Source: Cerasicoccus arenae
Lineage (GTDB): Bacteria; Verrucomicrobiota; Verrucomicrobiia; Opitutales; Cerasicoccaceae
DNA length: 64,000 bases
Direction: 5' to 3'
NCBI RefSeq assembly: GCF_014651635.1
Contig: NZ_BMXG01000005.1
Coordinates: forward strand, 62,001 to 126,000
Of this stretch, positions 1 to 64,000 are shown piece after piece. Position numbers and translations under genes: made by a program. The notes beneath the pieces were generated by a model. It was not told the DNA's origin. It saw nothing but the letters and a program-made list of their open reading frames with translations, and ran no database searches. Each line of letters starts with the position of its first letter. Position 1 is the stretch's first letter.

Positions 1-1
1 T

Positions 2-949
2 TTCTGGCGCGTGGTGGCCGAGCATAACGTCTCGACATTGTTCACTGCACCCACGGCTTTCCGTGCGATTAGGCGTGTGGACCCAACGGGAGAGCTCATT
101 AAAATGTATGGGAAAAATCAGCTTCGCGCTTTGTTCCTGGCGGGTGAACGTTGTGATCCGGATACCCTAGTCTGGGCAGAGCAGCAGTTGGGCGTGCCAG
201 TGGTCGACCACTGGTGGCAGACTGAAACGGGTTGGGCCATTGCGGCAAACTGCTTGGGCATTGAGCCATTTTCCGTCAAACCGGGCTCCGCGACGAAGGC
301 CGCGCCGGGTTACGATGTTCGTGTGCTTAATGTGGACGGAAATGAGGTCTCTCCTGATACAATGGGCAACATTTGCGTCCGCCTGCCGTTGCCGCCGGGG
401 TCTTTGCCGACGCTCTGGCAGAATGAGCGCCATTTTAAGGAATACTACCTCGATCCGTATCCCGGCTATTATTTGTCTGGTGATGCGGGTTATCAGGATG
501 CCGATGGCTACCTATGGGTCATGGGGCGGATCGATGACATTATCAATATTGCTGGTCATCGTTTGTCCACGGGAGCGATGGAGGAAGTGTTGGCCAGCCA
601 TCCCGATATCGCTGAGTGCGCGGTGATCAGTGTGTGGGATGAGCTGAAAGGAGAGCTGCCGCTTGGCCTGATCGTGCTCAAGTCAGGTGTTGATCGCCCG
701 CATGCGGATATCGTCAAGGAAGTCGTTCAAAAGGTGAGGGCGGAGATTGGCCCAGTTGCTGCCTTCAAGAGCGCTGTGGTTGTCGCTCGGTTGCCGAAGA
801 CACGCTCTGGCAAAATACTTCGCGCCAGTATGCGTAAGATTGCCGATGGCGATGACTTTAAGATTCCGGCCACCATCGACGATCCCGCAATTTTGAGCGA
901 AATCGCTGATGCGCTCAAACCCATTGGCTACGCTCAACAGCGAAGTTAG
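2..949 (+). CDS. prpE: Propionyl-CoA synthetase, C-terminal part (5' end outside window)
   Basis: Acyl-adenylate-forming enzyme that would make propionyl-CoA (or acetyl-CoA) from the acid, ATP and CoA. The frame is already open at base 2 (F-W-R before the first possible GTG at 11), so the gene is cut by the window edge. Visible are the adenylation-domain segment TAPTAFRAIRR, the loop VVDHWWQTETGW typical of the acetyl/propionyl-CoA synthetase group, YLSGDAGYQDADGYLWVMGR, and the C-terminal PKTRSGKILR motif with the catalytic lysine. The TAPTAFRAI wording and the overall sequence favour PrpE over Acs. No methylcitrate-cycle gene lies in this window, so its pathway partners are not seen. A GC-rich hairpin region follows the stop. 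Confidence 0.88.
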   Translation, partial: FWRVVAEHNVSTLFTAPTAFRAIRRVDPTGELIKMYGKNQLRALFLAGERCDPDTLVWAEQQLGVPVVDHWWQTETGWAIAANCLGIEPFSVKPGSATKAAPGYDVRVLNVDGNEVSPDTMGNICVRLPLPPGSLPTLWQNERHFKEYYLDPYPGYYLSGDAGYQDADGYLWVMGRIDDIINIAGHRLSTGAMEEVLASHPDIAECAVISVWDELKGELPLGLIVLKSGVDRPHADIVKEVVQKVRAEIGPVAAFKSAVVVARLPKTRSGKILRASMRKIADGDDFKIPATIDDPAILSEIADALKPIGYAQQRS

Positions 950-1040
950 TCTCCATGGGTTGAAGCTCTTGTGAATTCATTCCGGCCCGGAGGCCTCGTG
1001 CTGCCGGCGTAAGTGAATCTAGGGCTTTTTGAAGCTAGAC

Positions 1041-1065
1041 AGCCCGGAGTATTTAGCTCCGGACT
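1041..1065. terminator. Candidate bidirectional hairpin between convergent genes
   Basis: A perfect 6-bp stem (CCGGAG/CTCCGG, extendable to 9 bp with one mismatch) with a 7-base loop lies between the stop of the propionyl-CoA synthetase gene and the stop of the convergent pspC gene. Only a short T run follows (GCTTTAT), so termination strength is uncertain. Further GC-rich self-complementary stretches lie on both sides (about 970-1010 and 1080-1096). Confidence 0.35.
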
Positions 1066-1160
1066 GCTTTATGGCTAAAGGGCCGAAGCCCCGGAAAGTT
1101 TACGTAAGAGACTCCAGTGGTGGATTTGTTCCCGCAATTATTTAATCAATATCACTTCGA

Positions 1161-1169
1161 GGGGGGGGG
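1161..1169. repeat. G9 mononucleotide tract at the 3' edge of pspC
   Basis: Nine consecutive G directly abut the pspC stop codon (1170-1172 on the minus strand). A change in length would not alter the protein. It is one of many long G/C runs in this window. Confidence 0.9.
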
Positions 1170-1547
1170 CTACTTTCCGGAGTTGAGACGCCGCTGCCAA
1201 TCGTATTCAGAGCTAGTCACGGCGTGTTCGAGTCGGCGAGTTCGACGATCGAGTTGTTCAAAGGTGCGCTGGAGGCGGCCGAGGGCCTGCCGACGTGAAG
1301 TGGAAATGCTGGCGTAAAACTCCTGTTCTTCGTCATTGGAAGTGGGCAGAACAGGGGCGGGCTTAAGCAGCAGCCCGACGATGACGTAGATCGCCAAGCC
1401 GAGCCAGAAGCCCGTTAACATGATTGTGATGAAGACTGCGAGCCGGACCCAGAGCACGGGTACTTGACGCCAATCCGCCATGCCCTGACAGACGCCGAGC
1501 AGCCAGCCGTTACGGGAGCGGTAAAGTGGGAGAGAAGGTGGTTTCAT
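1170..1547 (-). CDS. pspC: PspC-domain envelope-stress membrane protein
   Basis: Third gene of a phage-shock-protein unit. The N-terminal half is a PspC domain: a short basic/aromatic start (LYRSRNGWLLGVCQGMADW) followed by a hydrophobic helical pair at about residues 32-62 (VRLAVFITIMLTGFWLGLAIYVIVGLLL). The C-terminal half is soluble and rich in charged residues, probably a coiled coil. In the enterobacterial system PspC senses inner-membrane stress with PspB and recruits PspA. The ATG overlaps the stop of the upstream pspB-like gene by 4 bases, which suggests translational coupling. Confidence 0.85.
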   Translation of the reverse strand: MKPPSLPLYRSRNGWLLGVCQGMADWRQVPVLWVRLAVFITIMLTGFWLGLAIYVIVGLLLKPAPVLPTSNDEEQEFYASISTSRRQALGRLQRTFEQLDRRTRRLEHAVTSSEYDWQRRLNSGK

Positions 1548-1786
1548 AATTCAGAATGTTCGCGGTGCTTTTCGTTTTCGATAACGATGGTTTCGAGGGC
1601 CTCAATACGCTTTTCCATTCGGGTTAAGCCTTGATGGATTTCCTGCAAAATCCGTGTCTCGTCGGTGGACAGGTTTTTGGATGTGATCGCCGAACTTCCC
1701 TTGAAGATAGCGGCGATTGCAATAGCCGAGCCGCAGAGAACCGGGATGCCGATGCCAGTAAGGATCAATATGGCGGTTAGTGTCAT
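1544..1786 (-). CDS. pspB: PspB-like small membrane protein
   Basis: 80-residue protein with one N-terminal transmembrane helix (ILILTGIGIPVLCGSAIAIAAIF) and a short amphipathic/coiled C-terminal tail (DETRILQEIHQGLTRMEKRIEALETIV). Size, topology and position between pspA and pspC match PspB, the regulatory partner of PspC. Primary similarity to enterobacterial PspB is only modest by eye, so the symbol rests on architecture and context. Its stop overlaps the pspC start. Confidence 0.7.
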   Translation of the reverse strand: MTLTAILILTGIGIPVLCGSAIAIAAIFKGSSAITSKNLSTDETRILQEIHQGLTRMEKRIEALETIVIENEKHREHSEL

Positions 1787-1827
1787 GTGGGTACTTTAGT
1801 TGAGCCAGGGCCAAAAGGCGAGGCGGA

Positions 1828-2496
1828 TTACTTCTTGGCGGTCGCCATTTTTTCTTTCAAGCCAGCCAGCTCAGCTTCGATCGCATCGTCTTGCGCGAGG
1901 CGGGAGAATTCATCATCGAGTGATGGCTTGGTTTTTGGGTTTACCAAATCGGCCTCGGCCTCCAAGCGATCAATGCGGTTTTCAAACTGCTCGAATTTGG
2001 CAGCGGTGTTCTTGACGTTGAACTTGCGGATGTCGCCTTGCGCTCGCTTCTTCTGGGTGGCATGCTCGTGGCGCTGAAGCAGGACGCGTTGCTTGTCACG
2101 TGCTTGATTGAGCTTGGCTTCCAGTTCGTTAATGTCGCTCTGATACTGGGCGACGACTTCCTCGTGCTGAGTCGTTTCGGCGGTCAGCTTTCCAACGCGG
2201 TCGGTGTAGGCGCGTTTTTCCAAGAGTGCTTCGCGGGCGAGGTCTTCGCGGCCTTTGCTCAGTGCCAGCTCAGCTTTGGCGGACCAATCATTGACGCGTG
2301 ATTCAGCCTCAAGGCGGCCACGCTCCACTTTAGAACGCTCGGCCATGCAACCGGCGCAAGAGGCTTTGAGCTCGACGAGTGTGTCTTCCATCTCGCGGAT
2401 GACGAGCTTCAGGAGTTTTTCAGGATCTTCAGCCTTATCCAACATGGAGTTGAGGTTTGAGCTGACGATATCGCGGAATCGGGAGAATATGCCCAT
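1828..2496 (-). CDS. pspA: Phage shock protein A (PspA/IM30 family)
   Basis: 222-residue, almost entirely alpha-helical coiled-coil protein starting MGIFSRFRDIVSSNLNSML, the classical PspA/Vipp1 amphipathic N-terminal helix that binds damaged membrane. It continues with the family segment DPEKLLKLVIREMEDTLVEL. Length equals that of E. coli PspA. In the known system PspA stabilises the inner membrane and, when not membrane-engaged, inhibits the activator PspF. It is the first gene of the leftward pspABC unit, and the PspF-like gene is transcribed divergently from the same 216-base intergenic region. Confidence 0.93.
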   Translation of the reverse strand: MGIFSRFRDIVSSNLNSMLDKAEDPEKLLKLVIREMEDTLVELKASCAGCMAERSKVERGRLEAESRVNDWSAKAELALSKGREDLAREALLEKRAYTDRVGKLTAETTQHEEVVAQYQSDINELEAKLNQARDKQRVLLQRHEHATQKKRAQGDIRKFNVKNTAAKFEQFENRIDRLEAEADLVNPKTKPSLDDEFSRLAQDDAIEAELAGLKEKMATAKK

Positions 2497-2569
2497 GGTC
2501 GTATTAGTTTTTGAATTAAGTTTAGGTGTTCGTTTTCTAAGTTTTTCTTCGGTTTACTTCCCTTCCTAT

Positions 2570-2586
2570 AGAATTTACCGTGCCAA
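2570..2586 (-). promoter_or_regulatory. Candidate sigma-54 (-24/-12) promoter for pspABC
   Basis: Read on the minus strand, the site is TTGGCACGGTAAATTCT. The -24 half (TTGGCACG) is a perfect match to the sigma-54 consensus; the -12 half has TC where GC is expected, with the standard 10-base gap after GG. It sits about 75 bases upstream of the pspA start and faces it. The divergent gene encodes a sigma-54 activator of the PspF type, which is the known regulator of such promoters. Confidence 0.55.
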
Positions 2587-2712
2587 ATCCTTTTTGTGAT
2601 CTTTAAGTTATTCTATATCAATGTGATAAATGATTTATGGGCTTGATTCACAGGTATATGTAATTATCGAAAATGATTGATTATTAAATTATTTCGCTAA
2701 ATATTTAGCGGA

Positions 2713-3735
2713 ATGATCGAGCCGGAGGAGCCTTTAGGAGAATCTGATGTTTTTCTGGAATTTCAGTCTCGTCTGAGCCGGGCTGCGCCGATTGATCGGC
2801 CAATTTTACTCGTGGGCGAGCGTGGAACCGGTAAGGAGCTCGCCGCTCGGCGGTTGCATTTTCTATCGAGCCGCTGGGATGGGCCGCTGGCTGCGCTGAA
2901 CTGCGCTGCGCTTAGCCCTGGGGTGTTGGAGAGCGAGCTTTTTGGCCATGAGCAGGGTGCCTTTACTGGGGCGGCGAGGCGGCGCGAAGGGCGTTTTGAA
3001 GCTGCGGATGGTGGCACGTTTTTCCTCGATGAGCTTGGGCAGGCCCCCCTTGAGGTGCAGCGTAAAATCCTACGCGTAGTGGAATATGGCGTATTTGAGC
3101 GGGTAGGGGGCAGTGAGCCCGTGAACGTGGATGTGCGGCTGGTTGCTGCCACCAACGCAGACCTTCCGGCGCTTGCTCGGGTGGGTAAATTTTTGCCAGA
3201 CTTGCTGGATCGGCTTACCTTTGAGGTGTTGGTGTTGCCGCCGCTACGTGTGCGCCGTGGCGATGTTAGATTGTTAGCGGATCACTTTGCCGCCCGCATG
3301 GCGAATGAGCTGGATCGCTCGGTGCCAGAATTTTCCGTAGTAGCGCGGCGGGCATTGGAGAGCCATGATTGGCCAGGCAATATTCGTGAGCTGAAGAATG
3401 TCGTTGAGCGCGCGGTTTATCGTCTGGAAGCGGAGGAATCTGTCGTGGAAAACGTAGATTTCGATCCATTTGATACGCCATGGACGAGTCGCTTGGCAGC
3501 GCCGGCCCCTGAGATGCGATTACCGGACTCCTCTACAAAATCTTCGCCGGAAAGCGCCGCGGCGGATGTTGATTTTGATAGGTCGCTTACTGAGGCTTTG
3601 GAGCAGGTGGAGGTGCGTCATGTGGCGGAGGCATTGCGCCGGACACAGGGGCATCAGGGTCGGGCATCGGAGTTGTTGGGCATCGGTTATCATCAGTTGC
3701 GCCGCTTGCTAAAGAAGCATGCTGGACGGCTTTAG
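2713..3735 (+). CDS. pspF: PspF-like sigma-54-dependent transcriptional activator
   Basis: AAA+ activator of sigma-54 RNA polymerase. There is no N-terminal receiver domain; the AAA+ core starts almost at once. Walker A (GERGTGKE) lies at about residues 35-42, the sigma-54-contacting GAFTGA loop at 82-87, and Walker B (GTFFLDE) at about 101-107. RRALESHDWPGNIRELKNVVERAVYRLE is the usual C-terminal part of the core. A Fis-type helix-turn-helix occupies the last about 50 residues (HVAEALRRTQGHQGRASELLGI). Lack of a sensory domain plus the divergent pspABC operon supports a PspF role, with PspA as the likely negative regulator. Confidence 0.87.
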   Translation: MIEPEEPLGESDVFLEFQSRLSRAAPIDRPILLVGERGTGKELAARRLHFLSSRWDGPLAALNCAALSPGVLESELFGHEQGAFTGAARRREGRFEAADGGTFFLDELGQAPLEVQRKILRVVEYGVFERVGGSEPVNVDVRLVAATNADLPALARVGKFLPDLLDRLTFEVLVLPPLRVRRGDVRLLADHFAARMANELDRSVPEFSVVARRALESHDWPGNIRELKNVVERAVYRLEAEESVVENVDFDPFDTPWTSRLAAPAPEMRLPDSSTKSSPESAAADVDFDRSLTEALEQVEVRHVAEALRRTQGHQGRASELLGIGYHQLRRLLKKHAGRL

Positions 3736-3859
3736 CGGATTCCCACAGGCTGGTTTTGTGCTTAAAATGGGCGTTCTATATGAATGCCTTTATTGTCGGT
3801 GGCTGTTATCATGATGAGGATTGCCAAGTGCGAATAATGCTCCACAAAATATTAATAAG

Positions 3860-4858
3860 ATGAACAAAGCCATAATCACCGGAATGAATCACCGGATCGA
3901 TGTTGTCTACGGACCGAAAGAGTGTGGGATGCTTGAAGAGCGATTGTCGGTGACGAAGTTGCCGCAAAGCGATGTGTTGAATGATCCCTCAATCTTAGCG
4001 GAAGCGAACTATATCTTTGGCACATGGGGTATGCCCATGATGGATGAGGGATTTATGCGGGCCATGCCTAATTTGAAGGCGGTTTTTTATGCAGCAGGCT
4101 CGGTTAAAGCTTTTACCAGCGATGCATTTTGGGAGAGTGGCGTTCGTTTGTTTAGCGCCTGGGGAGCGAATGCTTTCCCCGTGGCAGAATACACTTTTGC
4201 ACAGATCATTCTTTGCTTGAAGCGGGCGTGGCCTACCATCCGCCAAGTATGGAAAGAGCAATCCTTCGCTCGTCAGCAATACATCTCTGATCGGGTGCCG
4301 GGCGCATATGGCTCAACAGTGGGGCTTCTTTCCCTGGGGCAAATTGGCCGACTGGTCGTTGATCGTTTACGCACGCTGGATGTGGAGATTATTGCTTATG
4401 ATCCGTTTGTGAGCCAAGAGGACGCACATGAGATGGGTGTTAAAATCTGTTCGCTGGAAGAGGTCTTTTCTCGAGCGGACGTGGTTACCTGCCACACGCC
4501 GTGGCTGCCCCAGACTGTGAAAATGCTGCGCCGTGAGCATTTCGCTTCAATGAAACCTTCGGCTAGCTTCATCAACACTGCCCGTGGTGCAGTAGTGGAT
4601 GAAGAGGGCTTAATCAGTGTGCTAACCGAGCGCCCTGACATCACTGCGATTCTGGATGTAACCTATCCTGAACCGCCGAAGAATGGATCGCCATTCTACA
4701 CGCTACCCAATGTGGTGCTCACTCCTCATATTGCTGGTTCAATCGGGGATGAATGCCGCCGCATGGCGCAATTCATGATCGCCGAATACGACCGTATGAT
4801 TGACGATCAGCCAACTCGTTGGGAGATCAACCGCGAACGCGCTGCTACTTTGGCCTAG
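3860..4858 (+). CDS. D-isomer-specific 2-hydroxyacid dehydrogenase family protein
   Basis: NAD(P)-dependent oxidoreductase of the phosphoglycerate/D-lactate dehydrogenase superfamily; the substrate is not predictable. Visible are the Rossmann fingerprint (LLSLGQIGR), the catalytic Arg (INTARGAVVDE), the Glu in DVTYPEPP and the His in LTPHIAGS. Translation could open at a TTG at 3821, but the ATG at 3860 (MNKAIITGMNH) is preferred because the earlier codons look non-coding. It is a single gene, not obviously in an operon. A second, distant paralogue lies at 61867-62952. Confidence 0.85.
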   Translation: MNKAIITGMNHRIDVVYGPKECGMLEERLSVTKLPQSDVLNDPSILAEANYIFGTWGMPMMDEGFMRAMPNLKAVFYAAGSVKAFTSDAFWESGVRLFSAWGANAFPVAEYTFAQIILCLKRAWPTIRQVWKEQSFARQQYISDRVPGAYGSTVGLLSLGQIGRLVVDRLRTLDVEIIAYDPFVSQEDAHEMGVKICSLEEVFSRADVVTCHTPWLPQTVKMLRREHFASMKPSASFINTARGAVVDEEGLISVLTERPDITAILDVTYPEPPKNGSPFYTLPNVVLTPHIAGSIGDECRRMAQFMIAEYDRMIDDQPTRWEINRERAATLA

Positions 4859-4932
4859 CTGCCAGTTGCCTGACGCCTAAGCGCGCACCACTTTCCAGTT
4901 ATGTAGTGTCTTTATAGAGTGTGTCGTAGGCG

Positions 4933-5196
4933 GTGCGATTGTTCTATATTCCAGTTGTCACCTGGCACAAAGCATATGTGGTTTCGGATGAAGACTACTA
5001 TTATGATTTAGATGACGAGGAGATTGCAGAGCTTTCCAAGGAACTGGGCGGTCTTGCCTTTAAAGGAAATCTCTGGGTTCGCTATGTGAACTATCTATGG
5101 CCCGTCTTACTATTGGTTTACGTGCTGTATGGTGCCTACCAGCGAAAGCGGCTGAAACAAATCGACGACGAATACTTTGGCTCGGAGCAGTCGTAA
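4933..5196 (+). CDS. Small single-pass membrane protein, unknown function
   Basis: 87 residues from a GTG start. The acidic, tyrosine-rich N-terminal half (DEDYYYDLDDEEIAELSKEL) is followed by one hydrophobic helix (YLWPVLLLVYVLYGAY) and a short charged tail (QRKRLKQIDDEYF). I do not recognise a family. The tail would be cytoplasmic by the positive-inside rule, with the acidic region outside. It ends just before the shared hairpin at 5201-5225 and is convergent to pdhB. Confidence 0.6.
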   Translation: MRLFYIPVVTWHKAYVVSDEDYYYDLDDEEIAELSKELGGLAFKGNLWVRYVNYLWPVLLLVYVLYGAYQRKRLKQIDDEYFGSEQS

Positions 5197-5225
5197 AAAA
5201 AAGCTCGGCGCAAAAGGCCGAGCTT
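5195..5225 (-). terminator. Rho-independent terminator of the pdhA-pdhB unit
   Basis: Perfect 9-bp stem (AAGCTCGGC/GCCGAGCTT, 5201-5209 and 5217-5225) with a 7-base loop. On the minus strand it is followed by an uninterrupted run of about eight T (5195-5202 are A on the plus strand). It lies 27 bases beyond the pdhB stop. Confidence 0.9.
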
Positions 5226-5252
5226 AGTGTAGCAAAATTGAATTCGAATGCG

Positions 5253-6227
5253 TTAGCAGATTTCCAAGGCCTTCTTGACAATGCGAGCGGCGTCAGGAAT
5301 CTGGATTTTTTCCAGAGGCATGGAGTAGATCTGCGGTGCATCAATGGCGCTGACACGCTTGACGGGGGCATCAAGGTGGTCGAAGGCTTCGTCTTGGATG
5401 ATGCTGGCGATCTGAGCTCCAACGCCGCAGAAGGGCTTGTTTTCTTCGATGTAGACGACGCGGTTGGTCTTCTTGACGCTGGCCAGGATGGTTTCGACGT
5501 CGAGTGGGCGAATTGAGCGTAGATCGATGACTTCGGCGTCGATGTCGTACTTCTCAGCAAGAATGCCTGCGGCTTCCAATGAGGTGATCGCGGCGCGACC
5601 GTGGGCGATCAGGGAGATGTCCTTGCCCTCCTTGAGGATATTGGCCTTGCCCATGGGGATCAGGTATTCCTCTTCAGGCACTTCCCACTTCTGACCGTAG
5701 AGGACAGTGCTTTCCATGACAAAGACGGGGTCATTGTCGCGGATCGCGGTCTTCATGAGACCCTTGGCGTCGTAAGCGTTGGATGGGCAAACGACCTTGA
5801 TGCCAGGATGGTTGGCGCAAAGATTTTCGGGCGTATGAGAGTGCGTCGCGCCGACATTGGTGCCGCCGTTGGCGGGGCCACGGACAACAATCGGGATGTT
5901 CATCAGACCACCGGACATATAGCGGCAGAACGAGCCGTTGTTAAGGAGTTGGTCGAAGGCGACGTAGCAGAAGCTCCAGAACATGAATTCCATGACGGGG
6001 CGCAGGCCAAGCATGGACGCGCCGATGCCCAGTCCGACGAAGCCAGCTTCACTGATGGGGGCGTCGACGAGGCGTTTGTCACCAAATTTATCCCAGAGGC
6101 CCTCAGTGACTTTATAGGCTCCGTTATACTGGGCGACTTCTTCACCCATAACGAAGACGTTGGGATCGCGGGCGATTTCTTCAGCAAGCGCGTCTTTGAC
6201 GGCTTGGCGGTAAGTGATTAGCGGCAT
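5253..6227 (-). CDS. pdhB: Pyruvate dehydrogenase E1 component, beta subunit
   Basis: 324-residue transketolase-like subunit that pairs with E1 alpha to decarboxylate pyruvate with thiamine diphosphate. Family marks: ALAEEIARDPNVFVMGEEV at the N-terminus, DAPISEAGFVGLGIGASM, the potassium/TPP-site region, and the C-terminal transketolase domain with EVIDLRSIRPLDVETI. Length is normal for the alpha2beta2-type E1. It follows pdhA by 19 bases in the same direction and is closed by a strong terminator, so the E2 and E3 genes must be elsewhere. Confidence 0.95.
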   Translation of the reverse strand: MPLITYRQAVKDALAEEIARDPNVFVMGEEVAQYNGAYKVTEGLWDKFGDKRLVDAPISEAGFVGLGIGASMLGLRPVMEFMFWSFCYVAFDQLLNNGSFCRYMSGGLMNIPIVVRGPANGGTNVGATHSHTPENLCANHPGIKVVCPSNAYDAKGLMKTAIRDNDPVFVMESTVLYGQKWEVPEEEYLIPMGKANILKEGKDISLIAHGRAAITSLEAAGILAEKYDIDAEVIDLRSIRPLDVETILASVKKTNRVVYIEENKPFCGVGAQIASIIQDEAFDHLDAPVKRVSAIDAPQIYSMPLEKIQIPDAARIVKKALEIC

Positions 6228-6246
6228 GGTCTGGCTTATTTAAAAA

Positions 6247-7455
6247 TTATTTGTCGAAGATTCCGCCGTCTTCAAAGACGAACCGGCCCTGATTGAGTTC
6301 ATCAATCTCGGGGTCTTGTCCCTTGTTGTCGCTACTCCAGTAGGAGTCGTCGAGGATGGACTCTGCAGGAGGGAAGGGGGATTTTTCAGCGAATTCGGCT
6401 GCTTCGTTGGCCTCCTCGTTGGCTGCTTTATCAATTTCCTTGGCCTGTTCTTCTGTCAGGACGCCTTCTTCGATGAACTGTTTGCGCAAAAGGGTGATCG
6501 GATCCTTGTTGTCCTTGTAGTCGATGATCTCGTCTTTGGAGCGATACTTCTCCGCATTTGCGTCGGCCACGGAATGGCCGCGGTAGCGGTAGGTGAAGAT
6601 CTCGAGCACGGTTGGGCGAGATTCATCGTGGGCGCGTTTGATGGCTTCGTAAGTCTTGGCGCGAACGTCGTAAAGGATGTTGCCGTTAACGGTGTCCCAT
6701 TCCATGCCATAGGCTTCAGCACGTTGGGCGAGGCAGTCAGGGAAAGCGGAAGAACGCTCCTGGCTGGTGCCCATTGAGTAGGCATTGTTTTCGATAATAA
6801 AAATGACTGGTAGGTTCCAGAGGGCGGCGAGGTTATAGGCCTCGTGGACAGCGCCCTGATTGATTGCGCCATCACCCATGTAGGCGAGGCAGCAACCTTT
6901 TTTGCCCTGATACTTGAGCGCGAATGCTAAACCGGTACCAAGGGGAATCTGTCCGCCGACGATGCCATGCCCGCCCCAGAAATTCTTATCAGGCGCAAAC
7001 ATGTGCATGGAGCCGCCTTTGCCCTTGGCGCAGCCGGTGTATTTGCCATACATCTCGGCCATCATGGGTTTGGGATCCATGCCGACCGCGATGGCGTGGC
7101 CATGTACGCGGTATGCGGTGATTACATGGTCGTCGGCCCCAAGTAGCGAAATGGTGCCTACTGCGACTGCTTCCTGGCCTTCGTAAAGGTGGAGGAATCC
7201 CCCAATCTTGCCGGCCTGGTATGAACGCAAGCTGCGGCCCTCAAAGCGCCGGATGCGCACCATGTCGGTGTAAAGGCGGACTTTTTCGTCGGTGCTGAGG
7301 CGTTGATTGATTTCCAGCTGAGCTAGCTCATGGACATCTACGTCCTGCCAGCGTTCAGCTTTGTTTATTGTCTTCGACTTTTTTTTGGCGGTCACGGTGC
7401 GGTGATCGTTCGGATGGATGAATCTATTAGAAGTGGTGTATTTCTCGCCTGACAC
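6247..7455 (-). CDS. pdhA: Pyruvate dehydrogenase E1 component, alpha subunit
   Basis: 402-residue TPP-binding subunit. The thiamine-diphosphate motif is clear: GDGAINQG followed by the conserved NN in IIENNAYSMGTS. HGHAIAVGMDP and RYRGHSVADANAEKYR (region of the phosphorylation loop in eukaryotic homologues) are also present. The start is a GTG at 7455; the first 45 or so residues are lysine-rich and poorly conserved, so a later GTG at 7395 is also possible. The C-terminal 40 residues (after ESILDDSYW) extend past the usual end. First gene of the pdhA-pdhB pair. Confidence 0.94.
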   Translation of the reverse strand: MSGEKYTTSNRFIHPNDHRTVTAKKKSKTINKAERWQDVDVHELAQLEINQRLSTDEKVRLYTDMVRIRRFEGRSLRSYQAGKIGGFLHLYEGQEAVAVGTISLLGADDHVITAYRVHGHAIAVGMDPKPMMAEMYGKYTGCAKGKGGSMHMFAPDKNFWGGHGIVGGQIPLGTGLAFALKYQGKKGCCLAYMGDGAINQGAVHEAYNLAALWNLPVIFIIENNAYSMGTSQERSSAFPDCLAQRAEAYGMEWDTVNGNILYDVRAKTYEAIKRAHDESRPTVLEIFTYRYRGHSVADANAEKYRSKDEIIDYKDNKDPITLLRKQFIEEGVLTEEQAKEIDKAANEEANEAAEFAEKSPFPPAESILDDSYWSSDNKGQDPEIDELNQGRFVFEDGGIFDK

Positions 7456-7493
7456 TCGTCAGATATTGCGGGAAAGCGGCGCAGTTTCGCACA

Positions 7494-8054
7494 CTACAGG
7501 GATTGTTCAACCACAATTTCCAGCTCTTGGCCAGGATGGCAATCTGCGCGCAGGGCAACAAAGCGTTTGCGGTGGGAGTCATAGTATGGCCAGACGAGTT
7601 GATGGTCGGATGGTGGGATTGCGAGGGTGTTGATGGCTTCTCGCGTGAAAAATGCGAAATGGCCTTCGTCAATTTCGGGGGGGAGGGCGGAAATGGTTAC
7701 TTTGCAGTCAAAGAGAAACATCAACCAGTGGCCGGAACCCTCGAAACTTTTTTCAGAGACGTAACCGAAGAGGTGTAAATCGTCTGTTGCGATTTTTAAT
7801 TGGACCTCTTCGTGTACTTCGCGCACGGCACATTCGAAAGGGGATTCTCCGAGGGCCATTTCCAGTTTGCCGCCAATCGGACTCCAGCACCCGAGATTGG
7901 GTGCTTTACGGCGCTGGATTAACAGCAGTCGTCCATCTTCGGAACGCAAAAAAACGAGGACGCTGATTTTGAAAGGAAGGGTGGCAATTTCGGTCACATG
8001 AGTATGGGAAGGGCTTGAAGAGGGCGAAGCAACTTTTTTGCATGCAATGTGCAT
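7494..8054 (-). CDS. Nudix hydrolase family protein
   Basis: Hydrolase of nucleoside-diphosphate-linked substrates; the specific substrate is unknown. The Nudix box is recognisable: REVHEEVQL preceded by a Glu at the right distance, and upstream GGKLE. However, the spacing between the first Gly and the first Glu is two residues longer than in the consensus (see findings). The upstream segment RRKAPNLGCWSPIGGKLE is typical of MutT-like enzymes. ATG at 8054 (MHIACKK) is chosen over an upstream TTG at 8075; neither has a good ribosome-binding site, and a GTG at 7997 would also give a full domain. Confidence 0.8.
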   Translation of the reverse strand: MHIACKKVASPSSSPSHTHVTEIATLPFKISVLVFLRSEDGRLLLIQRRKAPNLGCWSPIGGKLEMALGESPFECAVREVHEEVQLKIATDDLHLFGYVSEKSFEGSGHWLMFLFDCKVTISALPPEIDEGHFAFFTREAINTLAIPPSDHQLVWPYYDSHRKRFVALRADCHPGQELEIVVEQSL

Positions 8055-8168
8055 GAGGAGGCGAAAAAACGGCAAATTTCAACAGATTAGGGACAAAATT
8101 GGGCCATCTGGTTGATTAACAGCGTTTTCTTGTTGATTCGAGTGGTTGATTCTCTTTTACCATGCAGG

Positions 8169-8783
8169 ATGCATCCCCGTATACCTTCTCTTTTTATCCT
8201 CGTTTCGCTTCTTCTGGGTCCGGCATTTTCACAATTGTCGGCTCAAACCCAAGACCCGGTAACAGTCAAGAACGTCAAGTTTTACAGCAAAGAAGGTGCT
8301 TACAAAGACTATCTCTGTGAGATTGAATTAGAAGGTCAGGTGAACCCAAATCCTGAGGCCACGAATCCCAAATATGTGGATGACGTTAAGGTGTCGCTAT
8401 TGATGGGTTATCCTCATCCCAATAAGTCGGGTGAATTTATTTTCCATATCTCCGAAGTCGTGATTGCTACGATGGAGGTGAAGAAGAGCCGCAAGATTGG
8501 CTTCTGGCTCCCTTATGACATTGCCCAACGTGACAATGTCGGCAAAGAGCCTGAGTTCTGGTATATCGATATTGAAGTGGATAATTCACAGATTCCGATC
8601 AGTCAGGCAAACGTCCGCAATCGCGCTTCCTCCAATTTGCGTAATCCAACCGCGATCCAAAGTATGCAAAATCAGGCGTCTAACGCCTCAGAGGGAATCC
8701 TGCTTCCAGGGTACCTTTCTGGTAATGGTTACCGCGAGCGCGGTGAAAATCGCCCGCCTTTTATTCGCAAAGAAGAGAATTAA
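8169..8783 (+). CDS. Secreted protein at head of pilus operon (Amuc_1102-like by position)
   Basis: About 204 residues with a clear signal peptide (MHPRIPSLFILVSLLLGPAFSQLSA). The mature part is a single domain with beta-strand character (PVTVKNVKFYSKEGAYKDYLCEIELEGQ) and a low-complexity Asn/Arg/Ser-rich tail. ATG at 8169 is preferred over an ATG at 8112 because it places the signal peptide at the N-terminus. It is co-oriented with and 93 bases upstream of pilMN. By order and size it corresponds to the Akkermansia protein I recall as Amuc_1102; I infer a pilus-related role from context only. Confidence 0.72.
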   Translation: MHPRIPSLFILVSLLLGPAFSQLSAQTQDPVTVKNVKFYSKEGAYKDYLCEIELEGQVNPNPEATNPKYVDDVKVSLLMGYPHPNKSGEFIFHISEVVIATMEVKKSRKIGFWLPYDIAQRDNVGKEPEFWYIDIEVDNSQIPISQANVRNRASSNLRNPTAIQSMQNQASNASEGILLPGYLSGNGYRERGENRPPFIRKEEN

Positions 8784-8876
8784 ACTCTTGATGGTGATAT
8801 ACATTCTGCACGCGCCGGTAGTGAATTATGCTTGCGCTCGACTAAATCTCTTTTCAAATGGCCCCTTTCCCCGTTC

Positions 8877-10517
8877 ATGAGCGCTGCTAAGAATTTGATT
8901 ATCAACTGTGGAGCTGGTCATGTGACCGCTTCGGTTTTCAGTGAACGCAAAGAAGGCTTGGTGCTCGAAAGCTTCGCCCACCAAGACCTCGATTACGATT
9001 ACACCGAGGAGAACGACTGGTTGCCCGCAGTGATGGCTGCGATTCGCAAGGTCAAAGCCAAGGTAAAGGGTGGCGATAAGGCGATAATGATCGTGCCCGG
9101 TTATCAGCTTTTAACCAAGCTGATCATGGTGCCTCACGTGGACGAGTCCAAACGCGCACAGATGATTGCCTTTGAGGCACAGGACAAGATACCTTTCCCA
9201 CTCAACGAAGTCGTTTGGGACCATCAGGTCATCGCTGACGATGGAGTGGAAACCGAGGTTATCGTTATTGCCGTCAAGTCCGAGGTCATTAACGGATTTT
9301 GCGCCGACTTGCGGAAGCAGGGAATTACGCCGACGTGCGTGGAAGCGGCTTCAGTGCTGGATTACAATGCTTACCGGCTTTGCTACCCAAGTGATGGCGA
9401 CGACACGCTGCTGATCAACATCGGTGCTCGTTCTTCTAATCTGCTCTTCATTAGCGATCAGGGCTTCTTTATCCGTAACATCACGCTGGGTGGTAATTCG
9501 CTGACTCAGAACCTCGCAGATAGCTTGGGCAAGAGTTTCACTGAAGCGGAGCAGATCAAAATTGCATTTTTCTCTGGTCAATCCAGCTACGAGCAAGATG
9601 ACCCGAGCGCTCAGGTCCTCCAAACCAACGCGCAAAATTTCCAGAAAAAGATCAGCCAAGAAATTACACGGTCCATCGTCAACTACCGTCGCCAAAAGGG
9701 AGCTCAGGCACCTAAGCGCATTCTGTTGACTGGTCGTGCTGCCTTGCTGCCAGGCCTGTCCGAGCAATTGGCGCAAAGCCAACGTATACCAGTAGAGTAT
9801 TTTGACCCAATCGCCGGCATCGAGGTTGGCTCTGGTGTAGATGCGGTTGAACTCGAAGAGCATCAACACGTGTTGAGCGAAGTTATTGGTGAGGCGGCTC
9901 GTATGTCCACACCGGACGCGGTCAGCATCAATTTGCTTCCGCAGCATCTGGCGGACTCGATGCGCTTTAGCAAACAAAAGCCGTTCATCCTGCTTGGCGC
10001 TGCCTGTCTCGCCTTGGCGACAATTCCGCCGATTTTGGGCTCTCTCAAAGCAACTGAGGTATACAAGGAAGAGGCGCAGTTCCTGAAGCAGCAAGTGGCC
10101 CCGCTGAATGTGGCCCACCAAGAGATTGTCGAACTACAAGAAAAGGCCGTGAAGCTGCAGGCAAATATTTCTGATTTGGAAAGCCTGGTTAATTCTCGCT
10201 CAAACTGGATTACCTTCTTTGGTGATTTGCAGGATCGTCTGCAAGCTGTGCAGGATGTTTGGCTGGAAGACCTCAAGCTGAATCGCCAAACCACTGGCAA
10301 CTTGAAGTTGTCTGGCCGTATGCTCATTAAAGATTGGGATGAGAATAATGCGACGGAAAGCTATCAGCGCGCTTATCAGCGTGTAAACAGTCTGCTGGAG
10401 AGCTTCAAGGCCTCCGAGTTCATCATTTCGGTGGAGAACACTCACTTCGATGAGGGCAATCCACGTATCCTGCCTTTTGACTTTACTCTTGTTATCAACC
10501 CTGAACGTCCCCTGTAA
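8877..10517 (+). CDS. pilM: PilM-PilN fusion, type IV pilus inner-membrane platform
   Basis: 547 residues, far longer than a normal PilM (about 350). Residues 1 to about 345 are an actin/FtsA-like PilM domain: NLIINCGAGHVTASVF (phosphate-binding loop), KRAQMIAFEAQDKIPFP, DDTLLINIGARSSNLLFI, and ILLTGRAALLPGLSEQLA. At residues 351-355 comes INLLP, the hallmark N-terminal motif by which free PilN docks into PilM. It is followed by a transmembrane helix (about 370-391), a coiled coil and a PilN-type periplasmic domain. So cytoplasmic PilM and membrane PilN are one chain. The ATG at 8877 is preferred over an in-frame TTG at 8832. Six bases separate it from the next gene. Confidence 0.88.
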   Translation: MSAAKNLIINCGAGHVTASVFSERKEGLVLESFAHQDLDYDYTEENDWLPAVMAAIRKVKAKVKGGDKAIMIVPGYQLLTKLIMVPHVDESKRAQMIAFEAQDKIPFPLNEVVWDHQVIADDGVETEVIVIAVKSEVINGFCADLRKQGITPTCVEAASVLDYNAYRLCYPSDGDDTLLINIGARSSNLLFISDQGFFIRNITLGGNSLTQNLADSLGKSFTEAEQIKIAFFSGQSSYEQDDPSAQVLQTNAQNFQKKISQEITRSIVNYRRQKGAQAPKRILLTGRAALLPGLSEQLAQSQRIPVEYFDPIAGIEVGSGVDAVELEEHQHVLSEVIGEAARMSTPDAVSINLLPQHLADSMRFSKQKPFILLGAACLALATIPPILGSLKATEVYKEEAQFLKQQVAPLNVAHQEIVELQEKAVKLQANISDLESLVNSRSNWITFFGDLQDRLQAVQDVWLEDLKLNRQTTGNLKLSGRMLIKDWDENNATESYQRAYQRVNSLLESFKASEFIISVENTHFDEGNPRILPFDFTLVINPERPL

Positions 10518-10523
10518 CCTGTT

Positions 10524-11612
10524 ATGAAATTCTTTAAACAGAACCCGGTATTCAGCGTGCTGCTTACGCTGTTCATACTGCTGTTCATCGGCGGGGTTGT
10601 AATGAACTTCATGCTCCAGTCCAAAGTAGAGGCGGAGAAGAAATCGGTTTCCACTAGCAATAGTCAACTGCGTTCAGCGCTGGCTCTGGAACCAGCACCA
10701 ACCGAGGCCAATATTGAAACAGCCGAGAAAAATGTGCAGGACTTGTCCAATGCGCTTGAAAAGCAGGTCAAGTCGACTTTGGGCAAAAAACCCGGGCTGA
10801 TCAGTAGTAAAGCGCCTACCAGTGGTACTCAAATGCTTTTCCAGCTTCGCGCTTACCGCGATGAATTCGCTCAGGTTGCCAAGCGCACGATACCAATTGC
10901 AACCAGTGACGCAGAGGTCGCTAAAATGCAAGAAGAAGGCGAAACGCTTCCAAGCACAAGCATCCCGGCAAATTTCGCTTTTGGCTTCAGCCGGTACATT
11001 GATTCTGGTGAGCCACCCAAGGACGCCGATGTGCCCGTGATTTACCAGCAGAAGGAAATTCTAACCTATATCTTACGGAAACTCTTCAACACACGCCCCA
11101 TTGATTTGGTGTCTGTAGTGCGTGGTCCGGTTGAGTTGCCGAAGCCAGCGCCGGGGGCGACGACTAGAAATAGCACTAATACTGGCCCAGTCCTGAAGGC
11201 GGATGAATTTCGTATTGGCAGTGAGACTGCTCGAGTGGACGGTGCGGTGGAGACGCTCTCTTTTAAAGTAGTTTTCACTGGTTACACGGAAAATCTCCGC
11301 TCTTTCCTCAAGCAAATCGAAGAATTCGAAATTCCGTTGGTGGTTCGTTCTGTTGAAACCGTGCCATTGGAAGCCAGCGCAAACGTTGCCTCGGCTTCAG
11401 CCCCAGCGGCACCAGCCTCGCCGTTCGCCCTTTTTGGTGATCTTGGCGGTGCGGGCAAGAATGACTCTGCGCCTGTTGCTGACGTTGGGCCGGACAAAGA
11501 GCCGATCGTTGAAGAGAATGTCTCGGAATTTACGGTAGTCTTGGAATACATTACCGTTACGGTTTCCCAAGACGATGAGACTAACGATGACGGAGAGGGG
11601 GATCTATCCTAA
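10524..11612 (+). CDS. PilO-position pilus protein, Amuc_1100-like
   Basis: 362 residues: N-terminal transmembrane helix (FSVLLTLFILLFIGGVVMNFML), a coiled coil, then periplasmic alpha/beta domains ending in strands VSEFTVVLEYITVTV. The domain plan, including the motif-like strand LSFKVVFTGYTENLRSFLKQI and a low-complexity Ala/Pro insertion (ASASAPAAPASP), resembles my memory of Akkermansia Amuc_1100, the pilus-operon protein known as a TLR2 agonist. In gene order it occupies the PilO slot of pilMNOPQ, and its topology (short cytoplasmic end, one helix, coiled coil, ferredoxin-like domains) fits PilO. Its stop shares one base with the next start (TAATG). Confidence 0.75.
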   Translation: MKFFKQNPVFSVLLTLFILLFIGGVVMNFMLQSKVEAEKKSVSTSNSQLRSALALEPAPTEANIETAEKNVQDLSNALEKQVKSTLGKKPGLISSKAPTSGTQMLFQLRAYRDEFAQVAKRTIPIATSDAEVAKMQEEGETLPSTSIPANFAFGFSRYIDSGEPPKDADVPVIYQQKEILTYILRKLFNTRPIDLVSVVRGPVELPKPAPGATTRNSTNTGPVLKADEFRIGSETARVDGAVETLSFKVVFTGYTENLRSFLKQIEEFEIPLVVRSVETVPLEASANVASASAPAAPASPFALFGDLGGAGKNDSAPVADVGPDKEPIVEENVSEFTVVLEYITVTVSQDDETNDDGEGDLS

Positions 11613-12526
11613 TGAAAGGCTTTTACGATAAAATCATCCTCGCGGTCGGTGTTCTTGCCCTAGCTGGTAGCGGTGCCTACTATGCCACGCAGCAAGCACA
11701 GGACAAAGCGCTCACTCCATCGAGTCCAATGGGATCGGATTACGAGGTGCTCGCAATCCCAGAGGTTGTAACGCAGAGTGGGGTATGGAACGACCCCATT
11801 CCCCAGGATGAGAAAGGGTACGAGCTATATGATGTCTTTACTCCACCAAAAATCTGGTGGTTTGAAGATGAGCAGAAATTTGATTTCGCTCCACCAAAGC
11901 CACCCGAGGAAGTCATTCCATTTGGTCTAAAGTTTGTTTCCATCGAGCAGGAGCTATACCGCATTCAATTGGAGAGCTACGCAACTGCTCTCACCGGTAA
12001 AGACAGGGACGCTTCTATTTCCTTCTTTGATAACGAGACTGGCGATTCCTTCCGCGGAAAGGTCGGTGACAAGTTCCCCGAGCACGAAGCGGAAATTGTG
12101 GATTTCAAGGTGGAGAAGCTGATCAATGACAATGGCACCATCCGTCGCATGCCAAAGGTGACGATCAAGGATTTGGCCAGTGGCGAGTCGATTGTTCTGA
12201 CCACCGACGAGCAACTATTCATCCCGAATTCCTATCAATTGAATTTCGAGACAATGAACCCATATCCAAAGCAAAACTTTACATGGGAAAAGACCGGGGA
12301 TAGCAAAGTTGTGGCCGACGTTACTTTTAAATTACTTGAATTTGCTTTTGACAAGCAAACGGCTTCCGTCGAAAAAACGTTTGCTGACGAGAAACCTCTC
12401 GAAATAGAAACCCTTACCGTTGCTTCGACAACCCCCTCCGTACCTTTGGGATCAGATGACATCACAGAAGAAAATTCACCTCAAAGTGAAATTCCTAGTG
12501 ATTTTGACAATTTGTTCCAAAATTAA
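11612..12526 (+). CDS. PilP-position pilus protein, Amuc_1099-like
   Basis: 304 residues with an N-terminal hydrophobic segment (IILAVGVLALAGSGAYYATQQ), a linker, then a beta-rich region (GDKFPEHEAEIVDFKVEKL and IVLTTDEQLFIPNSYQLNFET). I recognise no strong family signature. It sits between the PilO-like gene and the secretin, where PilP, the periplasmic lipoprotein that links PilNO to PilQ, is found in classical operons. No lipobox Cys is visible, so anchoring would be by the transmembrane helix. By order it matches Amuc_1099. Confidence 0.65.
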   Translation: MKGFYDKIILAVGVLALAGSGAYYATQQAQDKALTPSSPMGSDYEVLAIPEVVTQSGVWNDPIPQDEKGYELYDVFTPPKIWWFEDEQKFDFAPPKPPEEVIPFGLKFVSIEQELYRIQLESYATALTGKDRDASISFFDNETGDSFRGKVGDKFPEHEAEIVDFKVEKLINDNGTIRRMPKVTIKDLASGESIVLTTDEQLFIPNSYQLNFETMNPYPKQNFTWEKTGDSKVVADVTFKLLEFAFDKQTASVEKTFADEKPLEIETLTVASTTPSVPLGSDDITEENSPQSEIPSDFDNLFQN

Positions 12527-12595
12527 GTGATACTCCTAAATGAAATTTGAAGTTCGACGTGCAATCTCCTGCCGTTGCCTGCTAACTAACGAATC

Positions 12596-15367
12596 ATGAA
12601 ACGACTCCGGAAACTCCATCGCTTCGCATCCACTTTCGCCGTTGCCGCCCTCATTGCATCGGCGTTACTCAGCATGACTGAGGTTCATGCCCAGAGCAGC
12701 GAAACCCAAGAAAAAATCCGCCTTATGGCGACTGCGCTCCGTGCACGTGAAGCCGGTGACCTCGCCGCCGCAAAGGCAAACTTGGAAGATCTACTTCGCA
12801 TAAATCCGGATGACCAGAACGTGCAGCGCTTGCTTGCTTCGGTCAATAAGGACATCGAACGTCTTGGCACCGGGCAGCCAACCATTTATGGGCAAGCAGC
12901 CAATGTTACCAATTTTGAGCCGGGTGACGTCACGTTTACCGACACAACGACTGTAGTGCCAATCACGAATGACGATGGTACAGAGGTTACTACAGAGGTC
13001 CTCTTGACCGGCGGTGGTGATGTCGACCTTCTTATGGCCGCTGCTGCAAGTGAGCAACAAAAAGCAGTAGCACAAGGTCAACAGGCAATGGCCGACGCTT
13101 CTGTCCTCATTGAAAATGGTCGTGCTGACGAGGCGGACGCCATCCTTGAGGCCGCACAGAATTCCATTCCCGAGTCTACTTCCACGGAATTCGTGCTTGA
13201 AGACATCCGCAACATGCGCGGAGACATCATTCTCGCTGCTGGCGAAGAAGCACTTGACGATAATAACGTGACTGCTGCTTTAGCGGCCTTGCAAGCTTAC
13301 CGCGACACACTAGGCGATGATGAGCGTCTCGCTAGCTTTGAGAAGCAGGTGAAGAAATTGCAGATGAATCCATGGCGCCAAGATCCTGGGCTGATCAGCC
13401 CAGATTATGTCGCTAAGGTTGAAGCAGTTGATAACATCCTAGTAACTGCCCGCGCCATGATGCTTTACGGAGACTATCCTGGTGCCCAAGCCAAGCTACG
13501 TGAAGTTGAAGCGCGTGACGCCATGAATCCTGCTGCTAAGGCTTTGCAAATGGAAATCATGCAACAGCTACAGAAGTCCGCTTGGCTGGACCATGCCAAA
13601 ACACGTGACCAAATGCTGGAAGAGGTTGCCCGCGGCTGGCAGCGTCCACAGGTTTATGAGCTGGAAGGCCCTGCTGTTGTTGTTGATGGCGTTGCACCAG
13701 TTTTGAAAAAGTTGCGTTCTATTTATATCCCACGAGTTAGCTTCTCCGGTGTTCCATTGTCTCGTGTGATTGAAACGCTTTCCGAGCTATCTGTAGAATA
13801 TGATCCGGACGTAAATGCTGAAGAGAAGAATCGAGGTGTGAACATTGTTCTCCTCAACACCGGTGGTGCCGATCCATTGGTTAATATTACTCTCCGTAGC
13901 CTTTCGCTCGACCGAATCTTGGATTTTGCAACAGAATCAGTGGGCTATACTTGGGATATTAGCGATGAAACCGTAATCGTCTCGAAAGGTGACACTGGTG
14001 GTAATGTTCGCCTTGAAACCGAGTTCTTCCCAATTGCCCGCTCGGTTATCATCCGCCTTACCGGTGGTGGTAATAGCGGCGGTGCCAGTTCTGCAGTATC
14101 TGATCCGTTTTCGGCTCCTTCTGCACCAACTGGCCCAAGTTCAGGTGACGACGAAGAATCCCTTCGTAACTTCTTCACTCGGGCTGGTGTAGATTTCAAT
14201 GAGCCAGGTGCAAGCCTCGCCTTTGACGGCACGCAGCTGATCGTGACCCAGACTCCTAAAAATCTTGAAAAAATGCGTAATATTTTGCGCCGCTACGACC
14301 AAACCAAGCAAGTTGAAATTGAAGCAAAGTTTTTGGATGTCATTCAGGGTAACCTCGACGAACTCGGCTTCAACTGGAGCGTAAAGAGTGCAAGCGGTCG
14401 CAATTCGTTCAGCACTGATAATCAGACGTTGGACAATATCTTCAGCATTAACACACAGGACTCGAACATCTCCATCGACACGACTTCCACGAACCCAATT
14501 ACTGGCATTACAAACACCGTTACTAAGAATGTTTCTGCCGGTGCACCAGACATACCAAATGCCATTGACCTTGGCGCATTGGGTGGAGTCATGGGCTCAT
14601 TCATGGGTGTTATCCAAGGCGTAGATGTCAATCTGACTGTAAATGCCCTGCAACGTCAGGAAGGAAGCGATCTGCTTAGTGCTCCTAAGCTGACAGTTCT
14701 CTCCGGTCGCACCGCACAAATTGTTGTCGCTCAGGAACTACGTTATCCAGAGAACTACGGTGATATCGAAGCCGAAGTTTCACAGAGTGGTAGTAGCCTC
14801 AGTGTAAGTGGTTCGAGTAGTGCTGCGGTGGCGATCACTGCTGGAACACCTCAAGATTTCTCCGTCCGTAACGTTGGTGTGGAAATGGAAGTTACGCCTA
14901 CAGTCGAAGAAAACGACAACATTTCACTCAAACTTGAGCCACGCGTCACGGAGTTTGAAGGCTTTGTTGAATACGGTGGCCCGAGTATCGCGATTGCTGG
15001 TGGCACGACCGTTACGGTCCCTTCCGGTTTCTTCCAACCGATCTTCTCGACTCGTGAAGTCCGCACTGAAGTCACTATTTTTGATGGTGCGACGGTGGTT
15101 ATTGGTGGTTTGACTCGTGAGGAAATCAAGACGATTGAAGACAAAGTTCCAGTTTTGGGCGATATCCCATTCTTAGGTCGTTTATTCCAGAACAAGGGTG
15201 AAACGGCTCAAAAGCGCAATTTGCTTATCTTTGTTACTGCTAATTTGATCTCCCCCGGAGGGTCGCCTGCTCGTCAATCAATCGGTACGGTTGAAGCCAA
15301 TTCACTTTTCCAGAGCCCAGTTGTTGTCACCCCTGGTGGTGGTGTCAGCCGTGCAATTCGCGAATAG
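12596..15367 (+). CDS. pilQ: PilQ-type outer-membrane secretin
   Basis: 923 residues. Signal peptide (about 1-32), a TPR-like helical region (LRAREAGDLAAAKANLEDLLRINP), further helical repeats to about residue 340, then secretin N-domains, and a C-terminal secretin channel domain with the signature VPVLGDIPFLGRLF and LIFVTANLISPGG. A Gly/Ser-rich loop lies inside the N-domain region (about residues 485-520). PilQ forms the outer-membrane pore for the pilus. The long helical N-terminus in place of AMIN domains is typical of verrucomicrobial secretins as I remember them. Equivalent by position to Amuc_1098. Confidence 0.9.
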   Translation: MKRLRKLHRFASTFAVAALIASALLSMTEVHAQSSETQEKIRLMATALRAREAGDLAAAKANLEDLLRINPDDQNVQRLLASVNKDIERLGTGQPTIYGQAANVTNFEPGDVTFTDTTTVVPITNDDGTEVTTEVLLTGGGDVDLLMAAAASEQQKAVAQGQQAMADASVLIENGRADEADAILEAAQNSIPESTSTEFVLEDIRNMRGDIILAAGEEALDDNNVTAALAALQAYRDTLGDDERLASFEKQVKKLQMNPWRQDPGLISPDYVAKVEAVDNILVTARAMMLYGDYPGAQAKLREVEARDAMNPAAKALQMEIMQQLQKSAWLDHAKTRDQMLEEVARGWQRPQVYELEGPAVVVDGVAPVLKKLRSIYIPRVSFSGVPLSRVIETLSELSVEYDPDVNAEEKNRGVNIVLLNTGGADPLVNITLRSLSLDRILDFATESVGYTWDISDETVIVSKGDTGGNVRLETEFFPIARSVIIRLTGGGNSGGASSAVSDPFSAPSAPTGPSSGDDEESLRNFFTRAGVDFNEPGASLAFDGTQLIVTQTPKNLEKMRNILRRYDQTKQVEIEAKFLDVIQGNLDELGFNWSVKSASGRNSFSTDNQTLDNIFSINTQDSNISIDTTSTNPITGITNTVTKNVSAGAPDIPNAIDLGALGGVMGSFMGVIQGVDVNLTVNALQRQEGSDLLSAPKLTVLSGRTAQIVVAQELRYPENYGDIEAEVSQSGSSLSVSGSSSAAVAITAGTPQDFSVRNVGVEMEVTPTVEENDNISLKLEPRVTEFEGFVEYGGPSIAIAGGTTVTVPSGFFQPIFSTREVRTEVTIFDGATVVIGGLTREEIKTIEDKVPVLGDIPFLGRLFQNKGETAQKRNLLIFVTANLISPGGSPARQSIGTVEANSLFQSPVVVTPGGGVSRAIRE

Positions 15368-15467
15368 GCAACACATTAATCTCATGCGTTCGCTTCTACA
15401 GACAGACAACACAGGTCATACAGTTAAGCGAGCACGCCAATTCTTTACTAAATCGTAAGATCGTCCA

Positions 15468-18400
15468 ATGAACTCAGCTTGGTCATTTTCAAAGTTCCTA
15501 TTTTTCCTCTCCTTGTTAACTGCCTCGGGTGCAGCATACGCGGCGGTGCCGGTTGTTGATAGCCCTGCAAACCCACAGGGCGAAGTCGGCGTGGCCTTCA
15601 ACTACACGATTACGGCGAGCGGTGGGCCTATTGTTGTCTATGGAGCTTCAGGTATGCCAAGCTGGCTGAGTCGCTCAGGGGCGAATATTAGTGGTACGCC
15701 TACTGTTGCTGGTGACTACATCTTCAATGTTTTTGCCACCAATGATCTAGACGAGACCAGTGAAGCATATCCGGTTACCGTCAGTGTACTCGATCCGGCC
15801 CCAGTGATTACATCTGCATTGTCGGTGAATACTTTGGTGAATGAGCCGTTTAGTTATACGATCGTCGCGACTAACAACCCGACCAGTTATGGTGCAGTTG
15901 GACTTGGCGCATTGGGGTTAAGCATTGATGGAAATACTGGAATTATATCGGGGACTCCAACGGCTTCTGGTTCGTTTGATGTCGTTATCTCCGCAACCAA
16001 TGCCACTGGTTCAGATAGTGATACACTTACAATTAGTGTACTCGATACGCAACTCCCAGTAATTACTTCGTCAACAACGGCATCGGGGACAGAGGAGGTC
16101 GCTTTCACTTACCAAATTAGCGCTTCGAATAATCCAACCTCCTATGGTGTCACTGGGTTGAATGCCATTTCTGGCCTTGTTTTCTCGACACAAACGGGAC
16201 TGATTAGCGGTACGCCTACCACAACTGGTGTCTTTAATCTGACTATATCTGCATCGAATGATTTTGGTGACGATACGGAAAATTTAACCATCACCATTGA
16301 TGAGCTGGTCGTCGCTCCAGTGATTGTCTCTAGTCTGAATGCCGAGGGCTTCGTTGGGACGGCCTTCAACTACACGATCAGCGCTTTAAATACGCCAACT
16401 TCCTATGGAGTTGTTGGCCTAGGAGCAATTGGTGGATTAAATTTCAATACCGACACTGGTGTCATTTCAGGGGTTCCGACAACACCCGGTTCCTATGGAG
16501 TTAGCATTTCAGCCACAAATAGTGCGGGAATGGATTCTGCTCAACTGACAATTACAGTTAGCGACGCTGAACCTCCAGTCATTACATCTCTTGCAGCAGC
16601 TAGCGGTGTTATTAATCAGAATTTCAATTACCAGATCACTGCGACTAATACGCCTACTTCTTTTGATGCAGATGGCTTGGACGATATTGGTGGGTTAATT
16701 ATCAGTCCAGCGACGGGTTTGATATCAGGATTGCCGACTAATAGTGGCGTTTTCACAGTTACTGTGTCTGCCTCCAATGCATTTGGAACAGACACTTTAG
16801 ATGTAGTCATTACTATTGATGAGATTATCCCGGTAATCACATCCTCTACCACTGCTGCAGGAGTGGTTGGACGTGCTTTTAATTATCAAATCACTGCGAT
16901 TAACAGCCCTACGTTGTTCGACGCTACTGGCATTGCTGCCATTGGTGGTCTAAGCATTGATGTAGATACTGGTTTAATTTCCGGTTTCCCCGTAAATAGC
17001 GGCACATTTACCGTTTCTGTCGAGGCATCTAATACAGCTGGTTCTGACTTTCAGGATGTAACAATTACTGTTTTTGGTGCTGCGCCTACTATAACCATTA
17101 CGAGCCCAACATCGGGTCAGACAATAAATGGCAATTTTGCATCCTTTAATGTAACGGCATCTATCATTGCGAGCACTGGTAACACGGTTAGTAACGCACA
17201 GGTATTTGTTGATGGAGTGGTCTTTGCTCAATTAACGAACGTTGGCGGCAATTCCTATCAAGCTAACCTTCCAATTGGATTTGATCCATCATTTTTTGAA
17301 GTAACCGGTGGTAATCACGTCATTCAAGTGCGTGCCTATCAGTCAGATGGAGCATTTTTCGATAGTAGCATTACCGATTTCGAGATAACGCCGGTGATTG
17401 ATGTTATCTACCCATTGACCAATACGACGATTCCTTTGATGACTGCAGGAGATTCCTTTTTGATAGCGAAAATTGGCACGAATCAATTTGATACAGCAGT
17501 AGCGCGTCTGAATGGCCCTGGTGTTTTTGAAGACGTTACTGGCGTTGCCCAAGGAAACAATGTCTACGCATTCTTTGTTTCCAATGACGTAAGCAACTCT
17601 GGCACTTACACAATAACCCTCACCGTGACAGATATAGAGGGCAATACAGTGACGAAAAATCTAGGTTTTACGATGGTATCCAACGGTGGCGATCCATCCA
17701 TCCGGATTACTTCGCCAGCCAATGGCTTTATCACGGACCAATTTATACCTGCCATCATTCAGATTCCTGCTGGTGATTATCTAGGAGGGGACGTTGGCTC
17801 ATTCGTAAATCCAGAAACGACGGGCAGCGGTTATTTGCGCCGGAATACTAAGTTTGGCACCGTTCGCCTAAGCGGAGTTGATAATGGGGCAGGTGGTTTC
17901 ATTACGGTCACCTACACGATTGAGAATGGGAAGATTTTAAAAATTGATTCCGTGACAGGTACTGTGGCCAGCAATAATGGCATCGTTCTAGATTCGGTTA
18001 ATTTTCCAGGTATTGTTGGTGATTTCGAGATGTTTGCTGAAGCCAGCAGTCCGAACAGTCAAATTGTGTCTGTGGAGTACTTTGTGAATGGGGTCTCTCA
18101 GGGCGTAATAGCGGCTCCTGGTCCTTATAATACTCGATTCCCTGGACGAGTTATTAATGGATCTTGGGCACCTGAGGTCGGAACTTATCAAGTATTCGCA
18201 ATTGCAACTGACGCACTGGGTCGCACTGGTATCGCGAATCCTATCGTCTTTTCAGTTCGTGCGTTCGACTATCCAGTAGTCGACCTTATTCAACCAGATG
18301 GGCCGATTACCGTTGATTTAGGGGAACTTGTGGATTTTAGCGCGACTGTTGACTCCAATCGTCAGGTCGCAAAAGTCGAATTCATACGTCAGTACACTGA

Positions 18401-20351
18401 TCCAACGACAGGACAAGACATCAGTGAATTACTTGGGCAGGCGACTCGTCAATCAACGGCTGAGGGAGACGTTTATGTGCTCTCTACTTCCTTCTCTGCA
18501 GTAGGGGTTTCCAGTGTGTATGCGGAAGCTACTACAATTGAGAATGACGTTGCTCAATCATTGCCTGTTCAGGTGACGGCATCAGCGTCTTCAGTAGTTG
18601 CCATTGACTTTTTAGAACCTCTGGTTGACACAAATGTGGGTACGGGAGATTCCATTGACTTCGAATTCGAAGCTAGTTCGACCTATGGAAGTGTCGATTT
18701 AGTTGAGGTCATTGTAAATGGTGTCACTGAGGCTAGCCTAAATGCCGAACCGTATACATTCACACGTCTTTTTTCAACACCTGGAACTTTCACTGTTCGT
18801 GCAACAGCCACGAATTCAATTGGAATTCAGGCGACTACGGCACCGCTCACAGTTACTGTCTCGGATGCCAATCCACTTATTTCTGACTCCGATTTCATCA
18901 CACAGACTTACGTCGATCTGCTATTCCGGTCTCCAACGGCATTGGAACTGAGTGATGCCCAAGCTGCGATGGCAGGTGGTCAGACGCGTGGCACCTTCAT
19001 TAGTAATCTGATGAAGAACAGTACAAGTTCTATTGCCCCTTATCAGACAGCGCAGATTTATCGTACGATGGTTGGTGATTGGTTAGACTACGATGATTTA
19101 GAGACTGAGTGGACTAGTTTCAATTCATTGGGCATCGATTCTTATGCAGCGTCTTTATATGGGCTGTTTTCGCAGAAATACCCACAAATAAACATTATCC
19201 CGCCTACACCGATCGATCCACAAGGAACAAGTCAGACTGACCCGACTCTTTTGGCTCAGAACTACTATGTTAATGCATTGATCAAAAATAAGTATGGTGT
19301 TCAATCGACGACTTTTTCACAAACAGTGGTTGGTATTGCTCTCTACAACGCTTCAGTCGGTGGAGTTGTTAATGGTAACACAGAAGCTAGCCTAGCGTTA
19401 ACTAGCAACACTAACGGGATATATGATCCATCTGTCGGGAAGTGGTACAGTACAGCCTTCCCTGGCGCTGCAAATGCAGAGGGACAGACTTGGGGCTATC
19501 ATTTGCCAGACCTGTATTTTAATAATCGTGTTAGAGTTGCACAGCTGATTGCTGGTCTTTTACGACGTGAGCCAACCGATGCTGAAGTTAAAGCTGCAGC
19601 GAATAAAGGTCAGTTCAACTTGGCTAACTATGCTCAGTCTTTAGTTGATTCGGCAGAATACGCCGCGCGCTTTACTTCGACATACAATCTAACGGTATCG
19701 ACGAATGGCTCTGGTTCAGTAACAATCAATCCAGAGCAGTACGATCCGCAGAATCCAACGGAATTGCTTTATGTATCAGGCAGTTTGGTCACACTGACTG
19801 CGGTACCAGGCGATGGGTCAAAGTTTAATGGATGGACTGGTTCTACTGTATCTAGCAGTAACCCGCTCGTTGTTACGATAACGGCTGATACTTCACTGGT
19901 AGCAAACTTCTCTGTTATCCCGGTAACTGTATCCACGGCTTCAGTTATTGCGACGAAGATGGCAGAAAAAGGCGTGACTGATCCGACTTCAATCAATCCT
20001 TCTATCGACTATGATGGTGACGGGGCCACGAATTTAGAAGAGTTCGTCTTTGGAACAGACTCAACCAGCGATAATTCGAAGCCTGTCTTTGTTCCATCAA
20101 TTGACGGAGATAACTTGGTGGTAGAAGTATTAGTGCTGAATGAGAGTGAGTTACCTGATGACATGACAATCCTGTTTGAGTGCAACCAGACACTGAGCGC
20201 TTCGGGATGGACGAGTGTCCCAAGCGGCCAAATATCAGCAGCTGGTGTTTCGCAGGCAAACGTACCAACGGGTTATCAGCGAATTCGAGTAACATTACCA
20301 CTGAGTAGCAACTGCTCGTTCCTGCGCGGACGTATTGTTGTTACTAATTAG
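15468..20351 (+). CDS. Giant Ig-like-repeat surface protein (putative pilus-linked adhesin)
   Basis: 1627 residues. Signal peptide (about 1-25). Then about six tandem He_PIG/Ig-like repeats of 85-90 residues (to about residue 545), each with a PVITS-type start, NNPTSYGxxGL, and TGLISGTPT...SASN. Next come further Ig-like modules with NGV/VDGV-type strands (about 545-1135), a region resembling DUF4214 (SDFITQTYVDLLFRSP, about 1140 onward), a bacterial-repeat module (SVTINPEQYDP...VPGDGSKFNGWTG, about 1405-1485) and a calcium-type DYDGDGATNLEEF segment near 1514. No sortase or PEP-CTERM anchor. It lies 100 bases after pilQ in the same direction and ends at a terminator, so it may be secreted with or displayed on the pilus; this is inference. 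Confidence 0.85.
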   Translation: MNSAWSFSKFLFFLSLLTASGAAYAAVPVVDSPANPQGEVGVAFNYTITASGGPIVVYGASGMPSWLSRSGANISGTPTVAGDYIFNVFATNDLDETSEAYPVTVSVLDPAPVITSALSVNTLVNEPFSYTIVATNNPTSYGAVGLGALGLSIDGNTGIISGTPTASGSFDVVISATNATGSDSDTLTISVLDTQLPVITSSTTASGTEEVAFTYQISASNNPTSYGVTGLNAISGLVFSTQTGLISGTPTTTGVFNLTISASNDFGDDTENLTITIDELVVAPVIVSSLNAEGFVGTAFNYTISALNTPTSYGVVGLGAIGGLNFNTDTGVISGVPTTPGSYGVSISATNSAGMDSAQLTITVSDAEPPVITSLAAASGVINQNFNYQITATNTPTSFDADGLDDIGGLIISPATGLISGLPTNSGVFTVTVSASNAFGTDTLDVVITIDEIIPVITSSTTAAGVVGRAFNYQITAINSPTLFDATGIAAIGGLSIDVDTGLISGFPVNSGTFTVSVEASNTAGSDFQDVTITVFGAAPTITITSPTSGQTINGNFASFNVTASIIASTGNTVSNAQVFVDGVVFAQLTNVGGNSYQANLPIGFDPSFFEVTGGNHVIQVRAYQSDGAFFDSSITDFEITPVIDVIYPLTNTTIPLMTAGDSFLIAKIGTNQFDTAVARLNGPGVFEDVTGVAQGNNVYAFFVSNDVSNSGTYTITLTVTDIEGNTVTKNLGFTMVSNGGDPSIRITSPANGFITDQFIPAIIQIPAGDYLGGDVGSFVNPETTGSGYLRRNTKFGTVRLSGVDNGAGGFITVTYTIENGKILKIDSVTGTVASNNGIVLDSVNFPGIVGDFEMFAEASSPNSQIVSVEYFVNGVSQGVIAAPGPYNTRFPGRVINGSWAPEVGTYQVFAIATDALGRTGIANPIVFSVRAFDYPVVDLIQPDGPITVDLGELVDFSATVDSNRQVAKVEFIRQYTDPTTGQDISELLGQATRQSTAEGDVYVLSTSFSAVGVSSVYAEATTIENDVAQSLPVQVTASASSVVAIDFLEPLVDTNVGTGDSIDFEFEASSTYGSVDLVEVIVNGVTEASLNAEPYTFTRLFSTPGTFTVRATATNSIGIQATTAPLTVTVSDANPLISDSDFITQTYVDLLFRSPTALELSDAQAAMAGGQTRGTFISNLMKNSTSSIAPYQTAQIYRTMVGDWLDYDDLETEWTSFNSLGIDSYAASLYGLFSQKYPQINIIPPTPIDPQGTSQTDPTLLAQNYYVNALIKNKYGVQSTTFSQTVVGIALYNASVGGVVNGNTEASLALTSNTNGIYDPSVGKWYSTAFPGAANAEGQTWGYHLPDLYFNNRVRVAQLIAGLLRREPTDAEVKAAANKGQFNLANYAQSLVDSAEYAARFTSTYNLTVSTNGSGSVTINPEQYDPQNPTELLYVSGSLVTLTAVPGDGSKFNGWTGSTVSSSNPLVVTITADTSLVANFSVIPVTVSTASVIATKMAEKGVTDPTSINPSIDYDGDGATNLEEFVFGTDSTSDNSKPVFVPSIDGDNLVVEVLVLNESELPDDMTILFECNQTLSASGWTSVPSGQISAAGVSQANVPTGYQRIRVTLPLSSNCSFLRGRIVVTN

Positions 20352-20378
20352 TGTTAATGCTTTTTGAAATTACATACT

Positions 20379-20404
20379 GGCGGACCGGAAACGGTCCGCC
20401 TTTT
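20379..20404 (+). terminator. Rho-independent terminator of the pilus/adhesin operon
   Basis: Perfect 9-bp GC-rich stem (GGCGGACCG/CGGTCCGCC) with a GAAA tetraloop, followed by TTTTCTTT. It lies 28 bases beyond the adhesin stop. The T run reaches to within a few bases of the next gene's ATG at 20413. Confidence 0.93.
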
Positions 20405-20412
20405 CTTTGTCT

Positions 20413-21294
20413 ATGCGTAAAATTCTTCTGATTGACGGTTACAACATTACCTTTCGTAGCTTCTATGCTTTGCCGGATCTCACCAGATCGGATGGTATGC
20501 CCACTGGTGCGCTGCACGGCTGGATCAAAGCGATGTGGAAGCTAGAAGACCTTGAAAAACCTGATGTCATTGCTGTGTTCTTTGATGATGGCGGCTCCGA
20601 TCGTCACCTTTCAATTTTACCAGATTACAAAGCAAATCGAGATGAAACACCCGAGGCGTTGGAGCAGCAAATTCCGCTTATTCGTGAACTGACGAATCTA
20701 TTGGGATACCCGATTCGTTCTCAACGGGGCATTGAAGCGGATGATTTGATTGGTGCTGCCGCTGAAACCTTGGCGAAACTCGGCGACGAAGTGGTCATCG
20801 TCAGTGCGGATAAAGATCTTGGGCAATGCGTCGGTGGTCGAGTTTACCAGTTGCTTCCAGCACCGACGGCAAACCCAAGGATTGGTTGGCGCAAGCTTGA
20901 TGCGGCAGGTGTTGCTCAGAAATTTGGCGTGGGGCCTGAGCTTGTGCCAGATTATCTGGCACTGATTGGAGATGCATCAGACAACATTCCGGGCCTTAAA
21001 GGTTGTGGCCCAAAGACTGCAGCAAAATGGCTGTTGGAATACGGCTCACTAGATGGCATCCTCGCGCATGCAGCAGAGATAAAACCGCCGCGTTTCCGCG
21101 AGCAATTGCCATTTTTTGAAGCAGAATTAAGGCGCAATGTTCAGCTAGTCACATTGGATTTGAGTCATGACTGTGGCGTGCTTGCGCGTTCGCCAGTTGC
21201 CCTAAATGAGCTGGTTGCCTTTTTAGAGAAAATGGAGATGCACCAGTCAGCCAAGCAGGCCTATGACCGTTATGGGCAGACGGAACTCTTTTAG
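20413..21294 (+). CDS. Stand-alone 5'-3' exonuclease (PolA N-terminal/flap-nuclease family)
   Basis: 293 residues, matching only the 5'-nuclease domain of DNA polymerase I, with no polymerase part. Metal-site acidic motifs are in order: LLIDGYN, VAVFFDD-type AVFFDDGG, GIEADDLIGA, VSADKDL, and the helix-3-turn-helix GDASDNIPGLKGCGPKTA. Probably removes RNA primers or flaps, or acts as an ExoIX/Xni-like nuclease. ATG at 20413 is chosen because RKILLIDGYN is the conserved beginning. No Shine-Dalgarno sequence is visible, and the terminator of the upstream operon ends immediately before the start codon. Confidence 0.86.
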   Translation: MRKILLIDGYNITFRSFYALPDLTRSDGMPTGALHGWIKAMWKLEDLEKPDVIAVFFDDGGSDRHLSILPDYKANRDETPEALEQQIPLIRELTNLLGYPIRSQRGIEADDLIGAAAETLAKLGDEVVIVSADKDLGQCVGGRVYQLLPAPTANPRIGWRKLDAAGVAQKFGVGPELVPDYLALIGDASDNIPGLKGCGPKTAAKWLLEYGSLDGILAHAAEIKPPRFREQLPFFEAELRRNVQLVTLDLSHDCGVLARSPVALNELVAFLEKMEMHQSAKQAYDRYGQTELF

Positions 21295-21322
21295 AGACTT
21301 AGAGAAATATGGGCTGTGTACG

Positions 21323-22051
21323 TCAAACTGGGTCGTAAATGTAACCGACACCGTGAACCGTGCGGAAAATGTCTGTGTTGCATTCATGTGCGGTCAGCAG
21401 ATTGCGAATCTTAACCACATATTGGTCTAGAGAGCGGCTGCGCACATCGGCATGGACCCCCCATACGGCGTGAATCAGACTCCGCCGAGTAAGCACGGTG
21501 TTGGGATAGGATACGAGATATGAAATAATTCCGAGCTCTTTGCGGCCGATTTTTTCGCTGGCCCCATCAGGGAATTCAATTTCCATGCGGGTGGGGTTGA
21601 CTTTAGCGTCACAGAAATCGAAGGGCTTTTCAGTAATCTCGACGTTGTTGGTAATCAACTGGTCTTTGGCCGTTTCAGTCCGACGCAGAACTGCCTTAAT
21701 CCGTGCAGTGAGCTCGGGCAGGCTGAAGGGCTTTGTTAGATAGTCATCCGCACCGAGGTCCAGGCCTTTGACCTTACTGACTTCTGAATTGTGCGCGGTG
21801 ACAAAGATAATAGGCACCTGAATGTTATTTTGCCGCAGCTCTTCAATGAGCTGAAAGCCAGTTGTGTCAGGGAGATTGACATCAAGGAGCATTAGGTTGG
21901 CGTGATTACTTTTAAGAAAGCGAATCGCGTGCTCACCCCGATGAAACATTTGGGGCAGCATGTCCTCGCCTTCGAGGTGGTCAGCGACCATTTCGGCGAT
22001 TTCTTTTTCGTCTTCACAGATCAAGATGAGGGGTTTGGCTTCTTTAGGCAT
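21323..22051 (-). CDS. OmpR/PhoB-family response regulator
   Basis: 242 residues. Receiver domain 8-125: ILICEDEKEI (acidic pocket), phospho-acceptor Asp in LMLLDVNLPDTTGF, Thr in IFVTAHN, Lys in DYLTKPFSLPEL. C-terminal winged helix (about 165-240): RKELGIISYLVSYPNTVLTRRSLI and VDQYVVKIRNLL-type recognition helix, ending TVHGVGYIY. No histidine kinase gene is adjacent. It follows the bcp gene by 5 bases on the same strand, which hints at co-expression with the peroxide-scavenging enzyme; its target genes are unknown. Confidence 0.92.
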   Translation of the reverse strand: MPKEAKPLILICEDEKEIAEMVADHLEGEDMLPQMFHRGEHAIRFLKSNHANLMLLDVNLPDTTGFQLIEELRQNNIQVPIIFVTAHNSEVSKVKGLDLGADDYLTKPFSLPELTARIKAVLRRTETAKDQLITNNVEITEKPFDFCDAKVNPTRMEIEFPDGASEKIGRKELGIISYLVSYPNTVLTRRSLIHAVWGVHADVRSRSLDQYVVKIRNLLTAHECNTDIFRTVHGVGYIYDPV

Positions 22052-22056
22052 GATAT

Positions 22057-22539
22057 TTAGAAATGGGCGTGGGCATCGCGAAGGACTTCTTCGGCATGTT
22101 CATCAGGCTTAACCTTGGGATATGTTTTCAGAATGACGCCATCTGGACCAACCAAAAATGAGATACGATGAATGCCTTCATATTCTTTCCCCATAAACTT
22201 CTTCATACCCCAAACACCAAACGCGTTCACGAGCGTTTGGTCGGTATCGGCTACGAGGGGGAAGGGGAGGTTGAACTTTTGGCGGAATTTATCGTGGGAG
22301 ATCTCATCGTCACAGCTGACGCCGATCACGGTTAAACCAGCTTCATTGAAATCAGAAAATTTATCGCGGAAAGCGCATGCTTCCTTAGTGCATCCAGGTG
22401 TGTCGTCACGGGGATAGAAATACACGAGATATGGCCCCGTCAGTTCGTCAGTATGCCCATGAAGTCCATTGGCATAGCGAAAATCGAAGCTTGGAGATTG
22501 CTCTCCTGGAGAGAGTAGAGTCGGCGTATTCATCCTCAA
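22057..22539 (-). CDS. bcp: Thioredoxin-dependent thiol peroxidase (Bcp/PrxQ)
   Basis: 160-residue peroxiredoxin that reduces hydroperoxides. The active-site segment YFYPRDDTPGCTKEACAFRD holds the peroxidatic Cys and, five residues on, the resolving Cys characteristic of Bcp/PrxQ. FGVWGMKKFMGKEYEGIHR is another Bcp-type stretch. The start could be the first or third codon (both ATG). It is upstream of and nearly contiguous with the response-regulator gene, and divergent from hisG. Confidence 0.94.
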   Translation of the reverse strand: MRMNTPTLLSPGEQSPSFDFRYANGLHGHTDELTGPYLVYFYPRDDTPGCTKEACAFRDKFSDFNEAGLTVIGVSCDDEISHDKFRQKFNLPFPLVADTDQTLVNAFGVWGMKKFMGKEYEGIHRISFLVGPDGVILKTYPKVKPDEHAEEVLRDAHAHF

Positions 22540-22649
22540 TATTTACCGTGAATGCATATCGTTATGCGCAGAGACTATTAAGCGGACTGCCGAAGGCAAA
22601 GCAAAATTAGCTTGTCTGTGGGGCCAGTGGCGGTTTGTCATGCGTTATC

Positions 22650-23537
22650 GTGTCATCAGAAAAACCGCTTATTATGTTGGGCTTGCCGAAGGGCAGTCTC
22701 GAAGAATCCACACTGAAGCTGTTCGGCAAGGCTGGCTATCGGATTGCGAAAAGCTCGCGCTCCTATCGTCCGTCCTTTGACGATCCACAGCTCGACGGTC
22801 GCTTCATACGCGCCCAGGAAATGAGCCGCTATGTTGAGCATGGGTTCTTCGATTGCGGCCTGACTGGCTACGATTGGGTCGTGGAGAATGGGTCAGATGT
22901 CGTCGAGGTCTGTGACCTGATCTACAGCCGGGCTTCCAATGTGAAGAGCCGCTGGGTGCTCGTGGTGCCTGAGGATTCACCTGTTAAGACGGTCAAGGAC
23001 CTTGAGGGGAAGATGATCGCCACAGAAGTCGTTAATATCGTTAAGCGCTATTTGGCCGCTCACGAGGTCAAAGCAGACATTGAATTTTCTTGGGGTGCTA
23101 CCGAGGTTAAAGTGCCGGAAATGGTCGACGCGATCGTTGACTTAACGGAAACGGGTAACTCTCTCCGTGCTAACAAGCTCAGGATCGTTGATGTGTTGCT
23201 GGAAACCAACACCAAGCTGATTGCAAACAAGGATGCTTGGGCTAATCCAGAAAAGCGCGCCAAGATCGAAAGCATGGCACTGCTGTTGAAGTCTGCACTC
23301 GAGGCTGAGAAAAAAGTCGGGCTTAAGCTCAACATTGAGAAGTCCAGAGTTCCAGAAATCCTTAAGAAACTTCCTGCTTTGCGAAATCCGACGATCTCCA
23401 CGTTGACTTGCGATCAATTTGTTGCGCTTGAAGTGGTTCTGGACGAAAAGGTTGTTCGCGAGATCATCCCAAGCCTCAAGTCGCTGGGTGCTGAAGGCAT
23501 TATCGAGTACCCATTGAACAAAGTCGTACCGGATTGA
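22650..23537 (+). CDS. hisG: ATP phosphoribosyltransferase, long form
   Basis: First enzyme of histidine biosynthesis: joins ATP and PRPP. About 295 residues, which with the C-terminal regulatory ACT-like domain (from about [14 protein letters not shown] to the end) identifies the long, HisZ-independent, histidine-inhibited form. Marks: [46 protein letters not shown], and [17 protein letters not shown] (PRPP-binding region). A TTG at 22635 is the furthest possible start; GTG at 22650 ([15 protein letters not shown]) is chosen as the more likely initiator. No other his gene is nearby. Confidence 0.92.
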
Positions 23538-23574
23538 GGAAACCGCTTTGTTTGAATGAAGGACTCGTAATGAC

Positions 23575-24717
23575 TTATGAGCCCTTCAAAAACAGGCGGA
23601 TCAGCGCTTCTAGCTCGGGTGCCTCGACTAGAAATGAATCGTGGCCTAGGTCGCTGTCAATTTCAGCATAGGTCGCGTGCTTACCCAAGCGCAGGAGAGC
23701 TTGGGCTATTTCTCGATTCTGTTTGGGCGGGAAGAGCCAGTCAGACTTAAAGCCGATGACGAGCGTCTTGCATTGTACTGCATCAAGCTGATCTTCGAGT
23801 CGGCCGTTTTTGCCGTAGAGGTCGAAGCGATCGAGAGCCTTAGTGAAATACAGATAGGTATTTGCGTCGAAGCGATTCACGAAGCTTTTGCCCTGATAGC
23901 GTAGGTAGCTCTCGACCTCAAATTCGATATCAAATAACTCACGAGCCCGTTCTGCAGCCTGCCGTTTGCGCCCGAATTTATCGTCCATTCCGCGATCGGA
24001 TAGGTAGGTGATGTGCGCCATCATACGTGCGATTGCCAGACCGACATGCGGGCCTTGGCCCTCGCCATAATCACCACCCTGCCACTCGGGGTCTTGCATG
24101 ATTGCACTACGGCCTACTTCGTTAAAGGCGATGGCTTGTGCGTTTTGGCGTGCGGTTGTGGCCATTGGTAAGGCTAGGCGCACGTCTTCCGGATATTCGA
24201 TCATCCACTGAAGCACCTGCATGCCGCCCATGGAGCCTCCCACGACTGCGTGGAGGCGCTTGATACCCAAGTGCTCGGTCAGGAGCTTCTGGGCATGGAC
24301 AATGTCACGTATGGTAACGACGGGAAAATCCAAGCTGTAGCGGCGGCCAGTTTCCGGATTTATGCTGGAAGGTCCGGTCGAGCCTTGGCAGCCGCCAAGA
24401 CAATTGGCGGAGAGGACAAAATACTCGTTGGTGTCAATTGGCTTGCCAGGGCCGATCATGGTGTTCCACCAGCCGGTTTTTCGATCATTCAGATCGTGAA
24501 CTCCAGCCGCGTGGTGATCTCCACTAAGCGCATGGCAAATGAGAATTGCATTGCTCCGCTCGGCGTTCAATCGGCCATAGCTTTCGTAGCGCAGCGTGAA
24601 GCCTGTCAGTGCCCCCCCCCCCTCACAGGTGAAAGGCGCGGTGTGAACATAGTCCTGCCAAGCAACGAGGCCTACCTCGCCGCCTGTGGCATCCAATATG
24701 GCTGAGGCGTCATTCAT
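23575..24717 (-). CDS. metX: Homoserine O-acetyltransferase
   Basis: 380-residue alpha/beta-hydrolase-fold acyltransferase of methionine biosynthesis, transferring an acyl group from acyl-CoA to homoserine. The nucleophile elbow VVGGSMGGMQVLQW carries the catalytic Ser; GFKSDWLFPP holds the Asp and DLGHDSFL the His. ILICHALSGDHHAAG and NTNEYFVL-type IDTNEYFVLSANCLGGCQGSTGPSS are family hallmarks. A G11 mononucleotide run (24612-24622) encodes part of CEGGGALTG near residue 33; the present length keeps the frame. A leader hairpin lies upstream at 24807-24835. Confidence 0.94.
   Translation of the reverse strand: MNDASAILDATGGEVGLVAWQDYVHTAPFTCEGGGALTGFTLRYESYGRLNAERSNAILICHALSGDHHAAGVHDLNDRKTGWWNTMIGPGKPIDTNEYFVLSANCLGGCQGSTGPSSINPETGRRYSLDFPVVTIRDIVHAQKLLTEHLGIKRLHAVVGGSMGGMQVLQWMIEYPEDVRLALPMATTARQNAQAIAFNEVGRSAIMQDPEWQGGDYGEGQGPHVGLAIARMMAHITYLSDRGMDDKFGRKRQAAERARELFDIEFEVESYLRYQGKSFVNRFDANTYLYFTKALDRFDLYGKNGRLEDQLDAVQCKTLVIGFKSDWLFPPKQNREIAQALLRLGKHATYAEIDSDLGHDSFLVEAPELEALIRLFLKGS
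24612..24622. repeat. 11-base G/C mononucleotide tract inside metX
   Basis: Eleven C on the plus strand (G11 in the metX mRNA) encode three glycines near the N-terminus. A gain or loss of one or two bases would shift the frame about 345 residues before the end of the enzyme. Confidence 0.95.
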
Positions 24718-24806
24718 AGGGTCAACGTGGGAGGATCAGTTTGCTGAAGGGCAAGCAAGTTCAGACTCAATGCGATAGCAATTGACTAGACGGTGGTTGG
24801 AGCCAG

Positions 24807-24835
24807 CCCGAACGGTTGATTGTTTAACCATCGGG
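24807..24835 (-). promoter_or_regulatory. Hairpin in the metX leader
   Basis: In the 142-base gap upstream of metX, the minus strand can form a 5-bp CCCGA/TCGGG stem topped, after a small bulge, by a 4-bp GGTT/AACC stem and an 8-base loop. No T run follows, so it is a poor terminator for the upstream FecR gene; a cis-regulatory element of metX is possible. I could not match it to the SAM-I consensus. Confidence 0.3.
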
Positions 24836-24859
24836 TGAAGAGCCTGAGGTGGAACGGCT

Positions 24860-25774
24860 TTATTGTCCAGTGTTGTTGTTTACGCCCTGTTCCGGAGTTA
24901 CTCGGGGAGCAGGAGTCGTTGGCGTGACTTTAACTGAAAATTCGCCGCCCTTAGCCCCAGGGGCGTCTGGGTTGAAGTCGTCGTTGCTAAATTCAGCGAA
25001 CAACGCTTGTGCTTGGCTGGCCGATATATTGATGGAAGTGGCCTGTGCTTCACTCATGCCTTGAGCCTGTATGCTGGTGATCGTGATTGAGCCATCACCG
25101 TTTAAGACGCCTGTGAAATTGAGTTCTTCCAAGGCACCTACGACCTCTTCTTTGTTGCTTAAAGGAATATAGATGCCGTTCCCAATGGCGATGCCGAAGC
25201 GCCCGCTGGGTGTGGCAATGCCCCGGATATTCGTGCTGAATTCGTAATTAGTGCCACGGATGCCTGCTGTGCCGATGGGGGAGTCAACCTGATAGGATGA
25301 GCCTTCCTCGGTGTTTAGCTTTTTAACCGAGCCAATGATGTCACCCTCGAGAAGGCGAAGTTTTGTTTTCGAAGTGGTTGGCTCCTTGTCCAGCGAGTCG
25401 AGAGTCGGTGCGTCTTGAGGCAAAGGAGCCTGCAAGTACTCTTCAATCGACAAGGTGGTATCTGGCTTGATGGTCAGAGATGAGCCATTGGAAAAGAGGA
25501 GCACGACAGTGGCGTCAGAAGCTGTATTGATCGTTACCCCTTGCTTGAATCTCATTTTGGGTTCAATGCGGCCTTCTTCTCCCAAGGCGTAGTCAGTGTA
25601 GGTTGCGTTGCCAGTAACCCGGGCGACCAGTGCGATCGCGGGCTTCATAGTGGCGGTTGCGGCGGCGGCAGGTGCGGATGGGCTTTGGGCCCACGCGATG
25701 GAAAAAATGATCAGCGCCAAACTAGCAAGGCTGGCGATGCGGAATGTAGCAGTACGATGAAATTGTGTATTCAC
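24860..25774 (-). CDS. Secreted FecR-domain protein
   Basis: 304 residues from a GTG start with an N-terminal signal/anchor (FRIASLASLALIIFSIAWAQ). The central domain is FecR-like: LLFSNGSSLTIKPDTTLSIEEYL, LRLLEGDIIGSVKKL and SYQVDSPIGTAGIRGTNYEF, the typical string of beta strands ending in an AxRGT-like motif. The C-terminal third is Ala/Gln- and Pro-rich. Unlike classical FecR it lacks an anti-sigma N-terminal domain and no ECF sigma gene is nearby, so it is probably an envelope protein of the kind common in Verrucomicrobia. Function unknown. Confidence 0.8.
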   Translation of the reverse strand: MNTQFHRTATFRIASLASLALIIFSIAWAQSPSAPAAAATATMKPAIALVARVTGNATYTDYALGEEGRIEPKMRFKQGVTINTASDATVVLLFSNGSSLTIKPDTTLSIEEYLQAPLPQDAPTLDSLDKEPTTSKTKLRLLEGDIIGSVKKLNTEEGSSYQVDSPIGTAGIRGTNYEFSTNIRGIATPSGRFGIAIGNGIYIPLSNKEEVVGALEELNFTGVLNGDGSITITSIQAQGMSEAQATSINISASQAQALFAEFSNDDFNPDAPGAKGGEFSVKVTPTTPAPRVTPEQGVNNNTGQ

Positions 25775-25874
25775 AGAGAGAAAAATTTACCGGAAGGCTA
25801 ATTTTTATCGTAGTCCGGGTCAAGCGAAGAGACCGAGCGAACATGCAGTGTAAATCTGCTTATAGGCCGTTTAT

Positions 25875-26327
25875 CTAAACGCCAAGTAGAGAGGGAATCA
25901 TCGTGTTGCGATGAGCAAAGATGCGTTTGACTTGCCGATGGATCAGCGGGTAGGCCAAATCGCCAAATGGGGTGAATGGTAATTCGTACCGCACGTAATC
26001 AATCATCTTGGTTTCCATTGGCCCGATTGCCTTGAAGGTGTGTCGGTGAATCCAGGTTTTGAAGGGCCCCTTAACCTGCTCGTCGACGAACTCGTGTGAC
26101 GGGTCCCAAACGGGGATCAGCGTCCGCCAGCGCAACGCCAAGCCATGAAGGCGAATCTTGTAGTCAATTTCCAAATCCTGCCGCATGACGATGGGTTTCG
26201 GCGTTGTGATGTGGAATCCAAGTTCGGTGGGGGTGATTTTCTCCAGATTTTCTGCTCGAGAGAAAAAATCGAACACGGTCTCTTGTGGGAGAGGGAGGGT
26301 TAGCTCTGTGCGGATTGAGTGCCACAT
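25875..26327 (-). CDS. SRPBCC (START-like) superfamily protein
   Basis: 150 residues with the START/polyketide-cyclase-like order: strand IRTELTLPLPQETVFDFFSRAENLEKITP (the AxxVWxFFsdp-type N-terminal helix), a curved sheet including IDYKIRLHGLALRWRTLI, RYELPFTPFGDLAYPLIHRQVKRIFAHR as C-terminal helix. Proteins of this type in cyclase/dehydrase-like families bind hydrophobic ligands; the ligand is unknown. It stands alone between the FecR gene and a membrane-protein gene on the same strand. Confidence 0.75.
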   Translation of the reverse strand: MWHSIRTELTLPLPQETVFDFFSRAENLEKITPTELGFHITTPKPIVMRQDLEIDYKIRLHGLALRWRTLIPVWDPSHEFVDEQVKGPFKTWIHRHTFKAIGPMETKMIDYVRYELPFTPFGDLAYPLIHRQVKRIFAHRNTMIPSLLGV

Positions 26328-26363
26328 GTCAGCAAGGCAATGCAGTCTACAGTGATTTGCAAC

Positions 26364-27341
26364 TCACGCGCTCCAATAAAGGAAAGCGCCGTATAGGCCT
26401 ATGAGCAATAGGCCACTGAAGCGGTGCAGGCGGCGGAACAACGCCAAGCTGATCACATGGAAGGCGGCGACGCCAGCGATCATTAAAATGGCGGGCGTGA
26501 ACTCTGGAGGGAGGGGGAGGGGGTGGATGATCGCATACAGCCCAACACAGAGCGGGATGCAGACGTGGGCGTCGCCCGCCTGAGCACTGTAAACGACATC
26601 TGCCTCGCCACGTGAACCGTAAAAGAACGATAGCAGGGCGTTGGGCAGGGCCATCAGGAGACCGGTCAGTAGGCCCATGTTTTCCCGGCTAATGAGGCCT
26701 GTTTCAATGCCGGACAACCAGTCGACAAGGCCCGATATACTGAAATATAGTCCATAGCCGCCAATCGCTAGCAGGAGCAGTTCAACCAGCATCCACGGGT
26801 TGAATTTACCTGAGCTGCGGACGTTCTCCTTGAGCACTTCATACACATGGAAAAGCTGCCAGAGGAAAAATAGACCAATCAACGCCAGGCCGTCACCAAA
26901 GTCCAAGGTCCCATCTCGACCGAGCGCCCACGTAATGCCGCCGAAGAAGAAAATCGCCAACAGCGTGAGTAGCAGCGCGAGCCGGTGCAACTCCGCTTGC
27001 TGGCGGGCTTTTTTGGCTTTGCCTCGGGGGGCTAGGCTCAGGCCCCATATGAGTGCCGGCAGCCCGAGCAGCAGAGTCAGGTTCGTCGCGTTGTTGACTA
27101 GGCAGTTGATCATAACTTCGGCCCCAGACTGCCCTGTGCGCAGGATTACAAAGACAAAGAGCAGGTTGCCAAGGCCGGAGAGGTAGGGCATCACCAAGTT
27201 GCCGAGGACGGTGCCCTCGACGCCACCTTCCGACAGCCGCTCCAGTCGCCAAATCATCAGCGTTGAGGCGATCAGAAATAGGCTTAGTAGGTAAGCAGGA
27301 TGCTGGAGAAACTCTGGATTCACACGAAGCTGAATAGACAA
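26364..27341 (-). CDS. Cation-exchanger-like integral membrane protein
   Basis: 325 residues, about ten hydrophobic helices. Two internally related segments resemble the alpha repeats of the Ca/cation antiporter (CaCA) superfamily: GQSGAEVMINCLVNNATNLTLLLG near residue 75 and MGLLTGLLMALPNALLSFFYG followed by GEADVVYSAQAGDAHV near residue 230. A soluble basic loop (APRGKAKKARQQAELHR) separates the halves. I infer a transporter fold; the ion is unknown. Start: TTG at 27341 or GTG at 27323. A G28 tract lies about 75 bases upstream. Confidence 0.6.
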   Translation of the reverse strand: MSIQLRVNPEFLQHPAYLLSLFLIASTLMIWRLERLSEGGVEGTVLGNLVMPYLSGLGNLLFVFVILRTGQSGAEVMINCLVNNATNLTLLLGLPALIWGLSLAPRGKAKKARQQAELHRLALLLTLLAIFFFGGITWALGRDGTLDFGDGLALIGLFFLWQLFHVYEVLKENVRSSGKFNPWMLVELLLLAIGGYGLYFSISGLVDWLSGIETGLISRENMGLLTGLLMALPNALLSFFYGSRGEADVVYSAQAGDAHVCIPLCVGLYAIIHPLPLPPEFTPAILMIAGVAAFHVISLALFRRLHRFSGLLLIGLYGAFLYWSA

Positions 27342-27417
27342 ATCCTCTTCCGCCCTTGGTGAAAGATTATTCCGCGCCTTAGGCCCGCTTGACTAATTCT
27401 TAACTTGCCGCCCGCCC

Positions 27418-27445
27418 GGGGGGGGGGGGGGGGGGGGGGGGGGGG
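27418..27445. repeat. G28 mononucleotide tract in a divergent promoter region
   Basis: Twenty-eight uninterrupted G on the plus strand between the divergent exchanger-like gene (start 27341) and the PEP-CTERM gene (start 27556). It is by far the longest homopolymer in the window. It could be a slippage-prone promoter spacer or an assembly/sequencing artefact. Confidence 0.9.
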
Positions 27446-27555
27446 CATCGGTGAATGTAATAGGTTAACTGGAATTGGCGTCGGCAATTCCGAGATCCTT
27501 GATTGTTATTATGCCTGACCATTCCAGGCGCGCAAACACATTCAAATTTGACACT

Positions 27556-28149
27556 ATGAAAATGATTAAAGCCCCCATCACAGCATTACTCGTTGCTGCA
27601 TTTCTTCCATCCATTCAAGCACAGAATATTACTTACGATCTGCGAAGAAATGGCCTAATTTCCAGTGGTGACCCTATCATTGGTGGGACGTCTGGCTCTT
27701 ATACCGTGAGCGGATTGACCATCACCGTTTTCGACCCGCTGGTGGGTTTGTCATCGTCCGTTTTCAGCGTTAGCACCGACGGCATTGGCATTAGCAATGA
27801 CCGCATCAATCCCAACCAAAGCTTCAGCATTTCTTTCGATCAGGATGTCCAATTGATCTCAGCCCTAACGCGGATTAATCAATCGCCGCTCTACATTGAT
27901 GACGTCGATGACAATACGCTGGTAACGATCGTATCGGCGAATTCCCAAACCGCTTTCCCTGCCGATACTTTTTTGGCGGCCAATGTTCCGATCAGCTTGG
28001 GTGTCTTGTCCGGTGAGAGCAACTTTGCGGTTTTCTCTTCGATTACTGTGGCAGTCATTCCTGAGCCAGCCCACGCAACTGGCATGATTGCCTTACTGCT
28101 TACTGTTGGCGCGATGGCGCTGCACCGCAGGCGCAAGCAAGCTGCTTGA
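27556..28149 (+). CDS. Secreted PEP-CTERM protein
   Basis: About 197 residues with a signal peptide (MKMIKAPITALLVAAFLPSIQAQ), a beta-rich Ser/Thr/Asn-rich middle and a C-terminal PEP-CTERM-type sorting tail: IPEPAHATGMIALLLTVGAMAL then HRRRK. Such tails are cut by exosortase after export to the outer surface; no exosortase gene is in this window. An earlier in-frame ATG at 27475 exists, but the one at 27556 puts the signal peptide first. The function of the body is unknown. The G28 tract lies 110 bases upstream of the start. Confidence 0.82.
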   Translation: MKMIKAPITALLVAAFLPSIQAQNITYDLRRNGLISSGDPIIGGTSGSYTVSGLTITVFDPLVGLSSSVFSVSTDGIGISNDRINPNQSFSISFDQDVQLISALTRINQSPLYIDDVDDNTLVTIVSANSQTAFPADTFLAANVPISLGVLSGESNFAVFSSITVAVIPEPAHATGMIALLLTVGAMALHRRRKQAA

Positions 28150-28314
28150 AGCTATTGTGCTCAAGTAAGCGCTTTCCGTTCGAGCGTAAGCCGCATTTTC
28201 GAAATCCCCTTTGTATGAATCACAATTGGGATAGGGTAATTGTTGATGACGCGTCGTAAATCGTCTATGTCGTGGTGATATGGAATTCGCCGGATTCATT
28301 CACCCGACTATGCG

Positions 28315-28644
28315 ATGAGTAAGGAACAACCGCTCTACGAGGTCTATCGCGACATTAGCACGGCGAAGGTCGGGCTTTATGATGGTGTTCTGCGCAATGC
28401 GGGCATCAAGACGATGGTCCGTAATTGGAACGCCGTGTCCATGACCACGGAAATCCCGATCTACGTCATGTATCCGAACATCGTTGTGTTTTCGAAGGAA
28501 GATGCGGCCGAGGCCCGCAAGCTGATCGAGGAAGCAGCAAAGCAGCCAGAGGATTTGCCTGCTTGGGAATGCAAACAATGCGGCGCCGAGAACGAAGGCG
28601 GCTTTGCCGAATGTTGGCAGTGTTCGACTCCAATAGTAGAGTGA
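28315..28644 (+). CDS. DUF2007-like protein with RanBP2-type zinc finger
   Basis: 109 residues. The N-terminal part (LYEVYRDISTAKVGLYDGVLRNAGI, IVVFSKEDAAEARKLIEEA) has the look of the DUF2007 signal-transduction-like domain, which binds nothing known. The C-terminal part WECKQCGAENEGGFAECWQC fits W-x-C-x2-C-x3-N-x6-C-x2-C, the RanBP2-type zinc-finger pattern, exactly. Monocistronic and convergent to tyrS, with a long palindromic element just after it. Role unknown. Confidence 0.75.
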   Translation: MSKEQPLYEVYRDISTAKVGLYDGVLRNAGIKTMVRNWNAVSMTTEIPIYVMYPNIVVFSKEDAAEARKLIEEAAKQPEDLPAWECKQCGAENEGGFAECWQCSTPIVE

Positions 28645-28671
28645 GATTGAGAGTTTTTCCCAGTATTATCA

Positions 28672-28759
28672 TTGGTAGCGCTGGCGCGTCGCCGCGCCGC
28701 ATGCGTCATGCTGGCTAAAGGGATGGAACTGCGGCGCGGGGACGCGCCAGCGCTACCAA
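28672..28759. repeat. REP-like palindromic element (30-bp inverted repeat)
   Basis: Arms of 30 bases (28672-28701 and 28730-28759) are inverted copies with a single mismatch, separated by 28 bases. The outer part of each arm reads TTGGTAGCGCTGGCGCGTC. It fills the gap between the convergent zinc-finger and tyrS genes. Form and position match REP/BIME-type mobile palindromes, which also can end transcription in both directions. Only one copy is seen in this window. Confidence 0.85.
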
Positions 28760-28783
28760 GAAGAAAAGTGGCGATGCGGGCTG

Positions 28784-29965
28784 TTACCCTTTGATTTTAA
28801 AGAACTTACGCTTCCCGGCCTGGATGACGACTTCGTCGTCGGGTTTGTCGAGGATCAGTGTGGTTTCGGAGACAACTTCGTCGTTGAGCTTGACGCCGCC
28901 TTGCTCAATGAGGCGGCGGATTTCCTTTTTGCTGGGGAAAAAGTCCGTGGCGTTCATTAGATTGATGAGGCCGTAGGTGGGCTCGGGGCCAGCGAGCGAG
29001 GCCCAAGTGAACTCGGGCATGTCATCGGGGCGCTGGTTTTTGGCGAAGACTTGTTCGAATTGCTCCAGCTCTCGCTTGGCGTCAGTGAGGGAGTAGAACA
29101 TTGCCACGAGCGAGGACGCCAAGTGTTTTTTGGCGAGCATCGGGTGGTCGTTCTTGTGTTTGGCGATGCGCTCTTCGTCCATCATGAGCAGCAGGCGGTA
29201 GTAGTCCCACATGGCTTCGTCGCTGATGGACATCACCCGGCCAAACATGTCCTTGGGCGAGTGGTTGAAGGAGATATAGTTGTCCGCGCTCTTAGACATT
29301 TTCTTTGTTCCATCGAGGCCGACGAGAAGCGGCATGGTGATGACGGCCTGTTCTGGCTGGCCAGCGTCTTTCTGGAGTTGGCGGCCCACGAGCATGTTAA
29401 AGAGCTGGTCCGTGCCGCCGAGCTCGACGTCGGACTCAAGCATCACGGAGTCGTAGCCCTGCACGAGCGGGTAGAGGAATTCGACAATAGAAATCGGGCT
29501 GTTGCTGGCGTGGCGTTTGGCAAAGTCGTCGCGCTCCAGCATACGGGCGACGGTCATTTTACGGGCCAGATTGAGCGTGTCGCCAAAGGACATTTTGTTG
29601 AACCACTCGCTGTTGTAGCGCACGAGGGTGCGTTCTTCGTCAAGGACTTTGAAAGCTTGTTCGAGGTAGGTTTCGGCGTTGGCGCGCACCTCGTCGGTGG
29701 TGAGAACGGGGCGGGTGTCAGAGCGTCCGCTGGGGTCACCAATGGTGGCAGTGTAGTCGCCGATGAGCAGGATGCAGTCATGGCCCATGTCCTGAAACTG
29801 CTTCATCTTGTTGAAGACAACGAGGTGGCCGAAGGTGAGGTCTGGCCGGGTGGGGTCGACGCCGAGCTTGATGCGGAGTTTCTTACCCTTGCGGATGCGT
29901 TCCATTAGCTCGTCTGCGCCAATGATGGTGTCGATGTTCTGCTTTATGATGTCGAGTCGGCTCAT
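28784..29965 (-). CDS. tyrS: Tyrosyl-tRNA synthetase
   Basis: 393-residue class I aminoacyl-tRNA synthetase. The HIGH-like signature appears as LTFGHLVVFNKM, the KMSKS loop as GTKKMSKSADNYI. GGTDQLFNMLVGRQLQ and QGYDSVMLESDVELGG are tyrosine-binding segments. The C-terminal S4-like RNA-binding domain is present (KEIRRLIEQGGVKLNDEVV). Length and the short form correspond to the TyrRZ-like group rather than E. coli TyrS. Monocistronic. Confidence 0.95.
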   Translation of the reverse strand: MSRLDIIKQNIDTIIGADELMERIRKGKKLRIKLGVDPTRPDLTFGHLVVFNKMKQFQDMGHDCILLIGDYTATIGDPSGRSDTRPVLTTDEVRANAETYLEQAFKVLDEERTLVRYNSEWFNKMSFGDTLNLARKMTVARMLERDDFAKRHASNSPISIVEFLYPLVQGYDSVMLESDVELGGTDQLFNMLVGRQLQKDAGQPEQAVITMPLLVGLDGTKKMSKSADNYISFNHSPKDMFGRVMSISDEAMWDYYRLLLMMDEERIAKHKNDHPMLAKKHLASSLVAMFYSLTDAKRELEQFEQVFAKNQRPDDMPEFTWASLAGPEPTYGLINLMNATDFFPSKKEIRRLIEQGGVKLNDEVVSETTLILDKPDDEVVIQAGKRKFFKIKG

Positions 29966-30115
29966 GGGGATTTAGAAAAGTGTGGATTTAAGGCGCATTC
30001 ACCAGCGATGGACAAGGGTTAAAATATTTGGAAAAACGACTATTATTGAAGAGTTGGCGATTGGAGGCCCCTAATTGGGTTGCATTGCGCATTCAGGCAT
30101 TCAGGAAGTTAGGGC

Positions 30116-31756
30116 ATGCAACCAATTAGCTTAGCGGAGGTCGATACGCCATCGTCTGACCGAGCAGAGAGTGTCTGGGCTCGCTGGTGCGCTGTTTGTA
30201 GCCGCAAACCAAACTCGCCGCAATCGGCGGTGGGCTGCGTCGAGCTGTTGGTGACGGTGTTGGCGATTGCGCTGGCGGTGCTGTTGATCATTGCCGCGGC
30301 ATCCGTTGCCTATGGAGCGCCGTTGTGGCATATTTGGTCTAAGGAATTCTGGTTGGATGAGCTATACACGTATTTCATGGTGCTGGGCTATCCAGGCAAG
30401 ACGTTGATCGAGGCCTTGTCTCAGGGCGGGGACTATAATCCACCAGCATTGTATATGGCCCTCAAGGGCTGGTCCTCGTTTTTTGGAGTGTCGGAATCGG
30501 CGTTTCGGGCATTCTCCAGTGCGTGCGTTTTCATTGGGCTGGTGAGTGTTTACTATATGCTGGGGAGTCGGTTTTCTCGGCTGGTGTGCTTTGTCACTAC
30601 GGTCGGTTTTTGGGCAACGACCGGCGGCCAATTGATTGTGCATTCCTTTGAGGCGCGTTTTTACGGCCCTTGGTTTGCTGGGGTGGCAGTGCTTTGTCTG
30701 CTGTTGGTTCGGCCCGCTCACTCAAGAGTTGGCCGCGGGTTACGGTATGTGTTGATCGCACTCGTCAGCGTCTGGATCTGCTCGGTACATTATTTTGGCG
30801 TGATTTCGCTGGGGCTGATTGGGGCGTCGCACGTTCTGCTTGATTTTCGTACCAAAGATCGCTGGCGGGATGTTGCTGCGCTGCTGCCTGGCGTGCTTGC
30901 ACTGGCGGTGTTCATTCCACTGTATCAATCGCAACGATCGCTCTTTGCTGATGCGCCTGCAACCTGGATTGCTGACCCGACCTTTGCGGCTTCCGTTCAA
31001 TTCCTGCGAAACGAGATGCTACTGTGGTTTGTCGGGGTGCCGCTGGCGTTCCTAGCGGTGCAGCTCATTGTGCGAATCAAGCGCCCGCCGCCGCCAGCAA
31101 TTGACTTTTTAAGAACGTTTGCCGCGCCTTTGGGGCTGGTGGTGTTCCCGTTGGTTTTGGTCACGTTGTCTTGGTTGGTGCAGCCGGTGATGATGGCGCG
31201 TTACTGCATGCCATATCTGATCTGCTGGGTGCCCATGGTCGCATTGATACTGTCTCGCAGTGTGATCCCTGTTCGGCTGTTGGTGTTCGCGGCGTTCCTC
31301 TGGATTGGTCAGAAATATTGCCTCGGCTATTTGGTGTTGGAGGGCAAGCGGGCGGATTCAGTCGCTCATCACTATTTGGAAGACGCGCAACCAAGCAACG
31401 AAACGCCCATTTACGCCTCGACTCGTCTGGCGGCGTATCCGCTTTGGCATTACGGCAAACTGCCGAGGGATTCAGTGGGCATCCTGTTTTTACCGCAGGG
31501 GGGGGATGAACGCTTAATGTTGGTTGAGGTGAAAAATCATCTGGCGCTGGAGGGGCTCGGGCTAGACCAGCCCCACCTGACGACACCCCAGCTTTTGCAG
31601 GCCAAGGAAAGCTTCTATTTCCTAGTTCAAGGCAATGAACTGGCGAAAATTAGCCGTTTTCTGCCAGGATATGATGTCGAGCGGCTGGCAGACCCCATTG
31701 AGGGTGACTTTATGGCGCTCTACCGATTCACCCGGCCAACATCGCCGTCGCCGTAA
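30116..31756 (+). CDS. GT-C/GT39-like membrane glycosyltransferase
   Basis: 546 residues with about ten to twelve transmembrane helices. Just after the first helix comes KEFWLDELYTYFMVLGYPG, the acidic first-loop motif (E/D-E) of polyprenyl-phosphate-dependent GT-C transferases such as ArnT and PMT. GGDYNPPALYMALKGWSSFFG (N-x2-P-x-LY-type) follows, as in this family. The last about 130 residues form a soluble periplasmic domain. Acceptor and donor are unknown. A G8 run (31498-31505) lies in the coding part for LPQGGDER. Monocistronic. Confidence 0.78.
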   Translation: MQPISLAEVDTPSSDRAESVWARWCAVCSRKPNSPQSAVGCVELLVTVLAIALAVLLIIAAASVAYGAPLWHIWSKEFWLDELYTYFMVLGYPGKTLIEALSQGGDYNPPALYMALKGWSSFFGVSESAFRAFSSACVFIGLVSVYYMLGSRFSRLVCFVTTVGFWATTGGQLIVHSFEARFYGPWFAGVAVLCLLLVRPAHSRVGRGLRYVLIALVSVWICSVHYFGVISLGLIGASHVLLDFRTKDRWRDVAALLPGVLALAVFIPLYQSQRSLFADAPATWIADPTFAASVQFLRNEMLLWFVGVPLAFLAVQLIVRIKRPPPPAIDFLRTFAAPLGLVVFPLVLVTLSWLVQPVMMARYCMPYLICWVPMVALILSRSVIPVRLLVFAAFLWIGQKYCLGYLVLEGKRADSVAHHYLEDAQPSNETPIYASTRLAAYPLWHYGKLPRDSVGILFLPQGGDERLMLVEVKNHLALEGLGLDQPHLTTPQLLQAKESFYFLVQGNELAKISRFLPGYDVERLADPIEGDFMALYRFTRPTSPSP

Positions 31757-31865
31757 TGAGACAGTGAGCAGTGTTTTTGGGTCAAGAATTCAGTTGACTT
31801 AGTCAGTGATTTGCTGAGTGTTATCTGTGAATTCTCTTTTCTGCTTGTGAGAGAAATAACGTTTA

Positions 31866-31873
31866 CCCCCCCC
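31866..31873. repeat. C8 tract in the ribosome-binding region of a PEP-CTERM gene
   Basis: Eight C lie 5 bases before the ATG at 31879, where a Shine-Dalgarno sequence would be expected; none is visible. A change in length would alter the translation-initiation region. Confidence 0.85.
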
Positions 31874-31878
31874 TTTTA

Positions 31879-32595
31879 ATGTTCTACCCGCTGAAAAAGT
31901 TCTTCTTGAGTGCTGCCTTACTGGGAGCTGCATCCGCCCACGCCATCACGATCTACATCGACTTTGGCGAAGTTGGTAATGAAACACCGACGACTGGTGG
32001 CATTGCTTGGAACAATTTTGCGTCTCAAACCGTCAGCCCAGGTCCACTGGTTTCGCCCAATGGGCAAACCGTTTTGCTGCTAGATGAAACGGGTACGAGT
32101 ACCGGTATCTCCATGACTACGGGCGGATTTCGCCAATTTAATGGCAGTGGCCTAGCCGCGCCGACACTTGATTATCCGAACTCGGCAACTACGGACAGCT
32201 TTTATGTGCAAAATGCCGGGGCTACGGGCACATTAACCATGACAGGCTTGGATTCTGGATACGCTTACACGTTCACCTTCTATGGATCGCGGAGCAGCGT
32301 TTCGGACCGCGTAGCAAAATACACCGTTAATCCGGGGGGCACCCAGCCAGTTTCAACTGCTTTTCTCGACACTGGAGGCAATGACTCCATGACCGCGACC
32401 ATTACTGGTGTCATGCTCGATAGCGGCGATACTGAGATGACTGTATCCATGACGGAAGACGTCACCAATACGAGCCACTTGACTTACCTCAACGTGCTGC
32501 AGATTGATATCGTAGCGGTTCCCGAGCCCCGGACTTGGGCGATGCTGGTTGGTGGATTGGCCTTGGGGGTTGCTGTATTGCGTCGTCGCCGTTGA
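31879..32595 (+). CDS. Secreted PEP-CTERM protein
   Basis: 238 residues. Signal peptide MFYPLKKFFLSAALLGAASAHA, a mature part of beta strands with Thr/Gly/Ser richness (GLDSGYAYTFTFYGSRSS, reminiscent of jelly-roll folds) and a canonical tail: VPEPRTWAMLVGGLALGVAVL then RRRR. The protein starts ITIYIDFGEVGNETPTTGG, as in several verrucomicrobial PEP-CTERM proteins I remember. It is expected to be an exosortase substrate. Function unknown; likely extracellular or in a surface matrix. Confidence 0.88.
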   Translation: MFYPLKKFFLSAALLGAASAHAITIYIDFGEVGNETPTTGGIAWNNFASQTVSPGPLVSPNGQTVLLLDETGTSTGISMTTGGFRQFNGSGLAAPTLDYPNSATTDSFYVQNAGATGTLTMTGLDSGYAYTFTFYGSRSSVSDRVAKYTVNPGGTQPVSTAFLDTGGNDSMTATITGVMLDSGDTEMTVSMTEDVTNTSHLTYLNVLQIDIVAVPEPRTWAMLVGGLALGVAVLRRRR

Positions 32596-32776
32596 ACGGC
32601 CGTAGATTTTATTAGGAGTCGGGTAACGAAATCGCGTGGCATTTCATGACAGTTGCTTGGTCGTGGAATCAGCCGCTAGTATTTCTTTGCGGAGGGCGCA
32701 TTCGTTTGCGCTGCAATGCTTGACTTGGTCTCGCCATGGCGCTTGCTTAGTAAGCTCATTCAATCATTCTTTGACT

Positions 32777-33247
32777 ATGGCACTTGCTACCGGAACTTCC
32801 GCACCAGATTTCACGCTCAAGACTAAGAACGCCGACGGCCTTACAGACGTCACCCTCAGCGCCAACTACGGCTCAAAAAAGACGGTTTTGCTCTTTTTTC
32901 CGTTGGCTTTCACGAGTGTCTGCCAAGAGGAGATGTGCACGATGAGTGGCCAGCTTGAGGATTACGCCAAGCTCGACTCCGTTGTATATGGCATTTCAGT
33001 TGATAGCCCCTTCTCACAAGAGGCTTTTGCCAAGGCTAATCAGATCAGCGTCACACTGTTGTCGGACTTTAATAAGGAAGTCTCCGCGGCTTATGACGTA
33101 ATTTACGCTGACTTGCTCGGTTTCAAGGGAGTCTCGAAGCGTTCGGCCTTCGTCGTCGATGCTGAGGGTAAAATTGCCTACTCTTGGTCTTCGGATGACC
33201 CACATGATTTGCCTCCTTTCGAGGAAATTAAGGCTGTGCTCAGCTAA
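32777..33247 (+). CDS. Peroxiredoxin (AhpC/TSA family)
   Basis: 156 residues from ATG 32777 ([18 protein letters not shown]); a longer frame from 32636 codes implausible sequence. The active site is [15 protein letters not shown]: peroxidatic Cys after T-S-V, and another Cys five residues later. [21 protein letters not shown] and [16 protein letters not shown] complete the thioredoxin-like fold. Closest to the AhpE-like group by eye. It lies just upstream of acnA, 34 bases apart, and may share its transcript, giving peroxide defence together with the oxidation-sensitive Fe-S enzyme. Confidence 0.9.
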
Positions 33248-33281
33248 TTCGCATCATTCTTGCTTCGCTTTAACAAATACC

Positions 33282-36029
33282 ATGACTAAACTTGCCGATC
33301 CGTTTAACGTCGTCAAAGAACTCTCCGACGCGGGCGTTTACTATTCACTGCCCGAGTTGGAAAAAAAAGGGGTAGGACCGGTTTCAAAATTACCGGTTTC
33401 TATCCGCATTGTGTTAGAGAGCGTCCTGCGCAATTGCGGATCGGCTGGCATTACGGAAGGTGATGTTAAGCGTCTAGCCAACTGGAATGCAGCATCTCCT
33501 GCGCTGGAAGAGGTGCCGTTTGTGGTTTCCCGCATTGTCTTGCAGGACTTCACCGGAGTGCCGCTACTGGTTGACTTGGCCGCCATGCGTGACGCCGTCG
33601 CTGAGCTGAACCAAGACCCGCAGATCATCGAGCCGCTAGTGCCGGTGGACCTCGTCGTCGACCACTCGGTTCAAGTGGACCGCGCAGGGACGGCAGGCGC
33701 ATTCGTGGCGAACCTCGACCGTGAGTTCGAGCGTAACCGCGAGCGCTACGAGTTCCTCAAGTGGGGCCAGCAAGCATTTGAAACCTTTAGCGTAGTGCCG
33801 CCTGCAATCGGCATTGTGCACCAGGTGAATCTAGAATACTTGGCCCGCGTCGTCTTCTCCAAGGAGATTAACGGCCAGACTGTTCTTTATCCAGATAGCC
33901 TAGTCGGCACGGATTCGCACACCACGATGATCAACGGCTTGGGCATCGTTGGCTGGGGCGTAGGCGGCATTGAGGCGGAAGCTGGCATGCTTGGCCAGCC
34001 GGTTACTTTCCAGACGCCGGAAGTTATTGGCGTGAACTTGACGGGTATGCTCAAGGAAGGCGTCACGGCAACTGACCTAACGCTTCGCATCACGGAATTG
34101 CTCCGCGCGCAAAAGGTTGTCGGCAAGTTTGTTGAATTTTATGGCGAAGGCGCTGCAGCTCTGTCGTTGGCTGACCGCGCGACGATCGCCAACATGGCAC
34201 CAGAGTATGGCGCGACAATGGGCTTTTTCCCTGTCGACGATAAGTCGCTCGAATACCTACACGCCACTGGCCGCACCGACGAGCAGATCGCAATGATCAA
34301 GGCTTACCTGGAAGCTCAGGGACTCTTTGGGATGCCAAAGGCTGGCACGATCGAGTATACGCAAACAGTTGACCTCGACTTGGCGACTATCGTTCCCTGT
34401 GTTGCTGGCCCGCGTCGTCCGCAGGATCGCATCGACTTGCCCGCGCTCAAGAGCAGCTTTAATACGATGTTACACGCTCCAGTCGCCGAAGGTGGCTACG
34501 GCGTGTCCATTGCCAATGGCAAGCGCACCGCGACGGTTAACACGAGCAAGGATGTCGACCGTTGGCGTGACGAAGGTGGCGCGCTGGTCGCCACTGAGAC
34601 TTTGCCACAAATCACGCACGGCTCAGTGTTGATCGCTGCGATCACCAGTTGCACGAACACCTCGAACCCGTCAGTCATGCTGGCCGCAGGTCTACTAGCC
34701 AAGAAAGCGGTCGAAAAGGGTCTGACGGTTGATTCGACGGTCAAATGCTCGCTGGCTCCGGGCTCGCGCGTGGTGACCGATTATTTGAATGAAACTGGTC
34801 TGACCGAGTATCTCGATACGCTGGGCTTCAATCTTGTTGGCTACGGTTGCACGACCTGTATCGGCAACAGCGGTCCGCTGGACCAGTCTGTGGAAGAAGC
34901 AATTATGGAAGGCGAGCTCGTTACGGCCTCTGTCCTGTCTGGTAATCGTAATTTCGAAGCCCGTGTGCATGGTTCGATTAAGGCAAACTTCTTGATGTCA
35001 CCGCCTCTCGTGGTCGCCTTTGCGCTCGCGGGCAAGGTGGATATTGACCTCGATTCCGAGCCGCTTGGCACGGGTGCTGACGGTGAGCCGGTTTATCTGA
35101 AAGATATCTGGCCGACTCGCGACGAGATCCAGGCCAACATTCTCAAGGGTCTCAAGCCTGAGATGTTCCGCTCAAAATACGCCGAGCTGAATGAAGCCAA
35201 CCCACAGTGGAACGAAGTACAGACCTCCACGGGTGCGATTTATCAGTGGGACAAAGATTCGACCTACATCCAGCGGCCGCCGTTCTTCGACGGTTTTGGG
35301 ATGAAGCCCGGTTCGATTACCGAGTTTAAGGGCATGCGTCCGATGGCCCTTATGGGCGACTCCGTCACCACGGATCACATTTCGCCGGCAGGCGCGATCA
35401 AGGCAGACTCCCCAGCGGGTCGTTATCTGATCGAAAAGGGCGTTGAAGTGAAGGAATTCAACAGCTACGGCAGTCGCCGCGGTAATGACCGGGTGATGAC
35501 GCGCGGCACCTTCGCCAATGTTCGCATTCGCAATGAGATGGCCGAAGGCAAGGAAGGTGGCTACACCAAGCTACAGCCGGACGGTAAGATCGAAGCAATT
35601 TACGATGCCGCGATGACCTACAAGGAGCGAGGTGCCGGTCTGATCGTCTTTGGCGGCGCGGATTATGGCATGGGTTCCTCCCGAGACTGGGCGGCCAAGG
35701 GTACAGTCCTACTCGGCGTGAACGCAGTGGTCACGAAATCTTTTGAACGTATTCACCGCAGCAATTTGATTGGGATGGGCGTTCTTCCGCTCTGCTTCAA
35801 GGATGGCGTGGACAAGGATACACTGGGCCTCGATGGTACGGAAACCTTTGACCTTCTAGGGCTTAGCGACGAAATTAAGCCAAATTCCGAGGCAACACTT
35901 GTTATCCATCGAACAGATGGAACGAGCGAAGAAGTGATTTTAGATGTGCGGCTGGACACCCAAGTTGAGATCGAATATTACCGTAACGGTGGTATCTTGA
36001 CTTATGTTTTGCGGCAATTGCTCGATTAA
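33282..36029 (+). CDS. acnA: Aconitate hydratase A
   Basis: 915-residue TCA-cycle enzyme interconverting citrate and isocitrate. The [4Fe-4S] ligands are in [18 protein letters not shown] and [40 protein letters not shown] and [16 protein letters not shown] are active-site segments. Length fits the AcnA/IRP type. ATG 33282 ([11 protein letters not shown]) is used; the open frame reaches back to 33159 but there overlaps the peroxiredoxin gene and looks non-coding. Confidence 0.96.
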
Positions 36030-36119
36030 ATACATCAGAGAGCTGATTGATCGTTAAACCGGTTGCATCCGATTTTAGTGATCGATCGTTTATTTCCCAA
36101 AACTAAATAATTGAATTCC

Positions 36120-36638
36120 ATGGCCGAAGCAGAGAGCCCAGTTTTTCTCATCGACGCCTATTCTGAGCCGGTGATCTTGCGTATTCAAGGACGCGCAAGT
36201 TTTCTTAACTGTGCTCCGGTGCGTGATTTCTTTGACCGGGTAGCTGAGATGGGTAAGCGAAGCGTGGTGATTGATTTCCAGGACTGCACTGGGATGGACA
36301 GCACCTTCCTGGGCATTATGGCAGGTGCGGCGCTGGAGTTTCGAAAACTTGAGCCACCGGGCGATTTTACGTTGGTGCGGTTGAGTCAGCGCAATTTGGA
36401 GCTGGTGCGTAATTTGGGTCTTCACCGGATTATGAATGTGGAGACCGGCTCCTTCGATATGTCGTTTAATGCTTCCAATACAGAGTCTCTCAGTAATGCG
36501 AGTCAGACCGAGCGAGATAATGCGGCTATGGTTCTTAAGGCACACGAATGTCTGGTGGAAGCCGATAGCAGCAATCAGAAAAAGTTCCAAGACGTGCTCT
36601 CTTTTCTGCGTTTGCAGGTTGATAAAGACGCACCTTAG
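36120..36638 (+). CDS. STAS-domain protein (anti-sigma-factor-antagonist-like)
   Basis: 172 residues. Residues about 10-110 form a STAS domain: VILRIQGRASFLNCAPVRDFF, then VVIDFQDCTGMDSTFLGIMAGA, where the Ser of the MDS segment is at the place usually phosphorylated in SpoIIAA-like proteins. The tail (about 110-172) is helical and hydrophilic. It could take part in partner switching with a kinase/phosphatase; no such partner gene is adjacent. The downstream gene encodes a hybrid histidine kinase, 331 bases further on. A 10-base motif, ATCGATCGTT, occurs on both sides of the gene (36081 and 36644). Confidence 0.72.
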   Translation: MAEAESPVFLIDAYSEPVILRIQGRASFLNCAPVRDFFDRVAEMGKRSVVIDFQDCTGMDSTFLGIMAGAALEFRKLEPPGDFTLVRLSQRNLELVRNLGLHRIMNVETGSFDMSFNASNTESLSNASQTERDNAAMVLKAHECLVEADSSNQKKFQDVLSFLRLQVDKDAP

Positions 36639-36969
36639 AGCAATCGATCGTTAGTAAAACGGCGTTTGGAGCGGAGGGGAATTACTCAAACAACGTTAGG
36701 ACTTATTATATTTAACTACAAAGATCGCGCGCGAACGTAAAGAGATGCCTTGTTCGTCTCGCGGTCCTTTTTGTGCCCATTTTGGAGTGTATATACGTTC
36801 GAAGTCGGTCCAAACATAGATGGCGATTGGTCTCAGGGCCGATCTACAACATTTTTTGAGGCGAGGATAGTTGAATCTCATCTTTTTTAAGGTGTGAATT
36901 TGCACTACAAATTAATGGGTATTATACTCTGAACTCGCGCCATATTAGCTTTGCTATAGAACTAGGTGA
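36639..36969. other. 331-base intergenic region, AT-rich, no gene recognised
   Basis: Between the STAS gene and the hybrid kinase gene. It holds the second copy of ATCGATCGTT at 36644-36653 and a small inverted repeat AATTTG/CAAATT at about 36896-36912. A 69-codon minus-strand frame (36696-36905) has no recognisable domain and is not annotated. The promoter of the kinase gene presumably lies here. Confidence 0.6.
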
Positions 36970-38592
36970 ATGACCTCGCTAGCGAACTGGTGGGAGGGCT
37001 TCTGTAGCACTTCCTATCTGCCTCATGAGAACGAATATCCATGGGACCCATCTGTCCTATGGCTTAGTGTCATTGCCAATGGCGTGATCTTCATGGCCTA
37101 TTGTTCGATTTCGTTTGGATTGTTTTACTTTGTGCGTCGTCGCCGCGACCTGATTTACAAGCGGATCTTTGTCTTATTTGGGCTGTTCATCCTGTGCTGC
37201 GCCACGACACACGCCATAGCCATTTTGACGATATGGAAGCCCTACTATTTGTTTGAAAGCATGGTGTTACTGGTGACAGGAGTGGTTTCTCTGGCAAGTG
37301 CCATCGTGATGTTTCGTATGATCCCTGAAGCCCTGCAACTGCCCAATCCGCAGGAATTGCGAAAGACAAAACAGGAGCTGGTCAATGAAGCCCGTAAGAA
37401 AGCTGATGCTGAGTCTGCCAGCGAAATGAAGTCTCAATTTCTAGCCAATATGTCTCACGAAATTCGCACGCCGCTCAATGGGCTACTTGGCGCAATCGAG
37501 CTATTGGGTGACGATCCTGAGCTTCAGGATAAATATCAGACAGAGCTTACCATTGCTCAACAGTCGGGGAAAAACCTAGTTGCTATCATTAATGACATTC
37601 TGGATCTGGCGAAAATTGAAGCGGGCAAGCTAGAAATGCGCTGTATTCCGTTCGACGTTAAATTCATAATTTCGAATATTGTGGAGCTATTTCGGATGAA
37701 GGCGGAAGCAAAGGGTCTTTTATTGTCCGCAAATTTTTCTTCCGATTTACCTGCCTATGTCTATGGCGATCCGGTGCGTCTTTCGCAGATCGTTACGAAC
37801 CTTGTCGCGAACGCGATCAAATTTACCGACAAGGGAAGCGTGAAGATTATGGCCCATCTTGAAGAGGTCAAAGACAACTATGTTGGTCTAAGCATTGTTA
37901 TAGAAGACACTGGTATCGGGATACCGGATAATCGTGTCTCGGAGATTTTTGAAACGTTTCAGCAAGTGCACGGCGAGATAAATGAAGAACGTGGCGGCTC
38001 AGGGCTCGGGTTAGCCATTTCCAACCACCTTGCCAAGAAAATGGACGGCGGTATTATGGTGGAAAGTAAACTGGGCGAAGGTTCCACCTTTACGGTGCTT
38101 GTCCGCTTGTCTGCTCCGAGTGAGATAGCCACCGACTGTAAAGAAGCTCCTCCCGTTTGGCAGTCTCTGGCACCTCCTCCGGGCAAGTCCTCGCTCAATA
38201 TTCTATTGGCGGATGATAATGCGTCTAGCCGTCATATTCTCCGCAAGATGCTTTCAGTGGATGGAGTCAATGTCGCTGCAGTTCAAAATGGATTGGATGC
38301 GCTGACGGCGCACGACGAGAATGATTTCGACGTAATCATTATGGATGTGCGAATGCCTAAAATGGATGGCATCGCTGCTATCCGCAAAATTCGTTCGACT
38401 AAAAAAGATGCTGATAGGCGAATCCCGATTCTCGTTCTGACAGCTTATGCGATGGCAGAGGATCAAGCTCGCGTTATTAGTGCGGGTGCCGACGCTTATT
38501 TGGCGAAGCCCTACCAGCGACAAGAATTAATGACCAAGCTTCAGCAGCTTCTGGACTCGCAAGGCAAAGCTAAGATTGGTGCTGTTCGATGA
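36970..38592 (+). CDS. Hybrid histidine kinase with ethylene-receptor-like sensor domain
   Basis: 540 residues. Residues about 28-125: three transmembrane helices, close in pattern to the ethylene-binding domain of plant ETR1 and Synechocystis Slr1212. Tyr44, Cys77 and His81 (AYCSIS and CCATTH) are spaced exactly like ETR1 Tyr32, Cys65 and His69; ETR1 Asp25 is replaced by Asn37. Then a helical linker, HisKA with NMSHEIRTPLNG (His163), HATPase with LVANAIKF, DTGIGIP and GGSGLGLAISNHLAKKM, and a receiver domain from about 412 with phospho-acceptor Asp459 (IIMDVRMPKMDG) and Lys in AKPYQ. Ligand unknown; ethylene or copper is suggested, not shown. Confidence 0.85.
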   Translation: MTSLANWWEGFCSTSYLPHENEYPWDPSVLWLSVIANGVIFMAYCSISFGLFYFVRRRRDLIYKRIFVLFGLFILCCATTHAIAILTIWKPYYLFESMVLLVTGVVSLASAIVMFRMIPEALQLPNPQELRKTKQELVNEARKKADAESASEMKSQFLANMSHEIRTPLNGLLGAIELLGDDPELQDKYQTELTIAQQSGKNLVAIINDILDLAKIEAGKLEMRCIPFDVKFIISNIVELFRMKAEAKGLLLSANFSSDLPAYVYGDPVRLSQIVTNLVANAIKFTDKGSVKIMAHLEEVKDNYVGLSIVIEDTGIGIPDNRVSEIFETFQQVHGEINEERGGSGLGLAISNHLAKKMDGGIMVESKLGEGSTFTVLVRLSAPSEIATDCKEAPPVWQSLAPPPGKSSLNILLADDNASSRHILRKMLSVDGVNVAAVQNGLDALTAHDENDFDVIIMDVRMPKMDGIAAIRKIRSTKKDADRRIPILVLTAYAMAEDQARVISAGADAYLAKPYQRQELMTKLQQLLDSQGKAKIGAVR

Positions 38593-38661
38593 CTTGTCTT
38601 TGTTCGTTCTTCCGCTCTGGTTGGCCAGAATAAAAGCAACCATGCTAAAATGCTGGAGTTT

Positions 38662-39360
38662 CTATCTTTGTCCGTAGTAGGCCGATGCTCCATGTTTGCG
38701 GAAGAAATGCTTATTACGTAAGTGATCAGGAGCTCCAGTTAAGTCGGGATTCAGAGCGAGACTTTTCAAGGCCATGTCTGCTACGATTTCCAGAGCGCGT
38801 GCATTTTCTACGGACTTGTTGGCGGATGTTCCCCATGCAAATGGGCCATGGTGCTGGACCAAAATAGCGGGAATCTCGGTGGGATCCAGATCCGCAAAAC
38901 GCTCAACGATCACATTGCCGGTTTCCCATTCATAGTCCCCATCGACTTCGTTGACGCTCATGATACGGGTCACGGGGACTGGGCCATTAAAGTAGTCGCA
39001 ATGAGTCGTGCCCAGGCAAGGCAGGTCGCGGCCAGATTGAGCAAAGGCCACGGCATTGCGCGAGTGTGTGTGAACAACCGAGACGACACCTTGGTCAGCC
39101 CAGGCGCAGTAAAGTCTTCGGTGCGTTGGCGTGTCGGAGGAGGGCCGTAGTTCGCCTTCGACAATGCGCCCGTCTAAATCAAGAAGCACCATGTTCTCGG
39201 GGGTAAGCGCGTCGTAGTCGACGCCGCTGGGCTTGATCGCGAAAATGCCGCTATCTGGATCCAGCACGCTAACGTTGCCAAATGTGAGGTCGACGAGACC
39301 GGTCGCCGGAAGTTTACGATTGGCTTCGTAGCAGGCTTCGCGGATGGCTTGGTAGTTCAC
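38662..39360 (-). CDS. araD: L-ribulose-5-phosphate 4-epimerase
   Basis: 232-residue class II aldolase-like epimerase, last enzyme of the L-arabinose pathway (to D-xylulose-5-phosphate). Marks: [12 protein letters not shown] and [16 protein letters not shown] at the start, the metal-binding [30 protein letters not shown], and [20 protein letters not shown]. Length equals that of E. coli AraD. It starts with GTG that overlaps the araA stop by 4 bases (GTGA), indicating translational coupling. Confidence 0.95.
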
Positions 39361-40859
39361 GCTAAACCTTTCAGGCCGTAGCTTGTGGCGTTCCAGCGTA
39401 GCTCGTTGCGGAATTGCCGCAGGTTCGTATCTTGGTCAATGACCAACGCTTCGATGCTAGCCATTTCGGCAAGCATGAGAAGCTGATCCGTCGTCGTCGA
39501 GTAGCTGAAGACTGTGTGGTGGGCACCACCAGCATGAATCCAGGCAGCGGCCCCGGTTTTCAGGTTAGGCATGACTTCCCACAGCACGCGGGCAACGGGC
39601 AACTTCGGCAAGGCTTGTTCGGGCGGGTAGGCGACGACTTCGTTAATGAGTAGGCGGAAGCGATTGCCCATGTCGACGAGAGACGCATTGAGCGCAGGGC
39701 CGGGCTTACCGTCAAAAACAAGGCGGACGGGATCGTCTTTGCCGCCGATTCCCAGTGGATGAATCTCGCAGCTCGGTTTCTTTGTGGCAATGCTGGGGCA
39801 TATTTCCAGCATGTGTGCGCCGAGGCAGCGCATGCCGTCAGGTTTAAAATGGTAAGTGTAGTCCTCCATGAAGGAGGTGCCAGCATCCGCGCCGGCATTC
39901 ATTGCCTTCATGACGCGCAATAGGGCGGCGTGTTTCCAGTCACCTTCTGCGCCAAAGCCGTAGCCATCCGCCATGAGCCGTTGTGCAGGCAGACCAGGAA
40001 GCTGACAGAGCCCGTGAAGGTCCTCGAAGGTGTCCGTGAATGCGCCGAAGCCACCGGTTTCAAGGAAAGAGCGCAGCCCGAGCTCGATCTTCGCTGCGGT
40101 GCGGAGGCTTTCGTGTCGTTCGCCAGCTTTCGCCAACTCAGGCGCGAGATCATAGTTATCTGCGTAGATGCCGCATAGGTCGGTCACTGCGGAATCCGAC
40201 ACGTCGTTAATAACGCCGACGAGATCACCAATGCCATGGGTATTAACGGAGACGCCAAAGACTCTTTCCGCCTCAACCTTGTCGCCATCGGTTACGGCGA
40301 CCTGTCTCATGTTGTCTCCAAAACGAACGACTTTGAGAGATTGGAACTCTGCCCATGCTGCCGCTACGCGGGCCCAAGCCGCTAGGTCATTGCGGATTTC
40401 CGGATCTTCCCAATGGCCAACGATCACGTGGCGAGCCTGCCCAATTCGCGCGCAAATGTGCCCGAACTCTCGCCCTCCGTGGGCGGACTGGTTCAGGTTC
40501 ATGAAGTCCATGTCTATGCTTGCCCAGGGGATATCGCGATTAAACTGCGTATGAAGATGGCAGAGCGGCTTCTGCAATGACTTCAACCCAGCGATCCACA
40601 TCTTGGCTGGGGAAAATGTATGCATCCAGCAGACCATGCCAACACATGCTGGCGTGTTGTTGGCTTCACGGCAAAGTGCGGTGATTTCTTCGGACGTTTT
40701 CAAGCATGGCTTGAATACGATTTTGAGCGGTAACGCGTCGCCGGCATTCAGGGCGGTGACGATGGCATAGCTATCGGCATCGACTTGGCGGAGTGTTTCC
40801 GGGCCGTAGAGATGCTGGCTGCCTGTGGCTAACCAGAGTTCACGAGAAGAGGTTGTCAT
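39357..40859 (-). CDS. araA: L-arabinose isomerase
   Basis: 500 residues, the usual length, converting L-arabinose to L-ribulose with Mn. Clear family stretches: [20 protein letters not shown] at the start, [47 protein letters not shown], and [10 protein letters not shown] with the catalytic Glu. It lies 7 bases after araB and overlaps araD. Confidence 0.97.
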
Positions 40860-40866
40860 GGATGAT

Positions 40867-42603
40867 TTATTCGAAATTTAAGATGTAGTTTGAAACAGGA
40901 GCAGCATCGACGGATTCGGGCTTTGAATCGCAAGTTTTCATCGTCGGTTTGCCATCTTTGATGCGTAGCAGTTCCTTCATAACATTGCCCAAGTTGACCA
41001 CGGATACGCCGCCAAAGGCGTCGTGGACCTTTTCGTAGAGTGCATATATCTCGTTATATATTGCGCGGTTCGCTTCAATCGGCTGGTAGCTTTGGGGGCG
41101 TATGTGAGCCATGACGGCTTGGGCGGAGGCGTAGTCGGTATGGACACCTGCCACAACTGAGGCCCCGATCGCTGCGCCCAGTGCACAAGCTTGTGATGAG
41201 GCAGTGATTTGCATTTCTCGACCAAGAACATCAGCGTAGATTTGCATGAGCAGCGGGTTTTTTTCCGCAATGCCACCAGCGCACACAACGCAGTCGATTC
41301 GCACGCCATAAGCTTCCATGCGCTCAATGATTTTTCGGGCACCAAAAGCGGTTGCTTCGATCAGGGCGCGGTAGATGTCGGCCTGTGTAGTGTGCAAAGT
41401 CTGGCCAAGGAGCAAACCAGTGAGCCGCTGGTCAACGAGCACGGTTCGATTGCCATTGTTCCAGTCAAGCGCAAGTAGTCCATGCTGCCCAGGGTGTTGC
41501 TTGGTGGCTTCCTGAGTTAGTTTGACGTGGAGACTGGGGCTGCCTTGGCATACGCCTTCCACCCACCACTTGAAGATGTCGCCAACGGCGCTTTGGCCAG
41601 CCTCAACGCCATAGCAACCAGGGATGATGGAGCCATTGACGATGCCGCAGATTCCAGGGATTTCCTTAATTTCTTGGTCGGCAGGCATGACTGCACAGTC
41701 GCAAGTCGATGTGCCGATGACCTTGACCAATGTGCCGGGCTTTACCCCGCAAGCGATCGCACCGTAGTGGACGTCCATTAATCCCATTGCGATTGGGATG
41801 CCAGTAGGCAGCCCCAAGCGATGGGCCCAATCGTCACAAAGATGTCCGGCGGTGGCATCTGAGTTGAGGGCCTTCTCGTAGAGCCGGTGACGCAGGTCAG
41901 CGAGCTTTGGATTGAGCATGGCGAGAAATTCCTTGTCCGGCAGGCCATCCCATTCGGGCGCATAAAGCGCCTTATGGCCAGCTGCACAAACACTGCGCTG
42001 AATCTTTAAGGGGTCCGTTATCCCGGAGAGAACGCTGGGAATGAAATCGGAAAGCTCGACCCAACTATGCGCCGCGTCGAAGACTTCGGGGTCAACGTTT
42101 AGGCAATGCCAAATTTTGCTCCACCACCATTCGGAGGAATATGTATCGCCAGTTCGGGCAACGAATTGTGGGCGGTGCTCCTTGGACAGCGCCGTGATGC
42201 GTGCAGCTTCCTCGTGGCTGGTATGATCTTTCCAAAGCCAGCATTGCGCGTTTAGGTTGTCCCTGAATTTCGGGTTGAGCGCGAGTGGTGCGTTCGCTTC
42301 GTCAACGGGTAAAGGGCTGGAACCAGTCGTATCGACTCCGATGCCGACAACGCTTTTGGCGCTAAATAGTGGATCGGCTTTCTTTGCCCGTTCGATCGCC
42401 TGTCTTACGGAGGATTCCAAGCCCTCCAAATAGTCGCCGGGGTGCTGACGTGCTAAGTTCGCATCATGAGGATCTAGAAGAATTCCTTCTTTGCCCGATG
42501 GGTAATGAAGAACGCCTTCGCCGATTTCTGCTCCATCCAAGCAACGTACAACAACGGCCCGCACAGAATTTGTGCCGTAATCAATTCCTAGGGTATAAGC
42601 CAT
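40867..42603 (-). CDS. araB: Ribulokinase
   Basis: 578-residue FGGY-family kinase that phosphorylates L-ribulose. ATPase/sugar-binding segments: [62 protein letters not shown] and [23 protein letters not shown]. The length and GIDYGT(N)SVR start are typical of AraB rather than xylulokinase. ATG at 42603 is used. It follows the LacI-type regulator gene by 36 bases on the same strand. Confidence 0.95.
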
Positions 42604-42639
42604 CAACCCATAATATGGATTACAGCGGCGGTAAAAAGG

Positions 42640-43704
42640 CTATTGGGACTTGACAGTCAAGTGTCCGTGAGTCTGTTGACGAACGGTTTGGCCATTAACC
42701 CAAGTGGGACCAATGAGGGTTGCGCGCGGAAAGGGGGGAGCGCCCTTATCTCCCCGGTGAATCATACCGATGAGCATATCCATTGCAGTCTGTCCGACAA
42801 TGTCATTGTGTTGATTCATGCCCGCCCAATTGGGTCGGGATGCCCGCCATTCCAACTGGATGAGTCCAATGTCTTTCGGGACCTTGAGCCCCATGTCTTC
42901 TAGCCAAGCATGGACTTCATTGTAGAGCGTGAAAATGACATCAGGCTGCTCTTTCTTCAGCCAATCCTGAAAATGCCGATGATTCTCCCGTGCCTTGGCA
43001 ACATCAAAAAATGGTTGTATGCGACGGGATTTGGGCAAGACTGTCTGCCCACTTTGATAACCGGCGCTGAATCGGTGTTCGACAAGTTGGTCGATTACGG
43101 AATCCAAGACTAAGCCAGGTCTCTGATAGCCAAGTTCCAGCGCTTTTTCAAAAGCGCGCAGAGCCAAAATGTGATGATCAACGCATGAAAATGACAACGT
43201 TGGCTCGCGCGTGCGCACGCCGGTAACAACGCAAGGAAACGCCTCGATCACGGGAACGAAGGCTGGCGGTAGTTGATTCTCATTCATCAATCCGACAACT
43301 ACAATACCGCGTATGCCGCGGGTTTGGAGTATATCTATCCAACGTTGGCCAGACATTGATTGATCGAATAGCCATAGTGAATCGATGGCATATCCGAGCT
43401 GTGACGCACGTTCTTTGCAGCCGGTAACGTAGTTGGGAATGGTTGGATGCTCACGAAAGGCGCGGTGGTTTTGATTGCCGTTTATCAGTGCAATGGTAGC
43501 GGATACAGAGTCACTCCCTCGCTTGCGCATTTGGGACATGACTTCGCCGAAGACTTGATTGCGGCGATAGCCAAGCTCATTAGCGACGGCCAAAATTTTG
43601 TTTCGAGTTTCCTCGGATATCGAGGGATCATGCTTGAGCGCAAGCGAGACAGCGTTTTTTGAAACGCCGATTCGGTCCGCTATTGTCTGCATGGTAACTT
43701 TCAT
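42640..43704 (-). CDS. LacI-family regulator, likely for the arabinose operon
   Basis: 354 residues. N-terminal LacI helix-turn-helix (MQTIADRIGVSKNAVSLALKHDPSISEETRNKI, then LGYRRNQV) followed by a periplasmic-binding-protein-like effector domain (SLWLFDQSMSGQRWIDIL, GIVVVGLM). First gene of the leftward unit regulator-araB-araA-araD. An arabinose response is inferred from position; AraC-type and GntR-type AraR regulators are more usual, so the pairing with LacI is noted. The putative operator was not identified in the 36 bases before araB. Confidence 0.85.
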   Translation of the reverse strand: MKVTMQTIADRIGVSKNAVSLALKHDPSISEETRNKILAVANELGYRRNQVFGEVMSQMRKRGSDSVSATIALINGNQNHRAFREHPTIPNYVTGCKERASQLGYAIDSLWLFDQSMSGQRWIDILQTRGIRGIVVVGLMNENQLPPAFVPVIEAFPCVVTGVRTREPTLSFSCVDHHILALRAFEKALELGYQRPGLVLDSVIDQLVEHRFSAGYQSGQTVLPKSRRIQPFFDVAKARENHRHFQDWLKKEQPDVIFTLYNEVHAWLEDMGLKVPKDIGLIQLEWRASRPNWAGMNQHNDIVGQTAMDMLIGMIHRGDKGAPPFPRATLIGPTWVNGQTVRQQTHGHLTVKSQ

Positions 43705-43740
43705 CTCAGACGAGTGGCATCACAGCTCGCTATTGCGTTA

Positions 43741-45825
43741 CTAATTACGCACGCGCTGATAAAGAATGCGCCAGTTGGTATCCCGGATACGGGTTAGGTG
43801 GCTAATAAGGCGGCGTCGGTATTCGATGTTCTTCTCGATATTGTCCTCGGCTCCAGCGGTGGACTTAAAGTAATCGTAGAAGTGCGTTTTGCTCACGTCG
43901 TCTAGATCGCGTTTGGCGAAGTTGATAACGTGCTGAAGAAAGAGCTTGGTCTCGCGCTCGTAGTATTCAGTGCGCTGCTTGCGGTCGCTCATGGCCTCGA
44001 GGTAGTCATCATAAAGGCGACGCAACTCGTCATTGTTATAGAATGCAGGCTTGTCTGTGAGGTAATTGTAGATGGCAACGGAGTCGTCGTTGAATTGGCG
44101 AACCATGTCATACTGGCGTTGCCATTTGGGCCAGCTAATCTGCTCCCATTGAGTGACGGAATCAATGCGGTAGCCGAACCAGCGGATAATCGCGCCGTCC
44201 TTTTCTATGTCGCCGCGAAGAGCTTCTTCTTCGGCAAAATTATCAGGCATATCCTTGCGTACATAGGTGGCCACGGCAATGACTTCGCCAGTGTCCAAGT
44301 CAATGATGGGGCTGCCGCTGTTGCCTGGCACGAAGCGGGCATCGATCTCGACACGATCAGGCCCAATGCCAAGCACCTGCCCTTCAACTTGCGTGACGAC
44401 CCCCCCCCCCAGTTTGTTGCCAGGGACGACGACGCGGTCCTTAATGTGTGTATCTTCCGCAACATTGATTGCAGCCTTCAGGCTACCTTGCGTATTATTG
44501 ACCGCTATAACTGCGATGTCGTGGCCGATAGCACCATAGATATCCTGAGCGTCCACGGGGTCGCCGTTGACCGTGCGTAGCCGCAACTGACGGTGCCCAG
44601 AGAGTACGTGCTGATTGGTCACGATAAAATCACGACCGCGGATATTGCAGAAAAAGCCAGTGCCGACTCCTTTATCGCCTTCGATGACGACAATCGCAGC
44701 GAGTTGTTCAGCAGTCAGCAGGGTCTGTTTGGTTTCGGCCTCTACCACTTCTTCCATGACTTGCTCGCCCGGGAGCTTATCGCTGGCTATAGGGGCGAAG
44801 ATGCTGCCCGATCGGGGTTGTTCTGGTTCAGGAATGGGCTCCGGCTCACTTGGTGTCGGGGTGACCGTTGTTCGGGGCGTTTGGTCGATTTCGGTAACTG
44901 TGGCCGCAGGAGCGACAGCCACATTGTCGGCGGGAATGGCGGGGAGGTCGAGTGCCCCAAAGACAATGCCGTTCGGGTCGATGTCAAAAAAGGCCGGGCG
45001 GGGCCGGTTGAGCGTTAGTTCCTCTGGAGTGACTTTTACGCCGAACTCAGGCTGGATCAGGGCCGTGACGTTGGCGTATTCTTTTTCTTCCGCACGTTCG
45101 GCCATGGTTTTGACAATGGCAACTGGTTCGCGGGTGAGCCAAACGGCAACGTGGGTGCCATCGGAATTTTTCCACACAACTAGGTCTGTGGCCACGCCAG
45201 CTAGGTTTTCTTCACCCACCCACCATGCGTCACGAGGGAATTTTCGCTTATCAGTGAACCAGTCGAGTTTACTAGGCAGGGCGTCCTCCAGAGCCTCATT
45301 AGAGGCAAGGAGCCATTCTGGCGTGGGGTCGTAGTTGATCAGCAGGTAATTGTTTTCGTGGATTGCGCTGGCGAGCGCTTCTGAGCTTAGGGGGAGGGGG
45401 GAGGATGAAAAGTGGTCGGTTGCATGACGCTGTGCGCTCCAGAAATCTACCGAGGTAAAGCTGCGGCCGTGTCCGAAGCTGACGATCTCGTGTCGCAGGG
45501 CAAAGGGCTTGCGGGTGAAGGCGGTGGAGAAGAGTTTGTAGCGCTTGGCTCGTGCGGGTCCGTTTTGGCCTTGGAAGAGAAATCCGCCGCCGTTTTCGCT
45601 CTCCTCGTAGATGACGATTCGCACGGCACCTTGAGCGCGGTAGGTCGCGCAATTTGCGTAGGTTTCGCGGGCTCGCAAAAGCAATGGCACGCCATCACGG
45701 GGTTGATTATAGAGCGTGCGTGCGGTGGGGGTGGGGAGGGTCTCGGTCGAAGTTGGCGCTTGTGCGCGCAACAAAACCGGCAATAGCAGACTGGCCACAA
45801 CCAAAACTGAGATTAAACGAGACAC
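43741..45825 (-). CDS. Secreted trypsin-like serine protease
   Basis: 694 residues with a signal peptide (MSRLISVLVVASLLLPVLLRAQA). The N-terminal about 340 residues have no family I recognise; a Pro-rich linker (TPTPSEPEPIPEPEQP) follows. Then a chymotrypsin-fold domain of about 180 residues with a complete triad: His in VTNQHVL, Asp in GHDIAVI, Ser in GNSGSPI. The C-terminal about 150 residues are helical and charged (DDYLEAMSDRKQRTEYYERE). A G11 run (44400-44410) encodes the glycines of KLGGGVV between the Asp and Ser of the triad. Substrate unknown. Confidence 0.85.
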   Translation of the reverse strand: MSRLISVLVVASLLLPVLLRAQAPTSTETLPTPTARTLYNQPRDGVPLLLRARETYANCATYRAQGAVRIVIYEESENGGGFLFQGQNGPARAKRYKLFSTAFTRKPFALRHEIVSFGHGRSFTSVDFWSAQRHATDHFSSSPLPLSSEALASAIHENNYLLINYDPTPEWLLASNEALEDALPSKLDWFTDKRKFPRDAWWVGEENLAGVATDLVVWKNSDGTHVAVWLTREPVAIVKTMAERAEEKEYANVTALIQPEFGVKVTPEELTLNRPRPAFFDIDPNGIVFGALDLPAIPADNVAVAPAATVTEIDQTPRTTVTPTPSEPEPIPEPEQPRSGSIFAPIASDKLPGEQVMEEVVEAETKQTLLTAEQLAAIVVIEGDKGVGTGFFCNIRGRDFIVTNQHVLSGHRQLRLRTVNGDPVDAQDIYGAIGHDIAVIAVNNTQGSLKAAINVAEDTHIKDRVVVPGNKLGGGVVTQVEGQVLGIGPDRVEIDARFVPGNSGSPIIDLDTGEVIAVATYVRKDMPDNFAEEEALRGDIEKDGAIIRWFGYRIDSVTQWEQISWPKWQRQYDMVRQFNDDSVAIYNYLTDKPAFYNNDELRRLYDDYLEAMSDRKQRTEYYERETKLFLQHVINFAKRDLDDVSKTHFYDYFKSTAGAEDNIEKNIEYRRRLISHLTRIRDTNWRILYQRVRN
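44400..44410. repeat. 11-base G/C tract inside the protease gene
   Basis: Eleven C on the plus strand (G11 in the mRNA) encode LGGGV. A one- or two-base change would remove the catalytic Ser region from the product. Confidence 0.95.
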
Positions 45826-45908
45826 TGTGTATAGATATCACGAAGCTTTTTAGGTTTGGCAAGCTTCGGTAATAATTGCCGGTTTTTCTGCTTATAAATC
45901 CTCTCAAA

Positions 45909-45917
45909 GGGGGGGGG
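45909..45917. repeat. G9 tract in the divergent protease/cysC promoter region
   Basis: Nine G lie in the 198-base gap between the divergent protease (start 45825) and cysC (start 46024) genes. I see no other clear element there; promoters in both directions are presumed. Confidence 0.85.
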
Positions 45918-46023
45918 AGGGACGACATTTGAGTCTTATCTTTGGTAAGTTGGGTAAGATACTAAAAATAAGCTTGCGCTTGCCTTTATTTCGCCTATCG
46001 ATACCCAACTTTCCTTTCCTTAC

Positions 46024-46629
46024 ATGGCTGAAACTCCAGACAACATCTACCACGTTTTCGACCGTATGCTCCCGCGAGCAGATCGTGAGGCGGCGCTTAA
46101 GCAGCGTTCGCATGTGTTTTGGTTGTTTGGGTTGAGCGGCTCGGGTAAGAGCACGCTGGCGCTGGCGCTGGAGCGGGAGCTGTTTAAAGCGGGGCGTTTT
46201 GCCCAAGTTCTCGATGGTGACAACATCCGCAGCGGGCTCAACCGCGACCTTGGCTTTTCCGACGCAGATCGCTCCGAGAACATCCGCCGCATTGCCGAAG
46301 TCGCGAAGCTATTTGCGCAGGCGGGTGTGGTCACGATTACGTCGTTTATTTGTCCGAAAGAGGAGCTCCGGGCGTTGGCGCGGGAAACCATTGGCGCGGA
46401 CGATTTTTCCGATATTTACGTGAAGGCCAGCTACGAACGCTGCCAGGAACGTGACCCCAAGGGACTTTATAAGAAAGTGCAGGCCGGCCAGGTAAAGCAG
46501 TTTACCGGCAAGGACAGCGGATTTGAAGAACCCACCGCGCCTGCACTGATCATCGACACCGAAAACGAAACCATTGAACAAAGCGTCCAAAGGCTGCTCG
46601 ACTATGTGCTGCCGCGCGTGGAAGCATAA
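46024..46629 (+). CDS. cysC: Adenylyl-sulfate kinase
   Basis: 201 residues. Phosphorylates APS to PAPS. Walker A GLSGSGKS is at residues 36-43; LDGDNIRSGLNRDLGFSDADRSENIRR and TSFICPKEEL are the hallmark APS-kinase segments. First gene of a rightward cysC-cysD-cysN unit; cysD starts 9 bases after its stop. Confidence 0.95.
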   Translation: MAETPDNIYHVFDRMLPRADREAALKQRSHVFWLFGLSGSGKSTLALALERELFKAGRFAQVLDGDNIRSGLNRDLGFSDADRSENIRRIAEVAKLFAQAGVVTITSFICPKEELRALARETIGADDFSDIYVKASYERCQERDPKGLYKKVQAGQVKQFTGKDSGFEEPTAPALIIDTENETIEQSVQRLLDYVLPRVEA

Positions 46630-46638
46630 ACCTTTCTC

Positions 46639-47559
46639 ATGGAAAACCACCACAGTTATCAGGTAAACCACCTCAAGCAACTTGAGTCCGAGGCGATCTA
46701 CATCTTGCGGGAGACCGCTGCGCAGTTTGAAAAGCCGGCGCTGCTCTTTTCGGGCGGTAAGGACTCAATCGTCATGGCATGGCTGGCACGCAAGGCCTTC
46801 TATCCGGCCAAGCTGCCTTTCCCGCTTGTTCACGTGGACACTGGCCATAATTTCCCCGAGACGATTACCTACCGCGATCAGTTTGTGGCGGACATTAAGG
46901 CGAACCTCATCGTTGGCTCCGTGCAGGAGTCCATTGACCAAGGCCGCGCTGTGGAAGAAAAGGGGGCCAAGGCTAGCCGCAACGCTCTGCAGACCGTGAC
47001 CCTGCTCGACACGATTGAGAAAAATGCCTACGATGCCTGCCTTGGTGGTGGTCGCCGAGACGAAGAAAAGGCTCGCGCCAAGGAGCGCTTTTTCTCGCAC
47101 CGAGATGAATTCGGTCAGTGGGACCCGAAAAATCAGCGACCCGAGCTTTGGAATATCTTCAACGGCCGTAAGCTACAGGGTGAGCACTTCCGTGTGTTCC
47201 CTCTCTCCAATTGGACCGAGATGGACGTATGGCAATACATTAAGGCGGAGAAAATTCCACTGCCTAATCTATACTTTGCCGATGAGCGTCCGGTCTTCAC
47301 GCGTGATGGCGTGACACTTGCGCAAACGGACTTCATTACGCTGCTGCCGGAAGAAGAAGCCAGCAAGCGTATGGAGATGGTCCGCTTCCGCACTATCGGC
47401 GACGCGACTTGCACGGGTGCCGTTCGCTCCAACGCGAGCACGATTGACGATATCATTGAGGAAGTCGCCGCCGCCCGCCAAACCGAACGCGGTGGCCGCT
47501 CCGACGACAAGCGCTCCGAAACCGCGATGGAAGACCGTAAGAAGCAGGGTTACTTCTAA
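46639..47559 (+). CDS. cysD: Sulfate adenylyltransferase subunit 2
   Basis: 306-residue ATP-pyrophosphatase-type subunit that makes APS from sulfate and ATP together with CysN. The PP-loop is LLFSGGKDSIVM; FPLVHVDTGHNFPETI and GGRRDEEKARAKERFFS are typical. Length is the usual one. Confidence 0.96.
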   Translation: MENHHSYQVNHLKQLESEAIYILRETAAQFEKPALLFSGGKDSIVMAWLARKAFYPAKLPFPLVHVDTGHNFPETITYRDQFVADIKANLIVGSVQESIDQGRAVEEKGAKASRNALQTVTLLDTIEKNAYDACLGGGRRDEEKARAKERFFSHRDEFGQWDPKNQRPELWNIFNGRKLQGEHFRVFPLSNWTEMDVWQYIKAEKIPLPNLYFADERPVFTRDGVTLAQTDFITLLPEEEASKRMEMVRFRTIGDATCTGAVRSNASTIDDIIEEVAAARQTERGGRSDDKRSETAMEDRKKQGYF

Positions 47560-47609
47560 GCCTGGGCTGCACGAACGACTTTTTTATTTAATTTCTATTT
47601 TTCAATTTC

Positions 47610-48884
47610 ATGAGTGAAGAACGCGGATACTTAGACATGGACTTGCTCCGTTTTACGACGGCGGGTTCGGTGGACGACGGCAAGAGCACGCTGATTGGTC
47701 GACTGCTTTACGACTCGAAGAACATTTTCGAAGATCAGATGGAGGCGATGGAGCTGAGCTCGAAGTCGCGCGGCGATGAGCACGTTAATTTGGCGCTGCT
47801 GACCGACGGTTTACGCGCCGAGCGCGAGCAGGGCATTACAATTGATGTGGCCTATCGCTATTTTGCCACGCCGAAGCGCAAGTTCATCATCGCGGACACG
47901 CCGGGGCATATCCAATACACGCGCAACATGGTGACGGGGGCCTCCACGGCCAACCTCGCCATTGTTCTGATTGATGCGCGCAAGGGCGTGATTGAGCAGA
48001 CTTGCCGACACGCGTTCATTGCGAGCCTGCTGCGCATTCAGCACGTCGTGATTTGCGTTAACAAGATGGACCTCGTCGACTGGAGCGAAGAAGTTTACGA
48101 GCGGATCATAGGCGACTTTAAGAAATTTGCCTCGCGCCTGGATAACGTCGTCGAAGTGACCTTTATTCCGATCAGTGCGCTCAAGGGCGACAACGTGGTC
48201 GATAAGTCCAAGAACATGGACTGGTACCAAGGCCCGACGCTCATGTATCATCTGGAGCATGTTTACGTGGGCCCGGACGCCAACCACATCGATGCGCGCT
48301 TCCCCGTACAGTGGGTGATCCGTCCAATGTCCAACGAGTGGCACGACTTCCGGGGCTATGCAGGCCGTGTGGCTGGTGGTGTTTTCAAGCCGGGTGACGA
48401 CGTCGTGGTACTGCCCAGCGGTTTTACGACCAAAATTAAAGCGATCCACACAATCGACGGCGAGATTCCCGAGGCATTTAACCCGCTGTCGTGCACGATC
48501 ACGCTGGAAGACGAGATCGACATTTCACGTGGTGACATGATCGCCAAGCCGAACAATCAGCCCAAGATTGATCAGGATATTGAGGCCATGGTTTGCTGGT
48601 TCTCCGACAAGAAAAAGCTGAAGGGCCGCGAGAAGTATATCATTCGCCACACCACCAAGGAAGCCAAAGTGATCGTGAAGGACATTCGCTACAAGGTGAA
48701 CATTAACACGCTGCACAAAATCGACGACGATCTGGAGCTATCGCTCAACGACATCGGCCGTATCTGCCTGCGCACGTCCTCTCCACTGTTCTATGATAGC
48801 TATTCGCGTAACCGCCAGACAGGCAGCTTTGTGCTCATCGACGAGTTTACCAACGAGACCGTTGCCGCAGGGATGATTCTGTAA
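47610..48884 (+). CDS. cysN: Sulfate adenylyltransferase subunit 1 (GTPase)
   Basis: 424-residue EF-Tu-like GTPase that drives APS synthesis. G1 GSVDDGKSTLIGRLLYD, G3 ADTPGHIQYTRNM, G4 VNKMDLV. Shorter than E. coli CysN (about 475) but with complete G and beta-barrel domains. No CysC domain is fused; the kinase is a separate gene upstream. Ends the unit, followed by a terminator. Reductase genes (cysH, cysJI) are not in the window. Confidence 0.95.
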   Translation: MSEERGYLDMDLLRFTTAGSVDDGKSTLIGRLLYDSKNIFEDQMEAMELSSKSRGDEHVNLALLTDGLRAEREQGITIDVAYRYFATPKRKFIIADTPGHIQYTRNMVTGASTANLAIVLIDARKGVIEQTCRHAFIASLLRIQHVVICVNKMDLVDWSEEVYERIIGDFKKFASRLDNVVEVTFIPISALKGDNVVDKSKNMDWYQGPTLMYHLEHVYVGPDANHIDARFPVQWVIRPMSNEWHDFRGYAGRVAGGVFKPGDDVVVLPSGFTTKIKAIHTIDGEIPEAFNPLSCTITLEDEIDISRGDMIAKPNNQPKIDQDIEAMVCWFSDKKKLKGREKYIIRHTTKEAKVIVKDIRYKVNINTLHKIDDDLELSLNDIGRICLRTSSPLFYDSYSRNRQTGSFVLIDEFTNETVAAGMIL

Positions 48885-48940
48885 GAGTGCTTGGCGCAAA
48901 TCTTTTCGGTTAGTATCAATTCCGGATTCTGACCAAGAGC

Positions 48941-48967
48941 GCTGCGCCAGATACTGGCGCAGCTTTT
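48941..48967 (+). terminator. Rho-independent terminator of cysCDN
   Basis: Perfect 10-bp stem GCTGCGCCAG/CTGGCGCAGC with a 3-base loop, followed by TTTT, 57 bases after the cysN stop. Confidence 0.85.
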
Positions 48968-49007
48968 GCATAGACTTGCTGGGCTGTCTGAATTTAGCTG
49001 ATAGCTG

Positions 49008-52000
49008 ATGGCAACCCCTTGGCAAATATCGGTGGACACTGGCGGAACGTTCACCGATCTTATTGGTGTGGATCCCAATGGCCGTGCTCAGCGCGCCAAG
49101 GTGCTGTCCAACGCCAGCTTGCGTGCGCTGGTAGCGGGTAAATCGGGTGGTGGCTGGCTAAAGCTGAATGCCAGTTGGGGCCTGCCGGATGGATTCTTTA
49201 AAGGCTTTTTGGCCACTTTTCCCGGAGGCGAATCGCTGAGCGTGCTTGACTACCGAGCGCGTGACAAGGCGATGCTGCTCGATATGCATGGCCGCCTGCC
49301 GCCGGGCTCGATGATCGAGCTATCAACTGGGGAAGAGGCCCCTATCCTCGGTGCCCGAGTGATGACGCGGACTCCGGGTGACCAGCCACTGCCGCCAATG
49401 AATCTCCGTCTTGGCACTACGCGCGGGACGAATGCACTCCTTGAGCGGAAGGGGACTAAGACGGTGCTTTTTGTCACTGAGGGATTTGGCGATTTATTGG
49501 CGATTGGGGATCAGCGACGTCCCGACCTCTTTGCGTTGAATATCGAGAAGCCGGTACCGCTCATCAGTCAGGCGATTGAGGTGACGGGCCGTCTCGATGC
49601 CGATGGCAAAGAAATTGTTTCCCTGAAGCTAGACCAAACGTTGTGGGACCAAGTGAATGCTGTGCGCGCATCTGGTTGTAAAGCCGCCGCTGTCGCGCTG
49701 TTGCATAGCTACCGTAATCCAGTACATGAGCAGGCTCTGGCGCAGTTTTTGGCCGAAGCTGGTTTTAAGGTAGTGACGCTTTCATCTCAGATCGCGCCGT
49801 TTATTAAGCTGCTCCCCCGTGCGCAAACCGCCGTTGTCGACGCCTATCTCAGCCCGGTTATGAACACCTATCTGAATCAGGTGCAATGTGCTTTGGGTAG
49901 TGGCCGGCTCCGTGTGATGACCAGCGCGGGTGGCCTCGTGGCGCGCGAAAGTTTTCGCGCGAAGGATGCTCTATTGAGTGGGCCAGCGGGCGGCGTGGTT
50001 GGTGCTGTTGCTAGTGGCCAGCAAGCGGGCTATCCCCGTGTCATCGCTTTTGATATGGGCGGTACGAGCACCGACGTTTCCCGCAGCGAAGGTGATTTTG
50101 ATTATCGCTCCTCGCATCGCGTGGGTGACGCATCCATTCTCGCACCCGCCTTGAAAATTGAAACCGTGGCCGCAGGCGGAGGTTCGATTTGTGGCTGGGA
50201 CGGGCGCAAGCTTTTCGTCGGGCCGGACAGTGCGGGCGCACATCCAGGGCCAGCTTGCTACGGAGCTGGTGGCCCGTTGACGGTGACGGACGTGAACTTA
50301 CTGCTTGGCCGAGTGTTGCCTGAAGCCTTTAGCATCCCAGTATATCCTGATCATGCGTCTAAGGCGGCGGATGCCATTGCGTGTCAAGCGGACATCCCCC
50401 AGGCAGAGTTGTTAACCGGTTTTCTGCGCATAGCCAACGAACGTATGGCGGCCGCGATCGAAACGATTTCTGTGCGAGAGGGTTACGACCCACGCGAGTA
50501 TGCGCTGGTGGCTTTTGGTGGTGCTGGTGGTCTGCATGCTTGTGCCATTGCGGACGAACTCGGAATGGATACCGTGCTCTTTCCGCCGCACGCGGGCATC
50601 CTTAGTGCGTATGGTATCCAGCAGGCGAGGGTGGAGCGTATCGGCGAACGTCAGGTGATGCGACCACTGGTGGAAGTTCAACTTACACTAGGCTCACAGT
50701 TAAAAGAGTTGGCCGCTGAATTGCGTTGCGAGATGCAAGCTGAAGGATTGGCTGAAGCGGATTTAGAAGTTCGGCAGCAGCGTGTGACTTTGCGATTGGA
50801 TGGGCAAGAGTCCACCTTGACGATTGACTACGCGATGTACCTTGCAGCGGCTTTTCAGCGCGAATACGAACAGGTGTTCGGTTATTTCCCACAAGGCCGA
50901 AGTATCGAAGTCGTTGCATTACAAGTGGTGATTTCGACTGCTGACGTTGTCTTGCCGGATGAAGTTTTCTCGAAGACACCCGCTGAGTTGTCACTGCGTG
51001 GGCAGGTACGTGAGGGCTTTGCCGAGATGGCGATCTTATCACGAGATGAACTGCCAACAGGGGCCTCGTTGGACGGCCCAGCCATTATTTACGATGAGAC
51101 TTGCACCTTGTTCATCGAAGCACAGTGGCGTGCGGTTATCGGCTCAAACAGGACACTTCGCATGGAACGAAAGTCACCCGCCGTGCGTGGTGCTGCAGTG
51201 GCGGAGGCCGTGGCTCGCGAACTCTTCACCAACCGCTTCCGTCAAGTGGTCGATGAGATGGGGGTGCAGCTTGAGCGTACTGCGGTTTCGACCAACGTGA
51301 AGGAGCGTCTCGACTTCTCTTGTGCATTGCTTGATGGTCAGGGGCGACTGGTTGCCAATGCTCCGCATATCCCGGTCCACCTCGGCGCGCTTGGGCTTTG
51401 CGTGCGCACAATTGCGCAGCAGATAAGTCTGTCTTCTGGGGATGTAATCGTGACGAACCATCCGGGCTATGGTGGGTCGCATTTACCCGACGTCACGGTG
51501 ATCACGCCGGTATTTTACAAAGGACGGCTCATAGCCTACGTGGCTAATCGCGCACATCATGCTGAGCTGGGGGGGATACGTCCGGGTTCCATGCCGCCGA
51601 ATGCAACTTGCTTGGCTGAAGAAGGTGTGGTGATTCCTCCCATGTATCTTTTCCGCGCTGGCGAGAGCCAGATGAATGGACTTGAAGCCTTGCTGCGCAA
51701 CGCTCCGTATCCTTCGCGAGCTGTAGAAGACAACATTGCAGATCTTAATGCGCAGGTTGCGGCGAATCGACGTGGCGAAAAGCAGGTATTGGCTTTGGCG
51801 AAAACGTATGGTGCCGATGCGATTGAACATTATATGCAGTCGTTGTTGGATTTTTCGACGGAAGCACTACGTTCTGCGTTATCCGCGCTTCCGGCTGTAT
51901 CGCGAAAGGCGGTATCTGTGCTGGACGATGGCCAGGAAATTCATGTTTCGCTGGAGGCTCAGGAAGGAGCATTAATCATTGATTTCGCGCAAACGTCGAA

Positions 52001-52730
52001 ATCGCATCCAGGTAATCTCAACGCCACACCTGCGATCGTCTCAAGTGCGCTGATCTATGTGCTGCGACTGCTCGTAAGCGAAGACATTCCGCTCAACGAA
52101 GGGTTACTGGTACCAGTGAGCGTTAAGCTGCCGCGCTGCTTTTTGAACCCTGAATTTCCGGATGATCCACGTGAAGCGCCGGCGGTGGTTGGTGGTAATG
52201 TGGAGACGAGTCAACGCGTGGTTGAGTGCTGTTTGCGCGCGTTGGGTATTGTGGCGGATAGCCAAGGCACGATGAATAATTTCATCTTCGGCAACGATAC
52301 ATTGAGCTACTACGAAACGATTGGGGGGGGGGCAGGTGCGAGCAACGGGTATGAGGGCGCTTCGGGCGTGCACACGCACATGACAAACACTGCGATTACT
52401 GATCCAGAAATTTTGGAGCGTCGTTATCCGTTGCGCTTGTGGCGTTTTGCATTGCGAGTAGGTTCGGGCGGTTGTGGGCGCTGGCGTGGGGGCGATGGAC
52501 TTGTGCGCGAAGTGGAGTTTTTAACTCCAGTTTCGGTTTCTTTATTAACGCAGCATCGTGCTCGCGGTCCGCGTGGTCGACAGGGAGGGGGGGATGGTGC
52601 ACCAGGTCGGCAAGTCCGCATGCGGTTAGATGGCCATCAGGATATCTTGTCGGCAAGTGTGGACTATGAAGCACAGGTGGGGGAGCGTTTATGCATCGAG
52701 ACACCGGGGGGGGGAGGCTTTGGCGCATGA
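49008..52730 (+). CDS. Fused hydantoinase A/B-type 5-oxoprolinase
   Basis: 1240 residues, joining an ATP-binding HyuA-type half and a HyuB-type half, as in ATP-dependent 5-oxoprolinases (5-oxo-L-proline to glutamate). Hyu[47 protein letters not shown], and [17 protein letters not shown]. HyuB from about residue 730: [58 protein letters not shown] and [22 protein letters not shown]. Two G tracts (52323-52332 and 52706-52714) encode glycine runs near the C-terminus. The stop TGA overlaps the next gene's ATG. Hydantoin or acetone-carboxylase-like substrates remain possible. Confidence 0.85.
52323..52332. repeat. G10 tract inside the 5-oxoprolinase gene
   Basis: Encodes the glycines of [11 protein letters not shown], an active-site-like loop region of HyuB. 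Length change would shift the frame about 130 residues before the end. Confidence 0.9.
52706..52714. repeat. G9 tract at the end of the 5-oxoprolinase gene
   Basis: Encodes the terminal TPGGGGFG. Length change would alter the last few residues and the ATGA overlap with the following deacetylase-family gene. Confidence 0.9.
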
Positions 52731-53674
52731 TTCCGACAGCTATCATTTCTCATCCGGACTGTGCGTTGCACGATACTGGTAGTTATCACCCGGAGCGTGC
52801 TGAGCGCACGCAAGTAGTGGTTGATGCATTACAACGCTTTTTTACCGGGAACGAATTGCTTTGGCTTGAAGCTGAGCCAGCGGCATTGAAATGGATTGAA
52901 ACCGTGCATGACGCGGCTTACGTGCGGCAAGTCGAGGAAGTATGCTTGCGGGGAGAATCGGTGCTGGATCGCGGGGATACGCAGGTTTGCGAGGATTCCT
53001 TTGCGGTTGCTCGTTTGGCTGTTGGTGCTGGGTTGATGGCGGTTGACGTAGTGATGCAGGGTAGGGCAAAGAACGCCTTCAGCGTTATGCGTCCACCGGG
53101 ACACCACGCAGAACGAGCGGAAGCGATGGGTTTTTGTTTGTTTAATAACATAGCGATTGCTGCGCGATATGCACAACAGCGGTACGGCTTGTCTCGAGTC
53201 GCAATCATCGACATTGATGTGCATCATGGAAACGGTACTCAATCCGCGTTTTATCGTGATCCTACAGTGTTCTTTGTGAGTTTTCACCAATACCCGTTTT
53301 ATCCGGGGACAGGTATGAAACGAGAGATCGGAGATGGGCCAGGCGAAGGCTTTACGCTGAACATCCCTTTAGTGGCAGGCGCATCTTACGCTGAGTACTT
53401 AAGCGACTGGCAGACGCAGGTGTTACCTGCTTTACAGCGCTTCTCGCCCGAGCTCATCCTTTTATCGACGGGCTTCGATGCGCACGTAGATGACCCTCTG
53501 GCCAATCTTAATTTGAATGATGCGGACTACCACGAGCTTACTCGCCTGATCAATGACTTTGCTTTGCAAAGTTGCGATGGTCGGTTGGTCTCGATAATGG
53601 AAGGTGGCTATAGCTTGGATGCATTGGCACGCGCTTCGATTTGTCATGTGCGTGCGCTTTGTAATGGAAAGTAA
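52727..53674 (+). CDS. Histone-deacetylase-family (class II-like) amidohydrolase
   Basis: 315 residues of the arginase/deacetylase fold. Active-site elements: MRPPGHHAERAEAMGFCLFNNIAIAA (double His), IIDIDVHHGNGTQSAF with the Asp/His zinc ligands, STGFDAHVDDPLANLNL with the second Asp, and MEGGYSLDAL. Such enzymes deacetylate lysine, polyamines or small amides. ATG at 52727 overlaps the 5-oxoprolinase stop (ATGA), so the two are translationally coupled; a frame opening at 52691 would start inside that gene. The next gene (54120) codes for a lysine-rich histone-like protein, but a functional link is unproven. Confidence 0.88.
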   Translation: MIPTAIISHPDCALHDTGSYHPERAERTQVVVDALQRFFTGNELLWLEAEPAALKWIETVHDAAYVRQVEEVCLRGESVLDRGDTQVCEDSFAVARLAVGAGLMAVDVVMQGRAKNAFSVMRPPGHHAERAEAMGFCLFNNIAIAARYAQQRYGLSRVAIIDIDVHHGNGTQSAFYRDPTVFFVSFHQYPFYPGTGMKREIGDGPGEGFTLNIPLVAGASYAEYLSDWQTQVLPALQRFSPELILLSTGFDAHVDDPLANLNLNDADYHELTRLINDFALQSCDGRLVSIMEGGYSLDALARASICHVRALCNGK

Positions 53675-54119
53675 ATAGGTGTTTTTAGAGCTGACTTTGC
53701 AGAGCAAAGTGAAACTCATATGATGGTTTAGTAACTTTATGGTTGATATTTACTCACCAGATTGCTAACTAGCATGTTTAGCAGAGGGTATGATACTCTC
53801 TCAAGTATTCTAAAGTGATCCCCATCCGCTTCCAGAGCGCACCCCGAAAAAGGGTTTTAGGATTATGCAGTCAGCATAGTCTAGAGGGAGTCGCCGCCCA
53901 AAAAAATCATGCGTGGGTTATGAATGCAAAGACTAACACTCTTTCGGCCGCAGGTGATTTATGGAAGACGGTGAGTGAAATTTCTCTCGAGCTGACGACG
54001 TGTTTCATGACGTTGCGTCAGTTCCTTGTTTTATCTCTCCAGCCAGTGAGCGTGAGTCGTAATAAGACGCGCTTGTTGGAAGGGGAGGCGCTACAAACCA
54101 GATAAGGACTAACCCAATC
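53675..54119. other. 445-base intergenic region before the histone-like gene
   Basis: Contains a perfect 7-bp hairpin ACTTTGC/GCAAAGT with a 3-base loop just after the deacetylase stop (53694-53710), without a T run, and an imperfect inverted repeat centred near 53871. A 96-codon frame (53815-54105) begins with GTG, has no domain and lacks a ribosome-binding site; I do not annotate it. AAGGA at about 54104-54108 could serve the next gene. Confidence 0.55.
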
Positions 54120-54575
54120 ATGGCTACGAAAAAAGCAGCAACGAAGAAGGCGGTCAAAAAGACCACCAAGAAAGCGGCCAAGAAGGCCATTAAAAAACCA
54201 GTCGCCAAGAAAGCGGCTGTTAAAAAAACCGTAAGAAAGGCTCCGGTCAAAAAGGCTTCTGTGAAGAAAGCTCCGGTGAAGAAGAAAGCGGTTAAAAAGG
54301 TCGTCAAGAAAGCGGTGAAAAAAGCTGCGAAAAAGGTGACCAAGAAAAAGGCAGCTCCTAAGGCAGCCAAAAAAGCGGTAAAAAAGGCGGCTAAGAAAGC
54401 TCCGGTTAAAAAGGTTGCCAAGAAAGCGGTGAAAAAAGCCGCGAAGAAGGTGACCAAGAAAGCCACGAAGAAGGTGGCAAAGAAAGCTATCAAGAAAGTG
54501 GCGAAGAAAAGCGTGAAAAAAGCCCCTGTGAAAAAGGCTCCGACCAAAAAGGCGAAGTCTAAGAAAAAGAAGTAA
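54120..54575 (+). CDS. Histone H1-like, lysine/alanine-rich DNA-binding protein
   Basis: 151 residues made almost wholly of Lys, Ala, Val and Thr in KKAAKK, KKAVKK and KAPVKK steps, like the C-terminal tail of eukaryotic H1 and bacterial Hc1/Hc2 and AlgP-type proteins. Extremely basic, no acidic residue seen; expected to bind DNA and be disordered. The gene contains direct DNA repeats (for example at 54306 and 54420, about 40 bases), so its length may vary between strains. Long frames on the opposite strand are by-products of its A-rich codons. Confidence 0.9.
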   Translation: MATKKAATKKAVKKTTKKAAKKAIKKPVAKKAAVKKTVRKAPVKKASVKKAPVKKKAVKKVVKKAVKKAAKKVTKKKAAPKAAKKAVKKAAKKAPVKKVAKKAVKKAAKKVTKKATKKVAKKAIKKVAKKSVKKAPVKKAPTKKAKSKKKK

Positions 54576-54702
54576 ATTCCCCAACGCGTAGCCGCGCGCT
54601 TAATCCTTTCGCGTCCGGTCACTTTGGCCGGGCGTTGAAAAGGGTTGCTTTGCGTAGCGGGATGCTGACACTCCGATGCCTAAAAACTTATCGGAATATT
54701 TC

Positions 54703-55893
54703 ATGTCAGCATCACAGACAATCTTATCTCCCTGGGCACGTAACATCTCTCCGTCTCCAACCCTTGCGGTGGACGCCAAAGCCAAGGCTCTCAAAGCCGA
54801 GGGTAAGGACGTTTGCGGGTTTGGTGCGGGTGAGCCCGACTTTGACACGCCGGAATTTATCAAGGAGGCATGCCATGAAGCATTGCGCCGCGGTGAAACC
54901 AAGTATGCGCCAGCAGCTGGCATTCCCAAGCTGCGTTCTGCGTTGGCGGAAAAATATGTCCGGGACAATGGTATTGCTGGTGTTACCGCAGAGCAGGTAG
55001 TTGTTAGTCCGGGTGGTAAATTTTCTTGTTACCTGGCGATTTTGGCCGTTTGCGGACCAGGTGATGAAGTTATCATCCCGGCTCCATATTGGGTGAGTTA
55101 TCCCGAAATGGTAAAATTGGCGGGCGCGACACCCAAATTCATCTTTGCTGGGGACGATCAAGGCTTTAAGATTACACCTGAGCAACTAAAGAAAGCCATA
55201 ACTTCTAAGACTCGACTGGTCGTGCTTAACAGTCCGTCGAATCCAACAGGTGCAGTCTATACTAAAGCTGAGATCGAAGCCATCATGGCGGTCGCGGTTG
55301 AGGCCGATATATATGTGATGTCGGATGAGATCTATGAGCATTTGCTCTATGATGGTGTAGAGTTTGTTTCACCCGCAAGCCTGAGTGCCGAAGCTGCCGC
55401 TATTACTATTACGGTGGCAGGGTTTTCCAAAACGTTTTCGATGACTGGCTGGCGTCTTGGAACGCTGATGGCTCCTAAGCCGATTGCCAAAGCGGTTGCC
55501 GACCTACAGAGCCAGACTTCATCTAATGCGACAACATTTGCTCAATGGGGAGCGCTTGCTGCAATGGAGAAGCCGGACGAGGCGAAGCGTGCTGTTGCAG
55601 CGATGCTGGAGGTGTTTGACCGTCGCCGTCTAAAGTTGCTTGATGGCTTGAACGCGATTGAAGGTATTCAATGCGACCGAGCACAAGGGGCATTTTATTT
55701 ATTCCCTAACATTTCCTCCTTTGGGCAGAACTCCACGGACTTTTCGTCGAAGTTACTTGAGGATGAGCTGGTTGCCGTTGTGCCTGGCGTTGCTTTTGGG
55801 GCAGATGATTACGTTCGATTGTCCTATGCGACGTCAGATACGATCATTGAGAAGGGGTTGGAGCGTCTGACGCGTTTTTGTCGGGCGCTTTAG
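54703..55893 (+). CDS. Class I/II pyridoxal-phosphate aminotransferase (aspartate type)
   Basis: 396 residues, fold type [61 protein letters not shown] and the Schiff-base Lys in [16 protein letters not shown] identify the aspartate/prephenate aminotransferase branch (AspC of the thermophile/Rhizobium type). ATG at 54703 has GGA 8 bases upstream and is preferred over the ATG at 54676. A strong terminator follows. Confidence 0.93.
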
Positions 55894-56004
55894 TGTCGCT
55901 TCATCTCTTTAGTAATCGACAATTGGAATGAGATCCAGCGACTAAAGGATTTTCCTAAGTCTCTGGGGGGTGATTATTGACTGCCCTGAAAGCCTTTTTG
56001 CTAA

Positions 56005-56038
56005 ATGCCCTGACGCTATTTACGTCAGGGCATTTTTT
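56005..56038 (+). terminator. Rho-independent terminator after the aminotransferase gene
   Basis: Perfect 11-bp stem ATGCCCTGACG/CGTCAGGGCAT with a 7-base loop, then TTTTTT. It is about 110 bases after the stop; an earlier weaker gap has no other gene. Confidence 0.93.
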
Positions 56039-56099
56039 CAGTTTTTGAGTGCCCTAGCTGGAAGGATTGCTTTCTCGAGTAGTGAGTGTCATCGGAGGG

Positions 56100-56765
56100 T
56101 TAAGAATGTAAGTTAAACAGGTCGGTCAATTCAGCCCATTCGCTGTCGGGGTCCGCGCTGATACGCGCGATTTTATCATCCATGCCAGCCCATTCTTCTT
56201 CGGTGCAGAGTTCATAGCTATGGCCCCAAAAGTAGAATACTCCACATTCGGATGCTTTTGCTTGCTCGTATAGTGACCAGAATTCTTTGTTTAGAAAATG
56301 GCAATCTGCGTGGAAGAACATCGGGTCTTTTGGCACCCAGCACGGCGTTGCGTTTTTTGTTGTGCGGGCGTAGCAATGACCGGCTTCGCGGACGACTTCC
56401 GCGGTGGCTGCGTCACAATCACCATAGGGATAGACAAAGCCGTGTATTGGCTGTTGGAACCAGTCCTGTAAAATCTTGCGTGCATCGAATACTTCCGAAC
56501 GCCAGTCTTCCAGCGGTATCTCCGTCGGCCGTGGATGGCTCATGCTGTGGTTGGCGATGGTGAAGCCCGTGTAGACCTCGGCCAGTTCGCTACGGGCTAG
56601 GCGTTGAATTGTCTTACCCCATTTTTCGCTATGGCCGCCTTTCCGCTCAGCCTGATGCGTTTGCGGATTCAAATTAAAGGACGCTTTGGCAGCATGCTTG
56701 CGCAGTATTTCGATGAGGCGGATGTCGTCATTGACGCCGTCATCCCAGCATTGAACGATTTTCAT
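56100..56765 (-). CDS. Polysaccharide deacetylase family protein
   Basis: 221 residues, NodB-like (CE4). CWDDGVNDD holds the catalytic/metal Asp pair near the start, ANHSMSHPRPTEI the H-x3-H metal motif, and FVYPYGDCDAAT the R/Y-PYG motif. No signal peptide, so cytoplasmic or moonlighting, e.g. on soluble oligosaccharides. At the downstream end of the leftward cluster with transporter, esterase and regulator. Confidence 0.82.
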   Translation of the reverse strand: MKIVQCWDDGVNDDIRLIEILRKHAAKASFNLNPQTHQAERKGGHSEKWGKTIQRLARSELAEVYTGFTIANHSMSHPRPTEIPLEDWRSEVFDARKILQDWFQQPIHGFVYPYGDCDAATAEVVREAGHCYARTTKNATPCWVPKDPMFFHADCHFLNKEFWSLYEQAKASECGVFYFWGHSYELCTEEEWAGMDDKIARISADPDSEWAELTDLFNLHS

Positions 56766-57003
56766 AGGTTTCGATGGATTGAATTTAGCTACGTAGAAGC
56801 GGCATCATGCTGCTTACTTATTATGAATAGCTCTCTTCACGCCTACGACAAGCCACACTGACGAACTGCCCCGTATTTGACACGCAGCAACGCCTTCGCG
56901 CGTGGTTCCTGGCTCTGGTTGGGGCCACCTAGGGGTGCTGCGATAACGCCTTCAAACGAGTTGGCGAAACGGGTTTTGTCGATTGAAGTGCGTTGCTAGC
57001 GGT

Positions 57004-58737
57004 TTAGACATTTGAGGATTTGGCGCGGTATAGCATAAAAGCACCAAAACCTATCAGGAAAATGGATACCCAGCATACCGCTATTCGATCCGATGATGTC
57101 GTTGAAAAGAGAATCAACGGTAGGATGAGTGCGCCAACAACCGTGATTAGCCAGCCTAGTAAGCGCAACTGGGTGTGGTCATTGCCCTCACCAACCTCAG
57201 CGGCAAAGTCGACAGGTGTATGCATGCGTTCGAAAAACTCGGTAACCTTCGCTCGGTAGCGATCACTGCTAAGTTTCCAACCCAGACAAGAGAGGAGAAA
57301 GCCCGAGGCACTGGCTAGGGCGGTAATGGTCAATGTTTCCTGGAAAATAAATTCGTGACCGGCTTTTTGTAAGGCCGCCACGGTGAGTGATCCTCCTAGG
57401 CCGGTTGTCACCGAAGCAATCGCCGCCCAAGAGGGAGCGCGGCGAATCCACAAACCCAAAATCATGGGGACACTCATCGGGACGCCCAGATAGCTACCAA
57501 TCACCAACATGGTGTCAAAGATACCGTGTGTCTCACTCTGGGAAAAAAGATAAGCCACAAAGGTAATGATAAGCCCCAAGAACAGCGTCAGGACCTGCCC
57601 AACTCTCAGCCATTTCTCTTCATTGGCTTCAGCCTTCACTCGAAAAAGGCGTAATACAGCGGGGATGATGTCCTTAACCAAAATAGCGGCATTACGGTTT
57701 AGGCCAGTATCCATTGAACTCATTGTAGCGGCAAACATTGCTACGACCACTAGCCCGACTAATCCGATCGGCAAAAGCTCCAAGCTTGCTACTGCATAGG
57801 CTGCTTCAGCAGGCTTCGCGATATCGATGCTCTGCACGTGCCCATCAAAGAGTAGACGTGCAGTCATGGGGGGGATGAACCAGGCAAACATCCCCAACAA
57901 TGTAAGGATCATGGCCAGAAGAGCGGCTTTTTTTGCGGAAGCCCCATCTTTCACGGCGAAGTAGCGCGGTGCACTGCCGAGAGAGTTGGCCTCCAATGTG
58001 TTTTTGAGAAAAAATGCGGTTGCCCAGCCCCAAGTGTAAGCGCCTGCAAAGCGCTCGATGTTGTTAAACATTTTGTAGTCATTGGCTAGACCAGCCTTCG
58101 CTACTGCTGCTTGAAAGCCTTCGAAGCCACCAAGATGGTATAGGCATAAACCAGTTACTGCCAAGGTCATGGGGATCAAGATTAGGCTCTGGAGAAAGTC
58201 CGTCGCCATGACTGCCCAATTGCCACCGCTGGTCGAGTAAACCAGCACCACGATACCAATCACAACGATAACTGTTTCCACCTTTAGGCCAAAAACTGCA
58301 GAACTGAAAATTGCTAGGCCATAGAGGTGTAGCGCCGCGTAGAGCACTCCGAGAAGAATACCGAACGCTGCGTATAACTGTTGGGTGCCTGGGCCGAAGC
58401 GATCGCGGATAACCTCCGGACCAGTCGTCAAACGCAGTTGACGGAACCATGGCGCGAAAAAGAGAAAATTCAGTAAGAAGCCAGCGGCATTTCCCAGGTA
58501 AATTATCAGGCAGCTAAACCCTGATTCATAGGCTACCCCCGCCGCGCCAGTGAAAGTCCAGGCGCTAAAGGACGCCATGAAAGCACTCATGCCGACTAAC
58601 CACCAAGTTGCCTTACATCCGCCGCGAAAGTAGTCATTGGCGTTACGATTGAGCCGCTTGAAAAGGAGGCCCACCGCCAACATGAGAACGAGATAAGCTC
58701 CGATGACGACATACTCGACCGGATGTAGGTTTTGCAT
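57004..58737 (-). CDS. Sodium:solute symporter family protein
   Basis: 577 residues, about 13-14 transmembrane helices of the LeuT-like SSS fold. FRGGCKATWWLVGMSAFMASFSAWTFTGAAG (first-helix Na/substrate region), VYSTSGGNWAVMATDFLQSLIL and MFAATMSSMDTGLNRNAAI (helix 8/9 Na site with Ser/Thr) are typical. ATG at 58737 is used; the frame reaches back to 58791 but would overlap the SGNH gene. Substrate unknown; a sugar or sugar acid is likely from the neighbouring genes. Confidence 0.9.
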   Translation of the reverse strand: MQNLHPVEYVVIGAYLVLMLAVGLLFKRLNRNANDYFRGGCKATWWLVGMSAFMASFSAWTFTGAAGVAYESGFSCLIIYLGNAAGFLLNFLFFAPWFRQLRLTTGPEVIRDRFGPGTQQLYAAFGILLGVLYAALHLYGLAIFSSAVFGLKVETVIVVIGIVVLVYSTSGGNWAVMATDFLQSLILIPMTLAVTGLCLYHLGGFEGFQAAVAKAGLANDYKMFNNIERFAGAYTWGWATAFFLKNTLEANSLGSAPRYFAVKDGASAKKAALLAMILTLLGMFAWFIPPMTARLLFDGHVQSIDIAKPAEAAYAVASLELLPIGLVGLVVVAMFAATMSSMDTGLNRNAAILVKDIIPAVLRLFRVKAEANEEKWLRVGQVLTLFLGLIITFVAYLFSQSETHGIFDTMLVIGSYLGVPMSVPMILGLWIRRAPSWAAIASVTTGLGGSLTVAALQKAGHEFIFQETLTITALASASGFLLSCLGWKLSSDRYRAKVTEFFERMHTPVDFAAEVGEGNDHTQLRLLGWLITVVGALILPLILFSTTSSDRIAVCWVSIFLIGFGAFMLYRAKSSNV

Positions 58738-58780
58738 TGCAATCGTTCGTTTAGGAAAAAGGCCGAGTAATACGCTCAGC

Positions 58781-60034
58781 TCAATTGCCAACTTTGGCTT
58801 TGTTGACAGCCTTCAGGACTTGAGGGGCCATTATGTCATAGCCTTTGTCGTTGGGGTGGAGTCCGTCGTTGGCTAGATCCGCCGGTAGTTGGCCATTCTC
58901 ATCCACCATCAAAGAGAACAAATCAAGGTAGACTGCGTCTTCCTCGGTGGCAATTCGACTGAGCCCCTCATTGATCTTCAAAATCCGTTCGGGAGGACGT
59001 AGTTCACTGCGCTCTAGCCGCGCTTCGCGATCCTTGTGGTAGTCGGATATAGGTAGGATTGAACAGATGATGAGCTTAATTCCTTGCTCCTTACAGCGCA
59101 CAGCCATGGCACGCACATTGTCGAGGACTGCTTGATTTGAGTATCCCTTAGCTATGTCGTTGGTCCCGCCCAGAAACCATACCACCGAGGGTTGTAATGC
59201 GAGCACATCCTGCTCTAGGCGAGCACGCATCTGGCTGGTATCTTGTCCGCCAATGCCACGATTAATAAATCCCTCTTCAGGGAAATAATCATCGAGCTTC
59301 CATATGTCTGTAATCGAGTCCCCATAGAAAACGACCCGCTGTTCGCCAGGTGCTGGTGCCGCAAGATTTGCGTTCTCCTCCTCATAACGGCGGAGCTGGT
59401 CCGGGTCGGGCAAGGAGTCAGCCGCGTTTTCTGGTCCGTCAATCACTACCACGGAAAGGTCGTCGAACCAGACCGTGCCCGAGCTTTCAAAAAGAAAGAG
59501 GTCCAAAATCATTCGATTGGCTTCTTCGGGCACGATGACTTCAGTTGAAAAATATTCCCAGTCAAAGGTGTTGCTGGCTGACTTGAGAAAACCACTTTGG
59601 GCGTAGGCTTTTTTCTGTGCCTGAGTGTCCTCAGTGTTGCCGAATCCCAAGCGTGCGACTGCCCCCGGGCTTTTGCCACGAGGGTTCAAATCCTTCCCTT
59701 TCATCCAACCGGAAAACCGAAGAGTTTGACCGGGAAGAAATGGCATACGTGATTGGTTAACCGCTAAGCGCACAGGCTCATCTGATGAAAGCCGTAAGGA
59801 ATACTCCCCCGAGTGTGCCTCGGTTTCATCCTGTGCAATGACGCTTGGGCTTCCCTTCACCAGCCCCATTGGGTTCGAGGCTGGTGGGGTCGGGAAATAC
59901 ATGCCATAATAACGCACCTTCGTTTTCGGGTCACTGGCCTCGAAAGAGGGGTTTTGCACCAAGTTATCCGCAGCAAGGCAGAACGTGATGCTTGAGATGA
60001 AGAGAAGGCAAACGGTGCTTTTTTTGGTATCCAT
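58781..60034 (-). CDS. Secreted SGNH-hydrolase with N-terminal binding domain
   Basis: 417 residues. Signal peptide MDTKKSTVCLLFISSITFCLA. Residues about 24-190: a CenC/CBM4-9-like jelly roll (NLVQNPSFEASDP, SGEYSLRLSSDEP, VWFDDLSVVVID). Residues about 215-410: GDSL/SGNH esterase with block I FYGDSITDIW (Ser), block II NRGIGGQDTSQM (Gly), block III LGGTNDIAKG (Asn) and block V DGLHPNDKGYDIM (Asp-His). Likely a carbohydrate acetylesterase acting outside the cytoplasm. ATG at 60034 gives the signal peptide; an ATG at 60079 would lengthen it. Confidence 0.88.
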   Translation of the reverse strand: MDTKKSTVCLLFISSITFCLAADNLVQNPSFEASDPKTKVRYYGMYFPTPPASNPMGLVKGSPSVIAQDETEAHSGEYSLRLSSDEPVRLAVNQSRMPFLPGQTLRFSGWMKGKDLNPRGKSPGAVARLGFGNTEDTQAQKKAYAQSGFLKSASNTFDWEYFSTEVIVPEEANRMILDLFLFESSGTVWFDDLSVVVIDGPENAADSLPDPDQLRRYEEENANLAAPAPGEQRVVFYGDSITDIWKLDDYFPEEGFINRGIGGQDTSQMRARLEQDVLALQPSVVWFLGGTNDIAKGYSNQAVLDNVRAMAVRCKEQGIKLIICSILPISDYHKDREARLERSELRPPERILKINEGLSRIATEEDAVYLDLFSLMVDENGQLPADLANDGLHPNDKGYDIMAPQVLKAVNKAKVGN

Positions 60035-60097
60035 TAATGACGTTTTTAGATAAGTAAGTGCGTTACCCCATGCTTTCATGGGATTTCAATAAGCGTT

Positions 60098-60130
60098 GTT
60101 GGCATTACCGAGGGTTTACTCGGTACCAAC
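60098..60130. other. Inverted repeat between PEP-CTERM and SGNH genes
   Basis: A 7-bp perfect stem TACCGAG/CTCGGTA with a 6-base loop, extended after a 3-base bulge by GTTGG/CCAAC. No T run on either strand. It could slow transcription between the two leftward genes or be an operator. Confidence 0.45.
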
Positions 60131-60147
60131 TCAAGAGATGCCAAACG

Positions 60148-60957
60148 TTATTGGTTGGCACGCTTGCGGCGATAGGCTACTACCAAGAAGCCAAGAGCAC
60201 CGGCAAGAATCGCGTAATTGCTGGATTCAGGTATTACGGCAACAGAGTTGACGTTCAGGTTATCCACGAAAAGAGTCCCAGTGAATGGATCGGCCTTAGC
60301 CGTGTAGTTGAATGTGGCAATCGCCACGCCCGTGGCTAGGCCACCTGCGCCAGCCAAATCATCGCCGACCAATGTGCCATTGAGGTAGACATCCATCGTG
60401 TGAGATGCGACGGAACCACCGGCATAGTTGTAAATCGTATTGTCATTGTTGAAGACGATATCCAAAGAATTGGTCACATCTTTGCTATAAGTCGTGATGG
60501 TTCCACCATTAGGATCGACACCATTTCCAGAGCTTAGGAAAAGATTGCCATCGTCAATGAATACACCAAAGGCAGTACTACTATTGCCGGCCCCGCTGCC
60601 TAAGCGTAGGCTCCAACCACGACCTGAGTGAGCTTCGCCAGATGGATCATTGAATTGCATGCTGAATTGACCGTTCAACGTTCCGGTGAAGTTGGTAGCT
60701 CGCGCGATCATATTAGACGAAAAATTTATCAGCGAGAGCTGCCCATACTGATTGCCAGTAGAAAAGAGATTAGACGAATCTGTTTGAGCGGTTAGAATGT
60801 CAGCAGGATCTAATGCCTGCCAATTTCCTCCAGTGGGAACGTTCTGAGCCGGAGTATAAGACTCAAAGTTTTCCGTGAAAAGGACCGTGGCGTGAGTTAA
60901 AACTGGCACGAACAGAAGTGGGGCCAAGACGATCGATTTGATGTGGTTTGTTTTCAT
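60148..60957 (-). CDS. Secreted PEP-CTERM protein, jelly-roll type
   Basis: 269 residues. Signal peptide (about 1-23, SIVLAPLLFVPVLTHA), then a lectin/LamG-like beta sandwich (LFTENFESYTPAQNVPTGGNW, WSLRLGSGAGNSSTAFGVFID, TMDVYLNGTLVGDDLAGAGGL). Tail VIPESSNYAILAGALGFLVVA then YRRKR is a PEP-CTERM variant with PES in place of PEP. It is a paralogue of the protein encoded just upstream (61054-61845), from which it differs by having the sorting tail. Confidence 0.85.
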   Translation of the reverse strand: MKTNHIKSIVLAPLLFVPVLTHATVLFTENFESYTPAQNVPTGGNWQALDPADILTAQTDSSNLFSTGNQYGQLSLINFSSNMIARATNFTGTLNGQFSMQFNDPSGEAHSGRGWSLRLGSGAGNSSTAFGVFIDDGNLFLSSGNGVDPNGGTITTYSKDVTNSLDIVFNNDNTIYNYAGGSVASHTMDVYLNGTLVGDDLAGAGGLATGVAIATFNYTAKADPFTGTLFVDNLNVNSVAVIPESSNYAILAGALGFLVVAYRRKRANQ

Positions 60958-61053
60958 TGGTTATGTTGTTGGGGTTTGGGTATCGATTGATATGTTTTTT
61001 GGATGTGTTTCAAAGCGTTAAACGCAGGTAATGGTAGAGGGAGAAGGAGTGTA

Positions 61054-61845
61054 CTAGGAACCCAGAGGCGGCAAATTTTTCAGCGATCCCATCGACACTT
61101 CACCAATTAAAAGCGTGCCAACAAAATCAAGTTCTGGGTCGGGCTTAGACTTGCTGGTGAAGTCGAAAGAACGAATTGGCTCTCCTGCCCCGAGACCACC
61201 GCAAGCTGTGATTGCTTGGGCAACTCGTTTTTGATCTAGCCAAACATCCATCGTCTGAGGCGGTAGGTTGCCAGCGGAGTAAGATATATCGCTTTGCGAA
61301 TTGTTGAAAACGATGACCAGTTCATGCGCCTGATCGAGCCTGTATGAGGCGACGGTATCACCATTGGGCTCAACTGCTTTGCTGGAGCAAGGAATGAGAT
61401 TCCCATTTTGGATCGATAAGGCGAATGCCGTATTTCTGTTTCCGGGCGATTGGCTGATCCGAAGTATAAACCCACCACCTTGATGTGGGGCATCCCTTGG
61501 ATCTGCGAAAGTGCAACGAACGAAGCCAGCCTCTCCGACATCAACCGAGTATGGCCAAAGGCGAAAAAAAACGTTGTTTTCCCTGCTGATGTCGGAGATC
61601 TCCAGCATTTTTTTGAAGCTGCTACTACTAAAATGGTGTTCGGTATCTTGCCGTACGACTGAGTAGATCCCCTGAGCCGGATCTTGGCTCTGGGTTTTCC
61701 AAATCTTCTGTGCCCCCTGGCTTTCCATCAAAGGCTCGTTCGCCGTGTAGCCGTCGAAATCACACTGAAATTCAGGGGCGGCGCAAAGGGAGGAAGATAT
61801 GCTTAATAGCAATAAGCAAGGGATAAGGGTTATTCGGGCTGTCAT
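61054..61845 (-). CDS. Secreted protein, anchor-less paralogue of the PEP-CTERM neighbour
   Basis: 263 residues with a signal peptide (ITLIPCLLLLSISSSLCA). The body aligns by eye with the 60148-60957 product: GGGFILRISQSPGNRNTAFALSIQNGNL, ELVIVFNNSQSDISYSAGNLPPQTMDVWLDQ and LDFVGTLLIGEVSMGSL have direct counterparts. It ends soon after, without hydrophobic helix or basic tail, so it would be released rather than sorted. Function unknown; a sugar-binding or enzyme-accessory role is a guess from the fold. Confidence 0.8.
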   Translation of the reverse strand: MTARITLIPCLLLLSISSSLCAAPEFQCDFDGYTANEPLMESQGAQKIWKTQSQDPAQGIYSVVRQDTEHHFSSSSFKKMLEISDISRENNVFFRLWPYSVDVGEAGFVRCTFADPRDAPHQGGGFILRISQSPGNRNTAFALSIQNGNLIPCSSKAVEPNGDTVASYRLDQAHELVIVFNNSQSDISYSAGNLPPQTMDVWLDQKRVAQAITACGGLGAGEPIRSFDFTSKSKPDPELDFVGTLLIGEVSMGSLKNLPPLGS

Positions 61846-61866
61846 GCTTTTTGAGATTAGGGATAG

Positions 61867-62952
61867 TCAAGTTGAGCGGGCGTAGATTTCCCGGTTGATA
61901 ATCGCTCGGACCCGTTCATTATTAAGAAAACGACGGATGTTCGCCAATGCAAATTGACCGCAGTGCTCATACAAATCAGATGTTGGTCCGCCAATGTGAG
62001 GTGAGCGCAGTATCGTTGGTGCGTTCCATAAGGGGTCATCTGGAGACAATGGTTCTCGAGTTGTAACATCAGTCGCGACGCGCAACCGATTTTCTGCGGC
62101 CAGTCGTATAAGGGCCGATTCATCAACAAGTGCTCCGCGACCTACATTGACGAATATGGCGTCTTCGGGCAGACTTGACAAAAGTTCTTCCGTGACTGAT
62201 CCCCTCGTCTTTTCAGTAAGCGCTTCGCACTCGATCAGAATATCATTGTCGGCAAAAAGTGATTTCAGGTCACTAGCCGAATCAAGGCCATTCTTCTCAA
62301 TTTCTTCCGATGGGACCGCATGAGAATAGGCGCTCATCTTGACGCCAAATGGGCGCAATAGATGCACGATTTGCTTGGCAATATTGCCAAATCCGTGGAT
62401 GCCCACTCGTTTCTCGCGGAGGGTGCGAGTTCGTATTGTCGTATGGCGATTCGAATAGCCTCCTATATAACTTTCTGCTGGAGGATGCCATTTGGTCAAA
62501 TTACGGGCGCAAGCGAGGACCAGCATCACTGCGTGCTCCGCGACTGATACAGCCGCCAGTGTGCCCCAATTGGTGACGAGGACTCCGCGATCGATCAATT
62601 CTACTGGCAGGAATGACCGAACCGAACCACTCAAATGACAGATGTATTCGGCTTTGAACCAAGAGTTCTCTATTATATCGTTACTAAGCCTTGGCGTTGC
62701 CCATCCGGTGACAATAATGCTGGGCTCAAAATGGCGAATGAGTTTTGACCAGTTATCGCCGCTAAGCTCGTTATCGGAGGCATAGTGGATATCCGCCTGC
62801 AAGCCTTCTACATTAATGCCTTGCGGGAAAAACTTTTCAACATCCAGCGTAGTCAAAGCGAACAGAATGCGATGCCTCACCCGACTGTCGCCAGCACTTG
62901 GCTCAAGCTGGGCTGTATCTCCAATGGTTTGCTTAGGGGAAACACTATGCAT
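61867..62952 (-). CDS. D-isomer-specific 2-hydroxyacid dehydrogenase family protein
   Basis: 361 residues. NAD-binding fingerprint VGIHGFGNIAKQIV, catalytic Arg in NVGRGALVDES, acidic residue in DVTTREPLSPDDP and His in LRSPHIGGPTS. The N-terminal about 25 residues extend past the normal domain start. It lies between a LacI-type regulator and the secreted paralogue pair on one strand; a role in oxidising or reducing a sugar-derived hydroxy acid is plausible. Confidence 0.87.
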   Translation of the reverse strand: MHSVSPKQTIGDTAQLEPSAGDSRVRHRILFALTTLDVEKFFPQGINVEGLQADIHYASDNELSGDNWSKLIRHFEPSIIVTGWATPRLSNDIIENSWFKAEYICHLSGSVRSFLPVELIDRGVLVTNWGTLAAVSVAEHAVMLVLACARNLTKWHPPAESYIGGYSNRHTTIRTRTLREKRVGIHGFGNIAKQIVHLLRPFGVKMSAYSHAVPSEEIEKNGLDSASDLKSLFADNDILIECEALTEKTRGSVTEELLSSLPEDAIFVNVGRGALVDESALIRLAAENRLRVATDVTTREPLSPDDPLWNAPTILRSPHIGGPTSDLYEHCGQFALANIRRFLNNERVRAIINREIYARST

Positions 62953-63047
62953 GGCCAGAATGTATAGGCCATCTTGACCTGCTGCAAAAGACCTAGATTA
63001 CACACACAGGCGAGTGGAGGGCTTATGGCATCCGTAAAAGCTTATTG

Positions 63048-64000
63048 TTACGGCTTCTTTATCAACGGTGGCAGGGTCTTCCCTTCGCTCCATACTCCCT
63101 CGATATGAAGCCTCTGGACCCGTTTAGGGATTCCACGCTGCCCTCGCATGACCATGGTAGTCAACTGATCAATTGCCACCTCACCAATGTGGAACGAGTC
63201 TTCAAAAACGCCCGCTAAGTTAGATTTATTCGTGTAAAGCAATGGACAGGCCAACCCTATGTTTTCTGGGATACTAAGCTTGTTTTCATCAAGGTGCCTT
63301 AGCACCAAATTGTCCCCGATGACAACTGCTTCAGGACGATTTTTCCAGACCCATTGGTGAAAGCTATGCATGTTCTCCCATTCATAATCAAACACGATGG
63401 GCTTTTCGCCGATTTGATATTGAGCTGCGAGATAGCCTGCTAGGAAATTATGATCCGCCCGCTCATCATGAGAACGATGAAAGGCAAATGCGATTTTCCG
63501 GTAGCCGAGCTGATGCATCTGTCTCATCGTTTGGGCCATTGCACGAAACTGCGTCGAGGTCACCGTGTGCAACGCTGGTTTGATGAGGGAGTAGCCAAAG
63601 GTCACAAAACAAAAATGGTCCCAAGGGAAGTCAATCACACTGCTCCCCTCAGGCTGTGGGCACAATAGGACGCCATTAATGTTCCGAGCACGAAAGATTG
63701 ATGCAATCCGTTTCGGGCTAATCACATTTTTATCCAGCTCAAACACCTCCAATTGATAGCCATGAGAAATTGCGCGGCTTTTGGCTCCCTCGTAATAAAG
63801 CCGAAACGTTTCGATCGCTTTCCAGTAGTATTGTTCGGAGCTAACAACTAACCATGCCAGCGTACCCTGATAGCTCCGTTTCTGCATACGCCCTCGGTAG
63901 CTGGCCAGCGCAGACAGCATGGGATCAGGCTGATAGCCTACCTCTTCAGCTGCCCGAAAAATACGCTCACGCGTCGCAACGGGAATGCTGGGGTGCTGCT
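63048..64000 (-). CDS. LacI-family transcriptional regulator (5' end outside window)
   Basis: The frame stays open to the right edge. Upstream of the Met at 63920 it reads HPSIPVATRERIFRAAEEVG then YQPDPMLSALASYRGRMQ, the second half of a LacI helix-turn-helix and hinge, so the start is beyond base 64000. The effector domain follows (GTLAWLVVSSEQYYWKAIETF, NINGVLLCPQPEGS, SIPENIGLACPLLYTNKSNLAG). Likely controls the leftward gene set 63-56 kb. Inducer unknown. Confidence 0.88.
   Translation of the reverse strand, partial: QHPSIPVATRERIFRAAEEVGYQPDPMLSALASYRGRMQKRSYQGTLAWLVVSSEQYYWKAIETFRLYYEGAKSRAISHGYQLEVFELDKNVISPKRIASIFRARNINGVLLCPQPEGSSVIDFPWDHFCFVTFGYSLIKPALHTVTSTQFRAMAQTMRQMHQLGYRKIAFAFHRSHDERADHNFLAGYLAAQYQIGEKPIVFDYEWENMHSFHQWVWKNRPEAVVIGDNLVLRHLDENKLSIPENIGLACPLLYTNKSNLAGVFEDSFHIGEVAIDQLTTMVMRGQRGIPKRVQRLHIEGVWSEGKTLPPLIKKP

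Follow-up and report, generated by a model that had tools for sequence, protein, structure and literature searches.

The window, i.e., the whole stretch of 64,000 nucleotides of Cerasicoccus arenae analysed here, encodes a hybrid histidine kinase with an N-terminal membrane domain of the ethylene-receptor type (Table 1). This domain matches the Pfam ETR1_N profile (PF25487) with 103 bits against a curated cut-off of 27 (E=1e-29), and 14 control genomes searched with the same profile yielded no hit exceeding this cut-off; thus, the match is not due to chance. Homology to the sensor domains of ethylene receptors, which an earlier note on this DNA had proposed subject to a profile search, is therefore certain. 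The H, N, G1 and G2 boxes of the kinase and the phospho-acceptor aspartate of the receiver are all intact, as in bona fide bacterial hybrid histidine kinases. Its neighbours are the genes for a peroxiredoxin, an aconitase and a STAS protein, together with an apparent arabinose operon. The STAS gene and the kinase gene are adjacent in three Cerasicoccus species only and no longer so in the next genus; a functional link between their products is putative and unproven, with the adjacency within the genus as its basis. The STAS protein is 92% identical between species, versus 67% for the adjoining kinase.

Table 1. Features at the kinase locus (positions in the window) and the evidence on which each assignment is based.
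Feature	Position	Strand	Basis
STAS-domain protein (anti-sigma-antagonist type), directly upstream of the kinase	36111..36638	+	Pfam
Hybrid histidine kinase, 540 aa: ETR1_N, HisKA, HATPase_c, receiver	36970..38592	+	ORF and Pfam
Glu22; Cys of the PHGxC motif in most relatives	37033..37035	+	Alignment
ETR1_N (ethylene-binding-type) domain, residues 29-124	37054..37341	+	Pfam E=1e-29, AlphaFold2 helices
Asn37 (ETR1 Asp25)	37078..37080	+	Alignment
Tyr44 (ETR1 Tyr32)	37099..37101	+	Alignment
Ser48 (ETR1 Pro36); Pro in three orthologues	37111..37113	+	Alignment
Cys77 (ETR1 Cys65), copper ligand position	37198..37200	+	Alignment
His81 (ETR1 His69), copper ligand position	37210..37212	+	Alignment
Leu100 (ETR1 Lys91 position)	37267..37269	+	Alignment
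HisKA dimerisation/phospho-acceptor domain, residues 153-219, His163 in SHEIRTP	37426..37626	+	Pfam, conserved motif
HATPase_c, residues 266-380, intact N, G1 and G2 boxes	37765..38109	+	Pfam, alignment
Response_reg (receiver), residues 411-524, phospho-acceptor Asp459	38200..38541	+	Pfam, alignment
Arabinose-like operon: araD-, araA- and araB-like genes, LacI-type regulator	38662-43704	-	Translations

The domain was compared residue by residue with an ETR1 reference sequence, the numbering of which agrees with every published residue position used. Tyr44, Cys77 and His81 correspond to ETR1 Tyr32, Cys65 and His69 with a constant offset of 12, so that the exact spacing described in the earlier note is confirmed. 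The residues required for ethylene binding are reportedly D25, Y32, I35, P36, I62, C65 and H69 (attributed to Wang et al. 2006). The count of seven is that of published accounts (PMC6682694, PMC6586836). Five of the seven are present in the C. arenae kinase, where Asp25 is changed to Asn37 and Pro36 to Ser48, and six of the seven are found in its orthologues. The proline-to-serine change is limited to this strain, and serine is also found at this position in several otherwise complete domains. Equally lost in this strain is the N-terminal cysteine of the PHGxC motif, which is thought to aid dimer formation (PMC6682694), and Gly66 is an alanine in Cerasicoccus. The substitution of Asp25 had been recognised in the earlier note, and the alignment bears it out; however, it was treated there as a lone change, whereas it is accompanied by the loss of its proposed partner, Lys91, the position of which is occupied by leucine in the window protein and in all orthologues with asparagine.

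Two AlphaFold2 runs were made, the first of which gave a poor model (pLDDT 61). The second (pLDDT 77.7) predicts three transmembrane helices at residues 27-57, 64-89 and 93-121, with Asn37 on helix 1, Cys77 and His81 on helix 2 and Leu100 on helix 3. The sole geometric statement that we take from the model is that Cys77 and His81, being in an i/i+4 relationship, lie one turn apart in one helix. No solved structure matched the domain by sequence, and none did so by fold (best PDB E=0.42).

Scanning contigs with the full-length protein retrieved mostly unrelated hybrid kinases and a single true orthologue, that of Cerasicoccus frondis, which is also the best named match (67% identity over the whole protein). 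The Asn/Leu form has become fixed across two genera, in four species (L002, the window protein; L013; L014/L015; L005), and the Tyr, Cys and His residues are present in all orthologues. Between the genera, the sensor is the best-conserved domain, with 64-68% identity, where the kinase and receiver domains reach 48-63%, and dN/dS is about 0.09-0.13 for those pairs in which dS is unsaturated. On both grounds, the sensor domain is under constraint by purifying selection. The earlier note had left three options, namely binding of copper and ethylene, binding of another small ligand, or lost binding. These options still cover the possibilities; the conservation seen in this clade lends no support to mere decay of the sensor.

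The same genome encodes a second receptor-like protein, an ETR1_N-PAS kinase on contig C11 (L208:5672-7333; L001/L208), which belongs to a separate branch. This paralogue has Asp25, Tyr32, Cys65 and Lys91, and a tyrosine replaces the copper ligand His69. The corresponding proteins of two sister species, L007 and L008, retain the histidine and have a complete site, whereas two further relatives (L010, L011) have a single, badly eroded copy. Since the window kinase is of the Asn/Leu form and its paralogue has Tyr for His69, C. arenae appears, as judged from its residues, to have no domain carrying the full classical site. The tyrosine of the paralogue and the erosion in L010 and L011 suggest a family prone to losing the site, and this is a point in favour of the main rival to a ligand-binding role, namely that the domain senses neither ethylene nor copper and merely anchors the protein in the membrane and holds the dimer together, with the kinase answering to something else, such as the state of the membrane or a partner protein. 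The latter possibility would also agree with the retention of only five of the seven essential residues and the loss of Lys91 and the N-terminal cysteine. Yet a scaffold would hardly account for Cys77, His81, Tyr44, Ile47, Ile74 and Ser107 being present in every Asn/Leu domain found, nor for the sensor being better conserved between genera than the rest of the protein, and we consider it unlikely.

To place the Asn/Leu form in a broader context, we surveyed bacterial genomes for ETR1_N. The domain was found in 23 of 388 genomes of Verrucomicrobiota, 27 of 398 of Pseudomonadota, 20 of 199 of Planctomycetota, 8 of 148 of Bacteroidota and 4 of 99 of Acidobacteriota, the phylum names being inferred from the records used as sampling centres; plasmids and two targeted families were also covered. 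The sample centred on L038, presumed to be cyanobacterial, seemingly belongs to another phylum (1 of 121 genomes with the domain), so cyanobacteria are represented by plasmid copies only. Pairs of residues at positions 25 and 91 were counted in 139 aligned domains, then restricted to those with intact Tyr, Cys and His. Where Asp25 is present, the pairs are D/K (90), D/R (13), D/Q (3) and D/L (1), i.e., 103 of 107 such domains have lysine or arginine at position 91. Where it is absent, they are N/L (6), E/L (4), E/N (2), N/D (1), S/D (1) and G/K (1), and 14 of these 15 domains lack a basic residue at 91. The association of aspartate with lysine has a Fisher p of 4e-9, computed on rows that are related by descent, and the tree therefore carries more weight than this value.

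In a tree built with both columns excluded, Asp25 changes four times and the basic residue at position 91 six times, and all four losses of Asp25 coincide with loss of the base. These events map to the Cerasicoccaceae clade, a pair of Bacteroidota (L177 and L217, with L220 as a D/L sister), one family of Pseudomonadota (E/L, E/N, N/D) and Rhodovastum (S/D). Thus, paired replacement of Asp25 and Lys91 arose on four or more separate occasions among bacteria, and the Asn/Leu form itself recurs outside Cerasicoccaceae, in L177 and L217. An independent-pairs sign test on the tree did not reach significance and was underpowered, there being too few events. By mutual information, positions 25 and 91 are each other's best partners, ranking 31 among 7626 pairs (z 3.5). 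In the Pseudomonadota family (L136, L231-L236), the pair is replaced in every copy found, by Glu/Leu, Glu/Asn or Asn/Asp, with Tyr, Cys and His intact. A Bacteroidota clade (L215, L216, L219, L221-L227) has arginine at the Lys91 position and retains Asp25; this conservative exchange speaks for a charge pair.

ETR1_N domains are also found in phages. For the viral scan, the profile was made from a tighter alignment, the alignment of 30 domains being too divergent. Kinase-free copies with all seven residues and the lysine are present on the phage-like contigs L212 (5857-6516; IMGVR_UViG_3300024284_000013), L213 (4028-4597; IMGVR_UViG_3300028072_000006) and L214. The L212 and L213 proteins are 68% identical, and the L213 copy lies near a phage tail protein. 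The L214 copy (6001-6420) is a standalone protein of 139 residues with a complete site on a putatively viral IMG/VR contig of 349,660 bases, and another putatively viral contig, of 278,859 bases, encodes an ETR1_N-HWE kinase (L209:2983-4098). Two cultured phages, Maribacter phages Molly_1 (L237:5935-6804, equivalent to MT732451.1 36990-37859) and Colly_1 (L238:2935-3804), encode a 289-residue ETR1_N protein without a kinase, annotated as 'hypothetical' (Pfam E=1.5e-16). It retains Tyr, Cys and His, with asparagine at the Asp25 position and, when its sequence is read against the family, aspartate at the Lys91 position. The gene ends a few bases before that for the endolysin (N-acetylmuramoyl-L-alanine amidase), a position at which one might look for a holin gene.

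In ETR1, Asp25 has been modelled to position His69 and to bond Lys91, with an effect on output, and its mutation is stated by the authors of the AzoEtr1 study to abolish ethylene binding (PMC11819568). According to a 2026 review, ETR1 Asp25Asn still functions as a receptor, its affinity being reduced about 100-fold, and variants of this position are already known from nature (PMC13012798). Hence, the Asn variant as such is not new; what the present analysis adds is the joint loss of the lysine partner and its recurrence, of which a literature search, with the primary Asp25Asn papers outside its reach, found no description.

Taken together, the observation of the earlier note is confirmed and its interpretation partly supported. 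The protein is a membrane sensor kinase whose sensor domain is truly of the ethylene-receptor type and represents a separate Asn/Leu form, and we see an even chance that its ligand sensing is weakened or altered. Judging by the conserved residues, it would be a working sensor, probably copper-loaded, with low affinity or an altered ligand. Cys77 and His81 would hold Cu(I) as in ETR1, and ethylene or another small copper-binding ligand might be bound at lower affinity, because Asn37 would no longer position His81 as Asp25 does. Ligand-driven movement of the helices would then alter autophosphorylation of His163 without the Asp-Lys bridge, and the phosphate could be relayed by way of Asp459 to a partner encoded elsewhere; no dedicated output gene for the kinase was identified. 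Counting against this reading are the statement of the AzoEtr1 authors on Asp25 mutation, the losses of Pro36 and of the N-terminal cysteine in this strain, the alanine at Gly66 in the genus and the low power of the sign test. That the domain senses Cu(I) or Ag(I) itself, and no gas, would fit the retention of both metal ligands without the residues of high-affinity ethylene binding, but no copper-handling genes adjoin the kinase gene, and we hold this to be improbable. To our knowledge, no relative acts as a Cu(I)/Ag(I) sensor. An ordinary high-affinity ethylene receptor, functioning despite the substitutions, seems very improbable: the overall fold and the metal ligands are retained and Ser for Pro36 is tolerated in several otherwise complete domains, but Asp25Asn alone cuts ETR1 affinity about 100-fold according to the review cited above (PMC13012798), and here the lysine partner is absent as well.

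Paired replacement of Asp and Lys should weaken or redirect ethylene sensing. We tentatively suggest, with more doubt than confidence, that ETR1_N domains fall into electrostatic classes according to the coupled pair, i.e., Asp/Lys-Arg, Glu/Leu-Asn, those with the acid shifted to helix 3 (Asn/Asp, Ser/Asp) and neutral Asn/Leu, and that the non-classical ones may be working copper sensors with other signalling and perhaps a non-ethylene ligand. An Asp25-Lys91 bridge has been proposed from modelling to turn ethylene binding into a signal in ETR1. That bacteria have repeatedly replaced both residues jointly while retaining the copper ligands independently supports a shared role for this pair. The variants offer natural receptors for telling affinity and signalling apart, and they caution against annotating every bacterial ETR1_N protein as a high-affinity ethylene receptor.

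Among known systems, ETR1 of Arabidopsis thaliana resembles the window protein in its three-helix membrane domain, the identical spacing of Tyr, Cys and His, and the histidine kinase and receiver. The window protein differs in having Asn for Asp25, Leu for Lys91 and Ser for Pro36, in lacking the paired N-terminal cysteine motif and the GAF domain, and in its intact bacterial kinase motifs. Engineered ETR1 Asp25Asn and the natural variants share asparagine at the Asp25 position and the retained Cys and His, but the engineered receptor keeps Lys91, which the window protein does not have. Slr1212 (SynEtr1) of Synechocystis, as described in the literature, likewise joins a bacterial sensor of the ethylene-receptor type to a histidine kinase; it differs in having a GAF domain by which it also senses light. 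The bacterial reference for our comparison was AzoEtr1 of Azospirillum brasilense (Sp7, L186), which binds ethylene with high affinity (PMC11819568). It is a bacterial histidine kinase with a homologous domain at its N-terminus, its identity to the window protein being within the 28-38% range of distant relatives. Unlike the window protein, it has all seven residues and the lysine as well as a PAS domain, and its response regulator is separate.
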